NCBI GenBank assembly: GCA_020161245.1
Contig: JAIUOK010000002.1
Coordinates: forward strand, 81,983 to 145,982
DNA length: 64,000 bases
From: Actinomycetota bacterium
GTDB lineage: Bacteria; Actinomycetota; Actinomycetes; S36-B12; CAIYMF01
Direction of reading: 5' to 3'
In this document: piece after piece, positions 1-64,000 of the stretch
Layout: each line of letters opens with the position of its first letter
How positions within the stretch are numbered: the stretch's first letter is position 1
The notes under the pieces: model-generated
What the model was told of the DNA's origin: nothing
Seen by the model: only the letters and a program-made list of their open reading frames with translations
Databases searched by the model: none
Program-made: the position numbers and the translations under genes

Positions 1-1
1 C

Positions 2-1039
2 ACGCACACGTACCTGCAGAAGATGGGCCCGAAGCTCACCTGGCCGCGCTCGCGGCACTTCCTGTGGCTGCGCCTCGCGCGCATCTACCCCGTCCACTTC
101 GTGATGCTCAACGTCGCTGGCATCGCGGTGTTCCTGCAGGCCAAGGTCGCCGGCGAGAGCGTCGACCGCGACTGGTTCAACCCGGTCGACTACCTCAAGC
201 AGGTGCTGCTGATCCACGAGTGGGGCGGCGATCCGCAGCGTGGCTGGAACTTCCCGGCCTGGTCGCTGTCGATGGAGTGGCTGGCCTACCTGCTCTTCCC
301 CCTGCTGGTGCTGGCGCTGTGGCGCTTCCACTCCCGGCTCTCGACGCGCGCGCTAGCCGTGCTGTGGGTGCTCGTCCTCGTCCCGCTGCTCTGGTACGGC
401 GTCGCCTACAACGGCGACCCGTACTACATCTCGTCGTGGGGCTCCACGATCCGCATCCTCACCGAGTTCACGGCCGGCGGGATCACCTACCTCATCGTGC
501 TGCGGTTCTGGGGCGCGGCCGACGAGGGCCCGCGCCCGCGCGTCGAGCGGCTCGCGACGACGCTGTCGGTGGTGCTTCCGGCGCTCGTCGTCCTGGCCGC
601 CGTCACGCTGGGCCGCCTGCCCGCACTGCAGTGGACCGGCAGCGGGCTCGAGGACACCCCCAACGCGCACGACCTGCCGCCGAAGATGCACCTGCTGCTG
701 GTGCCGCTGCTCGTCGCGTGGATCGGCGCGCTGGCGCTGTCCAAGCGCGGCCTCGCCGTCGGTCTGTCGCACCGGCACCTGGTGCTCGGCGGTTTCATCT
801 CCTACTCGCTCTACATGACCCACACCGTCTGGTACGGCCTGTGGCGCGCGGGGATGAGCAAGGTCGGCATCGACGGCGGACCGCTCTACCTGGTGGCCAC
901 GATCGGGCTCATCGTCGGCGCGGTGGTCATCGCGTGGCTCATGTGGCGCTTCGTCGAGGAGCCCGCACGCGAGTGGATGCGCCGCCGCTCGGGCGAGCGG
1001 CCGAAGCCGGTCGAGGAGACCGCGCTCGAGGCCCGCTGA
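2..1039 (+). CDS. Acyltransferase family 3 membrane protein, 5'-truncated
   Basis: C-terminal part of an integral membrane O-acyltransferase (acyltransferase 3, OafA/YrhL type), which moves acyl groups onto surface glycans or lipids. The frame is open to the window edge, so the true start lies outside. The visible part begins near the conserved FLWLRLARIYPVH segment that normally sits close to residue 80 in this family, so roughly 70-80 residues are missing. At least eight hydrophobic segments follow. The motif GWNFPAWSLSMEW (about residue 75 of the visible part) is typical of the family, as is the late ISYSLYMTH segment. The tail is short, basic and cytoplasmic (MRRRSGERPK). Substrate unknown. 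The downstream gene starts 43 bp later with its own leaderless-type promoter. Confidence 0.85.
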   Translation, partial: THTYLQKMGPKLTWPRSRHFLWLRLARIYPVHFVMLNVAGIAVFLQAKVAGESVDRDWFNPVDYLKQVLLIHEWGGDPQRGWNFPAWSLSMEWLAYLLFPLLVLALWRFHSRLSTRALAVLWVLVLVPLLWYGVAYNGDPYYISSWGSTIRILTEFTAGGITYLIVLRFWGAADEGPRPRVERLATTLSVVLPALVVLAAVTLGRLPALQWTGSGLEDTPNAHDLPPKMHLLLVPLLVAWIGALALSKRGLAVGLSHRHLVLGGFISYSLYMTHTVWYGLWRAGMSKVGIDGGPLYLVATIGLIVGAVVIAWLMWRFVEEPAREWMRRRSGERPKPVEETALEAR

Positions 1040-1070
1040 CCTCGGTTCTGCGCTCCGCCGTCCCTGCACC

Positions 1071-1076
1071 TAGCCT
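1071..1076 (+). promoter_or_regulatory. Leaderless -10 element of the EEP gene
   Basis: TAGCCT lies six bases before the GTG start at 1083. No ribosome binding site is visible between them. A TANNNT element at this distance is the usual signature of leaderless transcripts in actinomycetes. Confidence 0.5.
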
Positions 1077-1082
1077 CGACCC

Positions 1083-1985
1083 GTGCGCCTCGCCACGTTC
1101 AACCTGCTGCACGGCGTCCCCGTGTCCGGCGGGATGGGCGAGCCCGAGCGCGACGCCCAGGGACGTCCCATCGGGCTGCCCCCGGTGTCCGACGACTCCG
1201 CCCTGCGCGAGGCGGTAGCCCTGCTCGACGCCGACGTGCTCGGTATGCAGGAGGTCGACGTCCACCAGCCGCGCAGCGGCGGCGCCCACCAGGTGCGGTC
1301 GGCAGCCGAGGCGCTCGGCGCCGCGCACTGGCGGTTCAACCCGTCGGTCGCCGGGACGCCCGGTGTCCCCGGCTGGGTGGAGGCCACCGACGCCCACATG
1401 GCGGCGGTCAACCCGGCACCAGCCGTGGCCGCCGGCTCCACCGCGGCGGGCATGGACGACGATTCTGCGTCGAGCGGGCCGCTCTACGGCGTCGGGCTGG
1501 TGTCGCGGCTCCCGGTGGCCGAGTGGCGCACCACCCGCTTCGATCCCGCCCCCTTCAGCCTGCCGCTGCTGATCCCGGCCGAGCCGAGGCCACAGTGGGT
1601 GCGGGTGCACGACGAGCCGCGCGCGGTCGTGGCCGCCGTCGTCGAGGGCGAGCACGGCCCGTTCACCGTGGCCACGGCACACCTGTCGTTCGTGCCCGGC
1701 TACAACATCCGCCAGCTGCGGGCGCTGCGGACCTGGCTCGCCGGCCTGCCCCGGCCCCTCGTGGTCCTCGGCGACTTCAACCTGCCCGGCCGGCTGCCCG
1801 CCCGCATCACGGGATGGACGCCGCTGCTGCGCCAGGCGACCTACCCGTCGATGAAGCCCCGGGTGCAGCTCGACCACGTCCTCGTCGACGGGATGTCGGC
1901 GCGCCAGCTCGCGTCCGCGGCGGCGCAGGTGCGCATCCTGCCCGTCAGCGACCATGCCGCCGTCACGGTCGACCTCGACCTGTAG
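1083..1985 (+). CDS. Endonuclease/exonuclease/phosphatase family protein
   Basis: Predicted metal-dependent phosphoesterase of the EEP (DNase I-like) fold, 300 aa. The family covers nucleases, sphingomyelinase-like and inositol phosphatase-like enzymes; the substrate cannot be told here. Motifs in order: N-terminal RLATFNLLHG (Asn metal/phosphate ligand), DVLGMQEVD (catalytic Glu, about residue 58), TVATAHLSF (His), VVLGDFNLPG (about residues 220-229) and the C-terminal VSDHAAVTVDLDL with the catalytic Asp-His pair. All expected catalytic residues are present. There is no signal peptide, so it is probably cytoplasmic. GTG start chosen because of the six-base spacing to TAGCCT. Its stop lies three bases from the end of the convergent kinase-like gene. 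Confidence 0.85.
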   Translation: MRLATFNLLHGVPVSGGMGEPERDAQGRPIGLPPVSDDSALREAVALLDADVLGMQEVDVHQPRSGGAHQVRSAAEALGAAHWRFNPSVAGTPGVPGWVEATDAHMAAVNPAPAVAAGSTAAGMDDDSASSGPLYGVGLVSRLPVAEWRTTRFDPAPFSLPLLIPAEPRPQWVRVHDEPRAVVAAVVEGEHGPFTVATAHLSFVPGYNIRQLRALRTWLAGLPRPLVVLGDFNLPGRLPARITGWTPLLRQATYPSMKPRVQLDHVLVDGMSARQLASAAAQVRILPVSDHAAVTVDLDL

Positions 1986-1988
1986 CAG

Positions 1989-2513
1989 TCAGGCCGGCGC
2001 GACGACGTCGAGCCAGCGCTGCGCCTGCGCGGCCGTCCGCAGATGCACCTTGCGCAGGTGAGCATGCTGCGGGTCGGCGAACATCGCGGCGAGCTGCCGC
2101 CGCCGCTCGCTGTAGGCCCGCATCGACCACTGGACGGGGTGCTCGGGGTCGAGCCAGTCGCGGAACCCCTCGGTGTTGCCGTTGAAGGTCTCGCGACGGT
2201 TCCACGCGCGGTCGAAGGAACGTGCCAGCACCCGGCGCAGCACCACCGGCCGCGACAGGTCGAGCCACACCACCGTGTCGGCGCGCGACCACACGAGCTC
2301 GCGCACCTCCGAGTAGCCCATGGAGTCGAAGACCCAGGCGTCCTGCGCCGCGATGGCCGCGACGTCGTCCTCGAACGACGGGATCTTGGTCCAGTTCGGC
2401 CCGTGGTAGAGCGCGTCCATCTCGTGGAAGGGCAGTCCCAGGCGCTCCGCGAGCTCGCGGGCCAGCGTCGTCTTGCCGGTCCCGCTGATCCCCCCGACCA
2501 GGACGCGCTTCAC
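1989..2513 (-). CDS. Small P-loop kinase-like ATPase
   Basis: 174-aa P-loop protein of the adenylate-kinase-like group often annotated as topology modulation protein or shikimate-kinase-like AAA. Walker A is GGISGTGKTT (residues 7-16). It is followed by FHEMDALYHGPNW, the substrate-lid type segment of these kinases. WVFDSMGY and VVWLDLSRP occupy the Walker B and switch positions, and an Arg-rich region RRVLARSFDRAWNRR probably forms the lid. The start is GTG. It is convergent with the EEP gene, and its 5' side faces a palindrome before adnB. Phosphate acceptor unknown. Confidence 0.7.
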   Translation of the reverse strand: MKRVLVGGISGTGKTTLARELAERLGLPFHEMDALYHGPNWTKIPSFEDDVAAIAAQDAWVFDSMGYSEVRELVWSRADTVVWLDLSRPVVLRRVLARSFDRAWNRRETFNGNTEGFRDWLDPEHPVQWSMRAYSERRRQLAAMFADPQHAHLRKVHLRTAAQAQRWLDVVAPA

Positions 2514-2532
2514 CCGGCGACCCTGCCACGCG

Positions 2533-2586
2533 GAACCCAGGAAATGCCGCGAAACCGGACCTGGTTCTGCGGGATCTCCTGAGTTC
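2533..2586. repeat. Imperfect 26-bp palindrome (REP-like)
   Basis: Bases 2533-2558 and 2561-2586 are near-reverse complements with about six mismatches, several of which could pair as G-U, and a two-base centre. It fills most of the 84-bp gap between the end of adnB and the start of the kinase-like gene, both on the minus strand. It could be a terminator for adnAB, but it lacks a T-run. A dispersed REP-type element is the other reading. Confidence 0.5.
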
Positions 2587-2597
2587 GGCGTGGCCTC

Positions 2598-5500
2598 TCA
2601 GGCGAGGAGGCGCTCGAGCTCGGCGCGGTCGGGGAGGTCGGCGGGGCGGACCGTGGTGCCGTCGCGGACGTAGACGAAGGCCGCCGAGACCTGGTCGAGG
2701 GGGACCCCGACGGTCTCGGCGTAGGCCACCCGGTAGACCGCGAGCTGGAGCGGATCGGCGGTCTGCGTACGGGAGGTCTTCCAGTCGACGACGTCGTAGC
2801 GAGTGACGCCGTCGTCGTCGATGCTCGCGAACACGGCGTCGATGCGGCCGGGCACCACCCTGCCGCCCAGCACGAGCGAGAACGGCACCTCGATGGCGAG
2901 GGGCGTGCGGGCAGCCCACTCGGTGCGCAGGAAGGCCTCGCGCAGGCCGACGAGGTCGCTGTCGTCGTCGATCTCCGCGTCGGCCGCGCCGGGGAGGTCG
3001 TCGGGCTCGAGCAGCGGCCGCACGCCGAAGTGGTCCTCCACCCAGGCGTGGAACCGGGTGCCGCGGCGGGCGGCGGGGGCGGGCGGCTGCGGTACCGGGC
3101 GCGCAAGCCGGCGCGCGTAGGCGTCCGGGTCGGACGCGAGCTCCACCAGGGCCGACGCCGACAGCGACGACGGCACGGCGACCGTGCGCGTGGACGCCCT
3201 CTCGCCGCGGCGCTCCTCGAGCAGCAGCGCGATGTCGTCATCCCATCCGAGGACGGTCTCGAGGTCGTCGGCCGCCAGGCCGGACAGCGGCGACCACTCC
3301 GACATCTCGCCGGCGAGCTCGGCGTGCTCGGCGCGCAGGTCGTCGACCGTGGCGCCCATCGCTGCCTCGACCGCAGCGGCGGCCGCGCGGCGCCGCTCGA
3401 GCGCGGGCTGGTCGGGCACCACGGGCCAGTCGACCTCGATGGCGGCGTCGAGCACCGGGTTGGTCGCGTCCTCCTCGGGCTTCGGCGCCCACGCCACGAC
3501 CTCGCCGTGGCCGTCGAGCGCCGCCTGCCGGAGCAGGTCGAGGTAGTCCGACGCGCCGCGCGGCTTCTTCTGGGTGGGCCCCCACCACGATCCTGAGGCG
3601 ATGAGCAGGCGCTCGGCGCGGGTGATCGCGACATAGGCCAGCCGCCGCTCCTCGCGCTCGTCGTGCGTGCGGCAGTCGGCGGTGAACTGCTTGAACGACG
3701 CCGGCACCAGGCCCTCGAGCTGCGGCAGCGACGCCGCATCGCCGCGCAGCGGGTAGGGCAGGGTGGCGCGCGAGCCGGTCCACCGCGAGCGGCCCTTGCT
3801 GGAGGGGAAGACGCCCGCGGTCAGCGAGGGCAGCACGACGACCGGCCACTCGAGGCCCTTGGCCCGGTGCACGGTCATCAGCTGCACGGCGCCGGGCGAC
3901 GGCGGGCGGTCGAGCTCGGGCACCTTCTCGTAGCGCTCGGCCAGACGCAGCCAGGCGAGGAACGCGCCGACGCCGGTCTCGCCCTCGGCGTCCTGGAACG
4001 CCGCGACGAGGTCGACGAAGGCGTGCAGCCCCTCGGACCGGCGCAGGGCGAGCAGCTCGGGCGCGGCCGCGAGCTCGACGTCGAGCCCGGTGGTGGTGAT
4101 GACGCGGTGGACGAGGTCGGCGAGCGGCTCGCCGACGTGCCTGCGCAGCTGGCGGATCTCGGCCGACACTGCGGCGAACCGGCGCACGGCGTCGTCGCCG
4201 TAGGGCAGGTCTCCGGGGTCGTCGAGGGCGTCGAGCAGGGAGACGACGTCGGCCGGGTCGGCGCCGCCGACGGCGTCGTCGAGCTGGCCCTCGAGGTCGA
4301 CGTCGTCGTCCCACGCGTGGCCGCCGACGAGCTGGCGGGCACGACGGCCGAGCAGCGCGAGGTCGCGGTGGCCGATCCGCCACCGCGGCCCGGACAGCAG
4401 GCGCACAAGCGACGGGTTGGCGGTGGAGTCGTGCAGGACGTCGAGGACCGAGAGCACCTCGACGACCTCCGGCACGGTGAGCAGGCCGTCGACTCCGCGC
4501 ACCTCGACTGCGACGCCGCGGTCGGCGAGCGCGTGCATGACGGCCGGGAAGTCGGCGGTGGCCCGGGCGAGGACCGCGATGTCGGAGTGCTCGGTGCCCC
4601 GGGCGATCTCGGCGACGATCTCGTCGGCGAGCCAGTCGATCTCCTGCGCGTAGGTCTCGTGCAGGGCGAGCCGCACGTGGCCCGGGCCCTTGGCGGCGTT
4701 GGCGGCGACGAGCGGCGCCACCTGCGGGTGCAGCGCGCGCAGGGGCTGCGCGACCAGGTTGGCCGACTCGAGGATGTTGACGCCGGAGCGGCGGTTCTCC
4801 GCCAGCGGCAGCACCGGGGCGCGCCGGCCGGGCTGCGGGGCGAAATGCTCCGGGAAGTCGTCGATGTTGGCCACGCTCGCGCCGCGCCAGCCGTAGATCG
4901 CCTGCAGCGGGTCGCCGACCGCGGTCACGGGGTGGCCGCCGCCGAACAGCCCCGTGAGCAGGCGGCGCTGGGCGACGGAGGTGTCCTGGTACTCGTCGAG
5001 CAGCACGACCCGGAACTGCTCGCGCAGCGCGGCACCGACCTCGGGGCACTGCTCGGCCAGCTGGGCGCCGAAGCGCATCTGGTCGCTGAAGTCGACGACG
5101 TCGAGGCGCTTGCGGGCCTCGCGGTACTCGTCGACCAGGTAGGACAGCTCGATGCGCTGCAGGGCGCAGATCCGGGCGTCGCGGGCGCCTGCCGGCACCT
5201 TGGGGAGGGCGTCGACCTCGGCCACGAAGGCGAGGTCGTGGTCGCGGAGCTCCTGCGGGTCGAGGCAGTGCTCGGCGAGCTCGCCGTCGAGCGAGCGCAC
5301 GCCCTCGACGAGGGTCTGCACGGCGACGCCGAGGGGCGCGAGGTCGCGGCGGGTGCGGGTGACCACCCGGTGGGCGAGCTGGTAGGACGCCGCCTCGGTG
5401 AGCAGGCGGCTGCCCGGCTCGACGCCGATGCGCAGCCCGTGCTCGGCGAGCAGCCGGCCCGCGAACGCGTGGTAGGTGGCGACGCTGGGCTCGCCGTCCT

Positions 5501-5840
5501 CGTCGTCGTCATGCTCGCGGACCACCGAGGCGGCGAGCGTGCGCATCGCCGTGCGGACGCGGCTCGACAGCTCGCCGGCCGCCTTGGTGGTGAAGGTGAG
5601 CCCGAGCACCTGGTCGGGCCGCACCTGCCCGGTAGCCACGAGCCACACCACACGCGCGGTCATCACGGTGGTCTTGCCCGAGCCCGCGCCCGCCACCACG
5701 ACGTAGGGCTCGAGCGGGGCGGTGATGGCCGCGATCTGCTCGTCGCTGAAGGGGGTGCGCAGCAGCGACGCGAGGTCGGCGACGCCGAAGCCGGGGACGG
5801 CGGTCAGCGGGCGCGCGGGCGGGGAGACGACGTCGCTCAC
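2598..5840 (-). CDS. adnB: ATP-dependent helicase-nuclease, AdnB-like subunit
   Basis: Second subunit of the AdnAB helicase-nuclease, the actinobacterial enzyme that resects double-strand DNA ends. About 1080 aa, close to the usual 1090-1100. Domains: SF1A UvrD motor with Q-motif FSDEQIAAI (31-39), Walker A GAGSGKTT (51-58), DEYQDTS Walker B, GDPLQAIYGWRGA, LMTVHRAKGLEWPVV motif V and AYVAITRAERLL motif VI; then a C-terminal RecB-type nuclease with DVVDWKTSRTQ and QLAVYR, the catalytic Asp-Lys and Gln-Tyr motifs. The GTG start at 5840 is preceded by GGGAGGTG. It overlaps the adnA stop by four bases (GTGA), so the subunits are translationally coupled. Both motors and nucleases look intact. Same gene order as mycobacterial adnA-adnB. 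Confidence 0.92.
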   Translation of the reverse strand: MSDVVSPPARPLTAVPGFGVADLASLLRTPFSDEQIAAITAPLEPYVVVAGAGSGKTTVMTARVVWLVATGQVRPDQVLGLTFTTKAAGELSSRVRTAMRTLAASVVREHDDDEDGEPSVATYHAFAGRLLAEHGLRIGVEPGSRLLTEAASYQLAHRVVTRTRRDLAPLGVAVQTLVEGVRSLDGELAEHCLDPQELRDHDLAFVAEVDALPKVPAGARDARICALQRIELSYLVDEYREARKRLDVVDFSDQMRFGAQLAEQCPEVGAALREQFRVVLLDEYQDTSVAQRRLLTGLFGGGHPVTAVGDPLQAIYGWRGASVANIDDFPEHFAPQPGRRAPVLPLAENRRSGVNILESANLVAQPLRALHPQVAPLVAANAAKGPGHVRLALHETYAQEIDWLADEIVAEIARGTEHSDIAVLARATADFPAVMHALADRGVAVEVRGVDGLLTVPEVVEVLSVLDVLHDSTANPSLVRLLSGPRWRIGHRDLALLGRRARQLVGGHAWDDDVDLEGQLDDAVGGADPADVVSLLDALDDPGDLPYGDDAVRRFAAVSAEIRQLRRHVGEPLADLVHRVITTTGLDVELAAAPELLALRRSEGLHAFVDLVAAFQDAEGETGVGAFLAWLRLAERYEKVPELDRPPSPGAVQLMTVHRAKGLEWPVVVLPSLTAGVFPSSKGRSRWTGSRATLPYPLRGDAASLPQLEGLVPASFKQFTADCRTHDEREERRLAYVAITRAERLLIASGSWWGPTQKKPRGASDYLDLLRQAALDGHGEVVAWAPKPEEDATNPVLDAAIEVDWPVVPDQPALERRRAAAAAVEAAMGATVDDLRAEHAELAGEMSEWSPLSGLAADDLETVLGWDDDIALLLEERRGERASTRTVAVPSSLSASALVELASDPDAYARRLARPVPQPPAPAARRGTRFHAWVEDHFGVRPLLEPDDLPGAADAEIDDDSDLVGLREAFLRTEWAARTPLAIEVPFSLVLGGRVVPGRIDAVFASIDDDGVTRYDVVDWKTSRTQTADPLQLAVYRVAYAETVGVPLDQVSAAFVYVRDGTTVRPADLPDRAELERLLA

Positions 5841-8800
5841 GGCAGCACCTCCCGGCCGGAGTCGCGGGCGGGGCAGGTGCGCGAGAGGGCGCAGAAACGG
5901 CACTGGTCGCCGGGCCGCGCCACGAAGCGCTCGGTGCGCACCCGGGAGTCGGCGTCGACGAGTGCGGCGTCGACCCAGGTCTCGCCCTCGGGCAGGCCGG
6001 GCTGGGCGGCGACCGTGGGGCCGCCCGAGGAGTCGATGCGCAGCAGCACGAGCTCGGCGCCCGCGACGACGACCGGCTCGCCGGGCTCGGGCAGGCCGGC
6101 CTTCTCGCGGACCTCGGTGTCGAGGCTGTCGAGCGCGCCTGCGCGGACGGCGGCCTGGTAGACCCCCAGCTGCGGGTGCTGCTCGAGATCGGCCGCGCTG
6201 GGCTTGGACTTCTGCGTCTTGAGGTCGGCCACGTGGACGGCGCCGTCGTCGTCGACCTCGACGCGGTCGAACGAGCCGCGCAGGCGGATGCCCGACTCCC
6301 CGTGGGGGAGCTCGACGTCGAAGGCGTGCTCGCTGGCCACGAACGTGCGCTCGGGCCGGCCGGAGTGCCACTCGAGGAAGCGCCGCAGCGCATCCGAGGC
6401 GGCCTGGCGCTCGACGGTGCTCTGCCACGCGGCCTCGAAGCCGAGCTCGCCCCAGACGCGGTCGACGTGCTCCTCGAGGACGTCGAGGTCGGCGGGAAGC
6501 TCGCCGCGCGCGACGTGGTCGGCGAGCACGTGGACGACCGAGCCGAAGCCGAGCGCGGTGGTGCGGGCCACGGTGGCCGACGACTCGTGCTCGAGGAACC
6601 AGCGCAGCGGGCAGGACGCGAGGCCGGAGAGCTGGCTGCCCGACAGCGCCAGCGCCTCGCCGACCGGCCGCACCGGCTGCTCGGACGACGTCGGCTCGAG
6701 CAGCCCCCACCACCGCTGGGGCGAGGCCGACGGGACGAGCGGCCGGCCGTCGTCGCCGACCGCGGAGGCCAGCGCCGCGAGCCGGCGGGCGGCGGCGGCG
6801 CGCAGCGGCGCCGGGCGGCCGGCGTCGACTGCCACCGAGCGCAGCTGGGCGACCAGACCCGACACCGACAGCGGTCGCGGCGGGCGGCCCACGATGTGGC
6901 GCACAGCCTCGTCGGACCCGGCGAGCTCGGCGAGGAAGCGCGACGGCTGGGGGCCGTCGTCGAGGGCGGAGCGCACCGCGGTGACGACGAGGCGCTCCTG
7001 CGCCCGCGTGGACGCGACGTAGAAGAGGCGGCGCTCCTCAGCGAGCAGGGCGGAGGGGGGCGGAGCGTCGGCCAGGCCCGCCCGGTCGAGCCGGTCGGCC
7101 TGCAGCAGCGAGCCGCGGCGCCGCAGATCGGGCCAGGCACCGTCCTGCACCCCGGCCACGACCACGAAGCGCCACTGCAGGCCCTTGGACCGGTGGGCCG
7201 TCAGCAGCCGGACGGCCGGGCCGCGCACGCCGCGCTCGGCGAGGGTGTCGGCCGGGATCTCCTGCCCCTCGAGCTCGGCGAGGAAGTTGCCGACATCGCG
7301 GCCCCGGCCGCGGAACCTGTCGTCGGCGCGCTCGGCGGCGGCGAACAGCGCCAGCACAGCGTCGAGGTCGGCGTCGGCGCGGCGTCCGCCCTCGCCGCCG
7401 CGCAGCGCAGCCTGCTCGAGCCGGCGCGGCCAGCCCGAGCCGCCGCGCTGCTGGCAGCTGTGCCAGATCGCCCAGAGCGCCTCCTCCGCCCCGCCGTCGC
7501 GCAGCATGACGTCGCGCGCGGCCCGGACAGCACGGGCGACCCGGAGCACCGCGTCCTGTGCGTGGCGGGCACGGGCGTCCCGGCCGCGCGACGACGAGGA
7601 GACCGGCGGGAGCGTGTCCGGCAGCAGGACGTGGTCGACGAGCAGTCGGCGCAGCAGCGTGGCGCTCGCGGTCGGGCGGGCGCCGGGCTCGGCCTCGCGC
7701 TCGAGCCGCCGCAGCACCGCGCCGAGGCGCCGCAGGTCGCCGGGGTCGGCGTCGCCGAGCGGCGAGAGCAGCAGCTGGTGGGCGAGGACGTCGTCGACGG
7801 CGCCGGGGTCGACCTCGCCGGTGCGCTTGTCGGGCTTGAGGAGGTCGGCCGCGCGCAGCGCCGAGAGCAGCGGCACGAGCGCGGGCTCGTCGCGCAGGGG
7901 CACCTCGTCGGCTGCAACCTCGACCGGCACGCCGGCGGCGAGCAGCGCGCGGCGCAGCGGCGGGATCGTGCGGCGGCCGGACCGCACGAGCACGGCCATG
8001 TCCGACCACGGCACGCCGCGCTCGAGGTGCTCGCGGCGCAGCAGGTCCGCGACGTGCGCGGCCTCGGCCTGCTCGCTGTCGAAGGTGACGACGTCGAGCA
8101 CGCCGTCGCCGTAGGCCGGCGACTCGCACTCGGGCGCGCGGTGCGTCTTCACGACGGAGGCCGGCAGCGGCGCCAGGGACGTCGAGCGGAGGACCCGGCC
8201 CGCCGCCTCGCGCAGCACCGGGCCGAACCGGCGGGTGCGCTGCAGCACCACGACCGGAGCGGGACCGCCGTCGGGAGCCCGCCAGCGGTCGCGGAAGCCG
8301 AGGATGCCGCCGATGTCGGCCCCGCGGAAGGCGTAGATCGACTGGTCGGGGTCGCCGACGACGACGAACGACGTGGCCGGGCCGACGAGGCCCTCGAGCA
8401 GCCGCACCTGCGCGGGGTCGGTGTCCTGGAACTCGTCGACGAGGACGACGCGGTACTGCGCGCGCAGCCGTGCCTGGACCTCGGGGTCGTGCACCAGCAG
8501 GGCGGCGCGGTGGACGACCTCGGTGTAGTCGGTGACGCCCTCGGCGTCGAGGACGTCGAGGTACTCGCCGAGGAACTGCGACACCGCGTGCCAGGCCGGG
8601 CCGAGCGGGCCGGCCTGCGCGGCCGCCGCCTCGAGGTCCCACGGGTCGAGGCCGAGCGCGCGGGCGCGGGCGACGACGGCGCGCACCTCGGCGGCCAGTC
8701 CCCGCGTGCCGAGGGCGGCGGCGAGGTCCTGCGGCCAGGCGAGGCGGCCGTCGCCGACGGCGCCGGTGAGCAGCTCGCGCAGCCGCTGCTCCTGCTCGGG

Positions 8801-9250
8801 TCCTGACAGCAGCCGCAGCGGCTCGGCGAACGCCTCGGGGTCGGCGGCCTGGCGCACCAGCGCGTAGGCGAAGGAGTGGAAGGTGGTGACGGTGGGGATG
8901 ACACCGCCGCCGAGCCGGGCCGTGACGCGCTCTCGCCACTCGATGGCCGCGCGCCGCCCGAAGGTCAGGCCCAGCACCTCGTCGGGGCGGACGGCGTCCG
9001 GGCCCTGCAGCCGGGCGACCATGGCCTCGACGAGCGTGGTCGTCTTGCCCGTGCCCGGACCGGCCAGCACAAGCAGGGGGCCGGCGCCGTGGGCGAGGAC
9101 CGACCGCTGCTCGTCGTCGAGCGGCGGGGCGGCCAGCGCCAGCGGCGGAGTGCGGTCGAGCACGAGCCGCGGCGCCTCGGGGGCTGCCGCACCCCCGCCC
9201 CGCTGCTCCTCGACCGCCGCTGCCATGGCGTCCATCCCATCACGCACCAC
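5837..9250 (-). CDS. adnA: ATP-dependent helicase-nuclease, AdnA-like subunit
   Basis: First gene of the adnAB pair, about 1137 aa. UvrD-type motor: LDDEQRSVLAHG Q-motif, Walker A AGPGTGKTT (63-71), DEFQDTDP, VVGDPDQSIYAFRGAD, LLTAHRSKGLQWRFV and YVASTRAQERLVV. The C-terminal nuclease has GSFDRVEVD, VADLKTQKSKPS and QLGVYQ. Cysteines in LASCPLRWF and in the terminal CRFCALSRTC give the four ligands expected for the AddB-type 4Fe-4S cluster that pins the nuclease domain. Start choice is uncertain: GTG at 9250, or internal ATGs six and nine codons in. It transcribes away from the ATL gene 28 bp upstream and probably belongs to the same operon. Confidence 0.9.
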   Translation of the reverse strand: MVRDGMDAMAAAVEEQRGGGAAAPEAPRLVLDRTPPLALAAPPLDDEQRSVLAHGAGPLLVLAGPGTGKTTTLVEAMVARLQGPDAVRPDEVLGLTFGRRAAIEWRERVTARLGGGVIPTVTTFHSFAYALVRQAADPEAFAEPLRLLSGPEQEQRLRELLTGAVGDGRLAWPQDLAAALGTRGLAAEVRAVVARARALGLDPWDLEAAAAQAGPLGPAWHAVSQFLGEYLDVLDAEGVTDYTEVVHRAALLVHDPEVQARLRAQYRVVLVDEFQDTDPAQVRLLEGLVGPATSFVVVGDPDQSIYAFRGADIGGILGFRDRWRAPDGGPAPVVVLQRTRRFGPVLREAAGRVLRSTSLAPLPASVVKTHRAPECESPAYGDGVLDVVTFDSEQAEAAHVADLLRREHLERGVPWSDMAVLVRSGRRTIPPLRRALLAAGVPVEVAADEVPLRDEPALVPLLSALRAADLLKPDKRTGEVDPGAVDDVLAHQLLLSPLGDADPGDLRRLGAVLRRLEREAEPGARPTASATLLRRLLVDHVLLPDTLPPVSSSSRGRDARARHAQDAVLRVARAVRAARDVMLRDGGAEEALWAIWHSCQQRGGSGWPRRLEQAALRGGEGGRRADADLDAVLALFAAAERADDRFRGRGRDVGNFLAELEGQEIPADTLAERGVRGPAVRLLTAHRSKGLQWRFVVVAGVQDGAWPDLRRRGSLLQADRLDRAGLADAPPPSALLAEERRLFYVASTRAQERLVVTAVRSALDDGPQPSRFLAELAGSDEAVRHIVGRPPRPLSVSGLVAQLRSVAVDAGRPAPLRAAAARRLAALASAVGDDGRPLVPSASPQRWWGLLEPTSSEQPVRPVGEALALSGSQLSGLASCPLRWFLEHESSATVARTTALGFGSVVHVLADHVARGELPADLDVLEEHVDRVWGELGFEAAWQSTVERQAASDALRRFLEWHSGRPERTFVASEHAFDVELPHGESGIRLRGSFDRVEVDDDGAVHVADLKTQKSKPSAADLEQHPQLGVYQAAVRAGALDSLDTEVREKAGLPEPGEPVVVAGAELVLLRIDSSGGPTVAAQPGLPEGETWVDAALVDADSRVRTERFVARPGDQCRFCALSRTCPARDSGREVLP

Positions 9251-9277
9251 CGACGGCCGGCCGTGCGTGACGCGCGG

Positions 9278-9592
9278 TCAGGACGGGTCGGGCATCCAGC
9301 GGGCCGCACGCATATCGACCCGGCTGCCGCGCAGCGGCGTGCCCTCCCTGCGGTGCCGCCGCAGCGCCTCGGCCTCGTGGCCGGCGGCGAGCCCTCCGTC
9401 GGCCTTCACCACCCGGTGCCAGGGCACGCCGGAGCCGAAGCGGGCCATCACCGTGCCCACCTGGCGCGGGCCGCCGCCCTGCTGCAGCGCGGCGGCGACG
9501 TCCCCGTAAGCCATCACGCGCCCCCTCGGGATGCGCGCGACAAGGTCGAGCACGGCCTCGGCGTACGGCGTCGGCAGACCTGCGGCCGGCAT
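9278..9592 (-). CDS. Alkyltransferase-like (ATL) DNA repair protein
   Basis: 104-aa protein of the O6-alkylguanine DNA alkyltransferase fold. The usual active site PCHRV is PWHRVV here (Trp at about residue 58), so it cannot accept an alkyl group. This Trp is the hallmark of ATL proteins, which bind O6-alkylguanine and hand it to nucleotide excision repair. The HTH segment RVMAYGDVAAAL and the DNA-contacting GGGPRQVGTVMA are intact. ATG at 9592 gives the normal ATL length; an upstream ATG would add a basic tail. It sits immediately upstream of adnA and is divergent from the membrane protein gene at 9711. Confidence 0.88.
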   Translation of the reverse strand: MPAAGLPTPYAEAVLDLVARIPRGRVMAYGDVAAALQQGGGPRQVGTVMARFGSGVPWHRVVKADGGLAAGHEAEALRRHRREGTPLRGSRVDMRAARWMPDPS

Positions 9593-9710
9593 GTCGGAGG
9601 GGTCACGGCGCGTGCGCCCAGCGTCACGACGGGGCTGCGCGGGGGACGTCACGCGGATCATCCTGCCCGCCTGCACCAACCGCGCCGCCCGGGATGCGAC
9701 GATTCCACGC

Positions 9711-12278
9711 GTGCCCCCCGCGTCGAACCCTCCCGCCGGCACGCCGGAGGAGCAGCCCTCCGCGGGGCGCCTGAGCGATCCCGGCGCCGCCCTCGCCTCC
9801 GCGCCGGACGTCGTCGTCGCGTCCGAGGGCCGCCCGCCGCGCGGGGTCGACCCGCTGGCCGACCTCGTCCTCGCCGGCATCGACGACGGGCGCGAGCTCG
9901 ACGACACCCACGGCACGGTCGTCATCGAGGACGGCGTCATCCCGCGCCGGGTCCGACGCCCGGTCGACCTCGTCCGGCTCTCGATCGCGCTGGTGGGCAT
10001 CGCGGCCTTCGTCGCGGTGCCGTACTTCCTCACCGCGACCTCGACCGGCATCGAGCAGGACCTCTCGACGGTCAGCAGCAAGCTGCCCGGGTTCCTGGTG
10101 CTCGGCCTCAACATCGTGGGCGCGCTCGGCCTGCTCGCGCTCCCGGTCGCGGTGACGATCGATCTGCTGGTGCGCCGCCGCGGCCGCCAGCTGGTCGACG
10201 CGCTCGGGGCGCTGGTGGTCGGCACCGCGCTCGCCGTCCTCATCGCGGCCCTCGTGGCCCTCTACGGCTCCGAGCGGCTGCTGGTCGCGCTGACCGGCGC
10301 CGACCAGCCCACCGAGCGGTTCGTCCTCAACCCGCTCATCGTCGGCATCGTCGCGTTCATCACCGTGGCCCGGCTCGTCGGCCGCGGCCGGTGGGGCCTG
10401 TTCGCGATCGTCACGGTCGTGGCGATCTCGGTCGTGCCCGTCACCAGTGGCACCGCCGTCGTTGTCATCGGGCTGTCGCTGCTGCTGGGCTGGGCGATCG
10501 GGCTCGCGGCGCGCTACGCGCTGGGCACGCCCACCACGCGCCCGTCGGGCCTGCAGGTCGCCGATGCGCTCGAGCGCAGCGGCCTGGCCCTCACCCTCCT
10601 GCGCGCCGACCGCCACACCGCGCGCGGCCGCCAGTACACCGCGTACACGCGCTCGGCCGAGCCGCTGCGCCTCGTCGTGTTCGACCGCGACCTCGAGGGC
10701 GCGGGCATCGGCGCGGCCGTGTGGCGCAACCTTCGCCTGCGGACCGACCCGGGATCCCCCAGCGGCTTCTCGATGCGCGCGCAGCTCGAGCACGCGGCCC
10801 TCATGTCGTACGCCGCCACCAAGGCCGGGGCGCCCGTGCCGGCGCTGAGGCTCGCGAGCGAGGCCGGACCGGACTCGACGGTTCTGGCCTACCAGCTCAT
10901 CAAGGGCCGCACCTGGGCCGACCTCGACGAGGGCTCGGTCTCCGACACCGACCTCGACGCCGCGATGTCCGCAGTGAAGCTCCTGCACGACGACCGCATC
11001 GCGCACCGCGCGCTCTCGCCGGAGCAGCTGATCCGCGCCGAGGACGGCACGACGTGGCTCGCGGGCGTGCAGCACGGCACGATCGCGATGGGCGACCTCG
11101 CCGAGCGCATCGATCTCGCGGAGATCCTCGCGACCGGCGCGCTCATGACCGACCCCGAGCGCTCGGTCGCCGCCGGCGCCAGGGTGTTCGGTCCCGACCG
11201 CATCGCCCGCGCCCTCCCCGCCCTGCAGACCGTGGCGCTGTCGGCGGAGACGCGCCGCCGGCTGCGCAAGGACAAGAAGCTGCTCGGCAGGGTGCGCGAG
11301 GAGCTCGTCAAACTGCGCCCGTCCGCTGCCGAGACCCCGCCGATCGAGCTGCGGCGCATCACGCCCCGCACACTGCTCACCGTCGTCGCCGGCACCATCG
11401 CCGGGTTCGTCCTGCTGGGCCAGCTCTCCGGCGTCGACCTCATCGGCACGATCCGCAACGCCAACCCGTGGTGGCTGCTGCTCGCGCTCGTGCTGTCGTT
11501 CCTCACGTTCGTCGGCGCCTCGCTCTCGCTGTCGGGCTTCGTGCCGGAGAAGCTCTCGCACGTGCGCACCTTCGCCGCGCAGCTCGCTGCGGCGTTCGCC
11601 ACCCTGGTGTCGCCGCCCACGGTCGGCGCCGTCGCGATCAACGTGCGCTACCTGCAGCGGTCCGGCCTGCACCCCGCGCTGGCCGCAGCGAGCGTCGGCG
11701 TCTCGCAGGTGTTCGCGTTCTTCCTGCACGTGTCCATGCTGTTCGTCGTCGGCATCATCGCCGGCACCAACACCTCGATCGACTTCACACCGCCGACCTG
11801 GGCGCTCTACGTGGTGGGCGCCGTCGTCGTCATCCTCGGCCTGCTGCTGCTGTTCGGCCCGGTACGCAAGATCCTCGTCGAGCGCGTGCGCCCGATCTTC
11901 AACGAGGTCGGCCCGCGGCTGGTCACCCTCACCCAGCAGCCGTGGAAGATCGTCGAGGGCATCGGCGGCATCCTGCTGCTGAACGCGGCCTTCGCCTTCT
12001 GCATGATCGCCTGCGTCGAGGCGTTCGACACCGGCCCGATGAACTACGCCGCCGTCGCGCTGGTCTACCTCGCCGGATCCACCCTGGGCCAGGCCGCGCC
12101 CACGCCCGGCGGCCTCGGCGCCGTCGAGGCGGCGTACGTCGCCGGTCTGACCCTCGCCGGCGTCGACAGCGGCGTCGCGGTGTCGGCCACGCTGCTGTTC
12201 CGCATCCTCACCTTCTGGCTGCCCACGCTGCCGGGCTACTGGTCGTTCAACTGGCTGCAGCGCGTCGGCTCGCTGTAG
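9711..12278 (+). CDS. LPG-synthase-like membrane protein with kinase-like middle domain
   Basis: 855-aa membrane protein. A low-complexity N-terminus (1-85) is followed by about six membrane segments (85-270). A soluble domain (about 290-530) resembles a degenerate ABC1/aminoglycoside-kinase fold (RLVVFDRDLEGAGIG, LIKGRTWADLDEG, VKLLHDDRIAHRALSPEQL). The last part is an eight- or nine-helix lysylphosphatidylglycerol-synthase TM domain (UPF0104; LLLGQLSGVDLI onward, with PTPGGLGAVEA near the end). The family flips or transfers polar lipids, but the acyltransferase half of true MprF is absent, so the substrate is open. The kinase-like region has HRALSPEQL where an active kinase would have a catalytic loop; activity is doubtful. 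GTG start chosen from GACGAT seven bases upstream. Confidence 0.8.
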   Translation: MPPASNPPAGTPEEQPSAGRLSDPGAALASAPDVVVASEGRPPRGVDPLADLVLAGIDDGRELDDTHGTVVIEDGVIPRRVRRPVDLVRLSIALVGIAAFVAVPYFLTATSTGIEQDLSTVSSKLPGFLVLGLNIVGALGLLALPVAVTIDLLVRRRGRQLVDALGALVVGTALAVLIAALVALYGSERLLVALTGADQPTERFVLNPLIVGIVAFITVARLVGRGRWGLFAIVTVVAISVVPVTSGTAVVVIGLSLLLGWAIGLAARYALGTPTTRPSGLQVADALERSGLALTLLRADRHTARGRQYTAYTRSAEPLRLVVFDRDLEGAGIGAAVWRNLRLRTDPGSPSGFSMRAQLEHAALMSYAATKAGAPVPALRLASEAGPDSTVLAYQLIKGRTWADLDEGSVSDTDLDAAMSAVKLLHDDRIAHRALSPEQLIRAEDGTTWLAGVQHGTIAMGDLAERIDLAEILATGALMTDPERSVAAGARVFGPDRIARALPALQTVALSAETRRRLRKDKKLLGRVREELVKLRPSAAETPPIELRRITPRTLLTVVAGTIAGFVLLGQLSGVDLIGTIRNANPWWLLLALVLSFLTFVGASLSLSGFVPEKLSHVRTFAAQLAAAFATLVSPPTVGAVAINVRYLQRSGLHPALAAASVGVSQVFAFFLHVSMLFVVGIIAGTNTSIDFTPPTWALYVVGAVVVILGLLLLFGPVRKILVERVRPIFNEVGPRLVTLTQQPWKIVEGIGGILLLNAAFAFCMIACVEAFDTGPMNYAAVALVYLAGSTLGQAAPTPGGLGAVEAAYVAGLTLAGVDSGVAVSATLLFRILTFWLPTLPGYWSFNWLQRVGSL

Positions 12279-12328
12279 CGATCGCGCTCCGCCGCGCGGG
12301 ATCCCACCGTGGGGTGGACGATGCGGGG

Positions 12329-12808
12329 ATGGCCACCCGCGACTACGCGACCGATGCGATCACCGTCCACTGGGACAGCGAGGTCTGCCAGCACTCGGGG
12401 ATCTGCGCCCGCACGCTCCCGGCGGTGTTCCGGCCGCGCGAGAAGCCGTGGATCGTCCTGTCGGAGGCCAGCGCCGACGAGGTGGCCTCGACGGTGGCGC
12501 TGTGCCCGAGCGGCGCGCTGCGCTACACCCGCACGTCGCGATCCGCGGTCGACGACGCCGGCTCCGACCCCTTCGACGCCCCGCCGCCGGCCGAGCTGTC
12601 CGCGGACGCGGTGACGATCACGGTGCACCGCAACGGGCCCTACGAGGTCCGCGGCCCCTCGCACGTCGTGGGGTCGGACGGAGGCTCCCTGCGCGACAGC
12701 TCGCGCGTGGTCTACCTGTGCCGCTGCGGCGGATCGGGCACCAAGCCGTTCTGCGACGGCAGCCACAACCGCAACGGCTTCTCCGATGAAGGCCTCGGCC
12801 CGGCCTGA
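12329..12808 (+). CDS. Fused YjdI-type 4Fe-4S and CDGSH iron-sulfur protein
   Basis: 159-aa soluble two-cluster protein. Residues about 8-70 match the divergent mono-cluster ferredoxin domain (Fer4_19/YjdI), with cysteines in EVCQHSGICARTLP and VALCPSGALRY. Residues about 90-155 are a CDGSH domain with CRCGGSGTKPFCDGSH, which carries the Cys3-His ligand set of a 2Fe-2S cluster. Probable role: electron transfer or redox sensing; no partner is visible nearby. ATG at 12329 lies six bases after GACGAT (12317-12322), a weak leaderless-type -10. A shared terminator follows at 12826-12858. Confidence 0.85.
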   Translation: MATRDYATDAITVHWDSEVCQHSGICARTLPAVFRPREKPWIVLSEASADEVASTVALCPSGALRYTRTSRSAVDDAGSDPFDAPPPAELSADAVTITVHRNGPYEVRGPSHVVGSDGGSLRDSSRVVYLCRCGGSGTKPFCDGSHNRNGFSDEGLGPA

Positions 12809-12825
12809 GCGGACCCAGACGCGAC

Positions 12826-12858
12826 GAGGCCCCGGTCCCTCCAGGTGACCGGGGCCTC
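12826..12858. terminator. Bidirectional terminator between Fe-S gene and moeZ
   Basis: An 11-bp perfect stem, GAGGCCCCGGT (12826-12836) against its complement (12848-12858), with an 11-base loop. It lies between two convergent genes and could serve both. Confidence 0.7.
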
Positions 12859-12868
12859 GCGCGGCGCG

Positions 12869-14041
12869 TCAGTAGGTGGGCTTGTCGGGCTCGATCTGGT
12901 TGACCCAGGCGAGGACGCCTCCGCCGACGTGGACGGCGTCGGAGAACCCGGCGCCCTTGACGACCGCCAGCACCTCGGCGGAGCGGCCGCCGACCTTGCA
13001 GTGGAGCACGATCGGCTTGTCAGACGGGAGCGACTCGAGCGCCTTGCCGGAGAGGAACTCGCCCTTGGGGATGAGGACAGCGCCGGGGATGCTGACGATG
13101 TCCCACTCGTTGGGCTCGCGGACGTCGATGAGCACGAAGTCGCGCTCGCCGGCCTCGCGCTCGTCGAGCATCTCCTTGAGCTGCTTGACCGAGATCGTCG
13201 AGTCGATGACGGCGTCGGCGGCCTCCTCGGAGATCGCGCCGCAGAAGGCGTCGTAGTCGATGAGGCCGGTGATCTTCTCCGCGTTCGGGTCCTTGCGGAT
13301 CTTCACCGTGCGGTAGCTCATCTCGAGGGCGTCGTAGATCATCAGCCGGCCGAGCAGCGGGTCGCCGATGCCGGTGATGAGCTTGATCGCCTCGGTGACC
13401 ATGACCGAGCCGATCGACGCGCACAGCACACCGAGCACACCGCCCTCGGCGCACGAGGGAACCATGCCGGGGGGCGGGGGCTCCGGGTAGAGGTCGCGGT
13501 AGTTGGGGCCGTGCTCGTCCCAGAACACCGAGACCTGGCCCTCGAAGCGGTAGATCGAGCCCCACACGTAGGGCTTGCCGAGCAGCACCGCGGCGTCGTT
13601 GACCATGTACCGCGTGGCGAAGTTGTCGGTGCCGTCGACGATGAGGTCGTAGCCGCTGAAGATGTCGAGCACGTTGTCGTTGTCGAGCCGCGTGTCGTGG
13701 ACGATCACGTTCACGAGCGGGTTGACCTCGAGCACGGAGTCGCGCGCGGACTCGGCCTTGGGCCGGCCGATGTCGCTCTGGCCGTGGATGATCTGGCGCT
13801 GCAGGTTCGACTCGTCGACGACGTCGAACTCGACGATGCCGAGGGTGCCGACCCCGGCTGCAGCCAGGTAGAGCAGCGCCGGGCTGCCGAGACCGCCGGC
13901 GCCCACGCAGAGCACCTTGGCGTTCTTGAGTCGCTTCTGACCGACCATCCCGACGTCCGGGATGATGATGTGGCGGCTGTAGCGGCGGACCTCGTCGACG
14001 GTCAGCTCGGCGGCCGGCTCCACGAGCGGCGGCAGGGACAC
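12869..14041 (-). CDS. moeZ: Adenylyltransferase/sulfurtransferase MoeZ
   Basis: 390-aa E1-like enzyme that adenylates and then thiocarboxylates small sulfur carriers (MoaD-type for molybdopterin, CysO- and ThiS-type carriers). N-terminal ThiF/MoeB domain: VLCVGAGGLGSPALL nucleotide-binding loop (about 43-57), NLQRQIIHGQSDIGRPK, IVDGTDNFATRY, and PSCAEGGVLGVL around the conserved Cys. C-terminal rhodanese domain with FVLIDVREPNEWD and active-site loop LHCKVGGRS (Cys near 348). Full length, with all expected catalytic residues. GTG start at 14041 with GAGGAG just upstream. In M. tuberculosis its counterpart lies in the same neighbourhood as adnAB, matching this layout. Confidence 0.93.
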   Translation of the reverse strand: MSLPPLVEPAAELTVDEVRRYSRHIIIPDVGMVGQKRLKNAKVLCVGAGGLGSPALLYLAAAGVGTLGIVEFDVVDESNLQRQIIHGQSDIGRPKAESARDSVLEVNPLVNVIVHDTRLDNDNVLDIFSGYDLIVDGTDNFATRYMVNDAAVLLGKPYVWGSIYRFEGQVSVFWDEHGPNYRDLYPEPPPPGMVPSCAEGGVLGVLCASIGSVMVTEAIKLITGIGDPLLGRLMIYDALEMSYRTVKIRKDPNAEKITGLIDYDAFCGAISEEAADAVIDSTISVKQLKEMLDEREAGERDFVLIDVREPNEWDIVSIPGAVLIPKGEFLSGKALESLPSDKPIVLHCKVGGRSAEVLAVVKGAGFSDAVHVGGGVLAWVNQIEPDKPTY

Positions 14042-14215
14042 GGTCTCTCCTCATCGGACGGGCATGCCGCGGCCGGTCAGGGGCGCGGCGTCTGCGCGGG
14101 TCAACGGTGCCACGCGCCCGTCTGTTCCCGGGACGCGGGTCCGCCAGCCGAGACGCCTCCTGCAAGGGTCCGGCGATTCGCCCACCCGCACGCCCTCGGC
14201 AGCGACGATATGCCC

Positions 14216-14746
14216 ATGGGAAGCGACCGGACCGGGGCGACCGAGGCTCTACGGGCCGCGCTGCCCTCGTGGGCGCGCGACACCGCCCGCAACGTGGAGG
14301 CCGTGCTCGACGAGCCGCAGCGGCTGACCGCCGACCAGCACTGGGGCAGCGTGCTCGTGGCCGCCACGGCCCTGCGCCAGCGCATCGGGCCGCTGCTGGC
14401 CGAGACGGCCGCCGTCCGGCTCGAGCCCGCGGCAGCCGACGCCGCCCGGGCCGTGGCGTCGGTGATGGCCGGGCACGCCGTCCTCTTCCGGGCCCGCCAC
14501 TTCCTGCACGGCGCCTACGACGACCTGCGCGCGGGCCTGCGCTCCTCGGCCACGGTGGCCCCGGCCTGGCCGAGGCCCGACGTCGAGGCGTGGTGCGTGG
14601 CCGCGGCCGCCGTGCTGGGCTGCGAGGCCTGCCTCGAGGAGCACGAGGCGGCCGCGCGCGACGCCGGCCTCGACCGCGAGCGGGTGCACGAGGTGCTCCG
14701 CATCGCCGCGGTCGTGGCGGCCGCCATCACCGCGCTCGAGGCCTGA
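14216..14746 (+). CDS. ahpD: Alkyl hydroperoxide reductase AhpD
   Basis: 176 aa, the same length as mycobacterial AhpD. It is a thiol peroxidase and reductase partner that recycles AhpC through lipoyl-carrying Lpd/SucB. The proton-relay and redox residues are all present in EAWCVAAAAVLGCEACLEEHE: Glu, the CxxC pair and the His four residues later. The rest of the sequence, including FRARHFLHGAYDDLRAGLR, follows AhpD rather than general carboxymuconolactone decarboxylases. The ATG at 14216 is preferred over one six bases upstream because GACGAT lies six bases before it and the length fits. No ahpC or oxyR is adjacent. The stop is directly followed by the stop of the opposite-strand gene with no gap. 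Confidence 0.88.
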   Translation: MGSDRTGATEALRAALPSWARDTARNVEAVLDEPQRLTADQHWGSVLVAATALRQRIGPLLAETAAVRLEPAAADAARAVASVMAGHAVLFRARHFLHGAYDDLRAGLRSSATVAPAWPRPDVEAWCVAAAAVLGCEACLEEHEAAARDAGLDRERVHEVLRIAAVVAAAITALEA

Positions 14747-15904
14747 TCAGCCGCCTGTCCCGGACCCGTCCGGGCAGGGCCCTTCGCCGATGATCACCTG
14801 CGGGCCGACGAAGCAGACGTTGACCTCCGACGTGGTGCCCGCGACCGTGAGCGACGCCGTGGTCGGCTTCGTCGAGGTGCGGTCGTCGCCGTCGGACGGG
14901 CCCCGCGAGTAGGCGAACCCCTGCGCGATGCCGTCCCCTTCGAGGTAGGGCTTGACCGCCTCGTCGAAGTGCGACTGGTTCGCCTGGCCGCCGTCCGCCA
15001 GCCGGGTGGCATCCCGGGCCACCCGCACCCAGAGGTCGGCCGCGCAGTTCTGCTGCGCGACCGTCGTACTGACGGAGTCGGTGCACGACACCGGGACCCC
15101 GGTGAGGCGCAGCGTCGAGAGCACCTGGGTCATCTCGGCGTCCTGCGCCGAGGGGTCGGACGACGACAGCGCCGACGACCACACCACCAGCGGCGCATCA
15201 CCCGCGTTGACGATGGCGATGACGTTGCGGGTGCCGCGCACGAAGCTCTGGCAGTCGCCGATCGACGAGGCGAGCTGCGTGCAGCCCAGCGCCCCCGGGA
15301 TGTCCTGCGTCGTCGTGATCACCGCGACGTTGGCGACCCCGGCCGCGAGCGTGGCCTGCTGGGTGAACGGCTGTCCCTCCACCGGCACCACCCCCGGGCG
15401 CTGGGTGAGCTCGCTGAAGTAGTTCGCCGCAGCCACCCAGGTGAGGACGTCGCCCGACATGCCGCTCTGCGGGTCCCAGCCGGTGAGCGGGAGGAAGACC
15501 TCGAGCAGCCGGTCCTTGCCGGCCTCGCACGGGTTCTGCCCGCACTCGGCCTGCGCCCAGCGGGCTATCCGTCGCGGTGCGACCACCGGGTCGATATCCG
15601 ACGCCCAGCCGGGCAGCACGAGGCTCGGCCGCGCGTAGAGCTGCTCGCCGGTCCAGCCCGTCCCCTGCGCGGGCGGGACGTCGGCGTTGTCGCGCCGGAC
15701 CGCGACGGCGGCGATGGCGACGACGACCGCGGTGGCCGCCACGACGGCCACGACAGACAGCCAGCGGCGGCGGGCGCGGGCGGAGCCTGCGCCGTCGAGC
15801 CGGCGGTCGAGCTCCTGGCGCATAGCGGAGGTGTCGGTGCCGGCCGCGATGCGGTCGGCCTCGGCGCGGAGGTCCGCGACGAGGGTCTGCTCGAAGGTGG
15901 TCAT
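14747..15904 (-). CDS. Membrane-anchored protein coupled to the ECF sigma gene
   Basis: 385-aa single-pass protein. Cytoplasmic N-terminus of about 50 residues (MTTFEQTLVADLRAEADR, similar in length to anti-sigma heads), a membrane helix at about 51-70 (WLSVVAVVAATAVVVAIAAV), then a 310-residue extracytoplasmic part with seven or so cysteines that could form disulfides. The start overlaps the sigma stop as ATGA, so translation is coupled. By position it is the likely anti-sigma factor or surface sensor, but the HxxxCxxC zinc anti-sigma motif is absent and I do not recognise the outer domain. Confidence 0.65.
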   Translation of the reverse strand: MTTFEQTLVADLRAEADRIAAGTDTSAMRQELDRRLDGAGSARARRRWLSVVAVVAATAVVVAIAAVAVRRDNADVPPAQGTGWTGEQLYARPSLVLPGWASDIDPVVAPRRIARWAQAECGQNPCEAGKDRLLEVFLPLTGWDPQSGMSGDVLTWVAAANYFSELTQRPGVVPVEGQPFTQQATLAAGVANVAVITTTQDIPGALGCTQLASSIGDCQSFVRGTRNVIAIVNAGDAPLVVWSSALSSSDPSAQDAEMTQVLSTLRLTGVPVSCTDSVSTTVAQQNCAADLWVRVARDATRLADGGQANQSHFDEAVKPYLEGDGIAQGFAYSRGPSDGDDRTSTKPTTASLTVAGTTSEVNVCFVGPQVIIGEGPCPDGSGTGG

Positions 15905-16443
15905 GCCCACGCCTCCATCCGCTGCTGGAGGGCCTCGGTGGCCCGGGACTGGTGCTTCTTGACCGAGCCGGCGCTGATGCCGAGCCAGTCGGCGATCTGC
16001 GCCTCGCTCAGGTCGAGGAAGTAGCGCAGGACGACGACCTCGCGCTGCCGGCGGGGCAGCGTGCGGACGGCGTCGACGAGGGCCGAGCCCCGCTCCCGGT
16101 CCAGCACCGACGACTCAGCGCTGGCGGCGTTCCCGGGGTCCGGTGGCTCGTACCCTCGCGCGGTGATGCGGCGCCTGACCCAGGATCGGGAGCCGTTGAC
16201 CACGCTGCGGTCGAGGTAGGCGACCGCCGCCTGCGGGTCGCGCAGCGAGCCCCAGCGCCGGTAGAGCTGCTCGAAGGCGTCCTGCACCACCTCCTCCGCG
16301 CTCCCCCGGTCGTCGACCAGCAGGCCGGCCAGGCCCACGAGCCGCCGGTGGTGGGCGTGGAAGAGCGCAGTGACCGCCGCCCGGCGATCGGTCGGCAGCG
16401 CCGCCTCCGGCGGTGGCCCCTGCGGCCCCGGGTGCTCGCTCAT
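15901..16443 (-). CDS. ECF sigma factor (SigE-like SigA-70 family)
   Basis: 180-aa extracytoplasmic-function sigma factor. Region 2: AVTALFHAHHRRLVGLAGLLVDDRGSAEEVVQDAF split around residues 20-55, with the EEVVQDAFEQLYRRW core that binds the -10. Region 4: ALVDAVRTLPRRQREVVVLRYFLDLS with the helix-turn-helix EAQIADWLGISAGSVKKH. A linker of about 40 residues lies between them. ATG at 16443 with GAGGGGG nine bases upstream. Co-transcribed with the coupled membrane protein, so activation by release from that partner is likely. Target genes unknown; DUF389 is divergent from it. Confidence 0.85.
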   Translation of the reverse strand: MSEHPGPQGPPPEAALPTDRRAAVTALFHAHHRRLVGLAGLLVDDRGSAEEVVQDAFEQLYRRWGSLRDPQAAVAYLDRSVVNGSRSWVRRRITARGYEPPDPGNAASAESSVLDRERGSALVDAVRTLPRRQREVVVLRYFLDLSEAQIADWLGISAGSVKKHQSRATEALQQRMEAWA

Positions 16444-16589
16444 CGGTCCCCCTCGGTCGGACTCTCGCAGACAGGACGTCCGGAGGCGCATCCGGTTGAC
16501 ACGCATGTCGCCCGGATCCCGACGGCGTTGCGCGCACGCCTGCCGCACCCTCGCCCGCGACGATGTGCGGGAGGCGAGAGGTGGGGAAA

Positions 16590-17603
16590 ATGCCGACTCC
16601 GGTGAAGGCCGACGACGTCCAGCGGATGAAGGACGCACTGTTCATCGAGCCCTGGGTGCGCACGACGTCCGCGAGCCGGTTCTGGGTGCTGCTCTCGCTC
16701 GCGACCATCATCGCGACGTCCGGCCTCATCGCCGACAGCACCGCGACGGTCATCGGCGCGATGATCGTCGCCCCGCTGATGACGCCGATCCTGGGCATCG
16801 CGCTCGCCGTCGTCCTCGGGCACCGGTCAGGCCTCCTGCGCAGCATCGTCTTCGTGGTCGGCGGCGCACTGCTGGTGATCCTGCTGGCCTACCTCATCAG
16901 CCGGTTCAACTTCCACCCCGACGACTACGCCGCCAACACCCAGGTGTCGGCCCGCATCAGCCCGCGCCTGATCGACCTGCTGGCCGCCCTTGCGACAGGG
17001 ACGGTCGGCGCGTTCGCGCTCGTGCGCCGCGACATCAGCGACACGCTGCCCGGCGTCGCGATCGCGATCTCGCTGGTGCCGCCGCTCGCCGTCGTCGGCG
17101 TCCTGCTGCAGGTGGGCCGCGTGCAGGATGCGATGCAGGCCCTGCTGCTGTTCGGCACCAACGTCGCGGCGATCATCGTGACCGGCACGGTGGTGCTCGC
17201 GCTGTACCGCGTGCGGATGATCGCGATCGAGTCCGGCCACGTCGCCGAGGGCATCGGCAAGGGCACCATCGCCGTGATCGCGAGCCTGCTCGTCGTCGTG
17301 ATGGTCCCGCTGGCCATCGGCACCATCAACGTCGCCTACGACCAGTACGTGCAGCGCACCGCCGAGCCGATCGCGACCGAGTGGGCCAAGAGCGTCGGCT
17401 GGGAGGTCGCCGGTGTCCAGGTGGTCAACCGCGAGATCGTCGTGACGGCGCTCGGGCCGCCCCCGGAGATCAAGGCCGACGGGCTGCGCGTCGCCCTCAA
17501 CGACGCCGGCCTCGGCATCAACGACCTCGTCGTCCGCCTCGTCGACGGCGGCACGCGGGTGTGCCCGGCGAAGAGCTCGACCTGCTCGACTCCGACCGGC
17601 TAG
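16590..17603 (+). CDS. DUF389 family membrane protein
   Basis: 337-aa membrane protein of the DUF389 family (TIGR00271-like, uncharacterised hydrophobic domain). About six membrane helices: RFWVLLSLATIIATSGLIADSTA region (30-50), AMIVAPLMTPILGIALAVVL, LRSIVFVVGGALLVILLAYL, LIDLLAALATGTVGAFALV, VAIAISLVPPLAVVGVLL and ALLLFGTNVAAIIVTGTVVL, then VIASLLVVVMVPLAIGTI. The C-terminal 80 residues are soluble. Function unknown. ATG chosen for the GAGAGGTGGGG just upstream. Divergent from the ECF sigma gene, so it may share control. Its TAG stop lies inside a CTAG that is also the stop of the next gene. Confidence 0.8.
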   Translation: MPTPVKADDVQRMKDALFIEPWVRTTSASRFWVLLSLATIIATSGLIADSTATVIGAMIVAPLMTPILGIALAVVLGHRSGLLRSIVFVVGGALLVILLAYLISRFNFHPDDYAANTQVSARISPRLIDLLAALATGTVGAFALVRRDISDTLPGVAIAISLVPPLAVVGVLLQVGRVQDAMQALLLFGTNVAAIIVTGTVVLALYRVRMIAIESGHVAEGIGKGTIAVIASLLVVVMVPLAIGTINVAYDQYVQRTAEPIATEWAKSVGWEVAGVQVVNREIVVTALGPPPEIKADGLRVALNDAGLGINDLVVRLVDGGTRVCPAKSSTCSTPTG

Positions 17604-18271
17604 CTGCCGAGGTTGTTGATCGCGCTCGCGATCACCAGCGTCGCGAGCACGAGCGACGACGACGACTCCAGCACCATGATCAGCTTGGCCCAAGGCTTGA
17701 TCGCCGAGACGTCCGTGGGGCTGAAGGCCGTCGCCGTGTTGAACGACAGCGCGAGGTAGTCCGCGAACTGGGGGAACCATCCCGGCTTGAGCTCGGGCAG
17801 GTGCATCTCCGGGAAGACGAACGCGGGGTCGGCCCAGGCGCCCTTCTTCGCGCGGTGCGCTGCGCCGCCGCCGTCGACATCCCAGTACCAGAGCCCGAAC
17901 GCAATGACGTTCGTCGCCCAGATCACGGTGCCGATGCCCAGGAGCTGGTAGGCGTCTGTCGCGAAGGCGGCGCCGTCGAAGATGCCCTGCACGAGGCGGA
18001 CCGCTGAGTACAGGTTGGAGAACGCCAGCGACGCGATGAGCAGGCCCGTGACGACCCGCATCCAGGTCTTCTCCTGGTCGATGAGGCCCGGGTCGCCCGC
18101 GATGAGCAGCACCAGGAACACCGCCATGACGAGCGGGTAGACCCACAGCGGCGACAGCCGGAAGTCCTCCGGCAGCACCTGGTGCATCGCCACCGCCACG
18201 AGCACGGCGAGCACGCTCGGCCAACGTCGCTCGCCCACCACCTTGGGCTTGGTCCCCACCTGATCGGTCAC
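17600..18271 (-). CDS. Predicted integral membrane protein, possibly channel-like
   Basis: About 223 aa with five or six membrane helices: WPSVLAVLVAVAMHQV, LWVYPLVMAVFLVLLIAGD, MRVVTGLLIASLAFSNLYSA, LLGIGTVIWATNVIAFGLWYW, and a C-terminal FNTATAFSPTDVSAIKPWAK followed by LIMVLESSSSLVLATLVIASAI. The last two elements resemble a re-entrant pore loop plus helix of two-TM channels, but no recognised selectivity filter is seen. Family not identified with confidence. The start could be GTG 18271 or GTG 18280. Convergent with DUF389, sharing its stop tetranucleotide. Confidence 0.65.
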   Translation of the reverse strand: MTDQVGTKPKVVGERRWPSVLAVLVAVAMHQVLPEDFRLSPLWVYPLVMAVFLVLLIAGDPGLIDQEKTWMRVVTGLLIASLAFSNLYSAVRLVQGIFDGAAFATDAYQLLGIGTVIWATNVIAFGLWYWDVDGGGAAHRAKKGAWADPAFVFPEMHLPELKPGWFPQFADYLALSFNTATAFSPTDVSAIKPWAKLIMVLESSSSLVLATLVIASAINNLGS

Positions 18272-18335
18272 GGCGCCCACTATGCCGGGACGCCGGGCCC
18301 GCGCAGTCGATCTCGGGCGCAACCGCGAGCCGGGC

Positions 18336-19115
18336 TCAGACCCGCGTGGCGCGGGCCCGCTCGAGGTTGGCCGCGTGCAGCTCCGGCATCCCGTCGAGGG
18401 CGATGCGCGGGTCGTCGCTGGCCCCTGTGCGCACGACGTCGTCGAGGTAGCGCGCGTCGGCGTCGTAGCGCTCGAGGGGACGGTGGCTCACCTGGCCGTG
18501 CCCAGGCACCAGGAGGCGCGACCGCCCGACGACGTCGCGCAGCGACTCCAGGCCCGCGCGGTAGGTCACCAGATCGGTGTCGCCGCCGTCCGGCATGGGG
18601 ATCTCGACGTCGCTGAGCATGTCGCCGGCGACCACGACGCCGAGGTCGGGCAGCTCAAGCGCGAGGTGGTGCGGCGCGTGCGCATGGTGGACGTGGACGA
18701 CCGCGGTCGGACCTGACCACTCGAGCAGCTCGCCGTCGATGGGACGCAGGTCGCGCGCAGCCAGATCGACGAGGTCGTCGGGCAGGTCCCGATGCAGCGG
18801 TGCGACGACGGCGTCGCGGTCGGCGTCGACCATCTCGACCGTGCCGCGGGTGGCCCACCGCGGAACCTCGCCGAGATCCGGATGCCACATGACGTGGTCG
18901 TAATGCACGTGCGTCGACAGGCCGGCGACGCAACGGACGCCGAGCGCCGCCAGGTCGGCGGGGATGGCCGCGAGCTCGTCGGGGTCCCACGCGGGGTCGA
19001 TGACGAGCGCACCGCCCTGGCCGTCGAGCAGGACGGTGGACGTGGTGAGGTAGCGGCGCGAGTGCGCCACCCAGACCCCGGGGACCACCTCGACGAGACG
19101 CAGCAGATCGGCCAT
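18336..19115 (-). CDS. Metallo-beta-lactamase fold hydrolase
   Basis: 259-aa MBL-fold hydrolase. The zinc ligands are visible: THVHYDHVMWH (HxHxDH, about residues 70-76), HHAHAPHH, VVVAGDML (Asp ligand) and LLVPGHGQVSHR (last His). Substrates in this group range from lactones to thioesters and phosphodiesters, and nothing here narrows it. No signal peptide. ATG at 19115. It starts opposite the ABC exporter operon, with 123 bp between them that must hold both promoters. Confidence 0.8.
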   Translation of the reverse strand: MADLLRLVEVVPGVWVAHSRRYLTTSTVLLDGQGGALVIDPAWDPDELAAIPADLAALGVRCVAGLSTHVHYDHVMWHPDLGEVPRWATRGTVEMVDADRDAVVAPLHRDLPDDLVDLAARDLRPIDGELLEWSGPTAVVHVHHAHAPHHLALELPDLGVVVAGDMLSDVEIPMPDGGDTDLVTYRAGLESLRDVVGRSRLLVPGHGQVSHRPLERYDADARYLDDVVRTGASDDPRIALDGMPELHAANLERARATRV

Positions 19116-19238
19116 GCAACCGATCCTGCCCGACCGGCGTCTGCTTAACGATGGGGTGACGGGCGCAGGTCCTGCGGCCGGTTGCCCGCGCAGCCGGGTT
19201 AGGGTCTCCGGGGCTGGGGGGCCGAGGAGAGGGAGAGC

Positions 19239-22200
19239 GTGGACGACCTGCGCCTGGCGCTGCGTGCCTTCCGGTGGCGCCGCGGGGGGTCCCTCGTGGT
19301 CCTGCTCGCCGGCGCCCTCACTGTGGCCGCCGCCGCTCTCGGCCCGCTGTTCGCCTCCGCCGCCGCGGAGTCCGTGCTGCAGGACCGGCTCACGCAGGCC
19401 GAGGCCGACCAGACCACGATCGCGTTCCGCGTCGACGCCGACGTCAGCTACCCGGGGTCGGTCACCACGATCAGCGACGCGCAGGCCGTGCGCGGGACTA
19501 TCCCGGGCTACGGGCCGCAGGTCAACGAGACCGTGGTGCTCAGCGGCGCGCAGGAGCCGGGAGGGCTGCCGTCGAAGAGCCAGGCCGTCTGGCGCGACGG
19601 CGTGTGCGACCACGTCGAGATCGTGGACGGCGTCTGCGACACGTCGACGGGCGTGCTGGTCTCCCAGCGCTCGGCGCAGACGATGGACTGGCAGGTCGGC
19701 GACACGCTCGTCCTCGACGGCCTGCAGCAGTACGACACCAGCGTCGCGGGCAGCGACATCGCGACCAAGCCGACCGTCACGACGATCGCCGGCATCTACC
19801 GGCCGTTCTCCCAGCTCGACTCCTACTGGGCCGGCCGCATCTACTTCCCGTTCCACCCCAACGCCGACCCCGAGGGCCCGCCCACAGTCGACAGCGTGTT
19901 CGTCGACGAGTCGGTGTTCCCGCTCCTCAAGCACCCGACCATGGGCACGATCGGCGCCGACCTCGTGCTCACCGATCCGCAGGCGCTGCGCGTCGCCGAC
20001 GTGCCGAAGCTGCGGGCCGACGTCGAGAGCTACCTCGGGCCGGAGACGCGCGGCCCGGCCCCGACCACCGGCGTGCTCGAGCTGCTCGACCGGTTCGAGG
20101 CGGAGCGCACGGCGCTCGGGCTCGCCGCCGGCGTCGTCAGCGCGCAGCTGGCGCTGCTCGCGTGGCTGCTGCTCTACCTCGTCGTCACCGACACCAGCGA
20201 GGCGCGCGGCAGCGAGGTGGCGCTGGCGAAGCTGCGCGGCCTGCCGCCGCGCGCCGTGGCTGCGGTCGCGCTGCGCGAGCCCGTGGTCCTGCTGCTGCTG
20301 GCAGTCCCCGTGGGCCTGGTGCTCTCGTGGCTGCTCGTGCAGGTGCTCGCGAGGGCTCTGCTGGCCCCGGGCTCGCAGGTCGCGCTCACCCCGGGCGTAT
20401 GGCTCGCGGTCGGGCTCGCGTTCCTCGGCGGGCTCGTGGCGGCCGGGCTCGCATCGCGGCGGATGTTCACCCGGCCGGTCCTCGAGCAGTGGTCGACAGC
20501 ATCGGCTCCTGAGCGGTCCGGCCGCGGCGGGCTGATCCTCGACGTCGTCCTGGCCGCCATCGCGGTCGGCGGCTTCGTGCTGCTGAGCCGCGGCACGACC
20601 GACGACCTCGGCACCGCCGGCTCTGCCCTCGCGTGGCTGGCGCCCGGGCTGCTCGTCCTGGCAGCGGGGCTGCTGCTCGTCCGCCTCGCCCGGCCGGTGC
20701 TCAAGGGTCTCGTGCGCAGCACCCGCGCCACGTCGCGCATCGGGCTGTTCCTGGGCTCGCGGCAGGCGGTCCGGCGGCCTGCCGGGCTCCGGCTCGCGGG
20801 CCTGCTCGCGGTCACGCTCGGCCTCGCGACGTTCGCCGTCGATGCCCAGGCCGCTGCCACCGCGAGCCGTGATGTGCGGGCCGGCGCCGACGTCGGCGCG
20901 ACTGTGTCCCTCGCTGTGCAGCGCGACCCGTCGCGCGACCTGCCCTCGGTGATCGACGAGGTCGACCCCGACGGCCGCTGGGCGATGGCCGTCGCGAGCT
21001 GGATCCCCTCCGGCGGGCTGGCCGGGCGACTGGTCGGCGTCGAGCCCGACCGGCTCGCCCAGGTGGCCGCGTGGGCGTCGCAGTACGGCGACCTGTCGGC
21101 GTCCGATGTCGCCTCGCTGCTGTCGCCGCCCTTGCCGGACCCCATCGCCCTCCGGACCGACGCCGTCCGGCTGACGCTGGACTCCGGCCCGGTGGCCGGC
21201 GAGGCGCCGCTCGTCGTCGTGGCCTACCGCAACGCCGTCGACGTGCCCACCTTCTCCATCGCCGGCCCCCTGCGCGAGGGCACGCACGAGTACGTGGCCG
21301 AGGTGCCCTGCACGGAGCAGGACTGCGTCTTCTACGGGATGGTGCTCAAGCGCCCGCAGGCCGCGCAGGCGCAGGACTTCGACGTCGCGCTCTCCTCGGT
21401 GGAGCAGCGCTCCGGCGGCGCCTGGACGCCCGTCGAGGCCGGCCTCGCGACCCAGGGCGACTACCGCCTCGGCGCCTACACCGGGCAGCCCGCCGGCCAG
21501 GTCGCGGTCGACGGCGACGCGCTGCGCCTCACCGGCAGCATCCCGCCGTTCACCTCGCCCTGGATCCAGTACGCCGACGTGCCGCTGCCGCTGCCGCTCG
21601 TGACCGCGTCGGCGATCGCGACCACGGGCACGGACCTCGCCTTCAAGGACATCAACGCGCGCGAGATCACGGCGACGTCCGTCGGCGACGAGACCGTGCT
21701 CCCCTTCGTCGGGTCGTTCGGCTCGCTCACCGACCTCACCTCGCTGCGCCGCGTCGCCGCCGAGCTCGACGACCAGGCCGACTGGATGGTGTGGCTCGGG
21801 CCAGATGCGCCCGACGACGCCGTGCAGCGCCTCGAGGACGCCGGCATCGCCGTCGACCGGGTGACGACGCTCGCGCAGCGCTCCGACCAGCTCTCGCGCG
21901 AGGGCCCGGCGCTGGCGCTCAAGCTGCTGCTCGTCTGCGCCATCATCGGCGCGCTTCTCGCGGCGGGCGCGCTGGCGATCTCCGTCGCCGTCACCGGGCG
22001 GCGCCGCTCCTACGAGCTCGCCGCGCTCGGCGCTGTCGGCGTGGGACGCCGCTCGCTGCTGCGCGCGTGCGTGCTCGAGCAGGCGCTGCTGCTGGGCACC
22101 GGGCTCGTCGTCGGCGTCCCGGTGGGCCTCGTCGTCGCGCGCCTGGCACTGCCGCTGCTGCCCCAGACGTCGACGGCGACCACCGTGCCGATCAGCCTCG

Positions 22201-22331
22201 ACATCCAGGGCGCCGCCGTGCTCGCGTTCACCGTGCTCGCCGGGCTGCTGCTGCTCATCACCGCGGTCATCGCCGGTGCGGCCCTGCTGCGCCAGGCCGT
22301 CCCCGACCGGCTCCGGGAGGCGGCGACGTGA
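19239..22331 (+). CDS. FtsX/MacB-type ABC transporter permease
   Basis: 1030-aa permease with two FtsX modules in one chain. N-terminal helix (residues 18-42), a large extracytoplasmic domain (about 45-280), three helices around 290-410, a central hydrophobic block (430-500), a second anchor and extracytoplasmic domain (about 510-880), and a final three-helix FtsX block (about 885-1020) ending in LLLITAVIAGAALLRQA. Long extracellular domains and no substrate-binding protein suggest a mechanotransmission or lipoprotein/peptide export role rather than import. GTG start after GAGGAGAGGGAG. Overlaps the first ATPase gene by four bases (GTGA). Confidence 0.85.
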   Translation: MDDLRLALRAFRWRRGGSLVVLLAGALTVAAAALGPLFASAAAESVLQDRLTQAEADQTTIAFRVDADVSYPGSVTTISDAQAVRGTIPGYGPQVNETVVLSGAQEPGGLPSKSQAVWRDGVCDHVEIVDGVCDTSTGVLVSQRSAQTMDWQVGDTLVLDGLQQYDTSVAGSDIATKPTVTTIAGIYRPFSQLDSYWAGRIYFPFHPNADPEGPPTVDSVFVDESVFPLLKHPTMGTIGADLVLTDPQALRVADVPKLRADVESYLGPETRGPAPTTGVLELLDRFEAERTALGLAAGVVSAQLALLAWLLLYLVVTDTSEARGSEVALAKLRGLPPRAVAAVALREPVVLLLLAVPVGLVLSWLLVQVLARALLAPGSQVALTPGVWLAVGLAFLGGLVAAGLASRRMFTRPVLEQWSTASAPERSGRGGLILDVVLAAIAVGGFVLLSRGTTDDLGTAGSALAWLAPGLLVLAAGLLLVRLARPVLKGLVRSTRATSRIGLFLGSRQAVRRPAGLRLAGLLAVTLGLATFAVDAQAAATASRDVRAGADVGATVSLAVQRDPSRDLPSVIDEVDPDGRWAMAVASWIPSGGLAGRLVGVEPDRLAQVAAWASQYGDLSASDVASLLSPPLPDPIALRTDAVRLTLDSGPVAGEAPLVVVAYRNAVDVPTFSIAGPLREGTHEYVAEVPCTEQDCVFYGMVLKRPQAAQAQDFDVALSSVEQRSGGAWTPVEAGLATQGDYRLGAYTGQPAGQVAVDGDALRLTGSIPPFTSPWIQYADVPLPLPLVTASAIATTGTDLAFKDINAREITATSVGDETVLPFVGSFGSLTDLTSLRRVAAELDDQADWMVWLGPDAPDDAVQRLEDAGIAVDRVTTLAQRSDQLSREGPALALKLLLVCAIIGALLAAGALAISVAVTGRRRSYELAALGAVGVGRRSLLRACVLEQALLLGTGLVVGVPVGLVVARLALPLLPQTSTATTVPISLDIQGAAVLAFTVLAGLLLLITAVIAGAALLRQAVPDRLREAAT

Positions 22332-23188
22332 CGACCACCCCGCTCGAGACCGGTCTCTCGCTGCACTGCGAGCGCCTCGGCCACGTGTACTCCTCGCCCA
22401 CGGGCGAGACCGTGGCCCTGCAGGACGTGACCCTCACCGTCCGGCCCGGCGAGACGATGGCCGTGCTCGGCCCGTCCGGCTCCGGCAAGTCGACGCTGCT
22501 GTCGGTCGTCGCCGGCCTGTTGCGGCCGACGTCCGGCCAGGTCTACGTCGGCGGGGACGACATGACGGCCATGAGCGAGCGCGAGCTGCTGACGCTGCGC
22601 TCCTCCCGGCTGGGTGTCGTCGTGCAGGACCCCGCGCGCAACCTGCTCCCCTACGGCACGGCCGAGGACAACGTCCGCTTCGCCCAGCGCGGGGTGAAGG
22701 GCTTCCGCCGGGCCTCGCTGCCGGGGCCGTGGACGCTGCTCGAGGCTCTCGGCCTCACCCATCTCGCCGGCCGCCCCGTGGGCGGGTTCTCCGGCGGCGA
22801 GCAGCAGCGCATCGCCGTGGCCATGGGCATGGCCACCTCGCCGGGTCTGCTGCTCGTCGACGAGCCGACGTCGCAGCTCGACAAGACCAACCGCGACGCC
22901 GTCGTCGATCTCATCGGCGAGGTCGGCCGCCAGTTCGGCACCACCGTCGTCGTGGTGACCCACGACCCCGAGGTGGCCGAGCAGCTCGGCCGCACCATCG
23001 TCATCACCGAGGGCCGCGCCGACGACGGCCAGCAGCACTGGCAGCAGCACGTCGACATCGGCGAGGACGGCACGGTCCGCCTGCCCGACGACGTCCTGCG
23101 CCAGCTGCCGCCGGGGTCGCGCGCCCGCGTGGTGCGCCGGCCCGCGGGTGTGGAGCTGGTGCGCGAGGACGCGGAGGAGGAGGCATGA
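22328..23188 (+). CDS. ABC transporter ATPase with AbrB-like C-terminal tail
   Basis: 286-aa ATPase of the LolD/MacB group. Walker A GPSGSGKSTLL (residues about 47-57), Q-loop VVVQDPARNLLP, signature FSGGEQQRIAVAM, Walker B LLLVDEPTSQLD and switch His VVTHDP. After a normal core of about 235 residues there is an extra tail (about 244-282; start DIGEDGTVRLPDDVL) that looks like a SpoVT/AbrB swapped-hairpin element: strand, DGTVRLP turn, helix, strand. Such tails usually dimerise. GTG start overlapping the permease; stop overlapping the next ATPase as ATGA. All three genes are one translationally coupled unit. Confidence 0.85.
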   Translation: MTTTPLETGLSLHCERLGHVYSSPTGETVALQDVTLTVRPGETMAVLGPSGSGKSTLLSVVAGLLRPTSGQVYVGGDDMTAMSERELLTLRSSRLGVVVQDPARNLLPYGTAEDNVRFAQRGVKGFRRASLPGPWTLLEALGLTHLAGRPVGGFSGGEQQRIAVAMGMATSPGLLLVDEPTSQLDKTNRDAVVDLIGEVGRQFGTTVVVVTHDPEVAEQLGRTIVITEGRADDGQQHWQQHVDIGEDGTVRLPDDVLRQLPPGSRARVVRRPAGVELVREDAEEEA

Positions 23189-23826
23189 CCGCGAAGGTGG
23201 AGGTGCGCGGCATCCGCTACGAGCCCGCGGGGCGCGTCGTGCTCGACGACGTCAGCCTCGACGCGTCCGCCGGCGAGGTCGTCGCTGTGACGGGCCCCAG
23301 CGGCAGCGGCAAGTCGAGCCTGCTGTCGATCGTCGCGGGCCTGTCCCGCCCGGCCGACGGATCGGCCACCATCGACGGCAGGCCCGTGCTCGAGGGTGTC
23401 GACTGCACGCTCGGCCTGGTGCTGCAGGGCTACGGCCTGGTCGCGGTGCTCACGGCCGCAGAGAACGTCGAGATCCCCCTGCAGGCGGCCGGAGTCCCGC
23501 GCGACGAAGTGCTCGCGCGTGCGGCCGCGGCGCTCGACGACGTCGGACTCGCCGATCTCGCCGATCGGCCGGTGGAGGACCTCTCGGGCGGCCAGCGCCA
23601 GCGTGTCGCCTTCGCGCGGGCGATGGCCATGCGTCCCGACGTCGTCCTCGCCGACGAGCCGACCGCCCAGCAGGACGGCGCGACCAAGGCGCGGCTGCTG
23701 GCGCTGCTGCGGGGCTGCGCCGACCGCGGCGCCGTGGTCCTCGTCGCGACGCACGACCCCGACGTCGTGGCCGTGTGCGACCGCGAGGTCGCCCTGCACG
23801 ACGGCCGGCTCGTAGCCGCCCCCTGA
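23185..23826 (+). CDS. ABC transporter ATPase (second)
   Basis: 213-aa ATPase of the same group as its neighbour but without the tail. Walker A GPSGSGKSSLL (about 36-46), Q-loop LVLQGYGLV, signature LSGGQRQRVAFARAM, Walker B VVLADEPTAQQD, switch VATHDPDVV. Complete. Having two distinct ATPases with a single double-module permease suggests an ATPase heterodimer. No dedicated substrate gene is adjacent. Confidence 0.85.
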   Translation: MTAKVEVRGIRYEPAGRVVLDDVSLDASAGEVVAVTGPSGSGKSSLLSIVAGLSRPADGSATIDGRPVLEGVDCTLGLVLQGYGLVAVLTAAENVEIPLQAAGVPRDEVLARAAAALDDVGLADLADRPVEDLSGGQRQRVAFARAMAMRPDVVLADEPTAQQDGATKARLLALLRGCADRGAVVLVATHDPDVVAVCDREVALHDGRLVAAP

Positions 23827-23866
23827 CGCTCGCCCCGCTGCCCCCGGTGCTGGATGATCTGACGTC

Positions 23867-24568
23867 ATGCGACCGGTGATCGGCATCAGCTGCTACGGCG
23901 AGCAGGCGCGCTGGGGCGCGTGGGACGTGGACGCCGTGGTGCTGCACCGCGCCTACGTCCGCGCCCTCGAGTCGGCGGGCGCCGCCGTCGTCGTCCTGCC
24001 GCCTGTGGCCGACGACGAGTCCGTGGATGCGGCGGTGTCGAGGCTCGACGGCGTGGTCATCGCGGGCGGCGCCGACATCGACCCGGCCTACTACGGGGCG
24101 CAGCCGCACGAGACCACCGACCGGCCGCGCCCCGACCGCGACTCGACCGAGCGGCGCATCTACGCCAGCGCCCGCGAGCGTGGTCTGCCCGTGCTGGGGA
24201 TCTGCCGCGGGATGCAGATGATGGCGGTCGTCAGTGGCGGCTCCCTCATCCAGGATCTGCCGTCGGCTGGATACGGCCTGCTGCACCGCGAGGCGCCGGG
24301 GACGTTCACCGAGCACAAGGCCTCGTTCGCGGAAGGCTCGCTGGTAGCCGCCGTGCTCGGCGGTACCGAGGCCGTCGTCAACTCCAGCCACCACCAGGCC
24401 GTCGCCGACGCGGGCACGCTCACCGTCACCGGGCACGCGGAGGACGGCACGATCGAGGTGGTCGAGGACCCGTCTGCGCTGTTCGTGCTCGGCGTCCAGT
24501 GGCACCCCGAGATGGCCGACGACCCGCGCCTGTTCGAGGCCCTCGTCGCCGCCGCGCGCCGCCCCTGA
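23867..24568 (+). CDS. Gamma-glutamyl hydrolase, PuuD-like class I GATase (peptidase C26)
   Basis: 233-aa amidotransferase-fold hydrolase. In the family it cleaves gamma-glutamyl amides (PuuD: gamma-glutamyl-GABA). Nucleophile elbow LGICRGMQMM (Cys near 112), oxyanion segment AGGADIDPAYYG (about 66-77), and the His-Glu of the triad in GVQWHPEMADD. NSSHHQAV is the conserved C26 motif. No synthetase domain is attached, so it is a stand-alone hydrolase. It lies about 700 bp from the glutamine-synthetase-like catabolic cluster and would supply the deglutamylation step of such a pathway, though the thioesterase gene separates them. GATGAT lies eight bases before the ATG. Confidence 0.8.
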   Translation: MRPVIGISCYGEQARWGAWDVDAVVLHRAYVRALESAGAAVVVLPPVADDESVDAAVSRLDGVVIAGGADIDPAYYGAQPHETTDRPRPDRDSTERRIYASARERGLPVLGICRGMQMMAVVSGGSLIQDLPSAGYGLLHREAPGTFTEHKASFAEGSLVAAVLGGTEAVVNSSHHQAVADAGTLTVTGHAEDGTIEVVEDPSALFVLGVQWHPEMADDPRLFEALVAAARRP

Positions 24569-24569
24569 G

Positions 24570-25316
24570 TCAGGCCTTGACCAGCACCGCGGTCTGGCGG
24601 GCGCTGGCGACCAGACGGCCGCTGGCGTCCCAGACGCGCGAGGTCTCGTCGGCGATGCCGTCGCGCAGGGTGTCGCACCGTGCCTCGAGGACGAGCGGGC
24701 CGACAAGCTCTCCGGGGTAGAGCACCACCTGGGCCGCGACGGTGGGCAGCTGGCCCCAGACGTGGGTGAACCACGGCGTCGGCGGCAGCAGGTCCCAGGC
24801 CGCGCTCACGAGGAAGACATCGGCGGGGCTGCCGTCGCGGTAGGCCAGCCGGCCGTGCACCACCGCGCGCTCGAGCGCCGGGCCGCCGGCGATCGCCTGC
24901 GCATGGGCCGGGTCGAGCCGCAGCTCGACGTGCTTGAGCACCTCCATGCCGGGGACGTCGGCGGCCTCGTGGGAGCCCGTGTCGACGCAGTCGTACCACG
25001 CGGGGATGTCGGGCACGTCGGCGTCCTCGAGGTGGCCCTCCCCCGCCGGCGACCCTGCGGTCACCATCGACTCGAGGATGAGCTTGTCGCGCGAGAGCCG
25101 CACGCGCGCGGTCGAGAGCCGGCCCGTGCGGATGACCTCCGCCTCGACGTCCGCCGGGCCGCCGCCGCGCGCGGGCGCGAGGTAGTGGGTGCTGATGGTC
25201 AGCGGCGTCGCCCCGTCGAGCACCTCCGACGCAGCCTGCCCGCACACCGCGGCGAGGTAGCCCCCGTTGAGGTGCCCCGTGATGTGCCAGCGCCCGTCGA
25301 GCTCGATCGTCGTCAC
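24570..25316 (-). CDS. Acyl-CoA thioesterase family protein
   Basis: 248-aa double-hotdog protein of the TesB-like thioesterase family. First hotdog: HITGHLNGGYLAAVCGQAA (about 11-29) with the Asn-Gly-Gly-Tyr helix start, then THYLAPARGGG. Second hotdog: FLVSAAWDLLPPTPWFTHVWGQLP and LEARCDTLRDGIADETSRVWDASGRLVASARQ. No signal peptide. It probably hydrolyses a small or medium acyl-CoA; the acyl chain is unknown. It is downstream of the SDR gene but a very strong hairpin at 25351-25384 separates them, so it is likely transcribed on its own. Confidence 0.8.
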   Translation of the reverse strand: MTTIELDGRWHITGHLNGGYLAAVCGQAASEVLDGATPLTISTHYLAPARGGGPADVEAEVIRTGRLSTARVRLSRDKLILESMVTAGSPAGEGHLEDADVPDIPAWYDCVDTGSHEAADVPGMEVLKHVELRLDPAHAQAIAGGPALERAVVHGRLAYRDGSPADVFLVSAAWDLLPPTPWFTHVWGQLPTVAAQVVLYPGELVGPLVLEARCDTLRDGIADETSRVWDASGRLVASARQTAVLVKA

Positions 25317-25350
25317 CCCCGCACCCTACGTCGCCCCCCGGACGTACGGC

Positions 25351-25384
25351 GGGGGCTGCCGGCGCGCCCGCGCCGGCAGCCCCC
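25351..25384 (-). terminator. Strong hairpin terminator after the SDR gene
   Basis: Perfect 15-bp GC stem (25351-25365 with 25370-25384) and a four-base loop, 10 bases beyond the SDR stop on the minus strand. There is no T-run, as is common in actinomycetes. It closes the GS-ALDH-SDR transcript. Confidence 0.75.
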
Positions 25385-25394
25385 GCGGGCACGG

Positions 25395-26159
25395 CTACAG
25401 CGGCGTGACGTAGGCGCCGGAGATGCCGCCGTCGACGAGGAAGTTGCTCGCGGTGATGAAGGAGGCGTCGTCGGAGCCGAGGAAGGCCACGGCGGCGGCG
25501 ATCTCGCTGGCCTCGGCGAAGCGGCCGAACGGGATGTGCACCAGGCGGCGGGCGGCGCGCTCGGGGTCCTTGGCGAACAGCTCGATGAGCAGCGGGGTGT
25601 TGACCGGCCCCGGGCTCAGCGCGTTGACGCGGATGCCCTCGCGGGCGAACTGGACGCCAAGCTCGCGGCTCATGGCGAGCACGCCGCCCTTGGACGCCGT
25701 GTAGGAGATCTGCGACGTCGCGGCGCCCATCGTGGCGACGAACGACGCGGTGTTGATGATCGAGCCCTTGCCCTGCCGCTGCATGTAGGGGATGACCTCC
25801 TTGCAGCACAGATACACCGACGACAGGTTGACCTTCTGCACGCGGTCCCACGCCTCGATCCCGGTGGTGAGGATCGAGTCGTCGTCGGGCGGGCTGATGC
25901 CGGCGTTGTGGAACGACACGTCGATCGAGCCATAGGTGTCGAACGCCGTGGCGAACATGCGGGCGACGTCGTCGGCGTCGGTCACGTCCGCCTGGACGGC
26001 GGTGCCGCCGAGGGCCTCGGCGACGGCGGTGGCCGCCTCGAGGTTCATGTCGACGATGACGACGTTCGCGCCCTCGGACGCGACGCGCTCGGCGGTCGCC
26101 TTGCCGATCCCGCTGCCGCCGCCGGTGATGACGACCGTGCGGCCGGTGTACCTGTCCAC
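25395..26159 (-). CDS. Short-chain dehydrogenase/reductase
   Basis: 254-aa classical SDR. NAD-binding GGGSGIGKA (residues 13-21), an acidic VDMNLE after strand 2 that favours NAD over NADP, FHNAGISPP, catalytic Ser in INTASFVATMG, YTASKGG (Tyr-x-x-x-Lys), and NALSPGPVNTP. Complete. It starts six bases after the aldehyde dehydrogenase stop, so the two are co-transcribed. In this setting it could oxidise an alcohol to the aldehyde handled by its neighbour, for example a gamma-glutamylated amino alcohol. That substrate is inferred from context only. Confidence 0.85.
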   Translation of the reverse strand: MDRYTGRTVVITGGGSGIGKATAERVASEGANVVIVDMNLEAATAVAEALGGTAVQADVTDADDVARMFATAFDTYGSIDVSFHNAGISPPDDDSILTTGIEAWDRVQKVNLSSVYLCCKEVIPYMQRQGKGSIINTASFVATMGAATSQISYTASKGGVLAMSRELGVQFAREGIRVNALSPGPVNTPLLIELFAKDPERAARRLVHIPFGRFAEASEIAAAVAFLGSDDASFITASNFLVDGGISGAYVTPL

Positions 26160-26165
26160 GTCTGC

Positions 26166-27533
26166 TCAGCCTTCCGTCGCGATGAACACGTTCTTGACCT
26201 CGGTGAACGCGTGCAGCGCGTCCGGTCCGAGCTCCCGGCCGAGGCCGGACTTCTTGAAGCCGCCGAACGGCGTCCAGTACCGCACCGACGAGTGCGAGTT
26301 GACCGAGAGGTTGCCGCTCTCGGTCGCGCGGGCCACGCGGAACGCACGGCCGACGTCGCGGGTCCAGATCGAGCCGGACAGCCCGTAGTCGGTGGCGTTG
26401 GTGAGGCGGATCGCGTCGGCCTCGTCGTCGAAGGGCAGGACGGCGACGACCGGGCCGAACACCTCCTCGCGCATGAGCGGGTCGTCCTCCGACGACGGCA
26501 TCACGACGGTGGCGGGGAACCAGTAGCCCGGGCCGGACGGCACCTGGCCGCGGATGACGACGTTGGTCGACTCGTCGAGGAACGACGACACAGTGGCGTG
26601 GTGGCCGGCGCTGATGAGCGGGCCCATCTCGGAGGTGTCGAGCGACGGGTCCTCCACGCGGACGCCGAGCACGGCGGGCTCGAGCAGGGCGAGGAACTCG
26701 TCGAGCACCGAGCGCTGCACGAGGATGCGCGAGCGCGCGCAGCAGTCCTGGCCGGCGTTGTCGAAGACGCCGTACGGAGCCGTGGCTGCGGCCTCGGCGA
26801 GATCGGCGTCGTCGAAGACGACGTTGGCACTCTTGCCGCCGAGCTCGAGGGTCACCGGCTTCACCTGCCGGGCGCAGCCCTCGGCCACGCGGATGCCCAC
26901 CTCGGTCGAGCCGGTGAAGACCACCTTGGCGACGTCGGGGCTGGTGACGAACCGCTCGCCGACGACCGAGCCCTTACCGGTCAGGACCTGGAAGACGCCC
27001 TCGGGGATGCCCGCCTCCAGCGCGAGCTCGCCGAGGCGCATCGCCGTGAGCGGCGTGAGCTCGGCCGGCTTGAGGACGACGGTGTTGCCCGCCGCGAGCG
27101 CTGGAGCGAAGCCCCACCCGGCGATCGGCATCGGGAAGTTCCACGGCACGATGACGCCCACCACGCCGAGCGGCTCGTGGAAGGTCATGTCGACGCCGCC
27201 CGGCACGGGGATCTGGTGGCCGAGCAGCCGCTCGGGCGCCCCGGAGTAGTAGGCGAGGACGTCGCGGACGTTGCCGGCCTCCCAGCGCGCGTTGCCGATG
27301 GTGTGGCCGGCGTTGCGCACCTCGAGCTGCGCGAGCTCCTCGAGGTGGTCGTCGACGACTGCGGAGAAGCGGCGCAGCAGCCGGGCCCGGTCGCCGGGCG
27401 AGACGTGGCGCCAGGTCTGGAAGGCCCGCTTCGCCCGCGCGATGGCGGCGTCGGCCTCCTCCAGCGACAACGAAGGGACCGAGGCGACGACCTCCTCGGT
27501 GACAGGGCTGATGACGTCGTGCAGGGCGGTCAC
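26166..27533 (-). CDS. NAD(P)-dependent aldehyde dehydrogenase
   Basis: 455-aa aldehyde dehydrogenase. Motifs: VIVPWNFPMPIAGW, KPAELTPLTA (cofactor Lys), FTGSTEVG, VTLELGGKSAN (catalytic Glu), the nucleophile region DNAGQDCCARSR with two adjacent cysteines, and EEVFGPVVAVLPF. GTG at 27533 chosen for the AGGGAAGG six bases upstream; the frame stays open further up. Transcribed after the glutamine-synthetase-like gene, with a GC hairpin in the 90-bp gap that may attenuate expression. Probably oxidises the aldehyde made by the SDR or amine step of this cluster. Confidence 0.9.
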   Translation of the reverse strand: MTALHDVISPVTEEVVASVPSLSLEEADAAIARAKRAFQTWRHVSPGDRARLLRRFSAVVDDHLEELAQLEVRNAGHTIGNARWEAGNVRDVLAYYSGAPERLLGHQIPVPGGVDMTFHEPLGVVGVIVPWNFPMPIAGWGFAPALAAGNTVVLKPAELTPLTAMRLGELALEAGIPEGVFQVLTGKGSVVGERFVTSPDVAKVVFTGSTEVGIRVAEGCARQVKPVTLELGGKSANVVFDDADLAEAAATAPYGVFDNAGQDCCARSRILVQRSVLDEFLALLEPAVLGVRVEDPSLDTSEMGPLISAGHHATVSSFLDESTNVVIRGQVPSGPGYWFPATVVMPSSEDDPLMREEVFGPVVAVLPFDDEADAIRLTNATDYGLSGSIWTRDVGRAFRVARATESGNLSVNSHSSVRYWTPFGGFKKSGLGRELGPDALHAFTEVKNVFIATEG

Positions 27534-27581
27534 GCGGAGCCTTCCCTCGGGTCGGGTGGTCAGTGCCGGACGAATCATCCG

Positions 27582-27609
27582 CCCCTCCCGCGCGCGTTGC
27601 GCGCAGGGG
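27582..27609 (-). promoter_or_regulatory. GC hairpin between GS-like and ALDH genes
   Basis: GCGCGC-GTT-GCGCGC (27590-27604) flanked by CCCC and GGGG that can extend the stem. It lies 15-42 bases after the GS-like stop in the direction of transcription. It could be an attenuating terminator or an mRNA-stability element. Confidence 0.45.
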
Positions 27610-27623
27610 TGGGCGGCAGGCGG

Positions 27624-29006
27624 TCAGAGCCGCTCGAAGCCCCGGTAGCGCTCCCAGTCGGTCACCGTCTGGCCGAACGCCTCGATCTCGATGCGGCCCA
27701 TGTTCCCGTAGTGCTCCTGCACGTCCTCGCCGAAGGTCTCGGCGACCCACTGCGAGCCCTCCCACAGGTCGACGGCGTCGGCGAGGCGCCACGGGGTCTT
27801 CTCGCCGTCGGACGCGTAGGCGTTGCCCTCGAAGGCGGGCCGCAGCTCGAGGCCCTTCTCGATGCCGTCGAGGCCGGCCGCGACCATCGCGGCGACGGCG
27901 AGGTAGGGGTTCACGTCGCCGCCGGGGATGCGGTTCTCCAGCCGGAGCCCGGCCTTGCGGCCGACGAGCCGGAGCGCGCAGGTGCGGTTGTCACGGCCCC
28001 ACTCGATCGACGTCGGTGCGAACGAGCCCGGCGCGAAGCGCTTGTAGCTGTTGATGTTGGGGGCGAACATCAGCGACAGCTCGCGCAGGTGGGCCAGCTG
28101 GCCGGCGATGAACGAGCGGCCGACGTCGGACAGACCGTTCTCGGCGTCGGCCTCGTCGGACATCACCAGCGAGCCGTCGGTGCCGCGGAACGACAGGTGG
28201 ATGTGGCAGGAGTTGCCCTCGCGCTCGTTGTACTTCGCCATGAACGTGAGCGCGTACCCGAGCTGCGCCGCGATCTCCTTGGCGCCGGTCTTGTAGACCA
28301 CGTGGTTGTCGCAGGTCTTCAGCGCGTCCTCGTAGAGGAACGCGATCTCGTGCTGGCCGAAGTTGCACTCGCCCTTGGCCGACTCGACCTGCAGCCCGGC
28401 GCCGGCCATGTCGAGGCGGATCTTGCGCAGCAGAGGCTCGATGCGCGACGTGCCGATGATCGAGTAGTCGACGTTGTACTGGTTGGCGGGCGTCAGCTCG
28501 CGGTACCCCTTCGCCCACGCCTGCTCGTAGGTGTCGTTGAAGACGATGAACTCGAGCTCGGTGCCCACGAACGCCGCCATCCCGGCGTCGGCGAGCCGGG
28601 AGAGCTGGCGCTTGAGCACCTGGCGCGGCGACGCCGTCACGTCGCTGCCGTCGAGCCAGACGACGTCGGCCTGCACCATCGCCGTCGCCGGGTGCCACGG
28701 CACCCGGCGCAGCGTGCCGAGGTCGTGAGCCATCACGAAGTCGCCGTAGCCGCTCGACCAGCTCGACATCCGGTAGCCCTCGACGGTGTTCATGTCGACG
28801 TCGACGGCGAGCAGGTAGTTGCAGCCCTCCGTGCCGTGGGGCAGCACGTGCTCGACGAAGTACGGAGCGTGCACGCGCTTGCCCTGCAGGCGGCCCTGCA
28901 TGTCGGTGATGCCGACGATGACGGTGTCGATACGGCCGTCCGCCACCTCGGCCTTGAGCTGCTCCACCGAGAGCGGCGCGCCTGCGTCGGAGGTTCCGTG
29001 GCTCAT
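27624..29006 (-). CDS. Glutamine synthetase-like gamma-glutamyl-amine ligase
   Basis: 460-aa GS-fold enzyme. Metal and ATP motifs: VGTELEFIVFND (Glu pair), KGECNFGQHEIAF, NSCHIHLSF, NSYKRFAPGSFAP and RLENRIPGGDVNPYLA. It resembles the catabolic GS group (GlnA4-, PuuA-, IpuC-like), which join glutamate to amines or amino alcohols, rather than the housekeeping enzyme. The adenylylation Tyr loop of GlnA is not seen. It starts the minus-strand operon GS-ALDH-SDR, facing a kinase gene across a region that carries a GGTCTAGACC operator. GAAGGA precedes the ATG. Likely role: gamma-glutamylation of an imported amine; the exact amine is not determined. Confidence 0.82.
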   Translation of the reverse strand: MSHGTSDAGAPLSVEQLKAEVADGRIDTVIVGITDMQGRLQGKRVHAPYFVEHVLPHGTEGCNYLLAVDVDMNTVEGYRMSSWSSGYGDFVMAHDLGTLRRVPWHPATAMVQADVVWLDGSDVTASPRQVLKRQLSRLADAGMAAFVGTELEFIVFNDTYEQAWAKGYRELTPANQYNVDYSIIGTSRIEPLLRKIRLDMAGAGLQVESAKGECNFGQHEIAFLYEDALKTCDNHVVYKTGAKEIAAQLGYALTFMAKYNEREGNSCHIHLSFRGTDGSLVMSDEADAENGLSDVGRSFIAGQLAHLRELSLMFAPNINSYKRFAPGSFAPTSIEWGRDNRTCALRLVGRKAGLRLENRIPGGDVNPYLAVAAMVAAGLDGIEKGLELRPAFEGNAYASDGEKTPWRLADAVDLWEGSQWVAETFGEDVQEHYGNMGRIEIEAFGQTVTDWERYRGFERL

Positions 29007-29146
29007 CCGGGGTCCTTCTCGTCGAGGTCGGGTCGACGCAGTGTCGACGTCGTGCGAGGCGGCCCGGGGCTGAGCGGCCCCGGGCGGTCAGTCGCAACCT
29101 TGCCGCGTCGGAGGCGTCCCGGGTAGGGCGAAACGCCGGTTCGATC

Positions 29147-29158
29147 GGTCTAGACCGT
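29147..29158. promoter_or_regulatory. GntR/HutC-type operator, site 1
   Basis: Perfect 12-bp palindrome CGGTCTAGACCG in the 280-bp divergent region between the GS-like operon and the kinase gene. The core matches the known HutC-subfamily operator (DasR/NagR type, TGGTCTAGACCA). The GntR gene 3 kb away is the obvious binder. CTAG is rare in such GC-rich DNA. Confidence 0.7.
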
Positions 29159-29197
29159 AAACGGCACGAAACCCTTCCCGGCGGGTGCCCAGGGGTC

Positions 29198-29203
29198 TAC
29201 GCT
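29198..29203 (+). promoter_or_regulatory. Possible -10 element of the kinase gene
   Basis: TACGCT, about 40 bases downstream of the operator and 82 bases before the kinase GTG. It is the only TANNNT in a sensible position on this strand, and the operator would sit just upstream of the promoter. Confidence 0.35.
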
Positions 29204-29285
29204 CCGGCGCATCCGGCTCGGCCCTGGCATCCGCCAGGGCTGCGCAGGGCTGCCCGGACGGGCGGCCGCGACGTCTGGAGGACAC

Positions 29286-30215
29286 GTGCAGGACGCCGCG
29301 ACCGGGACGGTCGAGGACGCGCTTCTCACGCGCCTCGACGCCGTGCCCGCGCTCGCCGGACGCACTGCCGTGTCGGACCTGTCGGGCGGCCTCACCAACC
29401 GCAACGTCAAGGTGACGACCCCGGACGGCGTCTACGTCGCCCGCCTGTCGTCGCCCGAGAGCGCGCTGCTGGCCATCGACCGCGACAACGAGCACGCCAA
29501 CAGCCGCGCCGCGGCGGAGTCGGGCGCTGCACCGCGCGTGATCGCCTTCCATCCAGAGGTCAGCGTGCTCGTCGTCGACTTCGTCGACGGCACCACGTGG
29601 AGCGCGCAGGACGTCCTGGCCGAGCAGAACGCCGACCGGATCGCCGCTGCGATGCGCATGCTGCACGCCGGCCCGCGGTTCGTGAACGACTTCGACATGC
29701 TGGCGATCCAGCCGCAGTACCTGGCGCTCTGCCAGGAGCGCGGGTTCCGCCTCCCCGACCGCTACCTGGACTTCGCCCCGCACGTCGAGGCGATCCGGGA
29801 GGCGCTGGCAGCGCGGCCGGTGCCGAGCGTGCCGTGCAACAACGACCTGCTGGCCGCGAACGTGATCGACACAGGCGACCGCGTGTGGCTCATCGACTAC
29901 GAGTACTCGGGCAACAACGACCCGTTCTTCGAGGTGGGCAACCTCTGGAGCGAGGCCTCGGGCGACGTCGACCAGCTCGAGCGGCTCGTCACGGCGTACG
30001 TCGGCGAGCCGTCGCCCGCGCTCACATCCCGGGCGTGGCTGTGGGGCCTCATGAGCAAGTACGGCTGGACGCTGTGGGCCGCCATCCAGGACGGCGCCAG
30101 CGAGCTCGACTTCGACTTCTGGGACTGGGGGATGGAGAAGTACCACCGCGCGGTCGCCGAGTTCGACGGACCGGACTTCGGGCGGCGGCTGGAGGAGGTG
30201 CGTAGCCCCTACTGA
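29286..30215 (+). CDS. Choline/ethanolamine kinase-like phosphotransferase
   Basis: 309-aa phosphotransferase of the LicA/choline-ethanolamine kinase group. N-lobe: DLSGGLTNRNVKVTTPDG (Ser/Thr-Asn loop of choline kinases) and VYVARL with the ATP-binding Arg. C-lobe: Brenner-type PCNNDLLAANVID, and LIDYEYSGNNDPFFEVGNL with the Asp that binds metal. These features follow choline/ethanolamine kinases more closely than aminoglycoside enzymes. GTG start after GGAGG. It is read in the same direction as the APC permease 153 bp downstream. With the GS-like operon on the other strand it suggests that the imported compound is an amino alcohol. Confidence 0.8.
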   Translation: MQDAATGTVEDALLTRLDAVPALAGRTAVSDLSGGLTNRNVKVTTPDGVYVARLSSPESALLAIDRDNEHANSRAAAESGAAPRVIAFHPEVSVLVVDFVDGTTWSAQDVLAEQNADRIAAAMRMLHAGPRFVNDFDMLAIQPQYLALCQERGFRLPDRYLDFAPHVEAIREALAARPVPSVPCNNDLLAANVIDTGDRVWLIDYEYSGNNDPFFEVGNLWSEASGDVDQLERLVTAYVGEPSPALTSRAWLWGLMSKYGWTLWAAIQDGASELDFDFWDWGMEKYHRAVAEFDGPDFGRRLEEVRSPY

Positions 30216-30255
30216 CCATCCCGCCGAGCGGTACGGCTCCCACGCCCGCCGCGAC

Positions 30256-30272
30256 GTTGCGCGTGTCGCAAC
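30256..30272. promoter_or_regulatory. Inverted repeat upstream of the permease
   Basis: GTTGCG-N5-CGCAAC in the 152-bp gap between the kinase and permease genes. The size suits a dimeric regulator site or a small RNA hairpin. It does not match the GGTCTAGACC sites. Confidence 0.35.
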
Positions 30273-30367
30273 ACGGCTGCAATCCACCACCATCACACTG
30301 CGCCTTGAGTGCACAGAAGACGGCGCCGCCGTCGGCTGACAACAGGGGTTCCCGAAGGAGGGGACGC

Positions 30368-32008
30368 GTGGCTGACACCTCGAAGCTCAACGAGGACGAG
30401 AAGCTTCTCGCCGAGCTGGGCTACAAGCAGGAGCTGCACCGTGGCTGGTCCGGCTTCAGCAACTTCGCTATCTCGTTCTCGATCATCTCGATCCTGGCCG
30501 GCTGCTTCACGACCTTCGGCGTCGCCTGGAACAACGGCGGCCCGATCGCCATCTCGTGGGGCTGGCCGATCATCTCGATCTTCATCCTCATCATCGGCTT
30601 CTGCATGTCCGAGCTGGTGTCGGCATACCCGACGTCGGGCGGCATCTACTGGTGGGCGGCCAAGCTCGGCAGCCCCAAGGCCGGGTACTACACGGGCTGG
30701 CTCAACCTCATCGGCCTCATCGCGGTCATCGCCTCGGTCGCCTACGGCTGCGCCACCTTCCTCGACGCCACGCTCGGCGTGTTCTCCGAGTCGTGGGCCG
30801 AGGGCTACAGCCTGTCCCGCGTCTTCGTGATGTTCCTGGTGATCCTGCTGGCCGTCAGCATCATCAACATCTTCAGCAGCCAGCTGATGGCGATCCTCAA
30901 CAACGTCTCGGTGTGGTGGCACGTCGTCGGCGCGGCCGTCGTCGTGATCATGCTGATCGTGCTGCCCGAGCGGCACCTGGACGTGAGCACCGCGTTCACC
31001 GGCCGCATCAACAACTCCGGCTGGTTCGACGGCGACACCAGCGGCCTGCTGTTCTGGATCTACATCCTGCCCCTGGGCTTCCTGCTCACGCAGTACACGA
31101 TCACGGGCTTCGACGCCTCGGCCCACCTCTCCGAGGAGACCTCGGGCGCGGCCGACGCCGCGGCCAAGGGGATCTGGCGCTCGATCTTCTACTCCGCCGT
31201 CGGCGGGTACATCCTGCTCATGTCGTTCGTGTTCGCCGTGCAGGACGTCGACGAGCTCACGGCGGCAGGCGGCAGCTCCATTGCCCTGTTCGGGCAAGCG
31301 CTGTCGCCATCGGCAGCCGGTACCGTCCTGCTCATCAGCACCATCGGCCAGTTCTTCTGCTCGATGGCGTGCATGACATCGGCATCGCGCATGCTGTTCG
31401 CGTTCTCGCGCGACGGCGCCGTGCCGGGCGCCTCCCGCTGGGCCACGCTGGCCAGCAACCAGGTGCCGCGCAACGCCGTCCTCGCCATCGCGGTGGTAGC
31501 GATCATCATCACGCTGCCCGCCCTCGTCGAGGTCGACATCAACGGCGCCCCCGTGCCGGTCGCGTTCTACGCGGTGGTCTCGGTCGCCGTCATCGGTCTC
31601 TACGTCGCGTTCGCCATCCCGATCTGGCTGCGCTGGCGGATGGGCGACGCCTTCAAGCAGGGGTCGTGGAACCTCGGCACTAAGTGGAAGTGGATGGCCC
31701 CGCTGGCCATCATCGAGATCGTGGTGGTGTCCATCCTGTTCGTGCTGCCGACCAACCCCGGCGGCATGCCGGGCAACGAGGCGTTCGAGTGGAAGTTCGT
31801 CAACTACGCGCCGATCCTGCTGTTCGGCTCGCTGCTGGCGCTGTGGATCGGCTGGCACGTGTCGGCGAAGAAGTGGTTCACCGGCCCGAAGATGACGATC
31901 GACCTGCCCGAGGGCGTCTCCTCCGCCGACGAGATCGCGCTGGAGCACCACCACGACGGGTACCTCACCGGTGAGCACCAGCAGCACCACCCGGAGGACA
32001 AGGCCTGA
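30368..32008 (+). CDS. APC-family amino acid/amine permease
   Basis: 546-aa APC superfamily permease with about 12 membrane helices. The first, GFSNFAISFSIISILAGCFTTFG (about 24-46), carries the unwound helix typical of the fold, and the segment after it has SELVSAYPTSGGIYWWAAKLG, the consensus of the amino acid/choline (ACT) subfamily. GFDASAHLSEET is also diagnostic of that subfamily. The C-terminus is His-rich (HHHDGYLTGEHQQHHPEDKA) and soluble. GTG start with GGAGGGG upstream. ACT-subfamily members carry GABA, choline or ethanolamine, which fits the kinase upstream and the GS-like enzyme. Substrate not proven. Confidence 0.85.
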   Translation: MADTSKLNEDEKLLAELGYKQELHRGWSGFSNFAISFSIISILAGCFTTFGVAWNNGGPIAISWGWPIISIFILIIGFCMSELVSAYPTSGGIYWWAAKLGSPKAGYYTGWLNLIGLIAVIASVAYGCATFLDATLGVFSESWAEGYSLSRVFVMFLVILLAVSIINIFSSQLMAILNNVSVWWHVVGAAVVVIMLIVLPERHLDVSTAFTGRINNSGWFDGDTSGLLFWIYILPLGFLLTQYTITGFDASAHLSEETSGAADAAAKGIWRSIFYSAVGGYILLMSFVFAVQDVDELTAAGGSSIALFGQALSPSAAGTVLLISTIGQFFCSMACMTSASRMLFAFSRDGAVPGASRWATLASNQVPRNAVLAIAVVAIIITLPALVEVDINGAPVPVAFYAVVSVAVIGLYVAFAIPIWLRWRMGDAFKQGSWNLGTKWKWMAPLAIIEIVVVSILFVLPTNPGGMPGNEAFEWKFVNYAPILLFGSLLALWIGWHVSAKKWFTGPKMTIDLPEGVSSADEIALEHHHDGYLTGEHQQHHPEDKA

Positions 32009-32050
32009 CGGCCCGGACCTTCAGAACCACCCGCACCACCTGCACGCACT

Positions 32051-32110
32051 GACGACGAGGGGAGGTCGGCAGCCATGGACTCTGGGCTGCCGGCCTCCCC
32101 TCTCGTCGTC
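32051..32110 (+). promoter_or_regulatory. RBS-sequestering hairpin at the GntR start
   Basis: Left arm 32051-32074 and right arm 32084-32110 are near-perfect reverse complements (one two-base bulge and one G-U pair; more than 20 bp). The left arm contains the GGGGAGG ribosome binding site, and the ATG at 32075 lies in the nine-base loop. If formed, it would hide the RBS; it may also terminate read-through from the permease gene. Confidence 0.65.
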
Positions 32111-32863
32111 GACCGGACGGCCACCGACCCCGTCCACGTCCAGATCGCCGCGTGGCTCTCGACGGCCGTCGCGCGCGGCGAGCTCGTCCCCGGGCAGCGG
32201 CTGCCCGGCGAGCGGGAGCTCGCGGAGCGCATCGGCGTCAGCCGGATGACGCTGCGCCAGGCGCTCGCCGAGCTCGAGTCGCAGGGGACGCTGGTGCGCG
32301 TGCCCGGCCGGGCCGGCGGGGCCTTCGTCGCCGAGCCGCAGGTCGAGGTCGACCTCACCCATCTGTCGGGCCTCACCGACCAGCTGCGCCGCGCCGGCAG
32401 GCGCGCGGGCGCTCGCGTCCTCTCGGCGCGTCGGCTCGTCCCTGACACCGGCGTCGCCCGAGCCCTGGGGCTGACCGGGCGCGCCCAGGCCTACGAGGTG
32501 GTGCGCGTGCGCTCCGCCAACGGCGTGCCGATCGCCCTGGAGCGCTCGTGGTTCCCCGCGCGCCTCTACCCCGGCCTCACCGACCACCCGCTGTCCGGCT
32601 CCATCTACAGCGTGCTCGACACCCGCTACAGCCGGCCGCCCGTCACGGCCGAGGAGCACCTCACCCCGGTCCTCGCGGACGCCGAAGCGGCCGAGCACCT
32701 GGGGCTGGCCGCCGACGGCCCCGTGATGCTGGTCGAGCGCACGGCCTACGACGCCACCGGCACGCCCGTCGAGCATGCGCGCGACACGTTCCGGCCGGAC
32801 CGGGTGCGCTTCCTCGTGCGCCGCACCCCCGACGACCCCACCACCCTCCGCGCCGTCACCTGA
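32075..32863 (+). CDS. GntR-family (HutC subfamily) transcriptional regulator
   Basis: 262-aa regulator. Winged HTH at about 18-85: DPVHVQIAAWLSTAVARGEL, LPGERELAERIGVSRMTLRQAL, and a basic wing GTLVRVPGRAGG. A UTRA effector domain follows (about 95-255), with ALERSWFPARLYPGL and MLVERTAYDATGTPVEHARD. HutC members bind TGGTCTAGACCA-like operators, and two such sites lie in this cluster (29147 and 35442). It is therefore the likely local regulator, released or recruited by a pathway metabolite. ATG start with GGGGAGG nine bases upstream, both inside a strong hairpin. Convergent with the FAD-GcvT gene. Confidence 0.88.
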   Translation: MDSGLPASPLVVDRTATDPVHVQIAAWLSTAVARGELVPGQRLPGERELAERIGVSRMTLRQALAELESQGTLVRVPGRAGGAFVAEPQVEVDLTHLSGLTDQLRRAGRRAGARVLSARRLVPDTGVARALGLTGRAQAYEVVRVRSANGVPIALERSWFPARLYPGLTDHPLSGSIYSVLDTRYSRPPVTAEEHLTPVLADAEAAEHLGLAADGPVMLVERTAYDATGTPVEHARDTFRPDRVRFLVRRTPDDPTTLRAVT

Positions 32864-32889
32864 GCCCGTCCTGCGCTCGAACCCGGGGG

Positions 32890-35400
32890 TCAGGCGCGGA
32901 CGCGGGTGCCCTTCGGGTCGTAGAGGGGGTCGGGGTGGACAGTCGCGCCGATCCACTCGCCGAAGACGCCCACCTCCAGCCGGGTGCCGTCGGCCACCAG
33001 TCCTCCGTCGCCGAGCGGCAGCGCGCCGTCGACCGGCAAGTAGGCGAAGGCGATCGAGGCCCCGAGGTGATAGCCCAGGCCGCCGCTCGTGACGCGCCCG
33101 AGCACCTCGCCCCCGGGGACGCGCACGGGCTCGTTGCCGAGCGCCACGGCCTTCGTGCCGTCGAGCACCAGGCAGGTGAGGCGGCGCGAGACACCCGCCT
33201 GCTTCTGCGCCAGGAGCGCCTCGCGGCCGAGGAAGCCGCCCTCCTTGCCGAGCCGGACGCAGAACCCGAGGCCGGCCTCGTAGGGCGTGTGCGCCGGGCC
33301 GATGTCCGAGCCCCACGCCCGGTAGCCCTTCTCCAGCCGCAGCGACTCGATCGCGCGGTAGCCGCCGGCGACGAGGCCTTGCTCGCGGCCGGCGTCCCAC
33401 AGCGTGCGCCAGAGGTTGAGCCCGTACTCGGACGGGCAGTAGAGCTCCCATCCCAGCTCGCCGACGTAGGTCACCCGCACCATCCGCACGGGGACGTCGC
33501 CCACGGTCGTCTCGCGCATCGCCAGGAACGGGAAGGCCTCGTTCGACAGGTCCTGCGGCGTGAGCGGCGCGACGACCTCGCGGGCCTTCGGCCCCCAGAT
33601 GCCGAAGCAGGCCCAGGCCCCGGTGACGTCGGCGATGCGCACGTCGGCCTCGAGGGCGCGCGCCTGCGAGCGGAGCCAGGCGGCGTCATGGGTGCCGAAC
33701 GCGGTACCGGTGACCACCAGGAAGAGGTCGCGTTCGAGGTGGGTGACCGTGAAGTCGCACTCGATCCCGCCGCTGGCGTTGAGCGCCTGCGTGTACGTGA
33801 CCGTGCCCGCGCCGCGTGCGACGTCGTTGTCGCACACCCACTGCATGAGCCGGGTGGCGTCCGGGCCGGACACCTCGAGCTTGGCGAACGACGACTCGTC
33901 GAAGACGACGACACCGTCGCGGGTCGCGCGATGCTCGGCGACGACGGCCGGGGACCAGTGCCGCCCGGCCCAGCCGTCGGGACGCCAGGCCTCGTCGTCG
34001 GCGGCCGAGTTCGAGTCGTAGTGGTTGACCCGCTCCCAGCCGGACTTCTCGCCGAACGAGGCGCCGTGCTCGACGTGCCACGGGTAGGCGGCCGACGTCC
34101 GCAGCGGGCGGCCGGCCGACCGCTCGTGCGCGGGGTAGCGGATGTCGTAGTACGACTCGTAGTTCTCGACCGTGCGCTTGAGCGTGTACGACGGCGAGCG
34201 GTACGACTGGCCGAACCTCCGCACGTCCATGTGCCAGAGATCCATGGGCGGTGCGCCGTCGAGCACCCACTCGGCCATGACCTTGCCGACGCCGCCCGCG
34301 CCGGCGATGCCGTGGGCGCAGAAGCCGGCGGCCACGAAGAACCCGCCCACCTCGGTGGGGCCGAGGCAGAACTCGTTGTCGGGCGTGAACGCCTCGGGGC
34401 CGTTGATGAAGGTGCGGATTCCAGCCTCGGCGATCGACGGCACGCGGATGGCGGCGTTCTCGGCGATCTCCTCGAAGCGCTCGTCGACCGGCGTGAGCAG
34501 CTTGCCGTTGAAGTCGGCGGGCACGGAGTCGTACGACGACGCCGAGGCGGTCCACGGCTCGGACTGCCGCTCGTAGCCGCCCATCACCAGGCCGTCGACC
34601 TCCTGGCGGTAGTACACGAGCAGGTCGGGGTCGCGCAGCGACGGCAGCGGGGTCTCGCGGTGCTCGAACATCGGCTCGGTGACGACGTACTGGTGCGACA
34701 TCGGCACGATCGGCACCCGGACGCCGACCATCCGCGCGATCTCGGCCGCGAACATGCCGCCGCAGTCGACGACGAGCTCGCACTCGATGTCGCCCTGGTC
34801 GGTACGCACGCGGGTGACGCGGCGGCGCAGCCCCTCGCCCTCCGTGTCGATGCCCAGGACCCGGGTGCGGGTGTGGATCGAGACGCCCATCGCGCGGGCG
34901 CCCGCGGCCAGCGAGTAGGCCAGACCGGACGGGTCGACCTGGCCGTCGGTGGGCAGGTACGCCGCGCCGACGACGCCGTCGGTCGACATGAGCGGGAAGA
35001 GGTCCTGGGCCTCCTGCGCCGAGATCGTGTGCAGCTCGAGGCCGCTCGATGCTGCCCACCCGGACTGGCGCGAGATCTCCTCCCAGCGCTCCTGGGTGGA
35101 GGCCAGCCGGATCGACCCGCACTCGACCCACCCAGGCGGCGTATCCCCCGCCTGGAGCTCGCGGTAGAGCTCGACGGAGTAGCGGTTCATCGCGGTCAGG
35201 GTCGGGTCGGCGCGCAGCTGGCCCACGAGGCCGGCGGAGTGGAAGGTCGAGCCGCTCGTGAGCTCCGACCGGTCGACCAGGACGACGTCGCGCTCGCCGG
35301 CCTTCGCGAGGTGGTAGGCGACCGAGCAGCCTCCGACGCCTCCCCCGATGACGACGACGCGGGCACGGGCGGGCAGGGCGCGGGATACCGGCTCGGTCAC
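32890..35400 (-). CDS. FAD-dependent oxidoreductase-GcvT fusion (dimethylglycine/sarcosine dehydrogenase-like)
   Basis: 836-aa two-domain enzyme. N-terminal DAO-type FAD domain: VVVIGGGVGGCSVAYHLA (about 15-32), then SGSTFHSAGLVG, whose His aligns with the covalent FAD-linking His of dimethylglycine and sarcosine dehydrogenases. VDPSGLAYSLAAGARAMG and AAGFCAHGIAGAGGVGKVMAEW follow. The C-terminal half (about 430-836) is an FAO-M/GcvT tetrahydrofolate-binding region, with GYRAIESLRLEKGYRAWGSD. It probably demethylates an N-methylglycine and passes formaldehyde to THF. GTG at 35400 with TACCCT six bases upstream (leaderless) and operator site 2 about 42 bases upstream. Links the cluster to choline/betaine breakdown toward glycine. 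Confidence 0.88.
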   Translation of the reverse strand: MTEPVSRALPARARVVVIGGGVGGCSVAYHLAKAGERDVVLVDRSELTSGSTFHSAGLVGQLRADPTLTAMNRYSVELYRELQAGDTPPGWVECGSIRLASTQERWEEISRQSGWAASSGLELHTISAQEAQDLFPLMSTDGVVGAAYLPTDGQVDPSGLAYSLAAGARAMGVSIHTRTRVLGIDTEGEGLRRRVTRVRTDQGDIECELVVDCGGMFAAEIARMVGVRVPIVPMSHQYVVTEPMFEHRETPLPSLRDPDLLVYYRQEVDGLVMGGYERQSEPWTASASSYDSVPADFNGKLLTPVDERFEEIAENAAIRVPSIAEAGIRTFINGPEAFTPDNEFCLGPTEVGGFFVAAGFCAHGIAGAGGVGKVMAEWVLDGAPPMDLWHMDVRRFGQSYRSPSYTLKRTVENYESYYDIRYPAHERSAGRPLRTSAAYPWHVEHGASFGEKSGWERVNHYDSNSAADDEAWRPDGWAGRHWSPAVVAEHRATRDGVVVFDESSFAKLEVSGPDATRLMQWVCDNDVARGAGTVTYTQALNASGGIECDFTVTHLERDLFLVVTGTAFGTHDAAWLRSQARALEADVRIADVTGAWACFGIWGPKAREVVAPLTPQDLSNEAFPFLAMRETTVGDVPVRMVRVTYVGELGWELYCPSEYGLNLWRTLWDAGREQGLVAGGYRAIESLRLEKGYRAWGSDIGPAHTPYEAGLGFCVRLGKEGGFLGREALLAQKQAGVSRRLTCLVLDGTKAVALGNEPVRVPGGEVLGRVTSGGLGYHLGASIAFAYLPVDGALPLGDGGLVADGTRLEVGVFGEWIGATVHPDPLYDPKGTRVRA

Positions 35401-35406
35401 GCGCCG

Positions 35407-35412
35407 AGGGTA
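35407..35412 (-). promoter_or_regulatory. Leaderless -10 of the FAD-GcvT gene
   Basis: TACCCT on the minus strand, six bases before the GTG start at 35400. No ribosome binding site lies between. Confidence 0.5.
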
Positions 35413-35441
35413 CCGACGACGGCGCCGCGGCGGGGTGTAAT

Positions 35442-35451
35442 GGTCTAGACC
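35442..35451. promoter_or_regulatory. GntR/HutC-type operator, site 2
   Basis: GGTCTAGACC palindrome (with a 5' T, TGGTCTAGACC), 41-51 bases upstream of the FAD-GcvT start. It has the same core as site 1 at 29147, tying both transcripts to one regulator. Confidence 0.7.
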
Positions 35452-35473
35452 GAAACGCCGGTCAGGAGCGGCG

Positions 35474-36409
35474 TCAGCCTGGCAGCAGCGAGCGCCAGGC
35501 GTCGGCGACGAGCACCGGCTGCTCGATCTGCGCCACATGCCCGGCGTGGGGGATCACCAGCACCCGGACGTCGGGGAACGCCTTGGTGTGCGCGTGGATC
35601 GGATCGACGAGCTTGTCGCGCCGGCCGTAGACGAGCAGCGTCGGGACGGTGATCCGCTCGGCCAGCTTCCACGGCCGCTCCGGCGTGCGGTCGAGGTAGG
35701 TGGCCATGAGCCCGCGCAGCGACTGCACGAAGGCGTCCCCGACGTAGGGCAGCGCGTCGCGCCGGCGGATCTCCTCGACCGCCTCGTGCATCCGCTGCTC
35801 GGGCACGGTCGAGGGGTCGGCGAAGTTGATGTCGACGCTGGCCTTCACCCGGTGGTGGGCATCGACCTCGAGGTAGCGCTTGACCAGCCGCTGGCCGACG
35901 CCGGGGATCGACACGACAGGCAGGTGCACGTTCGTGCGGCGCACGCCCACCTTGGGCAGCGCCGGGCTGATCAGCGTCAGGGACCGGACGAGCTCGGGCC
36001 GGCGGGCCGCGAGCTGCACCGCGATGGAGCCGCCCATCGAGTTGCCGAACAGGTGGACCGGCCGTCCGTCGAAGCGCGTCTCGATGAGCTCGGCCATCGA
36101 CTCCGCGCTGCGGCGCGGCGTGTAGTCGCCGTCCCGGGGCGGCGGCGACCAGCCGAAGCCGGGCAGGTCCGGCGCGACCCCGTCGAGGCGGTCGCGCAGC
36201 AGCGCCATGAGGTCGGTCCAGTTCGTGGCCGCGCCGCCGAGCCCGTGGACGAACAGGGCCGGGGCCGCGTCGGGGGACGCCGGCCGGGCCTCGCGCAGGG
36301 AGAACGTGCCGTTCGACAGAACGACGTCGCGCCGCGGCCAGGGCGCCGGGAGATCGGCGAGCAGGTCGGCGGTCTTACGGGGGAGCTCGGGGTGCGGCGT
36401 CGCGGTCAT
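35474..36409 (-). CDS. Alpha/beta hydrolase
   Basis: 311-aa alpha/beta hydrolase. Oxyanion loop FVHGLGGAATNW (about 48-59), nucleophile elbow LFGNSMGGSIA with the catalytic Ser (about 121), Asp in LLVYGRRDKLVDP and His in VIPHAGHVAQIEQP. Complete triad; a cytoplasmic esterase or lipase of unknown substrate. Its start overlaps the stop of the upstream 306-aa protein by four bases (ATGA), so the two are translated together. The family is very broad, so I do not assign a specific reaction. Confidence 0.82.
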   Translation of the reverse strand: MTATPHPELPRKTADLLADLPAPWPRRDVVLSNGTFSLREARPASPDAAPALFVHGLGGAATNWTDLMALLRDRLDGVAPDLPGFGWSPPPRDGDYTPRRSAESMAELIETRFDGRPVHLFGNSMGGSIAVQLAARRPELVRSLTLISPALPKVGVRRTNVHLPVVSIPGVGQRLVKRYLEVDAHHRVKASVDINFADPSTVPEQRMHEAVEEIRRRDALPYVGDAFVQSLRGLMATYLDRTPERPWKLAERITVPTLLVYGRRDKLVDPIHAHTKAFPDVRVLVIPHAGHVAQIEQPVLVADAWRSLLPG

Positions 36410-37326
36410 GGAGCCGGGGTGAGGAGCGGGAGCCTGCGGTTCACAGCATCGAGCGTCGCACGGATGACGGCCTGGTGGACATCGTCGCGCACCTCCGACG
36501 CCCCGGTGAGCCGCTCGACCTCTCCGTGCAGGCAGCACTCGACCTGCACGACCGCCACCTCGTGGTCGCCCACCATCGGGGTCGATACGGCGCTGACGGA
36601 GAAGCCGTCCTCGCACTCGACGAGCGCCGCGACGGCGCGCAGGGTGGCCAGGGCGATGGTCTCGAGCACGGCGGTGTCGGTGGAACCGCCGTCGGCGGAG
36701 CCACGTACCTCTCCCCGTGGGCCCAGCAGGGCGACGGTCGCCTGGGCGCGGTGGTGGTCGGCGATGACCGAGAGCCGCGCGATGGACAGCCGCACCTCGT
36801 CGTCGGTGAGATCGATCTGCTGCGGCGGCGCGGCGTGCTGCTCCGGGATGGTCGACGAGCCGCTCGGGTGCCGGGCGGCGGCAGCGAGCACGTCGACGTC
36901 GAAGTCGCGGCCGCTGCGGCGGTCGAGCTCGGCGATGAGCCCGTCGATCTCGATGCCGAGGTCGACCACGTCGGCGAGATCTGCCCCGTCGTCCTCTAGG
37001 CCGCTGCTGGTCGCTGCGTGGCCGCCTGCCGGTGCAGCGTCGGGACGCGGCCGCGGGAGCGCGGTGACGCCGCGCGCCGTGTCGGTGATGTCCATGACGA
37101 GGTCGACCTCGTCGTGGTCGAGGCCCACCCCGAACTGCAGGCGCAGCATCGAGTGGACGGCGCGGGCCACGGCCGCCTGGTCGGTGGAGTCGTCGAGGAC
37201 GAGGTGCACCTCGGTGCCGTTACCTGCCGAGTCGCCGACGCGCACGGAGGCCTCGAGCACGCCCGGCACCACCCTGAGGGCGTGCTCGACCCGCTGGGCG
37301 GCGGAGGCGGTTCGCTCGACGTGCAC
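36406..37326 (-). CDS. Conserved actinobacterial protein of unknown function
   Basis: 306-aa soluble acidic protein not recognised as a known family. N-terminal 70 residues (HALRVVPGVLEASVRVG, then EVHLVLDDSTDQAAVA) have the alternating strand-helix pattern of a small ferredoxin-like or ACT-like sensor fold. A linker rich in Asp, Pro and Ala (about 95-170) follows. The C-terminal part (about 180-300; ATVALLGPRGEVRGSADGG, then TDTAVLETIALATLRAV) has a regular beta-alpha pattern reminiscent of the LeuA regulatory domain. No catalytic motif. Translationally coupled to the downstream hydrolase. Confidence 0.6.
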   Translation of the reverse strand: MHVERTASAAQRVEHALRVVPGVLEASVRVGDSAGNGTEVHLVLDDSTDQAAVARAVHSMLRLQFGVGLDHDEVDLVMDITDTARGVTALPRPRPDAAPAGGHAATSSGLEDDGADLADVVDLGIEIDGLIAELDRRSGRDFDVDVLAAAARHPSGSSTIPEQHAAPPQQIDLTDDEVRLSIARLSVIADHHRAQATVALLGPRGEVRGSADGGSTDTAVLETIALATLRAVAALVECEDGFSVSAVSTPMVGDHEVAVVQVECCLHGEVERLTGASEVRDDVHQAVIRATLDAVNRRLPLLTPAP

Positions 37327-37535
37327 GCGTCAAAACTACGGACGACCCGCCGGGGTTGCGCGTCGACATGCGCACGGTTGGCTCACTACGACCCTGTGTT
37401 GCGACGATGTCACAGAGGGTCCGGATTCCGGCGGCGGGGCCCGGCTGGCGTCCTCTCGCCGCGCCCCGGCGACGCAGCGTGGTCGCGCGTACCGTGGGGT
37501 GCATCGAGCATGACGCGATCGGCAAGGAGGCGGTC

Positions 37536-37736
37536 ATGACCACTCCCGCATTCGACGACCAGGCTCTCCCGGCCGACCCGGCCGACCTCGACGAGCAGCG
37601 CCGCCCCCTCGTGGCGGACGCCGACGATGCGGCCGCCGAGCCGCCTCCGGACGCCGATGCCGGGCTCGAGGCCGACCCGGCGGACCTGCTCGACCAGCTC
37701 CGCGAGGTGCCGGTCGACGACGACTACGACCGCTGA
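37536..37736 (+). CDS. Small acidic protein, 66 aa
   Basis: 66-aa, strongly acidic, probably disordered. AAGGAGG lies close upstream of the ATG. It contains an imperfect repeat, PADPADLDEQ and EADPADLLDQ, and ends in VPVDDDYDR. It precedes the TetR gene by 74 bp. No family recognised. The good ribosome binding site and the amino acid bias support a real gene. Confidence 0.5.
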   Translation: MTTPAFDDQALPADPADLDEQRRPLVADADDAAAEPPPDADAGLEADPADLLDQLREVPVDDDYDR

Positions 37737-37786
37737 GCGCCGCAAGGACGCGCGTCCCCGCTTCGGCCGACATGACCGTCCGGGCG

Positions 37787-37800
37787 CTACCGGTCGGTAG
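37787..37800. promoter_or_regulatory. Probable TetR operator overlapping the -10
   Basis: Perfect palindrome CTACCG-GT-CGGTAG ending ten bases before the TetR start. Its right end runs into TAGGAT (37798-37803), the leaderless -10, seven bases before the ATG. A repressor bound here would block its own promoter. Confidence 0.65.
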
Positions 37801-37810
37801 GATCCCCCGC

Positions 37811-38461
37811 ATGTCTGTGGTGTCCGACGGCGGCGCCCCCGCCGCCTCCCCGCGCGGCCAGCGCCTGCCCCGCCGCGAGCGGCGAGCCCAGCTGCTCGAC
37901 GCCGCCCGCGAGGTGTTCGTCGCGCAGGGCTACCACGCGGCCGCCATGGACGACATCGCCGAGGCCGCCGGCGTCAGCAAGCCGGTGCTCTACCAGCACT
38001 TCCCCGGCAAGCTCGACCTCTACCTGGCCCTGCTGGACCAGTCGGGCGAGGCGATGCTCGCGGGCCTCAACGCCGCACTCGAGTCGACCACCGACAACAA
38101 GCAGCGCGTGACCGCCGCCGTGGCCGTGTACTTCGAGTTCGTCGAGGACCCGGGCGGCGCCCACCGGCTGATCTTCGAGTCCGACCTCACCAACGAGGCC
38201 GCGGTCCGCGCCCGCGTCGACCGCTTCAACGACGCCTGCGCCGCCGGTATGGCGCGGATCATCATGGAGGACACCGGCCTGACCGAGGGCGAGGCGCTGC
38301 TGCTCGCCGCGGGCCTGCTCGGCATGTCGCAGACCGCGGCCCGCCACTGGCTGCGCGACCAGGGCCGGATCCCGCGCTCGGAGGCCGCCCGGCTCGTCTC
38401 CAGCCTGGGCTGGCGCGGCATCTCCACCTTCCCGCTCTCGCACCCGCCGGCCGACGCCTGA
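37811..38461 (+). CDS. TetR-family transcriptional regulator
   Basis: 216-aa TetR regulator. N-terminal arm rich in Arg and Pro, then HTH about 22-65: RRAQLLDAAREVFVAQGYH, MDDIAEAAGVSKPVLYQHFPGKLDLYLALL. The ligand domain has FEFVEDPGGAHRLIFESD, typical of the actinobacterial group of which M. tuberculosis Rv3208 is a member. Neighbours DUF3107, the ferritin-like protein and the DEAD-box helicase keep the same company there. It is probably autoregulated through the palindrome at 37787. The gene ends before a very strong bidirectional terminator. Confidence 0.88.
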   Translation: MSVVSDGGAPAASPRGQRLPRRERRAQLLDAAREVFVAQGYHAAAMDDIAEAAGVSKPVLYQHFPGKLDLYLALLDQSGEAMLAGLNAALESTTDNKQRVTAAVAVYFEFVEDPGGAHRLIFESDLTNEAAVRARVDRFNDACAAGMARIIMEDTGLTEGEALLLAAGLLGMSQTAARHWLRDQGRIPRSEAARLVSSLGWRGISTFPLSHPPADA

Positions 38462-38480
38462 GCCCCCGGCCCGGCCACCG

Positions 38481-38526
38481 ACGCGACGAGGCCCCGCACG
38501 CTGCTGCGTGCGGGGCCTCGTCGCGT
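38481..38526. terminator. 21-bp perfect-stem bidirectional terminator
   Basis: 38481-38501 pairs perfectly with 38506-38526 around a four-base loop. It sits between the convergent TetR and DUF3107 genes and can serve both strands. The DUF3107 stop is only nine bases away. Confidence 0.85.
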
Positions 38527-38534
38527 GCTGGGTG

Positions 38535-38756
38535 TCAGGCCTGGAAGCCCACGCGGCCGCGCTCGGGCGAGCCCACCTCGACATAGGCGATCTTGTCGCC
38601 GGGCACGACCACGGTGCGGCCCTTCTCGTCGGCGAGCACGAGCGGGGTGCCCTTCTCGACGGCGGCCGAGGCGAGCGCCACGACCTCCTCCTGGGTCTGC
38701 TCGCTCTCGAGCACCACTTCGCGCGGGCCCTGCTGCACGCCGATCTTGACCTCCAC
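38535..38756 (-). CDS. DUF3107 family small protein
   Basis: 73-aa protein of the actinobacterial DUF3107 family (M. tuberculosis Rv3208A type). It starts VEVKIGVQQGPREVVLESEQ and has the conserved LADEKGRTVVVPGDKIAYVEVG ending. The beta-rich pattern suggests a small single-domain fold; function unknown. GTG at 38756 follows AGGAGG at a normal distance. In mycobacteria it also sits next to the same TetR gene. Confidence 0.88.
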   Translation of the reverse strand: MEVKIGVQQGPREVVLESEQTQEEVVALASAAVEKGTPLVLADEKGRTVVVPGDKIAYVEVGSPERGRVGFQA

Positions 38757-38974
38757 GGGGACCCTCCTGCGGGCGTCGTCTGCTGCTGGCGGCACCCTGT
38801 CGCGGCGCCGGCTCTCCCCGACCCTAACGGGGCGGGTCCGCGGTGGCTTCCCCGGAGGCCGCTCGTACGCCGAGGGCGAACCCGGCCGTGCGCCTGGACC
38901 CGGGGGTCTGCTCGCCTCCTGGCCGCGGCGTCGTCCCTCCGCCCTGACCAGCAGGGGCGCATCCCACAGGGCGG

Positions 38975-39730
38975 CTAGGCCTGCAGACCGAGCGTCGACA
39001 TGCGCTGGGTGTGGGCGTCGGTGAGGCGGTTGAGGAGCTGGCCGAGGCCCTCGAGGCCGAGGCCGGGGCGGTCGACGTCGCCCACGAGCAGCGCGGTCAG
39101 CCCGTCGCGCTCGGCCACGACCTGCTGCGCCTGCTGCAGCGCCTCCCCCACGAGGCGGCGCCCCCACAGCGCCAGCCGGCCGGCGACCCGCGGGTCCTCG
39201 GTGATGGCGGCTCGGACGGTGGCGACGGCGAAGTTGGCGTGGCCGGAGTCCGAGCAGACCTCGAGCACAAGATCGCGGGTGCCGGGGTCGAGCAGCTCGG
39301 CGACCTCGCGGTAGAAGTCGGTGGCGATGCCGTCGCCGACGTAGGCCTTCACCAGCCCTTCGAGCCAATCGCTGGGGCGGGTCTGCTCGTGGAAGGCCAG
39401 CAGCGGCGGCCGGAATGGCTCCATCGCCTCCGACGGGTCGACGCCGAGCTCGGCGATGCGCTCGGCGAGGCGGGTGAAGTGGCGCACCTCGGCGGTGGCC
39501 ATGAGCGCCAGCGCGGCCTCGTCGGAGATGGAGGGCGCCACGGCGGCGTCGACGGCGAGGCGCTCGAAGGCGACGAGCTCGGAGTAGGCGAGGACTCCGA
39601 GCAGGTCGATGACGCCGCTGCGGTAGACCGGGTCGTCGTCGAGCGCGGACGCCGGCACGCCGGAGCCGTCGCCTGAGGGGGCCGGCTCGTCACCAGGATC
39701 GGGCACCGCGTGCAGCGTCTCGTCGTCCAC
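38975..39730 (-). CDS. Ferritin-like fold protein
   Basis: 251-aa protein with a ferritin-like four-helix domain (MiaE-like group). Helix-borne metal-ligand candidates: LAYSELVAFERLAVDA (Glu pair), ATAEVRHFTRLAERI (Glu-x-x-His), GDGIATDFYREVAELLD and SDSGHANFAVATVR. The first 30 residues are an acidic disordered leader. It corresponds in place to M. tuberculosis Rv3210c, between the DUF3107 and helicase genes. Enzymatic role unknown; a di-iron centre is plausible from the Glu/His pattern. GTG start at 39730. Confidence 0.8.
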   Translation of the reverse strand: MDDETLHAVPDPGDEPAPSGDGSGVPASALDDDPVYRSGVIDLLGVLAYSELVAFERLAVDAAVAPSISDEAALALMATAEVRHFTRLAERIAELGVDPSEAMEPFRPPLLAFHEQTRPSDWLEGLVKAYVGDGIATDFYREVAELLDPGTRDLVLEVCSDSGHANFAVATVRAAITEDPRVAGRLALWGRRLVGEALQQAQQVVAERDGLTALLVGDVDRPGLGLEGLGQLLNRLTDAHTQRMSTLGLQA

Positions 39731-40067
39731 GGGCGGAGCGTACGCGCGCGATGCCGCCCGGTCGCGCGATAGCCGCGCATCGGGGTGGAGCAGGGCCGGT
39801 CGCGCGGATGGTCGGGCCGGAGGGCCTGCCCCGGTAGGATGGGCGGCGTACATCCTGGTCACGGCCGTTGTCATCACCATCATCCGTGGCCGCCCCGCCG
39901 ACGGCCTCCTCGCCGAGGAGCGTGCGGCAGGGTCGGGCGAGGCAGTCGCGACACCCGGTGCCCCTGACGGCACGACGTGACGCTGCGACCCCGCGCGACC
40001 GTGCGCTCGCCGGACTCGTCGCTCCCTGCGACGGCGTCCCGCCGCGGCCGACACCACGGAGAGCACC
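39731..40067 (+). other. Intergenic and leader region before the DEAD-box gene
   Basis: 337 bases without a well-supported gene. It holds a good -10, TAGGAT at 39835-39840. Downstream, a short frame reads like a membrane peptide (from about 39849, YILVTAVVITIIRGR, to a stop at 39978) but has no canonical start. GGAG at 40058-40061 serves the next gene. Confidence 0.5.
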
Positions 40068-41846
40068 ATCACCACGATCACACCCGAGCCCGACGCCACG
40101 CCGGACGTCGAGGCCACCGCGCCCGTCCAGCCCAAGACCTTCGCCGAGCTCGGCGTCCTGCCCGCGACAGTCGAGGCACTCGCCGCCGACGGCATCGTGA
40201 CGGCGTTCCCGATCCAGGAGCTCACCCTGCCCCTGGCCCTGCAGGGCACCGACCTCATCGGCCAGGCCAAGACCGGCACCGGCAAGACCCTCGGCTTCGG
40301 CATCCCGCTGCTGCAGCGCCTGGTCGCGCCGCAGGACGACGCCTGGGCCGAGCTCAAGACCGCCGGCAAGCCGCAGGCGCTGGTCATCGTCCCGACCCGC
40401 GAGCTCGGCATCCAGGTGGCCAGCGACCTCGAGAAGGCCGGCCGTCTGCGCGGCGTCCGCGTGCTGTGCGTGTACGGCGGCCGCTCCTACGAGCCGCAGG
40501 TCGAGGCGCTGCAGAAGGGCGTCGAGGTCGTCGTCGGCACCCCCGGCCGGCTCATCGACCTCATGAAGCAGGGCCACCTCGACCTCGCCAACGTCAAGGC
40601 GCTCGTCCTCGACGAGGCCGACGAGATGCTCGACATGGGCTTCCTGCCCGACGTCGAGCGCCTGGTCGCCAAGGTCTCGCCGGTGCGCCAGACGATGCTG
40701 TTCTCGGCCACGATGCCGGGCTCGATCGTCGCCCTGGCCCGCCGCTACATGAGCCAGCCCACGCACATCCGCGCGATCAACCCCGACGACGACAGCGCCA
40801 CCGTCGAGGCGATCGAGCAGCACGTGTGGCGTGCCCACAACCTCGACAAGCCCGAGCTCCTCGCCCGCGTTCTGCAGGCCAAGGGCCGCGGTCTCACGAT
40901 GATCTTCTGCCGCACCAAGCGCAACGCGCAGCGGGTGGCCGACGAGCTCGTCGAGCGCGGGTTCGCCGCCGCCGCCGTCCACGGCGACCTCGGCCAGGGC
41001 GCCCGCGAGCAGGCGCTGCGCGCGTTCCGCAACGGCAAGGTCGACGTCCTCGTCGCCACCGACGTCGCGGCCCGCGGCATCGACGTCGCCGACGTCACCC
41101 ACGTCATCAACTGGGAGTGCCCGGACGACGAGAAGACCTACCTGCACCGCATCGGCCGCACCGGCCGCGCGGGCAACACCGGCGTCGCGATCACGCTGGT
41201 CGACTGGGATGACGTCCACCGCTGGAAGATGATCAACCAGGCGCTCGGCCTGTCGTTCCACGACCCGATCGAGACCTACTCCTCCAGCCCGCACGTGTAC
41301 ACCGGCCTCGGCATCCCCGAGGGCACCAAGGGCCGGCTGCCCAAGGCCGCGCAGACCCGCGCCGGCCTCGACGCCGAGGTCATCGAGGACCTCGGCGAGA
41401 CCGGTGCCGCGGCCGGCAAGCGCAACCGCAGCAAGGGCCGTGACGACAAGCACGACAAGCACGGCAAGGGCGACAAGCACGGCCGCGACGACCGCCGCGG
41501 CGGCAAGCGGCACGGCTCGGACGTCGACGCCCACAAGGCCGACCCGCGCGACGACGCCGAGGGCACCGGGGACGAGTCGGGCTCCGAGGAGCCGCGCGCC
41601 CCGCGCCGCGACCGGCAGCGCCGGCGCACCCGCGGCGGTGCTGCCGCCGCGACGGCCGAGGCCGGCTCCGCCCCCGAGGCCGCCGCCGCCGAGGGCTCCG
41701 GCCCGGCCGAGGCCGCGGGCGACGCCGACCAGTCCGAGGGCGGTGCGCGCAAGCACCGCCGCCGCGGAGGCCGCGGCCGGGGCAAGGGCCCCAAGGCCGA
41801 GGGCTCGGAGGCAGGGTCGGAGGCTCCGGCACCGGCCGGCGCCTGA
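40068..41846 (+). CDS. rhlE: DEAD-box RNA helicase, RhlE-like, with non-canonical start
   Basis: About 592 aa. Q motif FAELGVLPATVEALAADG and TAFPIQE, Walker A AKTGTGKT, PTRELGIQ, GTPGRLID, DEADEMLDMGF (DEAD box), FSATMPG, then RecA2 with IFCRTKRNAQRVAD, ATDVAARGIDV and HRIGRTGRAG. The C-terminal 150 residues are a charged, disordered tail with tandem DKH repeats, probably RNA-binding. The Q motif requires a start upstream of GTG 40197, yet no in-frame ATG, GTG or TTG exists back to the stop at 39978. ATC at 40068, six bases after GGAG, is the best candidate. Orthologue position of mycobacterial rhlE. Confidence 0.85.
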   Translation: MTTITPEPDATPDVEATAPVQPKTFAELGVLPATVEALAADGIVTAFPIQELTLPLALQGTDLIGQAKTGTGKTLGFGIPLLQRLVAPQDDAWAELKTAGKPQALVIVPTRELGIQVASDLEKAGRLRGVRVLCVYGGRSYEPQVEALQKGVEVVVGTPGRLIDLMKQGHLDLANVKALVLDEADEMLDMGFLPDVERLVAKVSPVRQTMLFSATMPGSIVALARRYMSQPTHIRAINPDDDSATVEAIEQHVWRAHNLDKPELLARVLQAKGRGLTMIFCRTKRNAQRVADELVERGFAAAAVHGDLGQGAREQALRAFRNGKVDVLVATDVAARGIDVADVTHVINWECPDDEKTYLHRIGRTGRAGNTGVAITLVDWDDVHRWKMINQALGLSFHDPIETYSSSPHVYTGLGIPEGTKGRLPKAAQTRAGLDAEVIEDLGETGAAAGKRNRSKGRDDKHDKHGKGDKHGRDDRRGGKRHGSDVDAHKADPRDDAEGTGDESGSEEPRAPRRDRQRRRTRGGAAAATAEAGSAPEAAAAEGSGPAEAAGDADQSEGGARKHRRRGGRGRGKGPKAEGSEAGSEAPAPAGA

Positions 41847-41863
41847 TCACGACCGCGACACCC

Positions 41864-41899
41864 GCGAGGCGGGCGGCCCTGAGGGGCTGCCCGCCTCGT
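41864..41899. terminator. Bidirectional terminator between rhlE and parA-like genes
   Basis: CGAGGCGGGC (41865-41874) pairs with 41889-41898, and inner bases extend the stem to about 15 bp with a four-base loop. It lies between convergent genes. Confidence 0.75.
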
Positions 41900-41917
41900 C
41901 GCGTGAGGGGCCGGCGG

Positions 41918-42685
41918 TCAGCGGTCGGCGAGCTGCGCGTGCATGCGGGCGGCGTGCTGCCGGTAGGCGTCCGACCCGCGCAGGTGCGGCGAGGTCGCGA
42001 GCACGGAGCGGCCGATGGCCGGGGCCTCGGCGAAGCGCACCGACCGCGGCACCGGCGGCTCGAGCACGGGGATCTCGTAGCGCTCGACCACGTCGGCGAG
42101 CACGGCGCGCGCATGGGCGGTGCGGCCGTCGAACATCGTGGGCAGGATGCCGCTGACCCGCAGGCGGGGGTTGGTCGTGCGCATGACGTCGCGGACCGTC
42201 TCGACGAGCTGCCCCAGGCCGCGGTGGGCGAGGGTCTCGCACTGGAGCGGCACGATGACGTCGTCGGCGGCGGTGAGCGCGTTGACGGTGAGGATCCCCA
42301 GGGTCGGCGGGCAGTCGAGGATGATCCAGTCGTAGTGCCCGCGCAGCTCGGCGAGCGCATCGTCGAGGGTGTGCTCGCGGCGTCCCGAGGCCAGCAGCGT
42401 GGCCTCGGTGCGGGCCAGCTCGATCGTGGCCGGCAGCAGATCGACGCCGTCGTCGGTGGCGGTCACGACGTCGCGGGCGTGCCGGGACCCGGCCAGCACG
42501 TCGTGCACCGAGGTCGTCAGGTCCTCCGGGTCGACGCCCAGGGAGAAGGTGAGACAGGCCTGCGGGTCGAGGTCGACGAGCAGCACCTCGTCGCCGAGGT
42601 CGGACAGCGCGACGCCGAGCGAGGCGACGGTCGTGGTCTTGCCGACGCCGCCCTTCTGGCTGGCCACGGCGACGGTGCGCGTCAT
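41918..42685 (-). CDS. ParA-family ATPase
   Basis: 255-aa ParA/Soj-type ATPase. Deviant Walker A KGGVGKTTT (residues about 11-19), DLDPQACLTFSLG, YDWIILDCPPTLG Walker B, and VPLQCETLAHRGL. No ParB gene adjoins it, so it is probably an orphan ParA concerned with protein or nucleoid positioning rather than the oriC parAB pair. It matches Rv3213c of M. tuberculosis in place and orientation. ATG at 42685. Confidence 0.88.
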   Translation of the reverse strand: MTRTVAVASQKGGVGKTTTVASLGVALSDLGDEVLLVDLDPQACLTFSLGVDPEDLTTSVHDVLAGSRHARDVVTATDDGVDLLPATIELARTEATLLASGRREHTLDDALAELRGHYDWIILDCPPTLGILTVNALTAADDVIVPLQCETLAHRGLGQLVETVRDVMRTTNPRLRVSGILPTMFDGRTAHARAVLADVVERYEIPVLEPPVPRSVRFAEAPAIGRSVLATSPHLRGSDAYRQHAARMHAQLADR

Positions 42686-42746
42686 GGCTGCACCTCCGTG
42701 ATGATCGCGAGTCCGTGCCCGGCGGTGCGGATGCGCCGCCGGGACG

Positions 42747-42752
42747 TAGTCT
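42747..42752 (+). promoter_or_regulatory. Leaderless -10 of the hydrolase-HATPase pair
   Basis: TAGTCT seven bases before the GTG at 42760, with no ribosome binding site between. Confidence 0.45.
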
Positions 42753-42759
42753 GCCTGCC

Positions 42760-43650
42760 GTGAGCACGCCTCCGTTCCTCGACCTGCCGGACCGAGCCAG
42801 CCGGGTCGAGCTCGCGACCTCCCACGGGCCGCTCGTCGGATGGCGCATCGGCCCCGAGGACGGCGCCCCCCACCGCGGCACCGTCGTCCTGGTCCCGGGC
42901 TTCACCGGCTCCAAGGAGGACTTCGTCGCCGTCCTCGAGCCGCTGTCGCACCACGGCTGGGCCGTCGTCACCTTCGACCAGCGCGGCCAGTACGAGTCGG
43001 CCGGGCCCGACGACGAGGCCGCGTACTCGTTGGCGGCCCTCGCCCGCGACCTGCTGGAGGTGGTCGCCCCCCTCGAGCCGCCGATCCACCTGGTGGGCCA
43101 CTCCTTCGGCGGGCTGGTGTCGCGCGAGGCGGTGCTGATGTCCGGCGGGGAGCCCTTCTCCTCGCTGACGCTGCTGTGCTCGGGTCCCGGACCGATCCCG
43201 CCGTCGCACCACGACGGGCTCGGCGCGCTGCGCTCGGCGCTGCCGCACGTGCCGCTCGAGGTCGTGTACGACGTCAAGGAGGCCGCCGACCGCGAGGGCG
43301 GCTGGGACCCGGCGCCGGAGGTCGCGGCGTTCATGCGCGAGCGGTTCACGGCCACCAACGCCTGGCAGCTGCGCACGTCGGCCGGGATCCTGCTCGACAC
43401 CCCCGACCGCACCGACGAGCTGGCGGCGCTCGCCGCCGACGGCCGGCTGCGCGTCGCTGTGGTGTACGGCCCGGACGACGACGCGTGGTCGCCCGCCGAG
43501 CAGGAGAAGGTCGCGGCCGCCGTCGGAGCACGCGTCGTCGTGGTGCCCGGCACGGGTCACTCGCCGGCGGCCGAGGACCCCCATGCGACGGCCGACGCGC
43601 TCGACGCCCTGCTCACCGCGCTCTCCGACGAGGAGCGCGCACGGCCGTGA
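42760..43650 (+). CDS. Alpha/beta hydrolase
   Basis: 296-aa alpha/beta hydrolase. VLVPGFTGSKEDF oxyanion loop (about 45-57), FDQRGQYESAG, nucleophile LVGHSFGGLVSRE (Ser about 113), VVYGPDDDAWSP (Asp) and VVPGTGHSPAAED (His). Complete triad; substrate unknown. GTG start with a leaderless -10. It overlaps the HATPase gene by four bases (GTGA), so the two products are made together. Confidence 0.82.
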   Translation: MSTPPFLDLPDRASRVELATSHGPLVGWRIGPEDGAPHRGTVVLVPGFTGSKEDFVAVLEPLSHHGWAVVTFDQRGQYESAGPDDEAAYSLAALARDLLEVVAPLEPPIHLVGHSFGGLVSREAVLMSGGEPFSSLTLLCSGPGPIPPSHHDGLGALRSALPHVPLEVVYDVKEAADREGGWDPAPEVAAFMRERFTATNAWQLRTSAGILLDTPDRTDELAALAADGRLRVAVVYGPDDDAWSPAEQEKVAAAVGARVVVVPGTGHSPAAEDPHATADALDALLTALSDEERARP

Positions 43651-44027
43651 GCACCCTGCGCCTCGATCTCGACCACACGCCCGAATCGGCCCCGCGCGCC
43701 CGCGCCGCCGTCCGCGCGTTCGTCGTCGAGAACTGGCAGGCGGCACAGGATGCCGAGGCCGTCGACGACGCACTGCTCGTCACGAGCGAGCTCGTCACCA
43801 ACGCCGTGCGCCATGGCAGCCCGCCCGTCGTCCTCACCGCCTCGGTGCGCCCGCTCGACGGCGTCGGCTCGGCGCTCGACCTCGTGTGCCTCAGCGCCGG
43901 ACGCTGGCGAGAGCGCACCGCCGACGAGGGCGGCCGCGGCCTCCCGCTCGTCCACGCCCTCTGCACGTCGGTCGCCATCGACACCACCCCCGACGGCACC
44001 ACCGTCACCGCCATCCTCGAGCGCTGA
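43647..44027 (+). CDS. HATPase_c anti-sigma/regulatory kinase-like protein
   Basis: 126-aa single GHKL ATPase domain of the RsbW/SpoIIAB-like group common in actinomycetes. N-box LLVTSELVTNAVRHG (Glu and Asn for Mg-ATP, about 45-59), G-box region DEGGRGLPLVHALC. Such proteins phosphorylate STAS-domain antagonists or bind sigma factors. A STAS protein with a matching Ser is encoded 9 kb away (53132), but pairing is speculative. Coupled to the upstream hydrolase. Confidence 0.78.
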   Translation: MSTLRLDLDHTPESAPRARAAVRAFVVENWQAAQDAEAVDDALLVTSELVTNAVRHGSPPVVLTASVRPLDGVGSALDLVCLSAGRWRERTADEGGRGLPLVHALCTSVAIDTTPDGTTVTAILER

Positions 44028-44052
44028 CCCACCGGCGCACCCCCGGTGCTGA

Positions 44053-44130
44053 GGGTCGATGCGCGTCGGGGATCGGCCGTTGGCGGTCCGAACGCGTCGT
44101 AGAGAGCGCGTATCGACCCCCGACGTCGGG
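44053..44130. repeat. Palindromic intergenic region between convergent genes
   Basis: GGGTCGATGCGCG (44053-44065) pairs with 44107-44119 with a single G-U, enclosing 41 bases that include CGTT-N9-AACG. It is followed at 44117-44130 by the perfect palindrome CCCCGACGTCGGGG. This fills the gap between the HATPase and RecB-like genes and probably terminates both. Confidence 0.5.
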
Positions 44131-44136
44131 GACGGG

Positions 44137-45051
44137 TCAGGAGTCGGGGTCGGCGGGGGCGGTGAGGTCGGCGAGGCCCGACCACGGCTGCAGCTCGTTC
44201 GAGGCGTCGCGGCCCGCCGGGCACCAGCGGCGGTGGTCGCACCAGGAGCAGCCGGGCGAGGGCGACGCCGGGAACACGGCGTCGATGGCCTCGAGCGCAT
44301 CGGCGTCGCCAGCAGCGGCGTCCTCGGCGAGGGGGCGCAGCCGGTCCTTCCACCGGGCCTCGGCTTCTGCGGCCTCGCGCGCGATGTCGCCGGCCCGCGC
44401 GAGGTGGCGCTCGAGCGACTCCGGCGTGTGCTCGTGGACGGCCACCGTGCCGGTCGGCAGATGGTGCAGCTCGACGCGGCGCGACCGCAGCCGCAGCGTG
44501 CGCGTGGCCGCGACCGTGTAGACGGCGAGAGCCAGCGAGCTGCGGGCGTCGTCGTCGGTGAGGGGACGGCGTCCGGTCTTGTAGTCGACGATGACGAGCT
44601 CCTCGCCGCCGACGTCGCTCGGACGCCGGTCGATGCGGTCGACGCGTCCGGACAGCGCCATGCCGTGCGTGCGCGTCGACACCGTGCGCTCGACGCCGAC
44701 GGGGTCGGCGTCGGGATCGAGGCGGGCGGCGTACTCCGCCGTCATCGAGGCCGCGCGGTCGCGCCACTCGGCGGCCTGACGGCCGTCTCGGAAGCCGTCG
44801 GAGAGCCAGCCCCTTTCGACGAGGTCGGCCGCCGCCTCCGGGGTGCGCCGGGCCACGGGCAGCAGCCACCAGTCGCGCAGAGCGTTGTGCACGGCCGCGC
44901 CCACGCTGTTGTGGGCCCAGGGCGCGCCTTTCGGGCGCTTCTCCAGGTAGGTGAAGCGGTAGCGGCGCGGGCAGGCGAGCCACGTGTCGAGCCGGGTCGG
45001 GGTGCAGGAGAACAGCCGCTCCGGCATGCCCTCGAAGGACGCCTGACTCAC
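44137..45051 (-). CDS. RecB-like PD-(D/E)XK nuclease with Fe-S cluster
   Basis: 304-aa stand-alone nuclease domain of the RecB/Cas4-like group. FSCTPTRLDTWLACPRRYRF carries the first Cys; SVGAAVHNALRDWW the conserved His; SGRVDRIDRR and VIVDYKTGRRPLTDD the catalytic Asp and Asp-Tyr-Lys; LALAVYTVAA the Gln/Tyr-motif position. CSWCDHRRWC at the C-terminus gives the other three Fe-S ligands. No helicase domain is attached. GTG start overlaps the MarC stop as GTGA. The same gene-MarC-DUF6758 order occurs in streptomycetes as I recall it, suggesting old backbone. Confidence 0.85.
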   Translation of the reverse strand: MSQASFEGMPERLFSCTPTRLDTWLACPRRYRFTYLEKRPKGAPWAHNSVGAAVHNALRDWWLLPVARRTPEAAADLVERGWLSDGFRDGRQAAEWRDRAASMTAEYAARLDPDADPVGVERTVSTRTHGMALSGRVDRIDRRPSDVGGEELVIVDYKTGRRPLTDDDARSSLALAVYTVAATRTLRLRSRRVELHHLPTGTVAVHEHTPESLERHLARAGDIAREAAEAEARWKDRLRPLAEDAAAGDADALEAIDAVFPASPSPGCSWCDHRRWCPAGRDASNELQPWSGLADLTAPADPDS

Positions 45052-45665
45052 CCGTGCGCCTCGATGAAGCCGAAGACGCCGTCCGCCACGAGCTCGACGG
45101 CGATGGCTGCGAGCAGCAGGCCGGCGATCCGCGTGAGCACCAGGATCCCCGTGGGCTTCAACAGGTTCCCGAGGAACACCGAGTAGCGCATCGCGAGATA
45201 GATCGTGACGTGCACGAGGATGATGCCCAGCGCCAGCGCGCTGATCTCCGGCGCCGTGTCGGCCTGGCGCACGAACAGGATCGTGGCCACGATCGCGCCG
45301 GGCCCGGCGAGCAGCGGAGTGCCGAGCGGCACCATCGCCACGTTGACGTCGTCGACCTCCGTGGGCTCGTCGGTCTTCCCCGTGAGCAGCTCGAGGGCGA
45401 CGATGAGCAGCAGCAGCCCGCCCGACACCTGCAGGGCGGGCAGCGAGATCCCGAGGAACGCCAGGATCCGCTCGCCGAAGAGTGCGAAGGCGACGATGAC
45501 GCCGAACGACGTCAGCGCGGCCTGCAGCGCGAGGCGGGTCATCGCCTTCTTGCCGCGGCGGCCGGTGAGCGCCAGGAAGATCGGGATGATCCCCGGCGGG
45601 TCCATGATCACGAAGAGCGTGAGGTACACCGACGCCAGCAGCTTCGGGTCCAGCCATCCGCTCAC
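45048..45665 (-). CDS. MarC-family membrane protein
   Basis: 205-aa MarC/UPF0056 protein with six membrane helices. VIMDPPGIIPIFLALTG (about 19-35) and VPLGTPLLAGPGAIVATI (about 111-128) are the family's repeated Asp/Gly-Pro motifs. Function unsettled; early claims of multidrug resistance were not upheld for E. coli MarC. GTG start at 45665, just after the DUF6758 gene, and coupled to the RecB-like gene. Confidence 0.88.
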   Translation of the reverse strand: MSGWLDPKLLASVYLTLFVIMDPPGIIPIFLALTGRRGKKAMTRLALQAALTSFGVIVAFALFGERILAFLGISLPALQVSGGLLLLIVALELLTGKTDEPTEVDDVNVAMVPLGTPLLAGPGAIVATILFVRQADTAPEISALALGIILVHVTIYLAMRYSVFLGNLLKPTGILVLTRIAGLLLAAIAVELVADGVFGFIEAHG

Positions 45666-45681
45666 GGGCCGACCCTACGGG

Positions 45682-46296
45682 TCAGATCGCCAGCCGCGGC
45701 GTGAGCGCGCCGACCGGCACCTCCGCCACCCGCTCGCGGTTCTCGCGCAGGTCGAGCAGCGTGAGGCTGTCGTGGATCACCATCCACTCGGTGACCGGCC
45801 ACGCCACGACCCACAGCCAGCAGCCGGCCGCCTCGCCGACGTACGCCGACCGGTCCGACACCGGCAGCGACCACAGCGGCGCGCGCTGGCCACCGACGTG
45901 GAGGGAGGTGTCGCGGGGCAGGCTGGTGATCTCGGGGCCGGGGTCCGTGCCGTCGATGCCGGCGTACGCCGCACCGAGGCCCACTCCGGGCTCCTCCGAC
46001 ACGATCACCAGCTCTGCCACGCGGGTCGTGACGCCGGGCCCCTGCAGCGAGAGGGCGACCCCTCGCGCGGGCCCGGTGCCACCGGTGCGCCGTACCCCCG
46101 ACGCCGTCCAGCCGGACGGCGGCGGCACGGGCACCCAGACGGGGACGGCCGACGAGGACGCGACGTCCCACAGATGGTGGTGCTCGGCGGGGAGCGGCTG
46201 GTGCAGCGGCTCGATGCGGCCATGGGTGCCGCACGTCCACTCGTCGCCGACCACGGCGACCGGCCCGCCGCAGCGGACGCACACCGGTGACGTCAT
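45682..46296 (-). CDS. DUF6758-type conserved protein
   Basis: 204-aa actinobacterial protein. N-terminal zinc-ribbon-like start VCVRCGGPVAVVGDEWTCGTHG (CxxC...C-H), then VPVWVPVPPPSGWTASGV, GVGLGAAYAGIDGTDPGP and WLWVVAWPVTEWMVIHD, and the ending VGALTPRLAI. These match what I know of the DUF6758 family. Function unknown. First gene of the operon with MarC and RecB-like nuclease, with a 16-bp gap to MarC. Confidence 0.75.
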   Translation of the reverse strand: MTSPVCVRCGGPVAVVGDEWTCGTHGRIEPLHQPLPAEHHHLWDVASSSAVPVWVPVPPPSGWTASGVRRTGGTGPARGVALSLQGPGVTTRVAELVIVSEEPGVGLGAAYAGIDGTDPGPEITSLPRDTSLHVGGQRAPLWSLPVSDRSAYVGEAAGCWLWVVAWPVTEWMVIHDSLTLLDLRENRERVAEVPVGALTPRLAI

Positions 46297-46394
46297 CCGC
46301 GCCCCTTCCGGGCGTGCCGCCGGCTGCTCCCGGGCGGCCCACTGGGACGACGGTCCACCCGGCGGCGGCGCGCGTCAACGGCAAGGATGGACCA

Positions 46395-46838
46395 GTGACG
46401 CAGCAGACACCCGGCCCGTGGCCGCGCGTGCCGTGCGTCGGCGGCGTCGTGGTGGACGCCGGACGGCTGCTCCTCGTGAAGCGGGGGCATGCACCCTCGG
46501 CCGGGCTGTGGTCGGTGCCCGGCGGCCGCCTGCTGGAGCGAGAGGATCCGCGCGACGGCTGCGCCCGCGAGCTGCTCGAGGAGACCGGGCTCGTGGTGTC
46601 GGTGGGCGGGCTCGTCGGGACGGTCGAGCGCGATGCGCCCGCCGGCGGCACCTACGTCATCGACGACTTCCTCTGCACCGTCGAGGGGCCGGCGCCGGAG
46701 CCCGTGGCCGGCGACGACGCCGCCGATGCGGGGTGGTTCGCGCGGTCCGACGTCGAGAGGCTGGCGTCCCACGGCCTGCTCGCGCCCGGCGTCCTCGACG
46801 CGCTCGCGGAGTGGGGCGTGCTCGACCTGCTGCGCTGA
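46395..46838 (+). CDS. NUDIX hydrolase
   Basis: 147-aa Nudix protein. Nudix box GGRLLEREDPRDGCARELLE, then ETGL, fits GX5EX7REUXEEXGU (about residues 42-64), so Mg binding is intact. Upstream WSVPGG is also typical. Substrate likely a nucleoside diphosphate derivative but not specified. GTG start with AAGGAT six bases upstream (leaderless type). Convergent with DUF2332, 11 bp apart. Confidence 0.85.
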   Translation: MTQQTPGPWPRVPCVGGVVVDAGRLLLVKRGHAPSAGLWSVPGGRLLEREDPRDGCARELLEETGLVVSVGGLVGTVERDAPAGGTYVIDDFLCTVEGPAPEPVAGDDAADAGWFARSDVERLASHGLLAPGVLDALAEWGVLDLLR

Positions 46839-46849
46839 TCGGCGCCGGG

Positions 46850-47986
46850 TCAGACCTGCAGCTCGACGGCGCCCGGCTCGTGCCAGACCACCGGGAAGCC
46901 GTGGGCGCTCGTGCGGGCCAGGCGCACGGGCGTGCCGGTGCCGAAGGCCGACAGCGGCCCCAGCTCCGGTGCCGGCCAGCAGCGCACGACCACCTCGAAA
47001 TCGGTGGTGGAGTCGTCGGCGAGGGCCCGCGGCTCGCGCCTGAGGTGCACCACCGGCGACGTCGGCGTCGCCCGGGATCCCAGCGCCTGCAGGCACATCT
47101 CGGCCTCGGCCCGGACGTCGGCGTCCAGGTAGATCCACGTCGTCGAGTGCGCGACGACGAGCAGCGCCCTGTCGACCGGGCGCAGCCCGCGCAGGTGGTG
47201 GACGAGGTCGTCGGCCACCAGGGTGATCGGCACCTGCTGCGCCAGCTCGTAGGCCGCCCGCAGCCGCTCGAAACGCGCGAGCTGGTCGGGCCACACGAAC
47301 GACGTGAGATGCAGCCGGCCCTCGGTGGTCGTGACGTCGACCGGCGACAGGTCGACGGCGACGCGCTCGACGACGTCGGCCTCCGCGTCGGGCGGCAGCG
47401 GGTCGCCCGTCCACACGTCCTCGAGCACCAGCGGAGAGCCCTGCGGACCACGTGCGCCGCCGAGCCAGGTGACGCGGACGTGGTCGGCCAGCAGGTTCAG
47501 GCCCGCGGACGCGCCGAGCTCGTGGACGTGCATCGGCCGCGGGTAGGCGGCCGCGAGGTGGGCGAGCGCGCCGGCGAACGCGGCCGAGCGGCCGGGGTCG
47601 TTGGTCTGCGGGATGACGGACAGCAGCGCCGGCAGCCGGTCGGCGTGCGACTCCAGCGCCGCGCACCACGCGTCGAAGCAGGCGCTGCGACCGGCGGCGT
47701 CGTCCGGTGCCGAGCCGCCGACGGAGGGGAACCAGAGGGCGAGCGCCGGCGCCTCGCGCTCGAGCACCAGCCGGTGCGCGGCGGCGAGGACGCGCAGCGG
47801 CACGAGCTCGCCGTCGCGCTCGTCGCGCCAGGGCTCGAGCAGGGCTGCGAGCCGCCCGCCGGCCGCGAGACCGAGGGACGCTGCACGGCAGAGGTCGGCG
47901 TAGACCTGCGACCCGATGTCGGCGCAGTCGCGGGCCTGCCGGGCGAACTGGACGGCGAGGCCGCTGCGGACGTCGACGTCGGTCAT
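46850..47986 (-). CDS. DUF2332 family protein
   Basis: 378-aa protein of DUF2332, an actinobacterial-rich family of unknown function. The N-terminal helical region (VQFARQARDCADIGSQVYADL) and a central HELGASAGLNLLADHV (about 165-180), which resembles the SAM-binding loop of methyltransferases, are family features. VVAHSTTWIYLD is the late beta-strand motif. ATG at 47986. Not linked to any operon. Confidence 0.8.
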   Translation of the reverse strand: MTDVDVRSGLAVQFARQARDCADIGSQVYADLCRAASLGLAAGGRLAALLEPWRDERDGELVPLRVLAAAHRLVLEREAPALALWFPSVGGSAPDDAAGRSACFDAWCAALESHADRLPALLSVIPQTNDPGRSAAFAGALAHLAAAYPRPMHVHELGASAGLNLLADHVRVTWLGGARGPQGSPLVLEDVWTGDPLPPDAEADVVERVAVDLSPVDVTTTEGRLHLTSFVWPDQLARFERLRAAYELAQQVPITLVADDLVHHLRGLRPVDRALLVVAHSTTWIYLDADVRAEAEMCLQALGSRATPTSPVVHLRREPRALADDSTTDFEVVVRCWPAPELGPLSAFGTGTPVRLARTSAHGFPVVWHEPGAVELQV

Positions 47987-48034
47987 CGGGCCCCGGCCGA
48001 TCCCGGATCAGGCTGGGCGGGGCTCATACCGGCG

Positions 48035-48601
48035 TCAGACCGCGGGCGTCGTCGGGCCGTCGCCCGGCTGCTCGTCGGCCGGCGCGGCGTCGGCCGCGGG
48101 CTCCGGCAGCGGCGGCGGCCACGTGGTCGACAGCCCGAGGATCCTGCGCGCCTCGTTGATCACGGCCTGCTCGCAGAGCACGTCGTAGCGGGTGGCGACC
48201 AGCTGCTGGCGGGAGACGAAGTCGCGGCGGCCGCGCGTGAGCGCGTAGGACACCAGGCCGAACACGATGCCGAACGCACCGCCGTAGAGGACGCCGAGGA
48301 GCAGCAGCTGCACGAGGTTGCCGCCGGTCGAGCTGAACAGGGCGACGAACAGACCGATGAGCACACCGAACCAGGCGCCCGTCGCGAAGCCCGACATCGC
48401 GGCGCGGCCCCACGACATCCGGCCGAGCACCGACTCGACGATCCGCACGTCGACGCCGACGATCGCGACGTTCTGCACCGCGAACCCGTTGTCGGACAGG
48501 GTGTCGACGGCCTTCTGCGCCCCGGCGTAGTCGTCGAAGGACGCCAGCACCGGCCGCTTCGTGACATCCGGACCCATCGGCGGACGCGTCATCTGGCTCA
48601 T
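48035..48601 (-). CDS. General stress protein 17M-like membrane protein
   Basis: 188-aa protein. N-terminal GSP17M-like domain (about 18-60; VLASFDDYAGAQKAVDTLSD then FAVQNVAIVG), a glycine-rich membrane hairpin (GWFGVLIGLFVALFSS-like region near 85-130, with YGGAFGIVFGLVSYAL), then a Pro/Ala tail. This domain layout is frequent in actinomycetes; function unknown, often stress-induced. Its upstream region is occupied by the 135-bp palindrome at 48653. Confidence 0.75.
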   Translation of the reverse strand: MSQMTRPPMGPDVTKRPVLASFDDYAGAQKAVDTLSDNGFAVQNVAIVGVDVRIVESVLGRMSWGRAAMSGFATGAWFGVLIGLFVALFSSTGGNLVQLLLLGVLYGGAFGIVFGLVSYALTRGRRDFVSRQQLVATRYDVLCEQAVINEARRILGLSTTWPPPLPEPAADAAPADEQPGDGPTTPAV

Positions 48602-48652
48602 AGCCCCACCCTAAGCGCGATCCCCCACCCCCGCCCCGCCCCGCCCATTCCG

Positions 48653-48787
48653 GGTGAAGGGCCCCCTGCTTGCGATAGAAGCAAGAAAAGCGCCCCAGGC
48701 TGTCCACAAGAGCACCGGTGCGGCACCGGCCTGTGGACAGCCTGGGGCGGAAAACTTGCTTCTATCGCAAGTGGGGGCACCTTCACC
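48653..48787. repeat. 135-bp nested palindrome with DnaA-box-like arms
   Basis: Arms: 48653-48666 pair with 48773-48787 (one bulged base), 48669-48685 with 48755-48771 (17 bp perfect), and 48691-48708 with 48732-48749 (18 bp perfect). Short A-rich internal loops interrupt the arms and a 23-base GC loop lies at the tip. The 17-bp arm is itself a small hairpin (CTTGC-N7-GCAAG). The inner arm contains CTGTCCACA in both orientations, one mismatch from the actinobacterial DnaA box TTGTCCACA. It lies between the acyl-CoA dehydrogenase end and the 188-aa protein start. Confidence 0.8.
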
Positions 48788-48817
48788 GATAACGAGGGTG
48801 CGGTTGGCGGGCTGCGG

Positions 48818-50020
48818 TCAGCGGAGCTTGTAGTCCTCGAGGAGGCGGCGGCCGATGATCATGCGCTGGATGTCGGCGGTGCCCTCGCCGATAAGGAGCA
48901 TGGGGGCCTCGCGGTAGAGGCGCTCGATCTCGTACTCCTTGGCGTAGCCGTAGCCGCCGTGGATGCGGAAGGAGTCCTCGACGACGTCGCGGCAGTACTC
49001 GCTGGCGAGGTACTTCGCCATGCCGGCCTCGAGGTCGTTGCGGGCGCCGGTGTCCTTGAGCCGCGCGGCCTTCACCATCATCTGGTGCGCGGCCTCGACC
49101 TTGACCGCCATGTCGGCGAGGCGGAACTGCACGGCCTGGTGGTCGGCGATCTGCTTGCCGAAGGTCTGGCGCTGCTGGGCGTAGGCGATGCCGAGCTCGA
49201 AGGCGCGCAGGGCGAGGCCGCAAGCGCGGGCGGCCACGTTGACGCGGCCCACCTCGACGCCGTCCATCATCTGGTAGAAGCCCTTGCCGGGCTCTCCGCC
49301 GAGGATGCGGTCGGCGCCGACGCGCAGGCCGTCGAACACCATCTCGGTGGTGTCGACGCCCTTGTAGCCCATCTTGTCGATCTTGCCGGGGATGGTGAGG
49401 CCCGGGAGCACCTCGCCGAAGCCGGCCGGCTTCTCGACGAGGAACGTCGTCATCCTCTTGTAGACCGACGAGTCGTCGGCCACCTCGCCGTCGGTGCGCA
49501 CGAGCACGGCGGTCAGCGTGGACGAGCCGCCGTTGGTCAGCCACATCTTCTGGCCGGTGAGGACGAAGTCGTCGCCGTCGCGCACGGCCTTCGAGCGGAT
49601 CGCCGAGACGTCGGACCCGCAGTGCGGCTCGGACATCGAGAACGAGCCGCGGATCTCGCCGGCGGCCATCCGGGGCAGGAAGTACGCCTTCTGCTCCTCG
49701 GTGCCGTGCTGCAGGAGCATGTAGGCGACGATGAAGTGGGTGTTGATGATGCCGCTGACGCTCATCCACCCGCGGGCGATCTCCTCGACCGTCAGCGCGT
49801 AGGTCAGCAGCGACTCGCCGAGCCCGCCGTACTCCTCGGGGATCATCAGGCCGAAGATCCCCATCTCCTTCATGCCCTCGACGATGTCGGCCGGGTACTC
49901 GTCGGCGTGCTCGAGCTCCTGGGCGCTGGGGATGATCTCCTTCTCCACGAACTCGTGGACCGCGCCCAGGATCTCCTCCTGGATGTCGGTGAGACCGTCG
50001 GTCTGCGCGAGACGACCCAT
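48818..50020 (-). CDS. Acyl-CoA dehydrogenase
   Basis: 400-aa FAD-dependent acyl-CoA dehydrogenase. FAD/substrate motifs FSMSEPHCGSD and KMWLTNGGSS, RQTFGKQIADHQAVQF, IHGGYGYAKEYEIERLYREAP, and LIGEGTADIQRMIIGR with the catalytic Glu in the medium-chain-type position. It starts 12 bases after the CitE-like lyase, so they form an operon. That pair resembles part of the ethylmalonyl-CoA pathway clusters of streptomycetes, where a related dehydrogenase accompanies mcl, ccr and ecm; no ccr or ecm is in the window. Substrate therefore uncertain. Confidence 0.9.
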   Translation of the reverse strand: MGRLAQTDGLTDIQEEILGAVHEFVEKEIIPSAQELEHADEYPADIVEGMKEMGIFGLMIPEEYGGLGESLLTYALTVEEIARGWMSVSGIINTHFIVAYMLLQHGTEEQKAYFLPRMAAGEIRGSFSMSEPHCGSDVSAIRSKAVRDGDDFVLTGQKMWLTNGGSSTLTAVLVRTDGEVADDSSVYKRMTTFLVEKPAGFGEVLPGLTIPGKIDKMGYKGVDTTEMVFDGLRVGADRILGGEPGKGFYQMMDGVEVGRVNVAARACGLALRAFELGIAYAQQRQTFGKQIADHQAVQFRLADMAVKVEAAHQMMVKAARLKDTGARNDLEAGMAKYLASEYCRDVVEDSFRIHGGYGYAKEYEIERLYREAPMLLIGEGTADIQRMIIGRRLLEDYKLR

Positions 50021-50032
50021 GGCTGATCCCTC

Positions 50033-51001
50033 TCAGTCCTGCGGGGGCGTGAACGTCTGGGTGCGGGCCATACCGGCCGCACGGCCCTTGGCGGAGATCA
50101 CCAGCGCCATCTTGCGGCTGGCCTCGTCGATCATCTCGTCGCCGAGCATGACGGCGCCGCGGGCGCCGCCCTCGGCGGAGGTGTAGAAGTCGTACGCGTC
50201 GAGGATGAGCTCGGCGTGGTCGTAATCCTCCTGGCGTGGCGAGTACACCTCGTTCGCGGCGTCGACCTGGCCGGGGTGCAGCACCCACTTGCCGTCGAAG
50301 CCGAGCGCGGCCGAGCGGCCGGCCACGCGCTTGTAGCCCTCGACGTCCTTGATCTGCAGGTACGGGCCGTCGATGGCCTGCTTGTCGTAGGCACGGGCCG
50401 CCATGAGGATCTGCATGAGGATGTAGTGGTACGCGTCGCCGACGTCGTAGCCCTGCGGCTGCTCGCCCACCACGAGCGACTTCATGTTGATCGAGGCCAT
50501 GAAGTCGGCCGGCCCGAAGATGATCGTCTCGACGCGGGGCGAGGCCGCCGCGATCGCGTTGACGTTGGTGAGCCCGAGCGCGTTCTCGATCTGCGCCTCG
50601 ATACCGATGCGGCCGACCTCGAAGCCCATCGTCCGCTCGATCTGCGTGAGCAGCAGGTCGAGCGCGACGACCTGCTCGGCCGTCTGCACCTTCGGCAGCA
50701 TGATGCAGTCGAGGTTCTGGCCCGCGTTCTCCACCACCTCGACGACGTCGCGGTAGGTCCAGTGCGTGGTCCAGTCGTTGACGCGGACGACGCGCACCTT
50801 GCCGTCGTAGCCGCCCTCGTTGAGCGCGGCGACGATGTTCTTGCGCGCGTCCGGCTTGGCCAGCGGGGCGACGGCGTCCTCGATGTCCATGAAGACCTGG
50901 TCGGCGGGCAGCCCCTTGGCCTTCTCCAGCATCTTCGGCGAGGAGCCGGGCACGGCCAGGTTGGAACGGCGGGAGCGCAGCTGACGGGCGGGAGTGCTCA
51001 T
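50033..51001 (-). CDS. HpcH/HpaI (CitE-like) CoA ester lyase
   Basis: 322-aa TIM-barrel lyase of the CitE/Mcl group, which splits malyl-CoA, beta-methylmalyl-CoA or citramalyl-CoA. SRRSNLAVPGSSPKMLEKA start, VFMDIEDAVAP (metal-binding Glu-Asp), RVVRVNDW (active Arg), IMLPKVQTAEQV, GIEAQIENALGL (Glu ligand), IIFGPADFMASI and GKWVLHPGQV. All catalytic residues present. The length (322) suits Mcl-type lyases more than citrate lyase beta chains, and no CitF or acyl carrier is nearby. Operon head for the acyl-CoA dehydrogenase. Confidence 0.88.
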   Translation of the reverse strand: MSTPARQLRSRRSNLAVPGSSPKMLEKAKGLPADQVFMDIEDAVAPLAKPDARKNIVAALNEGGYDGKVRVVRVNDWTTHWTYRDVVEVVENAGQNLDCIMLPKVQTAEQVVALDLLLTQIERTMGFEVGRIGIEAQIENALGLTNVNAIAAASPRVETIIFGPADFMASINMKSLVVGEQPQGYDVGDAYHYILMQILMAARAYDKQAIDGPYLQIKDVEGYKRVAGRSAALGFDGKWVLHPGQVDAANEVYSPRQEDYDHAELILDAYDFYTSAEGGARGAVMLGDEMIDEASRKMALVISAKGRAAGMARTQTFTPPQD

Positions 51002-51071
51002 GGCAGCACGGTACGAGCGGGCTGTACCGGACGCGACGCAGGGGGTGAGCGATCGGTAACCCGCGGCCGGC

Positions 51072-52022
51072 TCAGACCGGCGGGGTCTCCGACGGGACGT
51101 CGCGATCTCCGGACCGGATCACCAGCACGAGGCCGGCGAAGAGCAGGACGAGCGCCGGGACGATCGCGAGCGGCGGCACCTGGCCGAGCCACAGCGCGGC
51201 GATGAGGGTCGCGCCCGGCATCTCGAACAGGATCGCCAGGCTCGTCACGGTGGCGGGCGTCGTGCGCAGCACCCGGTTGATCAGGGTGTGGCCGACGAGC
51301 TGCGCGCCGAGGGTCAGGGCGACGAGCAGCCACCAGTCGCGCGCGGAGTAGCCGCCCATCGCGACGCCGAGCAGCAGGCACACCGGCAGGATCGCCAGCG
51401 ACGAGACCGAGTACGCGACGCCGGTGTAGACCGGCGTCGACACCGTGGCCCGAGCCTTCTCGCCAGCGGTGACGTACGCCGCCGCCAGCACGGCGCCTGC
51501 GAGAGCGAGCAGGTCGCCGACGAGCGCCTGCGGATCGATGGAGAAGTCGACGCCGGTGAGCACCAGCACGCCCGCGAGCGACACCGCGATGCCCACCCAG
51601 GCCTGGCGGGCGACGTGCCGCCCCTGCGCCCGCGCCATGAGCGCCGCCCACACCGGCTGCGTGGCCACGAGCGCGGTCGACGCCGCGACGGAGGTGAAGC
51701 GCAGGCTCGGCACCCAGGTCGCGAAGTGCGCGCCGAGCAGCACCCCCGCGACCACAGTCCACTTCAGCGGTTCGCCGCGCAGCGACAGGAGCTCCGCGCG
51801 CTGGCGCACGAGGGCCCATCCCACGGTCAGCCCGCCGCCGAAGACACCGCGCCAGAACGCGATGGCGAGGGCAGGCGCCGTCATCGCCGCGATGATCGGG
51901 CCGGACGTCGAGATCGCCAGTACAGCGACCGACATGAGCACCAGGTCGGTGGTGGGCGGTCGCGCCACCGCGTTCGCGCGCACGGGCGCGGGATCGCGGG
52001 CGGGGACGGCGTCCTGGGTCAC
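51072..52022 (-). CDS. EamA/DMT-family transporter
   Basis: About 316 aa with ten membrane helices in two EamA repeats. First repeat from LVLMSVAVLAISTSGPIIAAM, with FWRGVFGGG and TSVAASTALVATQPVW; second repeat from ALVGDLLALAGAVLAAAYV, with LAILFEMPGATLIAALWLGQ. Probable small-metabolite exporter. GTG at 52022 chosen; an upstream GTG at 52043 is equally open. No operon partner. Confidence 0.8.
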   Translation of the reverse strand: MTQDAVPARDPAPVRANAVARPPTTDLVLMSVAVLAISTSGPIIAAMTAPALAIAFWRGVFGGGLTVGWALVRQRAELLSLRGEPLKWTVVAGVLLGAHFATWVPSLRFTSVAASTALVATQPVWAALMARAQGRHVARQAWVGIAVSLAGVLVLTGVDFSIDPQALVGDLLALAGAVLAAAYVTAGEKARATVSTPVYTGVAYSVSSLAILPVCLLLGVAMGGYSARDWWLLVALTLGAQLVGHTLINRVLRTTPATVTSLAILFEMPGATLIAALWLGQVPPLAIVPALVLLFAGLVLVIRSGDRDVPSETPPV

Positions 52023-52074
52023 GGGAGCCCATCCAACCGCCACCGGGCGAGACGGTGCCCGTCAGGGCGCGGCC

Positions 52075-52899
52075 TCAGCCCCCCGGGGCGGCAGGGACTC
52101 CCTTGCTCACGACCTCGGCGGCCACGTCGGACAGCTTGCGGTTCTGCGTCGAGCTCAGCTCGCGCAGCATGCCGAACGCCGCGTCCTCGTCGATGCGCAG
52201 CGTCGCCATGAGGATGCCCATCGCCATGCCGATGGTGCGGTTGCTGTCGACCGCACGGCGCAGCGTGCGGGCGGTGTCGGCTTCGCGCGCCGTCGCCAGC
52301 GCGACGGACGCATGGGCGGCGAAGATCGCCCCGGTCGCGAAGTGGCCGTCGTCGAAGGCGGCGGGCTGCCGGCTGTACAGCGTGAGAGCTCCGAGCCCGG
52401 CATCCTCGGAGTACAGCCGGAACGACAGCACCGACCGGATGCCGAGCCGCCCCGCCTGCTCGCGGTAGGCGGGCCACCAGGGCTCGGCGGCCAGGTCGTC
52501 GGTGCGGTACACCGGCACGCGGCGCAGACCGTCGGGCACCGGGCCCTCGCCCGTGGCGCCCTGGATCGCGTCGAGCTCCTCCACGACCGACGACGTCGCT
52601 GCCGCCGACGTCACGCTGCCGCCGCGGGCCACGGTCACGCCGGCGTCCTCGCACGTCTCGACCATCTCGACCGCGAGCTCCACCAGGCGGTGCAGCGTCA
52701 GGTCGGTGGTGGGCTGGCCGTGCAGGTCGCGGGCCACTGCCGCGAAGTCGGCGGCCAGGGCGATCCCCGCCTCCTCGGCGGGATCGACGCCCTCAGGCGG
52801 CTCCACGACCTCGAAGGGCTCCTCGGCTCCCGCGAGCTCGGCGACGACGTCGGTCCTGGGCAGGTCGTGACGGGCCGGTGGGCGGGGGGCGCCAGCCAT
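52075..52899 (-). CDS. GAF-ANTAR regulatory protein
   Basis: 274-aa RNA-binding regulator. N-terminal leader of about 40 residues, GAF sensor domain (about 45-200; AVEMVETCEDAGVTVARGG, VLSFRLYSEDAGLGALTLYS), and a C-terminal ANTAR domain (about 205-265; RAVDSNRTIGMAMGILMATL, then FGMLRELSS). ANTAR proteins bind dual-hexaloop RNA and prevent termination. ATG at 52899 follows GAGGAG. Divergent from the STAS gene, 232 bp apart. The GAF ligand is unknown. Confidence 0.85.
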   Translation of the reverse strand: MAGAPRPPARHDLPRTDVVAELAGAEEPFEVVEPPEGVDPAEEAGIALAADFAAVARDLHGQPTTDLTLHRLVELAVEMVETCEDAGVTVARGGSVTSAAATSSVVEELDAIQGATGEGPVPDGLRRVPVYRTDDLAAEPWWPAYREQAGRLGIRSVLSFRLYSEDAGLGALTLYSRQPAAFDDGHFATGAIFAAHASVALATAREADTARTLRRAVDSNRTIGMAMGILMATLRIDEDAAFGMLRELSSTQNRKLSDVAAEVVSKGVPAAPGG

Positions 52900-53131
52900 G
52901 CGCTGCTCCTCGGGTCGGTGGCCAGGGCGCCGTCCACTCTGCGTCGACGTCGCGCCTACCGCAGCACCAGCGTCCGGCGAGCGGACAGAACGGTCCATCG
53001 AGCCCGCCACCGTCCGGATAGGGGCCGGCGGTTGACGTCATCCGCACCGCGACGCAGGCTGGCAGAGGTCAAGCAGCCGGCCGCCCCCGCGCGAGCCTGC
53101 CTGGCGAGCGCCCGTCCGACGGGACGCCCAC

Positions 53132-53476
53132 ATGACCGCCTCCTCCACCGACCCTCGGGGACGCCGCAGCCGCAGCCATGGCCCCGCAGCCCTCCACGTC
53201 ATCCGCCTCTCCGGAGAGGTCGACGTCGCCCGCCGCGACGAGCTCGGCCTCCTCGCCCAGGCCTTCGTCGCCAGCGGCTCGCCCTCCGTCGAGCTCGACC
53301 TCGCCGACGTCGACTTCATGGACTCCAGCGGGCTGCAGCTCATCGCCCGGCTGCACCGCACGGCGAAGCTGCGCGGGGGCACCGTGCACGTGGTCGGGGC
53401 GGTAGCCGCGGTGCGACGGGTCATCGAGGTCTCCGGGCTCGACTCCCTCGTGGAGATCCACCGCACGCCGCGCTGA
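53132..53476 (+). CDS. STAS-domain anti-sigma factor antagonist
   Basis: 114-aa SpoIIAA/RsbV-like protein. STAS core with LHVIRLSGEVDVARRDELG, and VELDLADVDFMDSSGLQLIA in which the phosphorylatable Ser is the first or second Ser of DSSG (about residue 70). Partner-switching proteins of this kind are phosphorylated by HATPase kinases such as that at 43647, though no kinase is adjacent. ATG at 53132; a strong terminator follows. Confidence 0.85.
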   Translation: MTASSTDPRGRRSRSHGPAALHVIRLSGEVDVARRDELGLLAQAFVASGSPSVELDLADVDFMDSSGLQLIARLHRTAKLRGGTVHVVGAVAAVRRVIEVSGLDSLVEIHRTPR

Positions 53477-53488
53477 CCACCGCCCACG

Positions 53489-53520
53489 ACGCCCGCCGCG
53501 CCCCGCGCGGCGGGCGTTTC
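53489..53520 (+). terminator. Rho-independent terminator after the STAS gene
   Basis: 12-bp perfect stem (53489-53500 with 53506-53517), a five-base loop and then TT, starting 13 bases after the stop codon. Confidence 0.8.
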
Positions 53521-53548
53521 CCGCACGGCCCCGGCCGGGTCCGGCCGA

Positions 53549-53554
53549 TACCCT
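53549..53554 (+). promoter_or_regulatory. Leaderless -10 of the PRC/MgtE_N/CBS gene
   Basis: TACCCT six bases before the ATG at 53561; no ribosome binding site in between. Confidence 0.5.
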
Positions 53555-53560
53555 GCACGC

Positions 53561-54835
53561 ATGAGCGGAGCGCCGACGAGGGTCTTCATCGCGCGCCTCG
53601 CCGGCGTCGGCGTGTTCGACCCCCGCGGCGACCAGGTCGGCAAAGTGCGCGACGTCGTCGTGCAGATGCGCCACGGCTCCCACGCCCCCCGGGTTCTCGG
53701 TCTCGTCGTCGAGGTGCAGCCCCGACGCCGCATCTTCTGCCCCATGACGCGCGTGACGAACATCGACGCCGGGGCCGTCGTCACGACCGGCCTGCTCAAC
53801 ATGCGCCGGTTCGAGCAGCGCGCGGGCGAGACGCTGGTCGTGTCCGAGCTGCTCGACAAGCGCGTGACCATGCTCGAGTCGCAGGAGATGGTGACGGTCC
53901 AGGACGTCGCTATCCAGCAGGACCGCACCCGCGACTGGACGGTGTCCAAGATCTTCGTGCGCCGCGGTGGCGGGGGCTTCCGCCGGCGCGGGGAGACCCT
54001 GCTCGTCGACTGGTCGGCGGTGGCCGGCCTCACCCTGCCCGACCCGGTGCAGGGCGTCGAGAGCCTCATGGCCACGGTCGAGAAGCTCAAGGCCCCGGAC
54101 CTCGCCAACGTGATGCAGGAGCTGCCCGCCAAGCGGCGCATCGAGCTCGCGGCGGCGCTCGACGACGAGAAGCTCGCCGACGTCCTCGAGGAGCTTCCCG
54201 AGGACGACCGCGTCGAGATCCTGGCCCATCTCGAGGAGGAGCGCGCAGCCGACGTCCTCGAGGAGATGGACCCCGACGACGCCGCCGACCTGCTCTCCGA
54301 GCTGCCGCTCGAGACCCAGGAGGCGCTGCTCGCTCTCGTCGAGCCGGAGGACGCCGAGGACCTGCGCCGCCTGCTCTCCTACGACGACTACACCGCCGGC
54401 GGCATGATGACGCCGGAGCCGGTGATCCTCCCGCCCGACTCCACCGTGGCCGAGGCGCTGGCCCGCATCCGCGACTCCGACCTCTCGCCCTCGCTCGCCG
54501 CGCAGGTCTACGTCGTGCGCGCGCCGTTCGAGACGCCCACGGGCAAGTACCTCGGCGTCGCGCACTTCCAGCGGCTGCTGCGCGAGCCCCCGTCGACCAT
54601 GGTGTCGGCCGTGCTCGACGACTCGCTCGAGCCGATCGGGCCCGAGGCCCCGCTGCAGCAGGTGACCCGCTACTTCGCGACGTACAACCTCGTCGCGCTG
54701 CCCGTGGTCGACGAGAACGACCACCTGCTCGGCGCGGTGACGGTCGACGACGTCATCGACCACATGCTCCCCGAGAACTGGCGCGACGCCGACGCGGCCG
54801 CCGAGGTCGACGAGGAGGTGGCCCATGGCGCGTGA
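53561..54835 (+). CDS. PRC-barrel/MgtE_N/CBS protein without membrane domain
   Basis: 424-aa soluble protein. Two PRC-barrel-like segments (about 8-60, VFDPRGDQVGKVRDVVVQMR, and 90-160), an MgtE N-terminal superhelical domain (about 165-275; ELPAKRRIELAAALDDEK, repeated LADVLEELPEDDRVEIL), then a CBS pair (about 275-410; MMTPEPVILPPDSTVAEAL, ALPVVDENDHLLGAVTVDDV). It has the magnesium-sensing cytoplasmic parts of the MgtE channel but no membrane helices. It overlaps the DUF1003 gene by 11 bases, which could supply the membrane part. In M. tuberculosis a similar set lies beside mrp. Confidence 0.85.
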   Translation: MSGAPTRVFIARLAGVGVFDPRGDQVGKVRDVVVQMRHGSHAPRVLGLVVEVQPRRRIFCPMTRVTNIDAGAVVTTGLLNMRRFEQRAGETLVVSELLDKRVTMLESQEMVTVQDVAIQQDRTRDWTVSKIFVRRGGGGFRRRGETLLVDWSAVAGLTLPDPVQGVESLMATVEKLKAPDLANVMQELPAKRRIELAAALDDEKLADVLEELPEDDRVEILAHLEEERAADVLEEMDPDDAADLLSELPLETQEALLALVEPEDAEDLRRLLSYDDYTAGGMMTPEPVILPPDSTVAEALARIRDSDLSPSLAAQVYVVRAPFETPTGKYLGVAHFQRLLREPPSTMVSAVLDDSLEPIGPEAPLQQVTRYFATYNLVALPVVDENDHLLGAVTVDDVIDHMLPENWRDADAAAEVDEEVAHGA

Positions 54836-55340
54836 GAGCACCCGCGGGCCGCGCCTCGACCAGCCGATGGAGCGCGGCGTCTCGCTGCGCCCGTCGGTCG
54901 ACCCCGAGCGCGTGGGGCGGCTGTCCGAGCGGATCGCGCGGTTCCTCGGCTCGTGGCGGTTCATCGGCTACATGACCGGCTTCATCGTGGTCTGGGTCGT
55001 CTGGAACACCGCGGGCCCGAAGGAGCTCCGCTTCGACGAGTGGCAGTTCATCGGCCTGACGCTGCTGCTGTCGCTGCAGGCCTCGTACGCCGCTCCGCTG
55101 ATCCTGCTCGCGCAGAACCGGCAGGCCGACCGCGACCGCGTCCAGTACCAGGAGGACCGGGCACGCACCGACCGGCTCATCGCCGACACGGAGTACCTCA
55201 CCCGCGAGGTCGCGTCGCTGCGCGTGGCCCTCGGCGAGGTGGCCACCCGCGACTACCTGCGCAGCGAGCTGCGCGACCTGCTCGACGACCTCGAGGAACG
55301 CGTCGCCGCGCTGCGCGAGGACGCCGCCGACGCGTCCTGA
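54825..55340 (+). CDS. DUF1003 membrane protein
   Basis: 171-aa DUF1003 protein. Two membrane helices: FIGYMTGFIVVWVVWNTAG (about 46-64) and WQFIGLTLLLSLQASYAAPLI (about 73-93), the second followed by the family signature LLAQNRQADRDR. The C-terminal 70 residues are a charged coiled coil. Function unknown. ATG inside the end of the preceding gene (11-bp overlap) indicates coupling with the MgtE_N/CBS protein. Confidence 0.85.
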   Translation: MARESTRGPRLDQPMERGVSLRPSVDPERVGRLSERIARFLGSWRFIGYMTGFIVVWVVWNTAGPKELRFDEWQFIGLTLLLSLQASYAAPLILLAQNRQADRDRVQYQEDRARTDRLIADTEYLTREVASLRVALGEVATRDYLRSELRDLLDDLEERVAALREDAADAS

Positions 55341-55424
55341 CGCCGGCGCTGCAGCCGAACCGCGGCGACCTCTGCCACACCGACGGCGGGTCAAGGGCGG
55401 CCCGTTCCTGCCGATGACCTCCTG

Positions 55425-57113
55425 GTGAGCGTGGTCCCCCTGGTGCCCGGCGGCCCGGGCGAGCCCTCGGGGCGACCGCGGCTGGGGGACGTGCTGCTGC
55501 AGCTCGGGCTGCTCGACCGCCACCAGCTGGCGGGAGCCCTGGCGGCCCGGATGGCCGAGGGCGTGAGCCGGCGGCTCGCCGAGGTGGTCGTCGACGCCGG
55601 GATGGTGTCGGAGGACGATCTGGCGCGCGCCCTCGCCGTCCAGCACGTGCTGCCGCTCATCGACCTCGACCTGCGGCGCGTCGACGCGTCCGTGGCCTGG
55701 CTGCTCCCCCGCGACGTCGCCGCGCGGTCGGCCGCCGTGCTGTGGGAGCGGCGGGGGGACCGCTTCGCCCTGGCGATCGCCGACCCCGCCGACCTGCCCG
55801 GCGTCCATGAGGCGCTCCCCCGCGACATCGCCACGGCCCTCGACGTCCACATCGCGCAGCGCACGCGGATCAGGGAGGCGCTCGACCAGGCGTGGGCGGG
55901 CGCGGGCGGCTCCGCGCACGACGCCCCGCCGGGACGCCACGTCGAGGACGCCACCGCCGTGCACCTGGTCGAGCGGCTCGTCGCCGACGCCGTCCGCGCG
56001 GGCGCGGGCGACCTGCACCTCGACCCGCAGCGCGACGGCGTGCGGGTACGGATCCGCGTCGACGGCGTCCTGCGCGAGCTGCTCACGCTGCCGAGCACCG
56101 GCCACAGCGGCGTCGTCGACCACCTCAAGAGCCTGGCCGACCTCGATCTCGACGAGAGCCATGTGCCCCAGGAGGGCCGCGCCGTCGTGGGCGGGGGCGA
56201 CGGCGCCACGGACGTCCGGGTGTCGACGATCCCGTCGGTGCACGGCGAGAAGGTCGTCGTACGCCTGCTGCCCTCGCGCGACCTGCCCGCGATCGACGAC
56301 CTCGGCTTCGCGCCGTCGCAGCAGCGGCTCCTGCTCGACGCCGCGAGCAGCACGCGCGGACTGGTGATCGTCACCGGGCCCGCCGGGTCAGGCGTGAGCT
56401 CGACCCTGCTCGCGCTGGCGGCGCAGGCGGTCTCCGCGGGTCGCGACGTCGTCACGGTCGAGGATCCGGTCGAGCTCGAGCTGCCGGGCGCGACCCAGGT
56501 GCAGGTGGACACGCGCCACGGCCTCGATGCCTGCGACGCCCTGCGGGCGGCGCTGCGCCACGCCCCCGACGTCGTCGTGGTCGGCGACGTGCACGACTCC
56601 GGCACCGCGGCGCTCGCCCTGGACGCCGCCGCCGACGGGCGGCTCGTGCTCGTCGGCATGCGGGCGCCGGACGTCTCGGCCGCGCTCGCCCGCCTGGTCG
56701 CGATGGACACGGCGCCCTACGCCGTCGCGTCGTCGCTGGTGCTCGCGCTGGCGCAACGGCTGGTGCGGGTGCCGTGCCCCGACTGCCGCGCCGTCACCGA
56801 GCCCGACCCCTTCCTGCTCGCGTCGCTCTGGGTGACCGACCCGCTCGGCGTCTGGGTCGAGGCCCGCGGCTGCCTGTCATGCGGCGGCTCCGGCTACCGG
56901 GGGCGCACCGCGGTCGGGGAGTCTCTGCCGCCGTCCCGCGAGCTCCACGAGGCGCTCGACGCCGGTGGTGGCGAGGCCGGCCTGCGCGCCGCCGTCCGTG
57001 CGTCCGGGGTCCGGTCGCTGCGGGAACGCGCTGTCGACCTGGCCCGTCGCGGGGGGACGACGCTCGACGAGATCGTGCGCGCGGTGCCGGACGATCCGGA
57101 GCACGCGTTCTAG
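55425..57113 (+). CDS. GspE/PilB-like secretion ATPase with degenerate active site
   Basis: 562-aa protein with the full layout of type II/IV pilus assembly ATPases: N-terminal MshE-like domain (20-150), a PAS-like N2 domain with DLHLDPQRDGVRVRIRVDG, the arginine-finger region PSVHGEKVVVRLLPSRD, and a C-terminal RecA-like domain. The ATP site is altered. Walker A reads GPAGSGVSS, so the essential Lys is Val at about residue 324. The Walker B/Glu segment reads VVGDVHD instead of GEIRD (388-391). The His box is replaced by VGMRAPD. The tetra-cysteine zinc site is kept (CPDC at 451-454, CLSC at 483-486). The frame is intact. No pilin, PilC or PilT gene adjoins it, and it splits DUF1003 from mrp. 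Confidence 0.82.
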   Translation: MSVVPLVPGGPGEPSGRPRLGDVLLQLGLLDRHQLAGALAARMAEGVSRRLAEVVVDAGMVSEDDLARALAVQHVLPLIDLDLRRVDASVAWLLPRDVAARSAAVLWERRGDRFALAIADPADLPGVHEALPRDIATALDVHIAQRTRIREALDQAWAGAGGSAHDAPPGRHVEDATAVHLVERLVADAVRAGAGDLHLDPQRDGVRVRIRVDGVLRELLTLPSTGHSGVVDHLKSLADLDLDESHVPQEGRAVVGGGDGATDVRVSTIPSVHGEKVVVRLLPSRDLPAIDDLGFAPSQQRLLLDAASSTRGLVIVTGPAGSGVSSTLLALAAQAVSAGRDVVTVEDPVELELPGATQVQVDTRHGLDACDALRAALRHAPDVVVVGDVHDSGTAALALDAAADGRLVLVGMRAPDVSAALARLVAMDTAPYAVASSLVLALAQRLVRVPCPDCRAVTEPDPFLLASLWVTDPLGVWVEARGCLSCGGSGYRGRTAVGESLPPSRELHEALDAGGGEAGLRAAVRASGVRSLRERAVDLARRGGTTLDEIVRAVPDDPEHAF

Positions 57114-57172
57114 CAGCCGTGCCGGCTATCGGCGGCCACCGGGTGCTGTGATGCGCCGCGGCGGCGCGGACA

Positions 57173-57178
57173 TAGCAT
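57173..57178 (+). promoter_or_regulatory. Leaderless -10 of mrp
   Basis: TAGCAT six bases before the ATG at 57185, with no ribosome binding site between. Confidence 0.5.
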
Positions 57179-57184
57179 CGGGGC

Positions 57185-58324
57185 ATGTCCGACGCCCTGC
57201 TCGACCTCGTCGATGCCGCCCTCGCGACCGTCGAGGACCCCGAGATCCACCGCCCCATCACCGAGCTGAAGATGGTCAAGAGCCGCGAGGTGGTCGACGG
57301 CGTCGCCCGCATCGGCGTCTGGCTCACGGTGTCCGGCTGCCCGATGCGCGACACCATCACCTCGAGGGTGGTCGAGGCCGTCGGCAAGGTCCCCGGCGTC
57401 GCCTCGGTGGAGGTCTCGCTCGATGTGATGTCGGAGGAGCAGCGCAAGGAGCTGCGCGCCTCGCTCGTGGGCCACGACGAGCGCGAGATCGTGTTCAGCA
57501 AGCCCGGCAACCTCACGCGCGTCTACGCGATCGCCTCCGGAAAGGGCGGCGTCGGCAAGTCGTCGGTGACCGCGAACCTCGCGGTGTCGATGGCGTCGCA
57601 GGGGCTGTCGGTCGGGCTGGTCGACGCCGACATCTACGGCCACTCGATCCCGCGGCTGCTCGGCGCGACCGAGCCGCCGACGATGGTCGAGGGCATGATC
57701 ATGCCGCCGCAGGCGTACGGGGTGCGGGTCATCTCGATGCTGCCGTTCAAGCCCGGCGGCGTCTCGCAGCCCGTCGCGTTCCGCGGCCCGATGCTGCACC
57801 GGGCGCTGCAGCAGTTCCTCGCCGATGTCTGGTGGGGCGACCTCGACGTCCTCCTGCTCGACCTGCCGCCCGGCACCGGCGACGTCGCCATCTCGGTGGC
57901 CCAGCTGCTGCCGCAGGCCGAGCTCGTCATCGTGACCACGCCGCAGACGGCGGCAGCCGAGGTCGCGATCCGCGCGGGCATGCTCGCCCAGCAGACCAAG
58001 CAGCGTGTGGCCGGTGTCGTCGAGAACATGTCGAGCGTCCCGTGCCCCCACTGCGGCGAGCCGATGGACCTTTTCGGGTCCGGCGGCGGCGACGTCGTCG
58101 CGCAGACCCTGACCCGCGAGCTCGGCGCCGACGTGCCGCTGCTCGGCCGCGTGCCCTTCGACGTCCGGCTCCGCGAGGGCGGCGACAACGGCGTGCCGCT
58201 GGTGAGCTCCGACCCCGAGGCGCCGGCGTCGACCGTGCTGACCGAGGTCGCCGGGCGCCTGGGCAAGCGGGCGCGCGGACTCGCCGGAATGTCGCTCGGA
58301 ATCACACCTGCCGGACGGTTCTGA
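57185..58324 (+). CDS. mrp: Mrp/ApbC Fe-S cluster carrier ATPase
   Basis: 379-aa Mrp/NBP35-type protein that carries 4Fe-4S clusters to target enzymes. N-terminal MIP18-like (DUF59) domain (1-95; VEDPEIHRPITELKMV). P-loop ATPase domain with ASGKGGVGKSSVTANLA (about 117-133), DADIYGHSIPRLLG, LLLDLPPGTGD, and the cluster-binding CPHC in SSVPCPHCGEPMDLFG (about 287-290). Complete. Leaderless promoter. Near DUF1003 and the MgtE_N/CBS protein, as in mycobacteria. Confidence 0.92.
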   Translation: MSDALLDLVDAALATVEDPEIHRPITELKMVKSREVVDGVARIGVWLTVSGCPMRDTITSRVVEAVGKVPGVASVEVSLDVMSEEQRKELRASLVGHDEREIVFSKPGNLTRVYAIASGKGGVGKSSVTANLAVSMASQGLSVGLVDADIYGHSIPRLLGATEPPTMVEGMIMPPQAYGVRVISMLPFKPGGVSQPVAFRGPMLHRALQQFLADVWWGDLDVLLLDLPPGTGDVAISVAQLLPQAELVIVTTPQTAAAEVAIRAGMLAQQTKQRVAGVVENMSSVPCPHCGEPMDLFGSGGGDVVAQTLTRELGADVPLLGRVPFDVRLREGGDNGVPLVSSDPEAPASTVLTEVAGRLGKRARGLAGMSLGITPAGRF

Positions 58325-58343
58325 CCTCGGGCATCCTCGCCCG

Positions 58344-59366
58344 GTGACCGCAGACCGTCCGCCCACGCCCGGCCGCTGGGAGTCGCGCCCCTGGCGCGAC
58401 GAGACGCTGGAGTGGGGCATGCGCGCGCTCGACCGCCACGGGCTCGCGCTGCGCGCCTGGTCGCAGCCCCACATCCGTCCGTGGTCGACCGTGCTACGGC
58501 TGGAGACCGACCGGGATCCCGTATGGCTCAAGGCTCCGGGCGACGGCTGCCGCTACGAGGTCGCTCTCCTGCGGCTGTTCGCCGAGCTCGACGTCCCCGC
58601 GACGCCGCGGCCGATGGACGTCGACGAGCCGCTGGGGCTCGCGCTGCTGCCCGACGGCGGCCCGACGGTGCGCGGGTCCCACGGCGGCCGCTCGCCGTTC
58701 GAGGCGGTCGTCGAGTACCTGGTGGCCTACGCCGCTCTTCAGCGCTCCCTCGAGCCCCACGTCGACTCGCTGATCGCGGCAGGTGCGATGGACCTGCGGC
58801 CCTCACGGCTGCCCGGCGTCTTCGTCGAGACGGTCGACCGGCTCGCGGCGGAGCGGGAGCCGGGCCGGCTCGCACCTGACGACGCGTCGCGCCTGCGCGC
58901 CCTCGCCCCGGCGTACGCCGACGCCTGCGCCGAGCTCGACGGCAGCGGCATCGCGGCGTCGATCAACCACGACGACCTGCACGACAACAACGTGCTGGCC
59001 GCCGGAACCGTCGTCATCGACTGGGGCGACTCCTGCGTGAGCCATCCCTTCGCGACGATGCTCGTGGCGCTCAACTCCGTCGCGATGCACCACGAGCTGG
59101 CACCCGACGACCCCGTGCATCTGCGCCTGGTCGACGCGTACACCGAGGCGTGGACCGATGTCGCCGACCGCGCGACGCTGCGCCGGCAGGTGCAGCTGTG
59201 CCAGCGCGTCGGACCGCTCACACGCTCGCTCTCGTACCGGCAGGCGACGACCAATGTCGACGACGCCGCCTGGCAGGAGCACGCCTCCGCCATGCCGGAG
59301 TGGCTGCTCGAGGTGTTCGAGCCCGACCTCCCCACCCACCCGCCCCTCCTCGCGACCGGCACCTGA
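58344..59366 (+). CDS. Aminoglycoside phosphotransferase-like kinase
   Basis: 340-aa APH-fold kinase. N-lobe PWSTVLRLETDRDPVWLKAPG with the ATP-binding Lys; C-lobe catalytic loop INHDDLHDNNVLAAG (HxDxxxxN, about 210-224) and VIDWGDSCVSHPFA (metal Asp). Complete catalytic set. These APH-like kinases act on small metabolites; resistance is not implied. GTG at 58344 follows CATCCT by six bases, a weak leaderless -10. Only 19 bases separate it from mrp. Confidence 0.8.
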   Translation: MTADRPPTPGRWESRPWRDETLEWGMRALDRHGLALRAWSQPHIRPWSTVLRLETDRDPVWLKAPGDGCRYEVALLRLFAELDVPATPRPMDVDEPLGLALLPDGGPTVRGSHGGRSPFEAVVEYLVAYAALQRSLEPHVDSLIAAGAMDLRPSRLPGVFVETVDRLAAEREPGRLAPDDASRLRALAPAYADACAELDGSGIAASINHDDLHDNNVLAAGTVVIDWGDSCVSHPFATMLVALNSVAMHHELAPDDPVHLRLVDAYTEAWTDVADRATLRRQVQLCQRVGPLTRSLSYRQATTNVDDAAWQEHASAMPEWLLEVFEPDLPTHPPLLATGT

Positions 59367-59539
59367 TCCGGCAGTCGGATCGAGCCCACTACCGCGCGAT
59401 CGGACCACCAGTTCGTGCGGCCCGTGGGCGAGGGCTGCGATCCGTTTCCGCCGTGGATGTATCAGGGCTGCCTGCTGCCGCTCTTCCTGGTGTCCCGATC
59501 CGGAAGCCGCCGCCCGGCGGCTCGGCAGCAGGAGCACCG
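59367..59539 (+). other. Intergenic region after the kinase gene
   Basis: 173 bases with no supported gene. It contains a short hairpin GCCGCC-GCCC-GGCGGC around 59505-59522 just before the small open frame at 59540. The gap to the next confident gene (59736) is 369 bases. Confidence 0.4.
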
Positions 59540-59707
59540 ATGCGACTCACGTCCGGCACCCGCCCGCACCGCCTCGCCTCGGCGCGCTTCGTCCCCGCTG
59601 CCTCCCGGGTCATCACCGGCCCCGGCCAGAAGCCGACCTGGCGCCCCCCTGTGCGCCTCGTCGGCTGGCTGGAGCTGCTCCGAGGCGTCACGCCGCTCGC
59701 AGCCTGA
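59540..59707 (+). CDS. Possible small basic protein, 55 aa
   Basis: 55-codon frame from an ATG five bases after GGAG. The product is basic (MRLTSGTRPHRLASARF, ending LELLRGVTPLAA). It ends 28 bases before the next gene, as an operon partner would. No family recognised. The main support is the ribosome binding site and spacing, so it may be a chance frame. Confidence 0.35.
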   Translation: MRLTSGTRPHRLASARFVPAASRVITGPGQKPTWRPPVRLVGWLELLRGVTPLAA

Positions 59708-59735
59708 CCCACCCATCCCCCGAGAGGAACCCGTC

Positions 59736-60278
59736 ATGTCCACCATCACCACCACCCCGGCACCGTCCCTGCCCCGTACGCCGCTGCTCGTCGGCGCCGG
59801 CGTCGTCGGCATCGCGGTCGCCGTCGCCATCGCCGTGCCGGCGCTCACCTCCCGCACCGGCACCACCGTCGTCCCCGCGCCGTCGGCCGGCGCCGTCGCT
59901 GTCCCCCGTGCCGGTGGGCCGGACGTCGCCGAGGCGCACGGGCTCGCGGCCCGCCTGCGCCTGGAGCGCCAGCTCGACAAGCTGGCGAAGACGGACGGCA
60001 ACGCTGCCGGCCTCGGCGTCGCGACGTCCGCCCTCGTGCCTGCCAGCATCGCGCTGGAGCAGGTGGGCGGGGGGCACCGGACCTACGCCTGGTCGCGGCC
60101 GCAGCCGCTCTCGTCGCACTCGTTCGACAGCCAGATCGGCGGCCGTCACAGCACGTTCGAGTACACCCCGTCGTCGACGCACACGGTCTGGAACGACCGG
60201 TTCGTGCCGCCGTACCAGGACCCGGCCTGGGGCGACGCCATCCAGAGGCACTACTTCGGGACCCGCGGCGGGGTGTGA
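59736..60278 (+). CDS. Single-pass membrane or secreted protein of unknown function
   Basis: 180-aa protein. One hydrophobic helix at about 14-40 (LLVGAGVVGIAVAVAIAVPAL) acts as anchor or uncleaved signal; the rest would be outside. A coiled-coil-prone segment (ARLRLERQLDKLAKTD, about 68-83) is followed by a Ser/His/Tyr-rich tail with SSHSFDSQIGGRHSTFEY and RFVPPYQDPAWGD. No cysteines. GAGAGGA precedes the ATG. A strong terminator after it isolates it from the sigma-CHAT operon. Function not recognised. Confidence 0.6.
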   Translation: MSTITTTPAPSLPRTPLLVGAGVVGIAVAVAIAVPALTSRTGTTVVPAPSAGAVAVPRAGGPDVAEAHGLAARLRLERQLDKLAKTDGNAAGLGVATSALVPASIALEQVGGGHRTYAWSRPQPLSSHSFDSQIGGRHSTFEYTPSSTHTVWNDRFVPPYQDPAWGDAIQRHYFGTRGGV

Positions 60279-60320
60279 TCAGCCGCGGACGACCCTCGAC
60301 TGATCCACTCGGGGGTCGGC

Positions 60321-60355
60321 AGACGGGCCGGGACGCGACGCGTCCCGGCCCGTCT
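60321..60355. terminator. Strong terminator before the sigma-CHAT operon
   Basis: 15-bp perfect stem (60321-60335 with 60341-60355) and a five-base loop, 42 bases after the preceding stop. It isolates the downstream operon transcriptionally. Confidence 0.8.
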
Positions 60356-60403
60356 CGACGTCGCCCCGCCCGAAACCCTCTGTGCACGAACGGTTCCGAG
60401 GTG

Positions 60404-60409
60404 GATACT
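60404..60409 (+). promoter_or_regulatory. Candidate -10 of the sigma-CHAT operon
   Basis: GATACT in the 70 bases between the terminator and the sigma start. An alternative ECF-type pair, GAAACC (60372-60377) and GGTT (60392-60395), also lies here and would fit autoregulation. GGGGAGG precedes the ATG. Confidence 0.3.
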
Positions 60410-60426
60410 CCGGGCGGGGAGGTCCC

Positions 60427-61044
60427 ATGACCGGCTCAGCGCTCGACGGGCCCGTGGCTCCGCTGCTCGCAGCGGCGGCCGCCGGCGACGCCGCCGCCTG
60501 GGACACGTTGGTGGACCGGTTCTCCGGCCTGCTGTGGGCCACGGCTCGCAGCCACCGCCTCGGCCACAGCGACGCCTCGGACGTCGTGCAGACGACGTGG
60601 CTGCGGCTGCTGGAGAACCTGGCCCGCATCCAGGACCCGGAACGCCTCGGCGGCTGGCTGGCCACGGTGGCCAGGCGCGAGTGCCTGCTGGTGCTGCGGC
60701 GCGGCGACCGCGAGCCGCCCGTGCCTGCCGACGAGATGCTCGAGCGCATCCCCGACCAGCGCGGCCCGCTCGACCTCGCGCTCATCGAGGCCGAGCGCGA
60801 TGCGGCGCTGTGGGCCTGCTTCGACCAGCTCTCCGACCCGTGCCGCCAGCTGCTGCGCGTGCTCATGGCAGATCCCCCGCCTGCCTACGCCGACGTGGCG
60901 CAGGCCCTCGACATGCCGATCGGGTCCATCGGGCCGACGCGCTCACGCTGCCTCGGCAAGCTGAGGACACTGGCCCTGCAGAGCGGCGCGCTCGCACCGG
61001 AGGATGCGCCGGACACGGTCGCGGCGGGAGGTGGCGAGTCATGA
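60427..61044 (+). CDS. ECF sigma factor of the CHAT operon
   Basis: 205-aa ECF sigma factor. Region 2 (about 15-85): DAAAWDTLVDRFSGLLWATAR, SDASDVVQTTWLRLLENLARI, and GGWLATVARRECLLVLRR. Region 4 (about 120-185): LSDPCRQLLRVLMADPPPAYADVAQALDMPIGSIGPTRSRCLGKLR, split here around the HTH (ADVAQALDMPIGSIGPTRS). A short C-terminal extension of 20 residues follows. No zinc anti-sigma gene follows; instead the next gene overlaps by four bases (ATGA) and encodes a 151-aa unknown protein, then a CHAT protease. Control by the downstream products is the likely logic. Confidence 0.85.
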   Translation: MTGSALDGPVAPLLAAAAAGDAAAWDTLVDRFSGLLWATARSHRLGHSDASDVVQTTWLRLLENLARIQDPERLGGWLATVARRECLLVLRRGDREPPVPADEMLERIPDQRGPLDLALIEAERDAALWACFDQLSDPCRQLLRVLMADPPPAYADVAQALDMPIGSIGPTRSRCLGKLRTLALQSGALAPEDAPDTVAAGGGES

Positions 61045-61496
61045 GCACCGACGACGACCGCCTCGAGTCCCAGCTGCGCCTGGTGGCCGGGCAGGCGGAC
61101 CCTGTCCCCGAGCAGGTGGTGGCCGACGCCAAGGCGCTGTTCGCCCTCCGCGACCTCGACGCCGAGCTCGCCGAGCTCGTGGCCGACTCGCTGATCGACG
61201 AGCCCGCGGTGCTGACCCGGGCCCTCGTCAGCGACGTTCGCATGCTCTCCTTCGCCCACGACGACGTCACCATCGAGCTCGACATCGACACCGACCCCGT
61301 CACCGGCCGCATCTCCCTGCGTGGACTCGTTGCTGGCGCGACCGGCGAGCTGGTGCTGGTGCGCACGGGCCAGCGCCTCCCGATCCCGTTGGAGGACGGG
61401 CACTTCGCACTGTCGCTCGCTGTCGGCGGCCCGCTGCGTCTCGAGCTGCGGCTCGCCGACGGCCGCCGCATCACGACCGCCTGGGTCACGGTGTAG
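61041..61496 (+). CDS. Unknown protein between sigma factor and CHAT protease
   Basis: 151-aa soluble protein. N-terminal half helical and acidic (LESQLRLVAGQADPVPEQVV, then DAKALFALRDLDAELAELVA); C-terminal half predicted all-beta (VTIELDIDTDPVTGRISLRG, GELVLVRTGQRLPIPLEDGH, LRLELRLADGRRITTAWVTV). No cysteines. Not recognised. Translation is coupled to the sigma gene (ATGA) and it ends seven bases before the CHAT gene. Two roles fit: a non-classical anti-sigma factor, or the cleavable adaptor/substrate of the protease. The two-part architecture (helical arm, beta domain) suits either. Confidence 0.65.
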   Translation: MSTDDDRLESQLRLVAGQADPVPEQVVADAKALFALRDLDAELAELVADSLIDEPAVLTRALVSDVRMLSFAHDDVTIELDIDTDPVTGRISLRGLVAGATGELVLVRTGQRLPIPLEDGHFALSLAVGGPLRLELRLADGRRITTAWVTV

Positions 61497-61502
61497 CCGC
61501 CG

Positions 61503-64000
61503 ATGGCGGCAGCCGGCGACGGCCTCGTCGCCAGGGCCGAGGCCGCGCTCGACGCCGTCGGACGCGACCCGCACGCCGCGCTGCGCCTCGCCGACGACGT
61601 CCTGCGGATCCTGCCGTCCCGGCGGCGCTCCGACGAGGACGTCCGCGCCCTGGTCGTGGCGCAGCGGGCTGCTGGCCTCGCGCTCCGAGAGATCGGCGAA
61701 GCCGCCGCGGCACGGGCAAGGCTGGCCCAGGCCCACTCGGCGGCCCGGTCGCGCCACCTGACGTCGTTGGACGCCGAATGCCGCATCACCGGGGCCTTCC
61801 TGGCCTCGGAGGAGGGCAGGACCGGGAGAGCGCTGCGGCTCCTCGAGGGCGTCCCCGACGACGTCGACCCGGTGCTGGCGCTCCGGGCGGCGACGACCCG
61901 TGCCCTGCTCCTGCAGCGATCGGGGCGGCACGAGGACTGCCTCGTGCTGTACGAGCGGGCGCTCGAACTGGCACGCGTCGCTGCCGATCCGGTGCGGATC
62001 GCGCGCCTGCTCAACAACCGTGCGATGGCGCTGGCGTACCTGGGCCGGACGGAGGCAGCTCTGCAGGATCTGGAGTCGGCGCAGCAGCTGTACTCCTCGG
62101 CCGGCGCGGAGACCCTGGCCGCGCAATCGGTGGCCAACGCTGCCTGGGTCGCCGGGATGACCGGCGACGTGCCTGGGGCACTGGCTCTGTTCGACCGCAG
62201 CGAGCCGATGGATCCGGGCGACGGGCACGCCGAGATGTGGGCCGATCGCGCGGAGGTGTATCTGCGAGCGGGGCTCGCCGTCGATGGCGTTCGGGCAGCA
62301 CGCCAAGCTGTTCGCTGGCTGGACGGCAAGGGCTGGGATGCGTCTCAGGCGGAGGCGGAGATGCTCCTGGCTCGCTGCGAGCTTGAGACCGGCGCGCTCG
62401 ACGCGGCGAAGGAGAGAGCGCGCCGTTGCCGGAGGGCCTTCCAGCGGCAGCAGCGGGACGGCTGGGCGGCGCTGGCGTCGTACGTCCTGATCGTCGCAGC
62501 GATCCGCCAGGGGACCGCTCGTACGCAGGATGTCCTGGCAACCAGCGCGCGGCTCGCGGCCGCCGGATGGGGCCTCGCATCGCTGGACGTCGCCACAGCG
62601 GGCGCGGCTGCGGCTCAGACCGACGGACGCCCGGCCGCCTCGCGCGCACTCGCTCATGCCGCTGCAGCGCGGCCGCGCTCGCTGCAAGGGGCGGGCCGTC
62701 ACCATCTCGCAGCGGCGATCCTCTACGAGTCGGAGGAGCGTCCACGCGAGGCCCAGCGCGCGCTGGGGCGGGCGTTCCGCGAGATCGAGGCGCGTCGTGC
62801 GCTCATGGGCGCCTCGGACCTCAGGGCGCTGTCGTCGACCTTGGCGCGCGACGTCGTGGCTGCAGGGTCACGCATCGCTGCAGCACAACGGTCGCCGGCC
62901 GACGCCTTCGTCTGGGCCGAACGCGCTCGAACGGCGGCCTACCGCTACCGACCTGCGCTGCCGGCCGACGACGCCGAGCTGCTGCACCTTCTGACACGGT
63001 TGAGGTGGGCATCGCGCGCCGTCGAGGACGCACTGCTCGAAGGACGTCGCGACCCCGACGCTGCCGCCGAGGCGCGGCGCTGCGAGGGCCGGATCCTGCA
63101 GCTGTCACGACGAGCCCGGGGGTCGACGGCGCGCCCCGAGCCGAGCCTCGGGATGCTGCGCGAGCAGCTCCAGGACCGGGCCTTCGTCCACGTCGTGGTC
63201 ACCGGAGCGCGGCTGCAGTCGGTCGTCCTGCTCAGGCGTCGTGCTGTCGTCCATGACCACGGCCTGGCAGACGAGGCGGTGGCGCAGATCGACCGGTTGG
63301 CGTTCAGCCGACGGCGCGTCCTCCTCGGCGGACGGCCCGACGAGGATGCGAGGCGGCGTCTCGGCGATCTGCTGTGGGCGCCTCTGAGCGGGTCATGCAG
63401 GGACCTGCAGCTGATCGTGTCTGCCCCCCCGCAGCTGGGACAGGTGCCCTGGGGCTGCCTCCCAGGGTGGCGCGACCAGCCGGTGAACGTCGCCCCGTCG
63501 GCTCGGGCCTGGCTCGATGCAAACGGCAGGAGCCCCACCGGGACGGCCCTGGCCGCCATCGCCGGCGACGGCCTCCCGGGTGCGCTCGAGGAAGTGGCTG
63601 CCATCCTCGGCGCGCGACAGCCGGGGGCCGCGTCGAGTCCGCACCCCTGGACCGCCGGCGACGCTCTCGCGGCGCTGGCGGCATCCGACATCGCTCACGT
63701 GGCGGCGCATGCACGGCTGCGCACCGACAATCCGCTGTTCTCCAGCCTGCGCATGGCAGACGGCGACATCACCGGCTATGACATCGAGCTGCTCGCGAAG
63801 GTCCCGCACACGGTGGTGCTCTCCTGCTGCCGAGCGGGGCGGGACGCCGAGGTCGCACCGGGAGAGGCTCACGGCCTCGCGACCACCTTCCTTCGGCTGG
63901 GGTCGGCATCCGTGATCGCACCGGTGGAGGAGCTTCCTGACGGAGCGACGACCGATGTCATGACCGCGCTGCACGCCTCCTTGGCAGCAGGCTCGGCACC
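61503..64000 (+). CDS. TPR-CHAT caspase-like protease, 3'-truncated by the window
   Basis: 832 codons are visible and the frame runs off the end. Residues about 1-450 are helical TPR-like repeats (DPHAALRLADDVLRILPS; EDCLVLYERALELARVAADP; ARLLNNRAMALAYLGRTEAA; LALFDRSEPMDPGDG). The C-terminal part (from about 560) is a CHAT domain. Its catalytic His lies in DIAHVAAHARLRTD (about 736) and Cys in TVVLSCCRAGRD (about 776, in the LSACxTG position). GYDIELLAKVP and GLATTFLRLGSASVIAPV are CHAT hallmarks. Both catalytic residues are present, so it should be an active cysteine protease. ATG chosen seven bases after the preceding stop. It probably cleaves a partner when the TPR sensor is triggered. 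Confidence 0.85.
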   Translation, partial: MAAAGDGLVARAEAALDAVGRDPHAALRLADDVLRILPSRRRSDEDVRALVVAQRAAGLALREIGEAAAARARLAQAHSAARSRHLTSLDAECRITGAFLASEEGRTGRALRLLEGVPDDVDPVLALRAATTRALLLQRSGRHEDCLVLYERALELARVAADPVRIARLLNNRAMALAYLGRTEAALQDLESAQQLYSSAGAETLAAQSVANAAWVAGMTGDVPGALALFDRSEPMDPGDGHAEMWADRAEVYLRAGLAVDGVRAARQAVRWLDGKGWDASQAEAEMLLARCELETGALDAAKERARRCRRAFQRQQRDGWAALASYVLIVAAIRQGTARTQDVLATSARLAAAGWGLASLDVATAGAAAAQTDGRPAASRALAHAAAARPRSLQGAGRHHLAAAILYESEERPREAQRALGRAFREIEARRALMGASDLRALSSTLARDVVAAGSRIAAAQRSPADAFVWAERARTAAYRYRPALPADDAELLHLLTRLRWASRAVEDALLEGRRDPDAAAEARRCEGRILQLSRRARGSTARPEPSLGMLREQLQDRAFVHVVVTGARLQSVVLLRRRAVVHDHGLADEAVAQIDRLAFSRRRVLLGGRPDEDARRRLGDLLWAPLSGSCRDLQLIVSAPPQLGQVPWGCLPGWRDQPVNVAPSARAWLDANGRSPTGTALAAIAGDGLPGALEEVAAILGARQPGAASSPHPWTAGDALAALAASDIAHVAAHARLRTDNPLFSSLRMADGDITGYDIELLAKVPHTVVLSCCRAGRDAEVAPGEAHGLATTFLRLGSASVIAPVEELPDGATTDVMTALHASLAAGSA

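Follow-up and report, generated by a model that had tools for sequence, protein, structure and literature searches.

The window, the 64,000-nucleotide stretch of an actinomycete genome analysed here, ends within a four-gene module that comprises an ECF sigma factor, a 151-aa protein, a TPR-CHAT protease and an S8 subtilase. We propose, with a probability of about 0.5, that in this module the 151-aa protein serves as a cleavable anti-sigma adaptor, and that a cut between its predicted helices and sandwich frees the sigma factor. Sigma factors redirect transcription. If the 151-aa protein acts in this way, transcription would be governed by a caspase-like protease in roughly one in three genomes sampled from the class (125 of 393), and the CRISPR-linked protease-sigma circuit would have a common relative or parallel that is free of CRISPR. 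The model makes sharp predictions as to the domain, the residue (Arg60), the catalytic residue (Cys776) and the promoter.

Reading of the sequence and its open reading frames confirms the gene order sigma factor, 151-aa protein and TPR-CHAT protease on the plus strand, nt 60427–64000. The sigma gene (nt 60427–61044) encodes 205 residues. Its TGA overlaps by 4 bp with the ATG of the 151-aa gene (nt 61041–61496) in the sequence ATGA, and 6 bp separate the TAG of the latter from the TPR-CHAT start at nt 61503. The sequence-only reading had described an operon with exactly these junctions, and its coordinates are correct. The window stops at nt 64000 because contig C63 stops there, and the TPR-CHAT frame (nt 61503–64000) is still open after 832 residues. 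The full length is 856 residues, as shown by protein P0094 (99% identical). The next contig, C87, begins with a match to the last 20 residues of P0094. It supplies the C-terminus of the CHAT protein and then the S8 gene, which is convergent with the CHAT gene, tail to tail, with abutting stop codons. The operon had also been called terminator-isolated. Upstream, a perfect 16-bp GC-rich hairpin (nt 60321–60355, plus strand) does precede the sigma gene, but it has no T-run; downstream, no operon end falls inside the window.

On the other side of the hairpin lies a gene for a 180-aa protein (nt 59736–60278, plus strand) with one strongly hydrophobic segment (KD19 maximum 2.53, residue 16). A Pfam search with this protein gave no match at E ≤ 0.1, and tblastn of the compared loci matched solely stretches of its own genome. 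The protein is a possible target of the sigma factor, and its membership in the module is uncertain. The gene is located 3′ of a promoter-like motif, TGTATCA-N15-GCTC (nt 59458–59483, plus strand), 0.94 kb upstream of the sigma gene. The pattern was derived from other genomes and then searched in this one, where the motif is the sole exact match; a reversed control pattern also has one match.

The association of the genes goes beyond chance, as judged by their conservation. Among 80 loci of the 151-aa family, 77 have the sigma gene as the immediate upstream neighbour of the 151-aa gene, 12 of them with neither protease nearby. Within 6 kb of the 151-aa gene, CHAT is found in 67 loci and S8 in 57; all four genes occur together in 54, in varying order. 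Of 393 genomes, 125 have both the 151-aa and the CHAT family and 257 have neither; one family alone occurs in 9 and 2, respectively. The trio, whose conservation was a point to be checked, is thus kept far beyond its own genome. These locus counts and the co-occurrence of the 151-aa and CHAT families are new here, and the gene context of ECF54 is already in print. Several loci run counter to the anti-sigma model: three of the 80 have the 151-aa gene beside S8 with no sigma neighbour, four of 20 from other classes have it with no partner at all, and genome G166 has the sigma and 151-aa genes and no CHAT match.

The sigma factor has regions 2 and 4 of the ECF type (Pfam Sigma70_r2, E = 7.5e-12; TIGR02937 sigma70-ECF, E = 6.4e-17, residues 24–181). 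It probably belongs to group ECF54, an assignment judged by gene context only. In the available part of PMC8999054, which cites Casas-Pastor 2021 and Huang 2015 for the group, ECF54 sigma factors have carboxypeptidase, subtilase and CHAT neighbours in Actinobacteria and are thought to act through proteolysis, without an anti-sigma factor. All of these neighbours have counterparts here: CHAT, S8 on the next contig, and CarboxypepD_reg matches among the relatives of the 151-aa protein. From these matches, the published carboxypeptidase would correspond to the 151-aa family. Literature searches found no experiments on such an ECF54-type module, and a full-text search for ECF54 returned one relevant review, PMC8999054.

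The 151-aa protein, for which we collected 93 database homologues, had been described as having no known family. The window copy indeed has no Pfam match at E ≤ 0.01, but six of 35 relatives match PF13620 (CarboxypepD_reg). AF2 predicts helices at residues 4–19 and 24–52, a disordered linker that includes Arg60, and a beta-sandwich from residue 65. Of 170 copies, 168 have the linker Arg, and its position carries 0.10 bit as against 1.5–3.0 bits at the other positions between 51 and 66; the Arg is also present in 20 of 20 loci from other classes. Fold matches span residues 64–151 only and include no known anti-sigma fold. Eight weak PDB sequence matches of the family include no chain named Csx30.

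In Pfam, the TPR-CHAT protein matches CHAT PF12770 with 53.3 bits (E = 3.6e-14; curated cut-off 24) and TPR families as well. Its AF2 model has a pLDDT of 91, and the closest folds are separase and Csx29. The intact His/Cys dyad reported earlier is borne out, for His736 and Cys776 are conserved in all 67 aligned homologues; the protein thus has the profile and the catalytic residues of a clan CD peptidase. The catalytic residues of S8 are intact too. After the catalytic His, 58 of 60 locus copies have Gly; the window copy has Ala there, which counts against the anti-sigma model.

Covariation divides the 151-aa protein into the same two halves. In partial correlations over 60 loci, the sigma factor follows the helices (0.44) and not the sandwich (−0.06), whereas CHAT follows the sandwich (0.37) more than the helices (0.11). 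The switch occurs at about residues 49–61. Drawing 35 loci at a time left the order of the correlations unchanged in 300 of 300 subsamples, whichever of two distance measures was used. Controlling for S8 (46 loci) all but removes the CHAT contrast (0.29 versus 0.26) and reduces the sigma contrast (0.35 versus 0.14). In a dereplicated set of 12 loci (BLOSUM), the CHAT values are 0.34 versus 0.29. The sigma factor and CHAT also remain correlated once the 151-aa protein is accounted for (partial r 0.49). S8 covaries with CHAT and with neither half of the 151-aa protein (−0.08 and 0.00), which would place its action on CHAT or next to it.

A mechanism can be proposed along these lines. The predicted N-terminal helices of the 151-aa protein would hold the sigma factor, and the predicted C-terminal sandwich would dock on TPR-CHAT. 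The TPR superhelix may activate CHAT in response to a ligand or partner. CHAT would then cut the linker, probably at Arg60, and the freed sigma factor may autoregulate the module through the promoter-like motif. The earlier suggestion of an anti-sigma factor or adaptor fares well insofar as the 151-aa protein is the best candidate by its predicted two-domain build and split covariation; the role itself is a proposal.

Three other arrangements deserve consideration. The one in print for ECF54 (PMC8999054, as far as available) has no anti-sigma factor; the neighbouring proteases would degrade the sigma factor directly and the 151-aa protein would be an accessory. The presence of two proteases beside the sigma gene in 54 of the 80 loci and the sigma-CHAT covariation that goes beyond the 151-aa protein are in keeping with it. 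However, the 151-aa gene adjoins the sigma gene even at the 12 loci where neither protease is nearby, and the sigma factor covaries with the helical half of its product. Moreover, the PF13620 domain is regulatory-like rather than a peptidase. We regard direct degradation as unlikely.

Alternatively, TPR-CHAT itself may be the anti-sigma factor, tuned by the 151-aa protein. PDB entries 8rot and 8rw5 are titled transmembrane anti-sigma factor DdvA, with the chain named CHAT domain-containing protein, and the CHAT family profile matches this chain (E = 9.6e-12). DdvA inactivates DdvS in Myxococcus xanthus (PMC4374960), and the same sigma-CHAT covariation would suit such a pair. Yet CHAT is away from the sigma gene in 13 of the 80 loci, whereas the 151-aa gene follows it in nearly all; TPR-CHAT, unlike a membrane protein, lacks any strongly hydrophobic stretch (KD19 maximum 1.34); and its dyad is invariant. 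This arrangement is quite improbable. Scarcely less improbable is an arrangement in which the 151-aa protein inhibits the proteases, or serves as their substrate, with no sigma contact, the sigma factor merely transcribing the module. The loci with S8 and no sigma neighbour fit this idea, as do the CHAT-sandwich covariation and locus L168, in which a partnerless 151-aa gene has the motif 61 bp upstream, as a target gene would. Against it, the sigma-helices correlation persists beyond CHAT and the other half, and S8 covaries with neither half. The cleavable anti-sigma adaptor is the reading that we prefer.

The module resembles several known systems. With ECF54 it shares an ECF sigma factor, the CHAT, subtilase and carboxypeptidase-type neighbours and the proposed proteolytic control; it differs in that ECF54, in the available part of PMC8999054, is described without an anti-sigma factor, a role proposed here for the 151-aa protein. 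DdvS-DdvA likewise couples an ECF sigma factor to a CHAT-domain protein (PMC4374960, in part), but DdvA is a membrane anti-sigma factor, while no membrane segment is predicted in the present CHAT protein and the gene next to sigma encodes a small protein of its own. Caspase/EACC2 neighbourhoods also encode a caspase-family peptidase, an ECF sigma factor and a TPR protein together; their constant parts are EACC2 and a DUF1822 TPR protein, and the 151-aa family and subtilase are not among the parts described in the portion of PMC8195603 seen. The sequence-only reading had raised a stress, defence or cell-death regulon as a possibility; among the defence models of PADLOC-DB 2.0.0, none matches any of the three window proteins at E ≤ 0.01, and S8 has a weak subtilase match (E = 0.001).

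A further parallel is the type III-E CASP/Craspase system, to which the sequence-only reading had pointed. Csx30 binds the sigma factor through its N-terminal domain, and the CHAT2 domain of Csx29 binds the C-terminal one (PMC10028731, in part), so the analogy is apt in layout: a TPR-CHAT protease with a His/Cys dyad and a candidate adaptor predicted to be built like Csx30. That reading gains from the conserved trio, the adaptor candidate and this layout; it overlooked the S8 partner and the published ECF54 context. It also held that no CRISPR component is present, and RAMP family PF03787 has no match in the genome (99.89% complete), so Cas7-11 (gRAMP) was not found there. The differences are the lack of this effector, the additional S8 subtilase, and the size of the proposed adaptor (151 aa versus about 565 aa for Csx30, to which no sequence match was seen). 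Conservation of the linker Arg sets the module apart as well, but this residue need not be the cut site, because known Craspases cut non-conserved sites (PMC11106740). Tentatively, ECF54-type modules may be a widespread CRISPR-free counterpart of Csx29-Csx30-sigma, in which a TPR-activated CHAT protease would cut a two-domain anti-sigma factor at an invariant Arg of its disordered linker, the sigma factor would induce the module, and a cytoplasmic subtilase would serve as a second protease.

The end of the window carries a sigma factor operon. The ECF sigma gene (60427-61044, + strand) is identified by the general ECF model together with a match to sigma region 2. It overlaps the 151-aa gene (61041-61496, +) by the 4 bp ATGA, and 6 bp separate the latter from the TPR-CHAT gene (61503 to the window end, +), which matches PF12770 and TPR families. 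These ORFs and junctions bear out the positions of the sequence-only reading. The CHAT reading frame is open at 64000 because contig C63 stops there; in P0094, a database protein of 99% identity, the whole protein is 856 residues. A perfect, GC-rich 16-bp hairpin without a T-run lies at 60321-60355, just 5′ of the sigma gene.

The genome contains one CHAT match and six S8 subtilase matches. One S8 gene sits at the start of another contig, C87, which opens with the coding sequence of the 20 C-terminal residues of P0094 plus a stop codon, immediately followed by the S8 stop codon on the opposite strand. Since its start encodes the C-terminus of P0094, C87 very likely continues C63, with a gap of about ten bases judging from P0094. 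Beyond 64000, where the sequence-only reading broke off, come the CHAT C-terminus and a convergent S8 gene, so that the module very likely runs sigma, 151-aa, CHAT, S8. The S8 protein has 429 residues, and its Asp154, His194 and Ser365 are identical in the alignment of all 14 S8 proteins compared. The lack of a strong hydrophobic segment (KD19 maximum 1.47) suggests a cytoplasmic enzyme.

The 151-aa family has 93 database homologues, and its profile matches 134 of the 393 genomes of the class (E <= 1e-3). From the listed matches, 80 loci were picked to cover many genera. The trio recognized from sequence alone proved to be conserved, with a same-strand sigma gene immediately upstream of the 151-aa gene in 77/80 loci and CHAT within 6 kb in 67/80. 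S8 lies within 6 kb in 57/80 and accounts for 13 of 20 neighbours tested with Pfam; all four genes occur together in 54/80. Gene order differs, CHAT or S8 being upstream, downstream, inserted or on the opposite strand. Three loci have no sigma neighbour, and in twelve the 151-aa gene is accompanied by sigma alone. A CHAT re-search of the genomes of these twelve found a strong match elsewhere in 11 (E 1.7e-78 or better) and none anywhere in genome G166.

Several loci depart from the common arrangement. The 151-aa gene directly follows an S8 gene in L051, L061 and L077, with no sigma neighbour found by a single query sequence. L047 and L049 (family f23) have the sigma-151 pair without CHAT or S8 and a DUF3071 gene upstream; a full-length CHAT gene is present elsewhere in both genomes. 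In L064 (4077-6755) and L076 (7233-9803), the 151-aa gene is directly followed, in the same orientation, by the gene of a LuxR-type regulator carrying an AAA ATPase domain, and CHAT is upstream on the opposite strand.

The CHAT family profile matches 127/393 genomes (E <= 1e-60). The two families are found together in 125 genomes; 9 have only the 151-aa family, 2 only CHAT and 257 neither (Fisher p 9e-89, uncorrected for relatedness). Of the nine, five fall in genus g65, where other members come close to the CHAT cut-off, and in three the 151-aa match is itself weak (E 9e-5 to 9e-4). The CHAT matches of G149, G225, G287, G296, G317, G330, G394, G419 and G442 each contain one in-frame stop codon, which may reflect decay, a start downstream of the stop or a neighbouring gene joined to the match. 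A phylum-wide search matched the 151-aa family in 32/296 genomes. Among 20 loci taken from 24 listed matches outside the class, sigma is adjacent in 16, and the 6-kb range includes CHAT in 9 and S8 in 8; eight have all four genes and four none of the three partners.

An AlphaFold2 model of the 151-aa protein (91 sequences, mean pLDDT 85, pTM 0.53) predicts helices 4-19 and 24-52, a linker at 57-61 with pLDDT below 50, and beta strands from 65 onward. The beta part resembles common beta-sandwich folds, and 6/35 relatives match PF13620, which we take to be a regulatory-like domain and not itself a peptidase. Arg60 in the linker is present in 168/170 aligned copies (entropy 0.10 bit vs 1.5 to 3.0 bits elsewhere in 51-66) and in all 20 out-of-class loci; in 160/168 it is followed by Ala, Gly, Ser or Asp. 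Such invariance within a disordered linker may point to a short motif, a site of cleavage or a site of binding. A consideration against cleavage there is that known Craspases cleave non-conserved sites (PMC11106740).

Partial correlations of distance matrices were computed for 60 loci with sigma, the 151-aa protein and a CHAT gene of more than 600 aa. Sigma covaries with the helices (0.44) and not the sandwich (-0.06), CHAT with the sandwich (0.37) more than the helices (0.11), and sigma with CHAT at 0.49. For the first four of these values a second computation gave 0.45, -0.07, 0.38 and 0.15, and BLOSUM distances 0.51, 0.03, 0.46 and 0.12, respectively. Subsampling 35 loci 300 times with each distance measure never reversed the order, and sliding windows place the partner switch at about residues 49-61. 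Dereplicated sets (14 loci Poisson, 12 BLOSUM) maintain the order, with a small CHAT contrast for BLOSUM (0.34 vs 0.29). Inclusion of S8 (46 loci) weakens the contrasts (sigma 0.35 vs 0.14, CHAT 0.29 vs 0.26); S8 shows covariation with CHAT (0.58) and none with the helices or the sandwich. Shared ancestry being only partly removed, the covariation would fit a chain of S8, CHAT, sandwich, helices and sigma and is no proof of contact.

A motif, TGTATCA-N15-GCTC, is common to the regions upstream of sigma and S8 genes; the present genome contributed nothing to it. In a relaxed form it has 27 hits in 25.6 kb of upstream sequence (15/47 S8, 12/55 sigma and 0/42 CHAT regions) vs 42 in the remaining 2.07 Mb (both strands, same loci). 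Across 30 selected genomes, mostly sources of module loci, the exact motif has 44 hits in 22 genomes vs 31 for a reversed control pattern, and is therefore barely enriched genome-wide. For the exact motif, whose hits alone were placed, 16 of these 44 are no more than 5 kb from a module, against an expectation of about 0.1. Out-of-class loci have the relaxed motif somewhere in 17/20, with 25 hits vs about 10 expected from the in-class locus background. The present genome has a single exact match (59458-59483), as has the reversed control somewhere in it; the match lies 0.94 kb before the sigma gene, 5′ of a 180-aa gene, and a near-match, TGTATCA-N15-CCTC, precedes the S8 gene. We infer that the module's sigma reads the motif.

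The 180-aa protein (59736-60278), encoded downstream of that only exact match, has one hydrophobic segment, no Pfam match and no relative in the module loci searched. In two genomes of one genus, the exact motif lies 110 and 128 bp upstream of small-protein genes (L150:2963-3358 and L152:2990-3361) whose near-identical products have a hydrophobic stretch at the N-terminus.

Gene context very likely places the module in ECF54 or near that group, and the module as such was already known. As excerpted, PMC8999054 gives ECF54 sigma factors carboxypeptidase, subtilase and CHAT neighbours and proposes control by proteolysis, with no anti-sigma. The domain matched by PF13620 in relatives of the 151-aa protein is presumably the "carboxypeptidase" of that description. 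What is added here is an anti-sigma reading of the 151-aa protein, the arginine in its linker, covariation resolved by domain, the promoter-like motif and the module of this genome in its completed form. Our working model, with a probability of about 0.5, is that the 151-aa protein is a cleavable anti-sigma adaptor. That the CHAT protein itself holds sigma is unlikely, and stays in consideration because DdvA, a CHAT-domain protein, is an anti-sigma factor in Myxococcus xanthus (excerpt of PMC4374960).

The adaptor model has a parallel in Csx29-Csx30-sigma. According to an excerpt of PMC10028731, Csx30 binds CASP-sigma through its N-terminal domain and is bound at its C-terminal domain by CHAT2 of Csx29; the authors propose that Csx30 cleavage lifts inhibition. 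That system has a RAMP effector, whereas the module is without one and none was found in this genome. The anti-sigma or adaptor role suggested by the sequence-only reading is partly supported, by the conserved trio and by a layout that, in its proposed roles, is the same as that of Csx29-Csx30-sigma.
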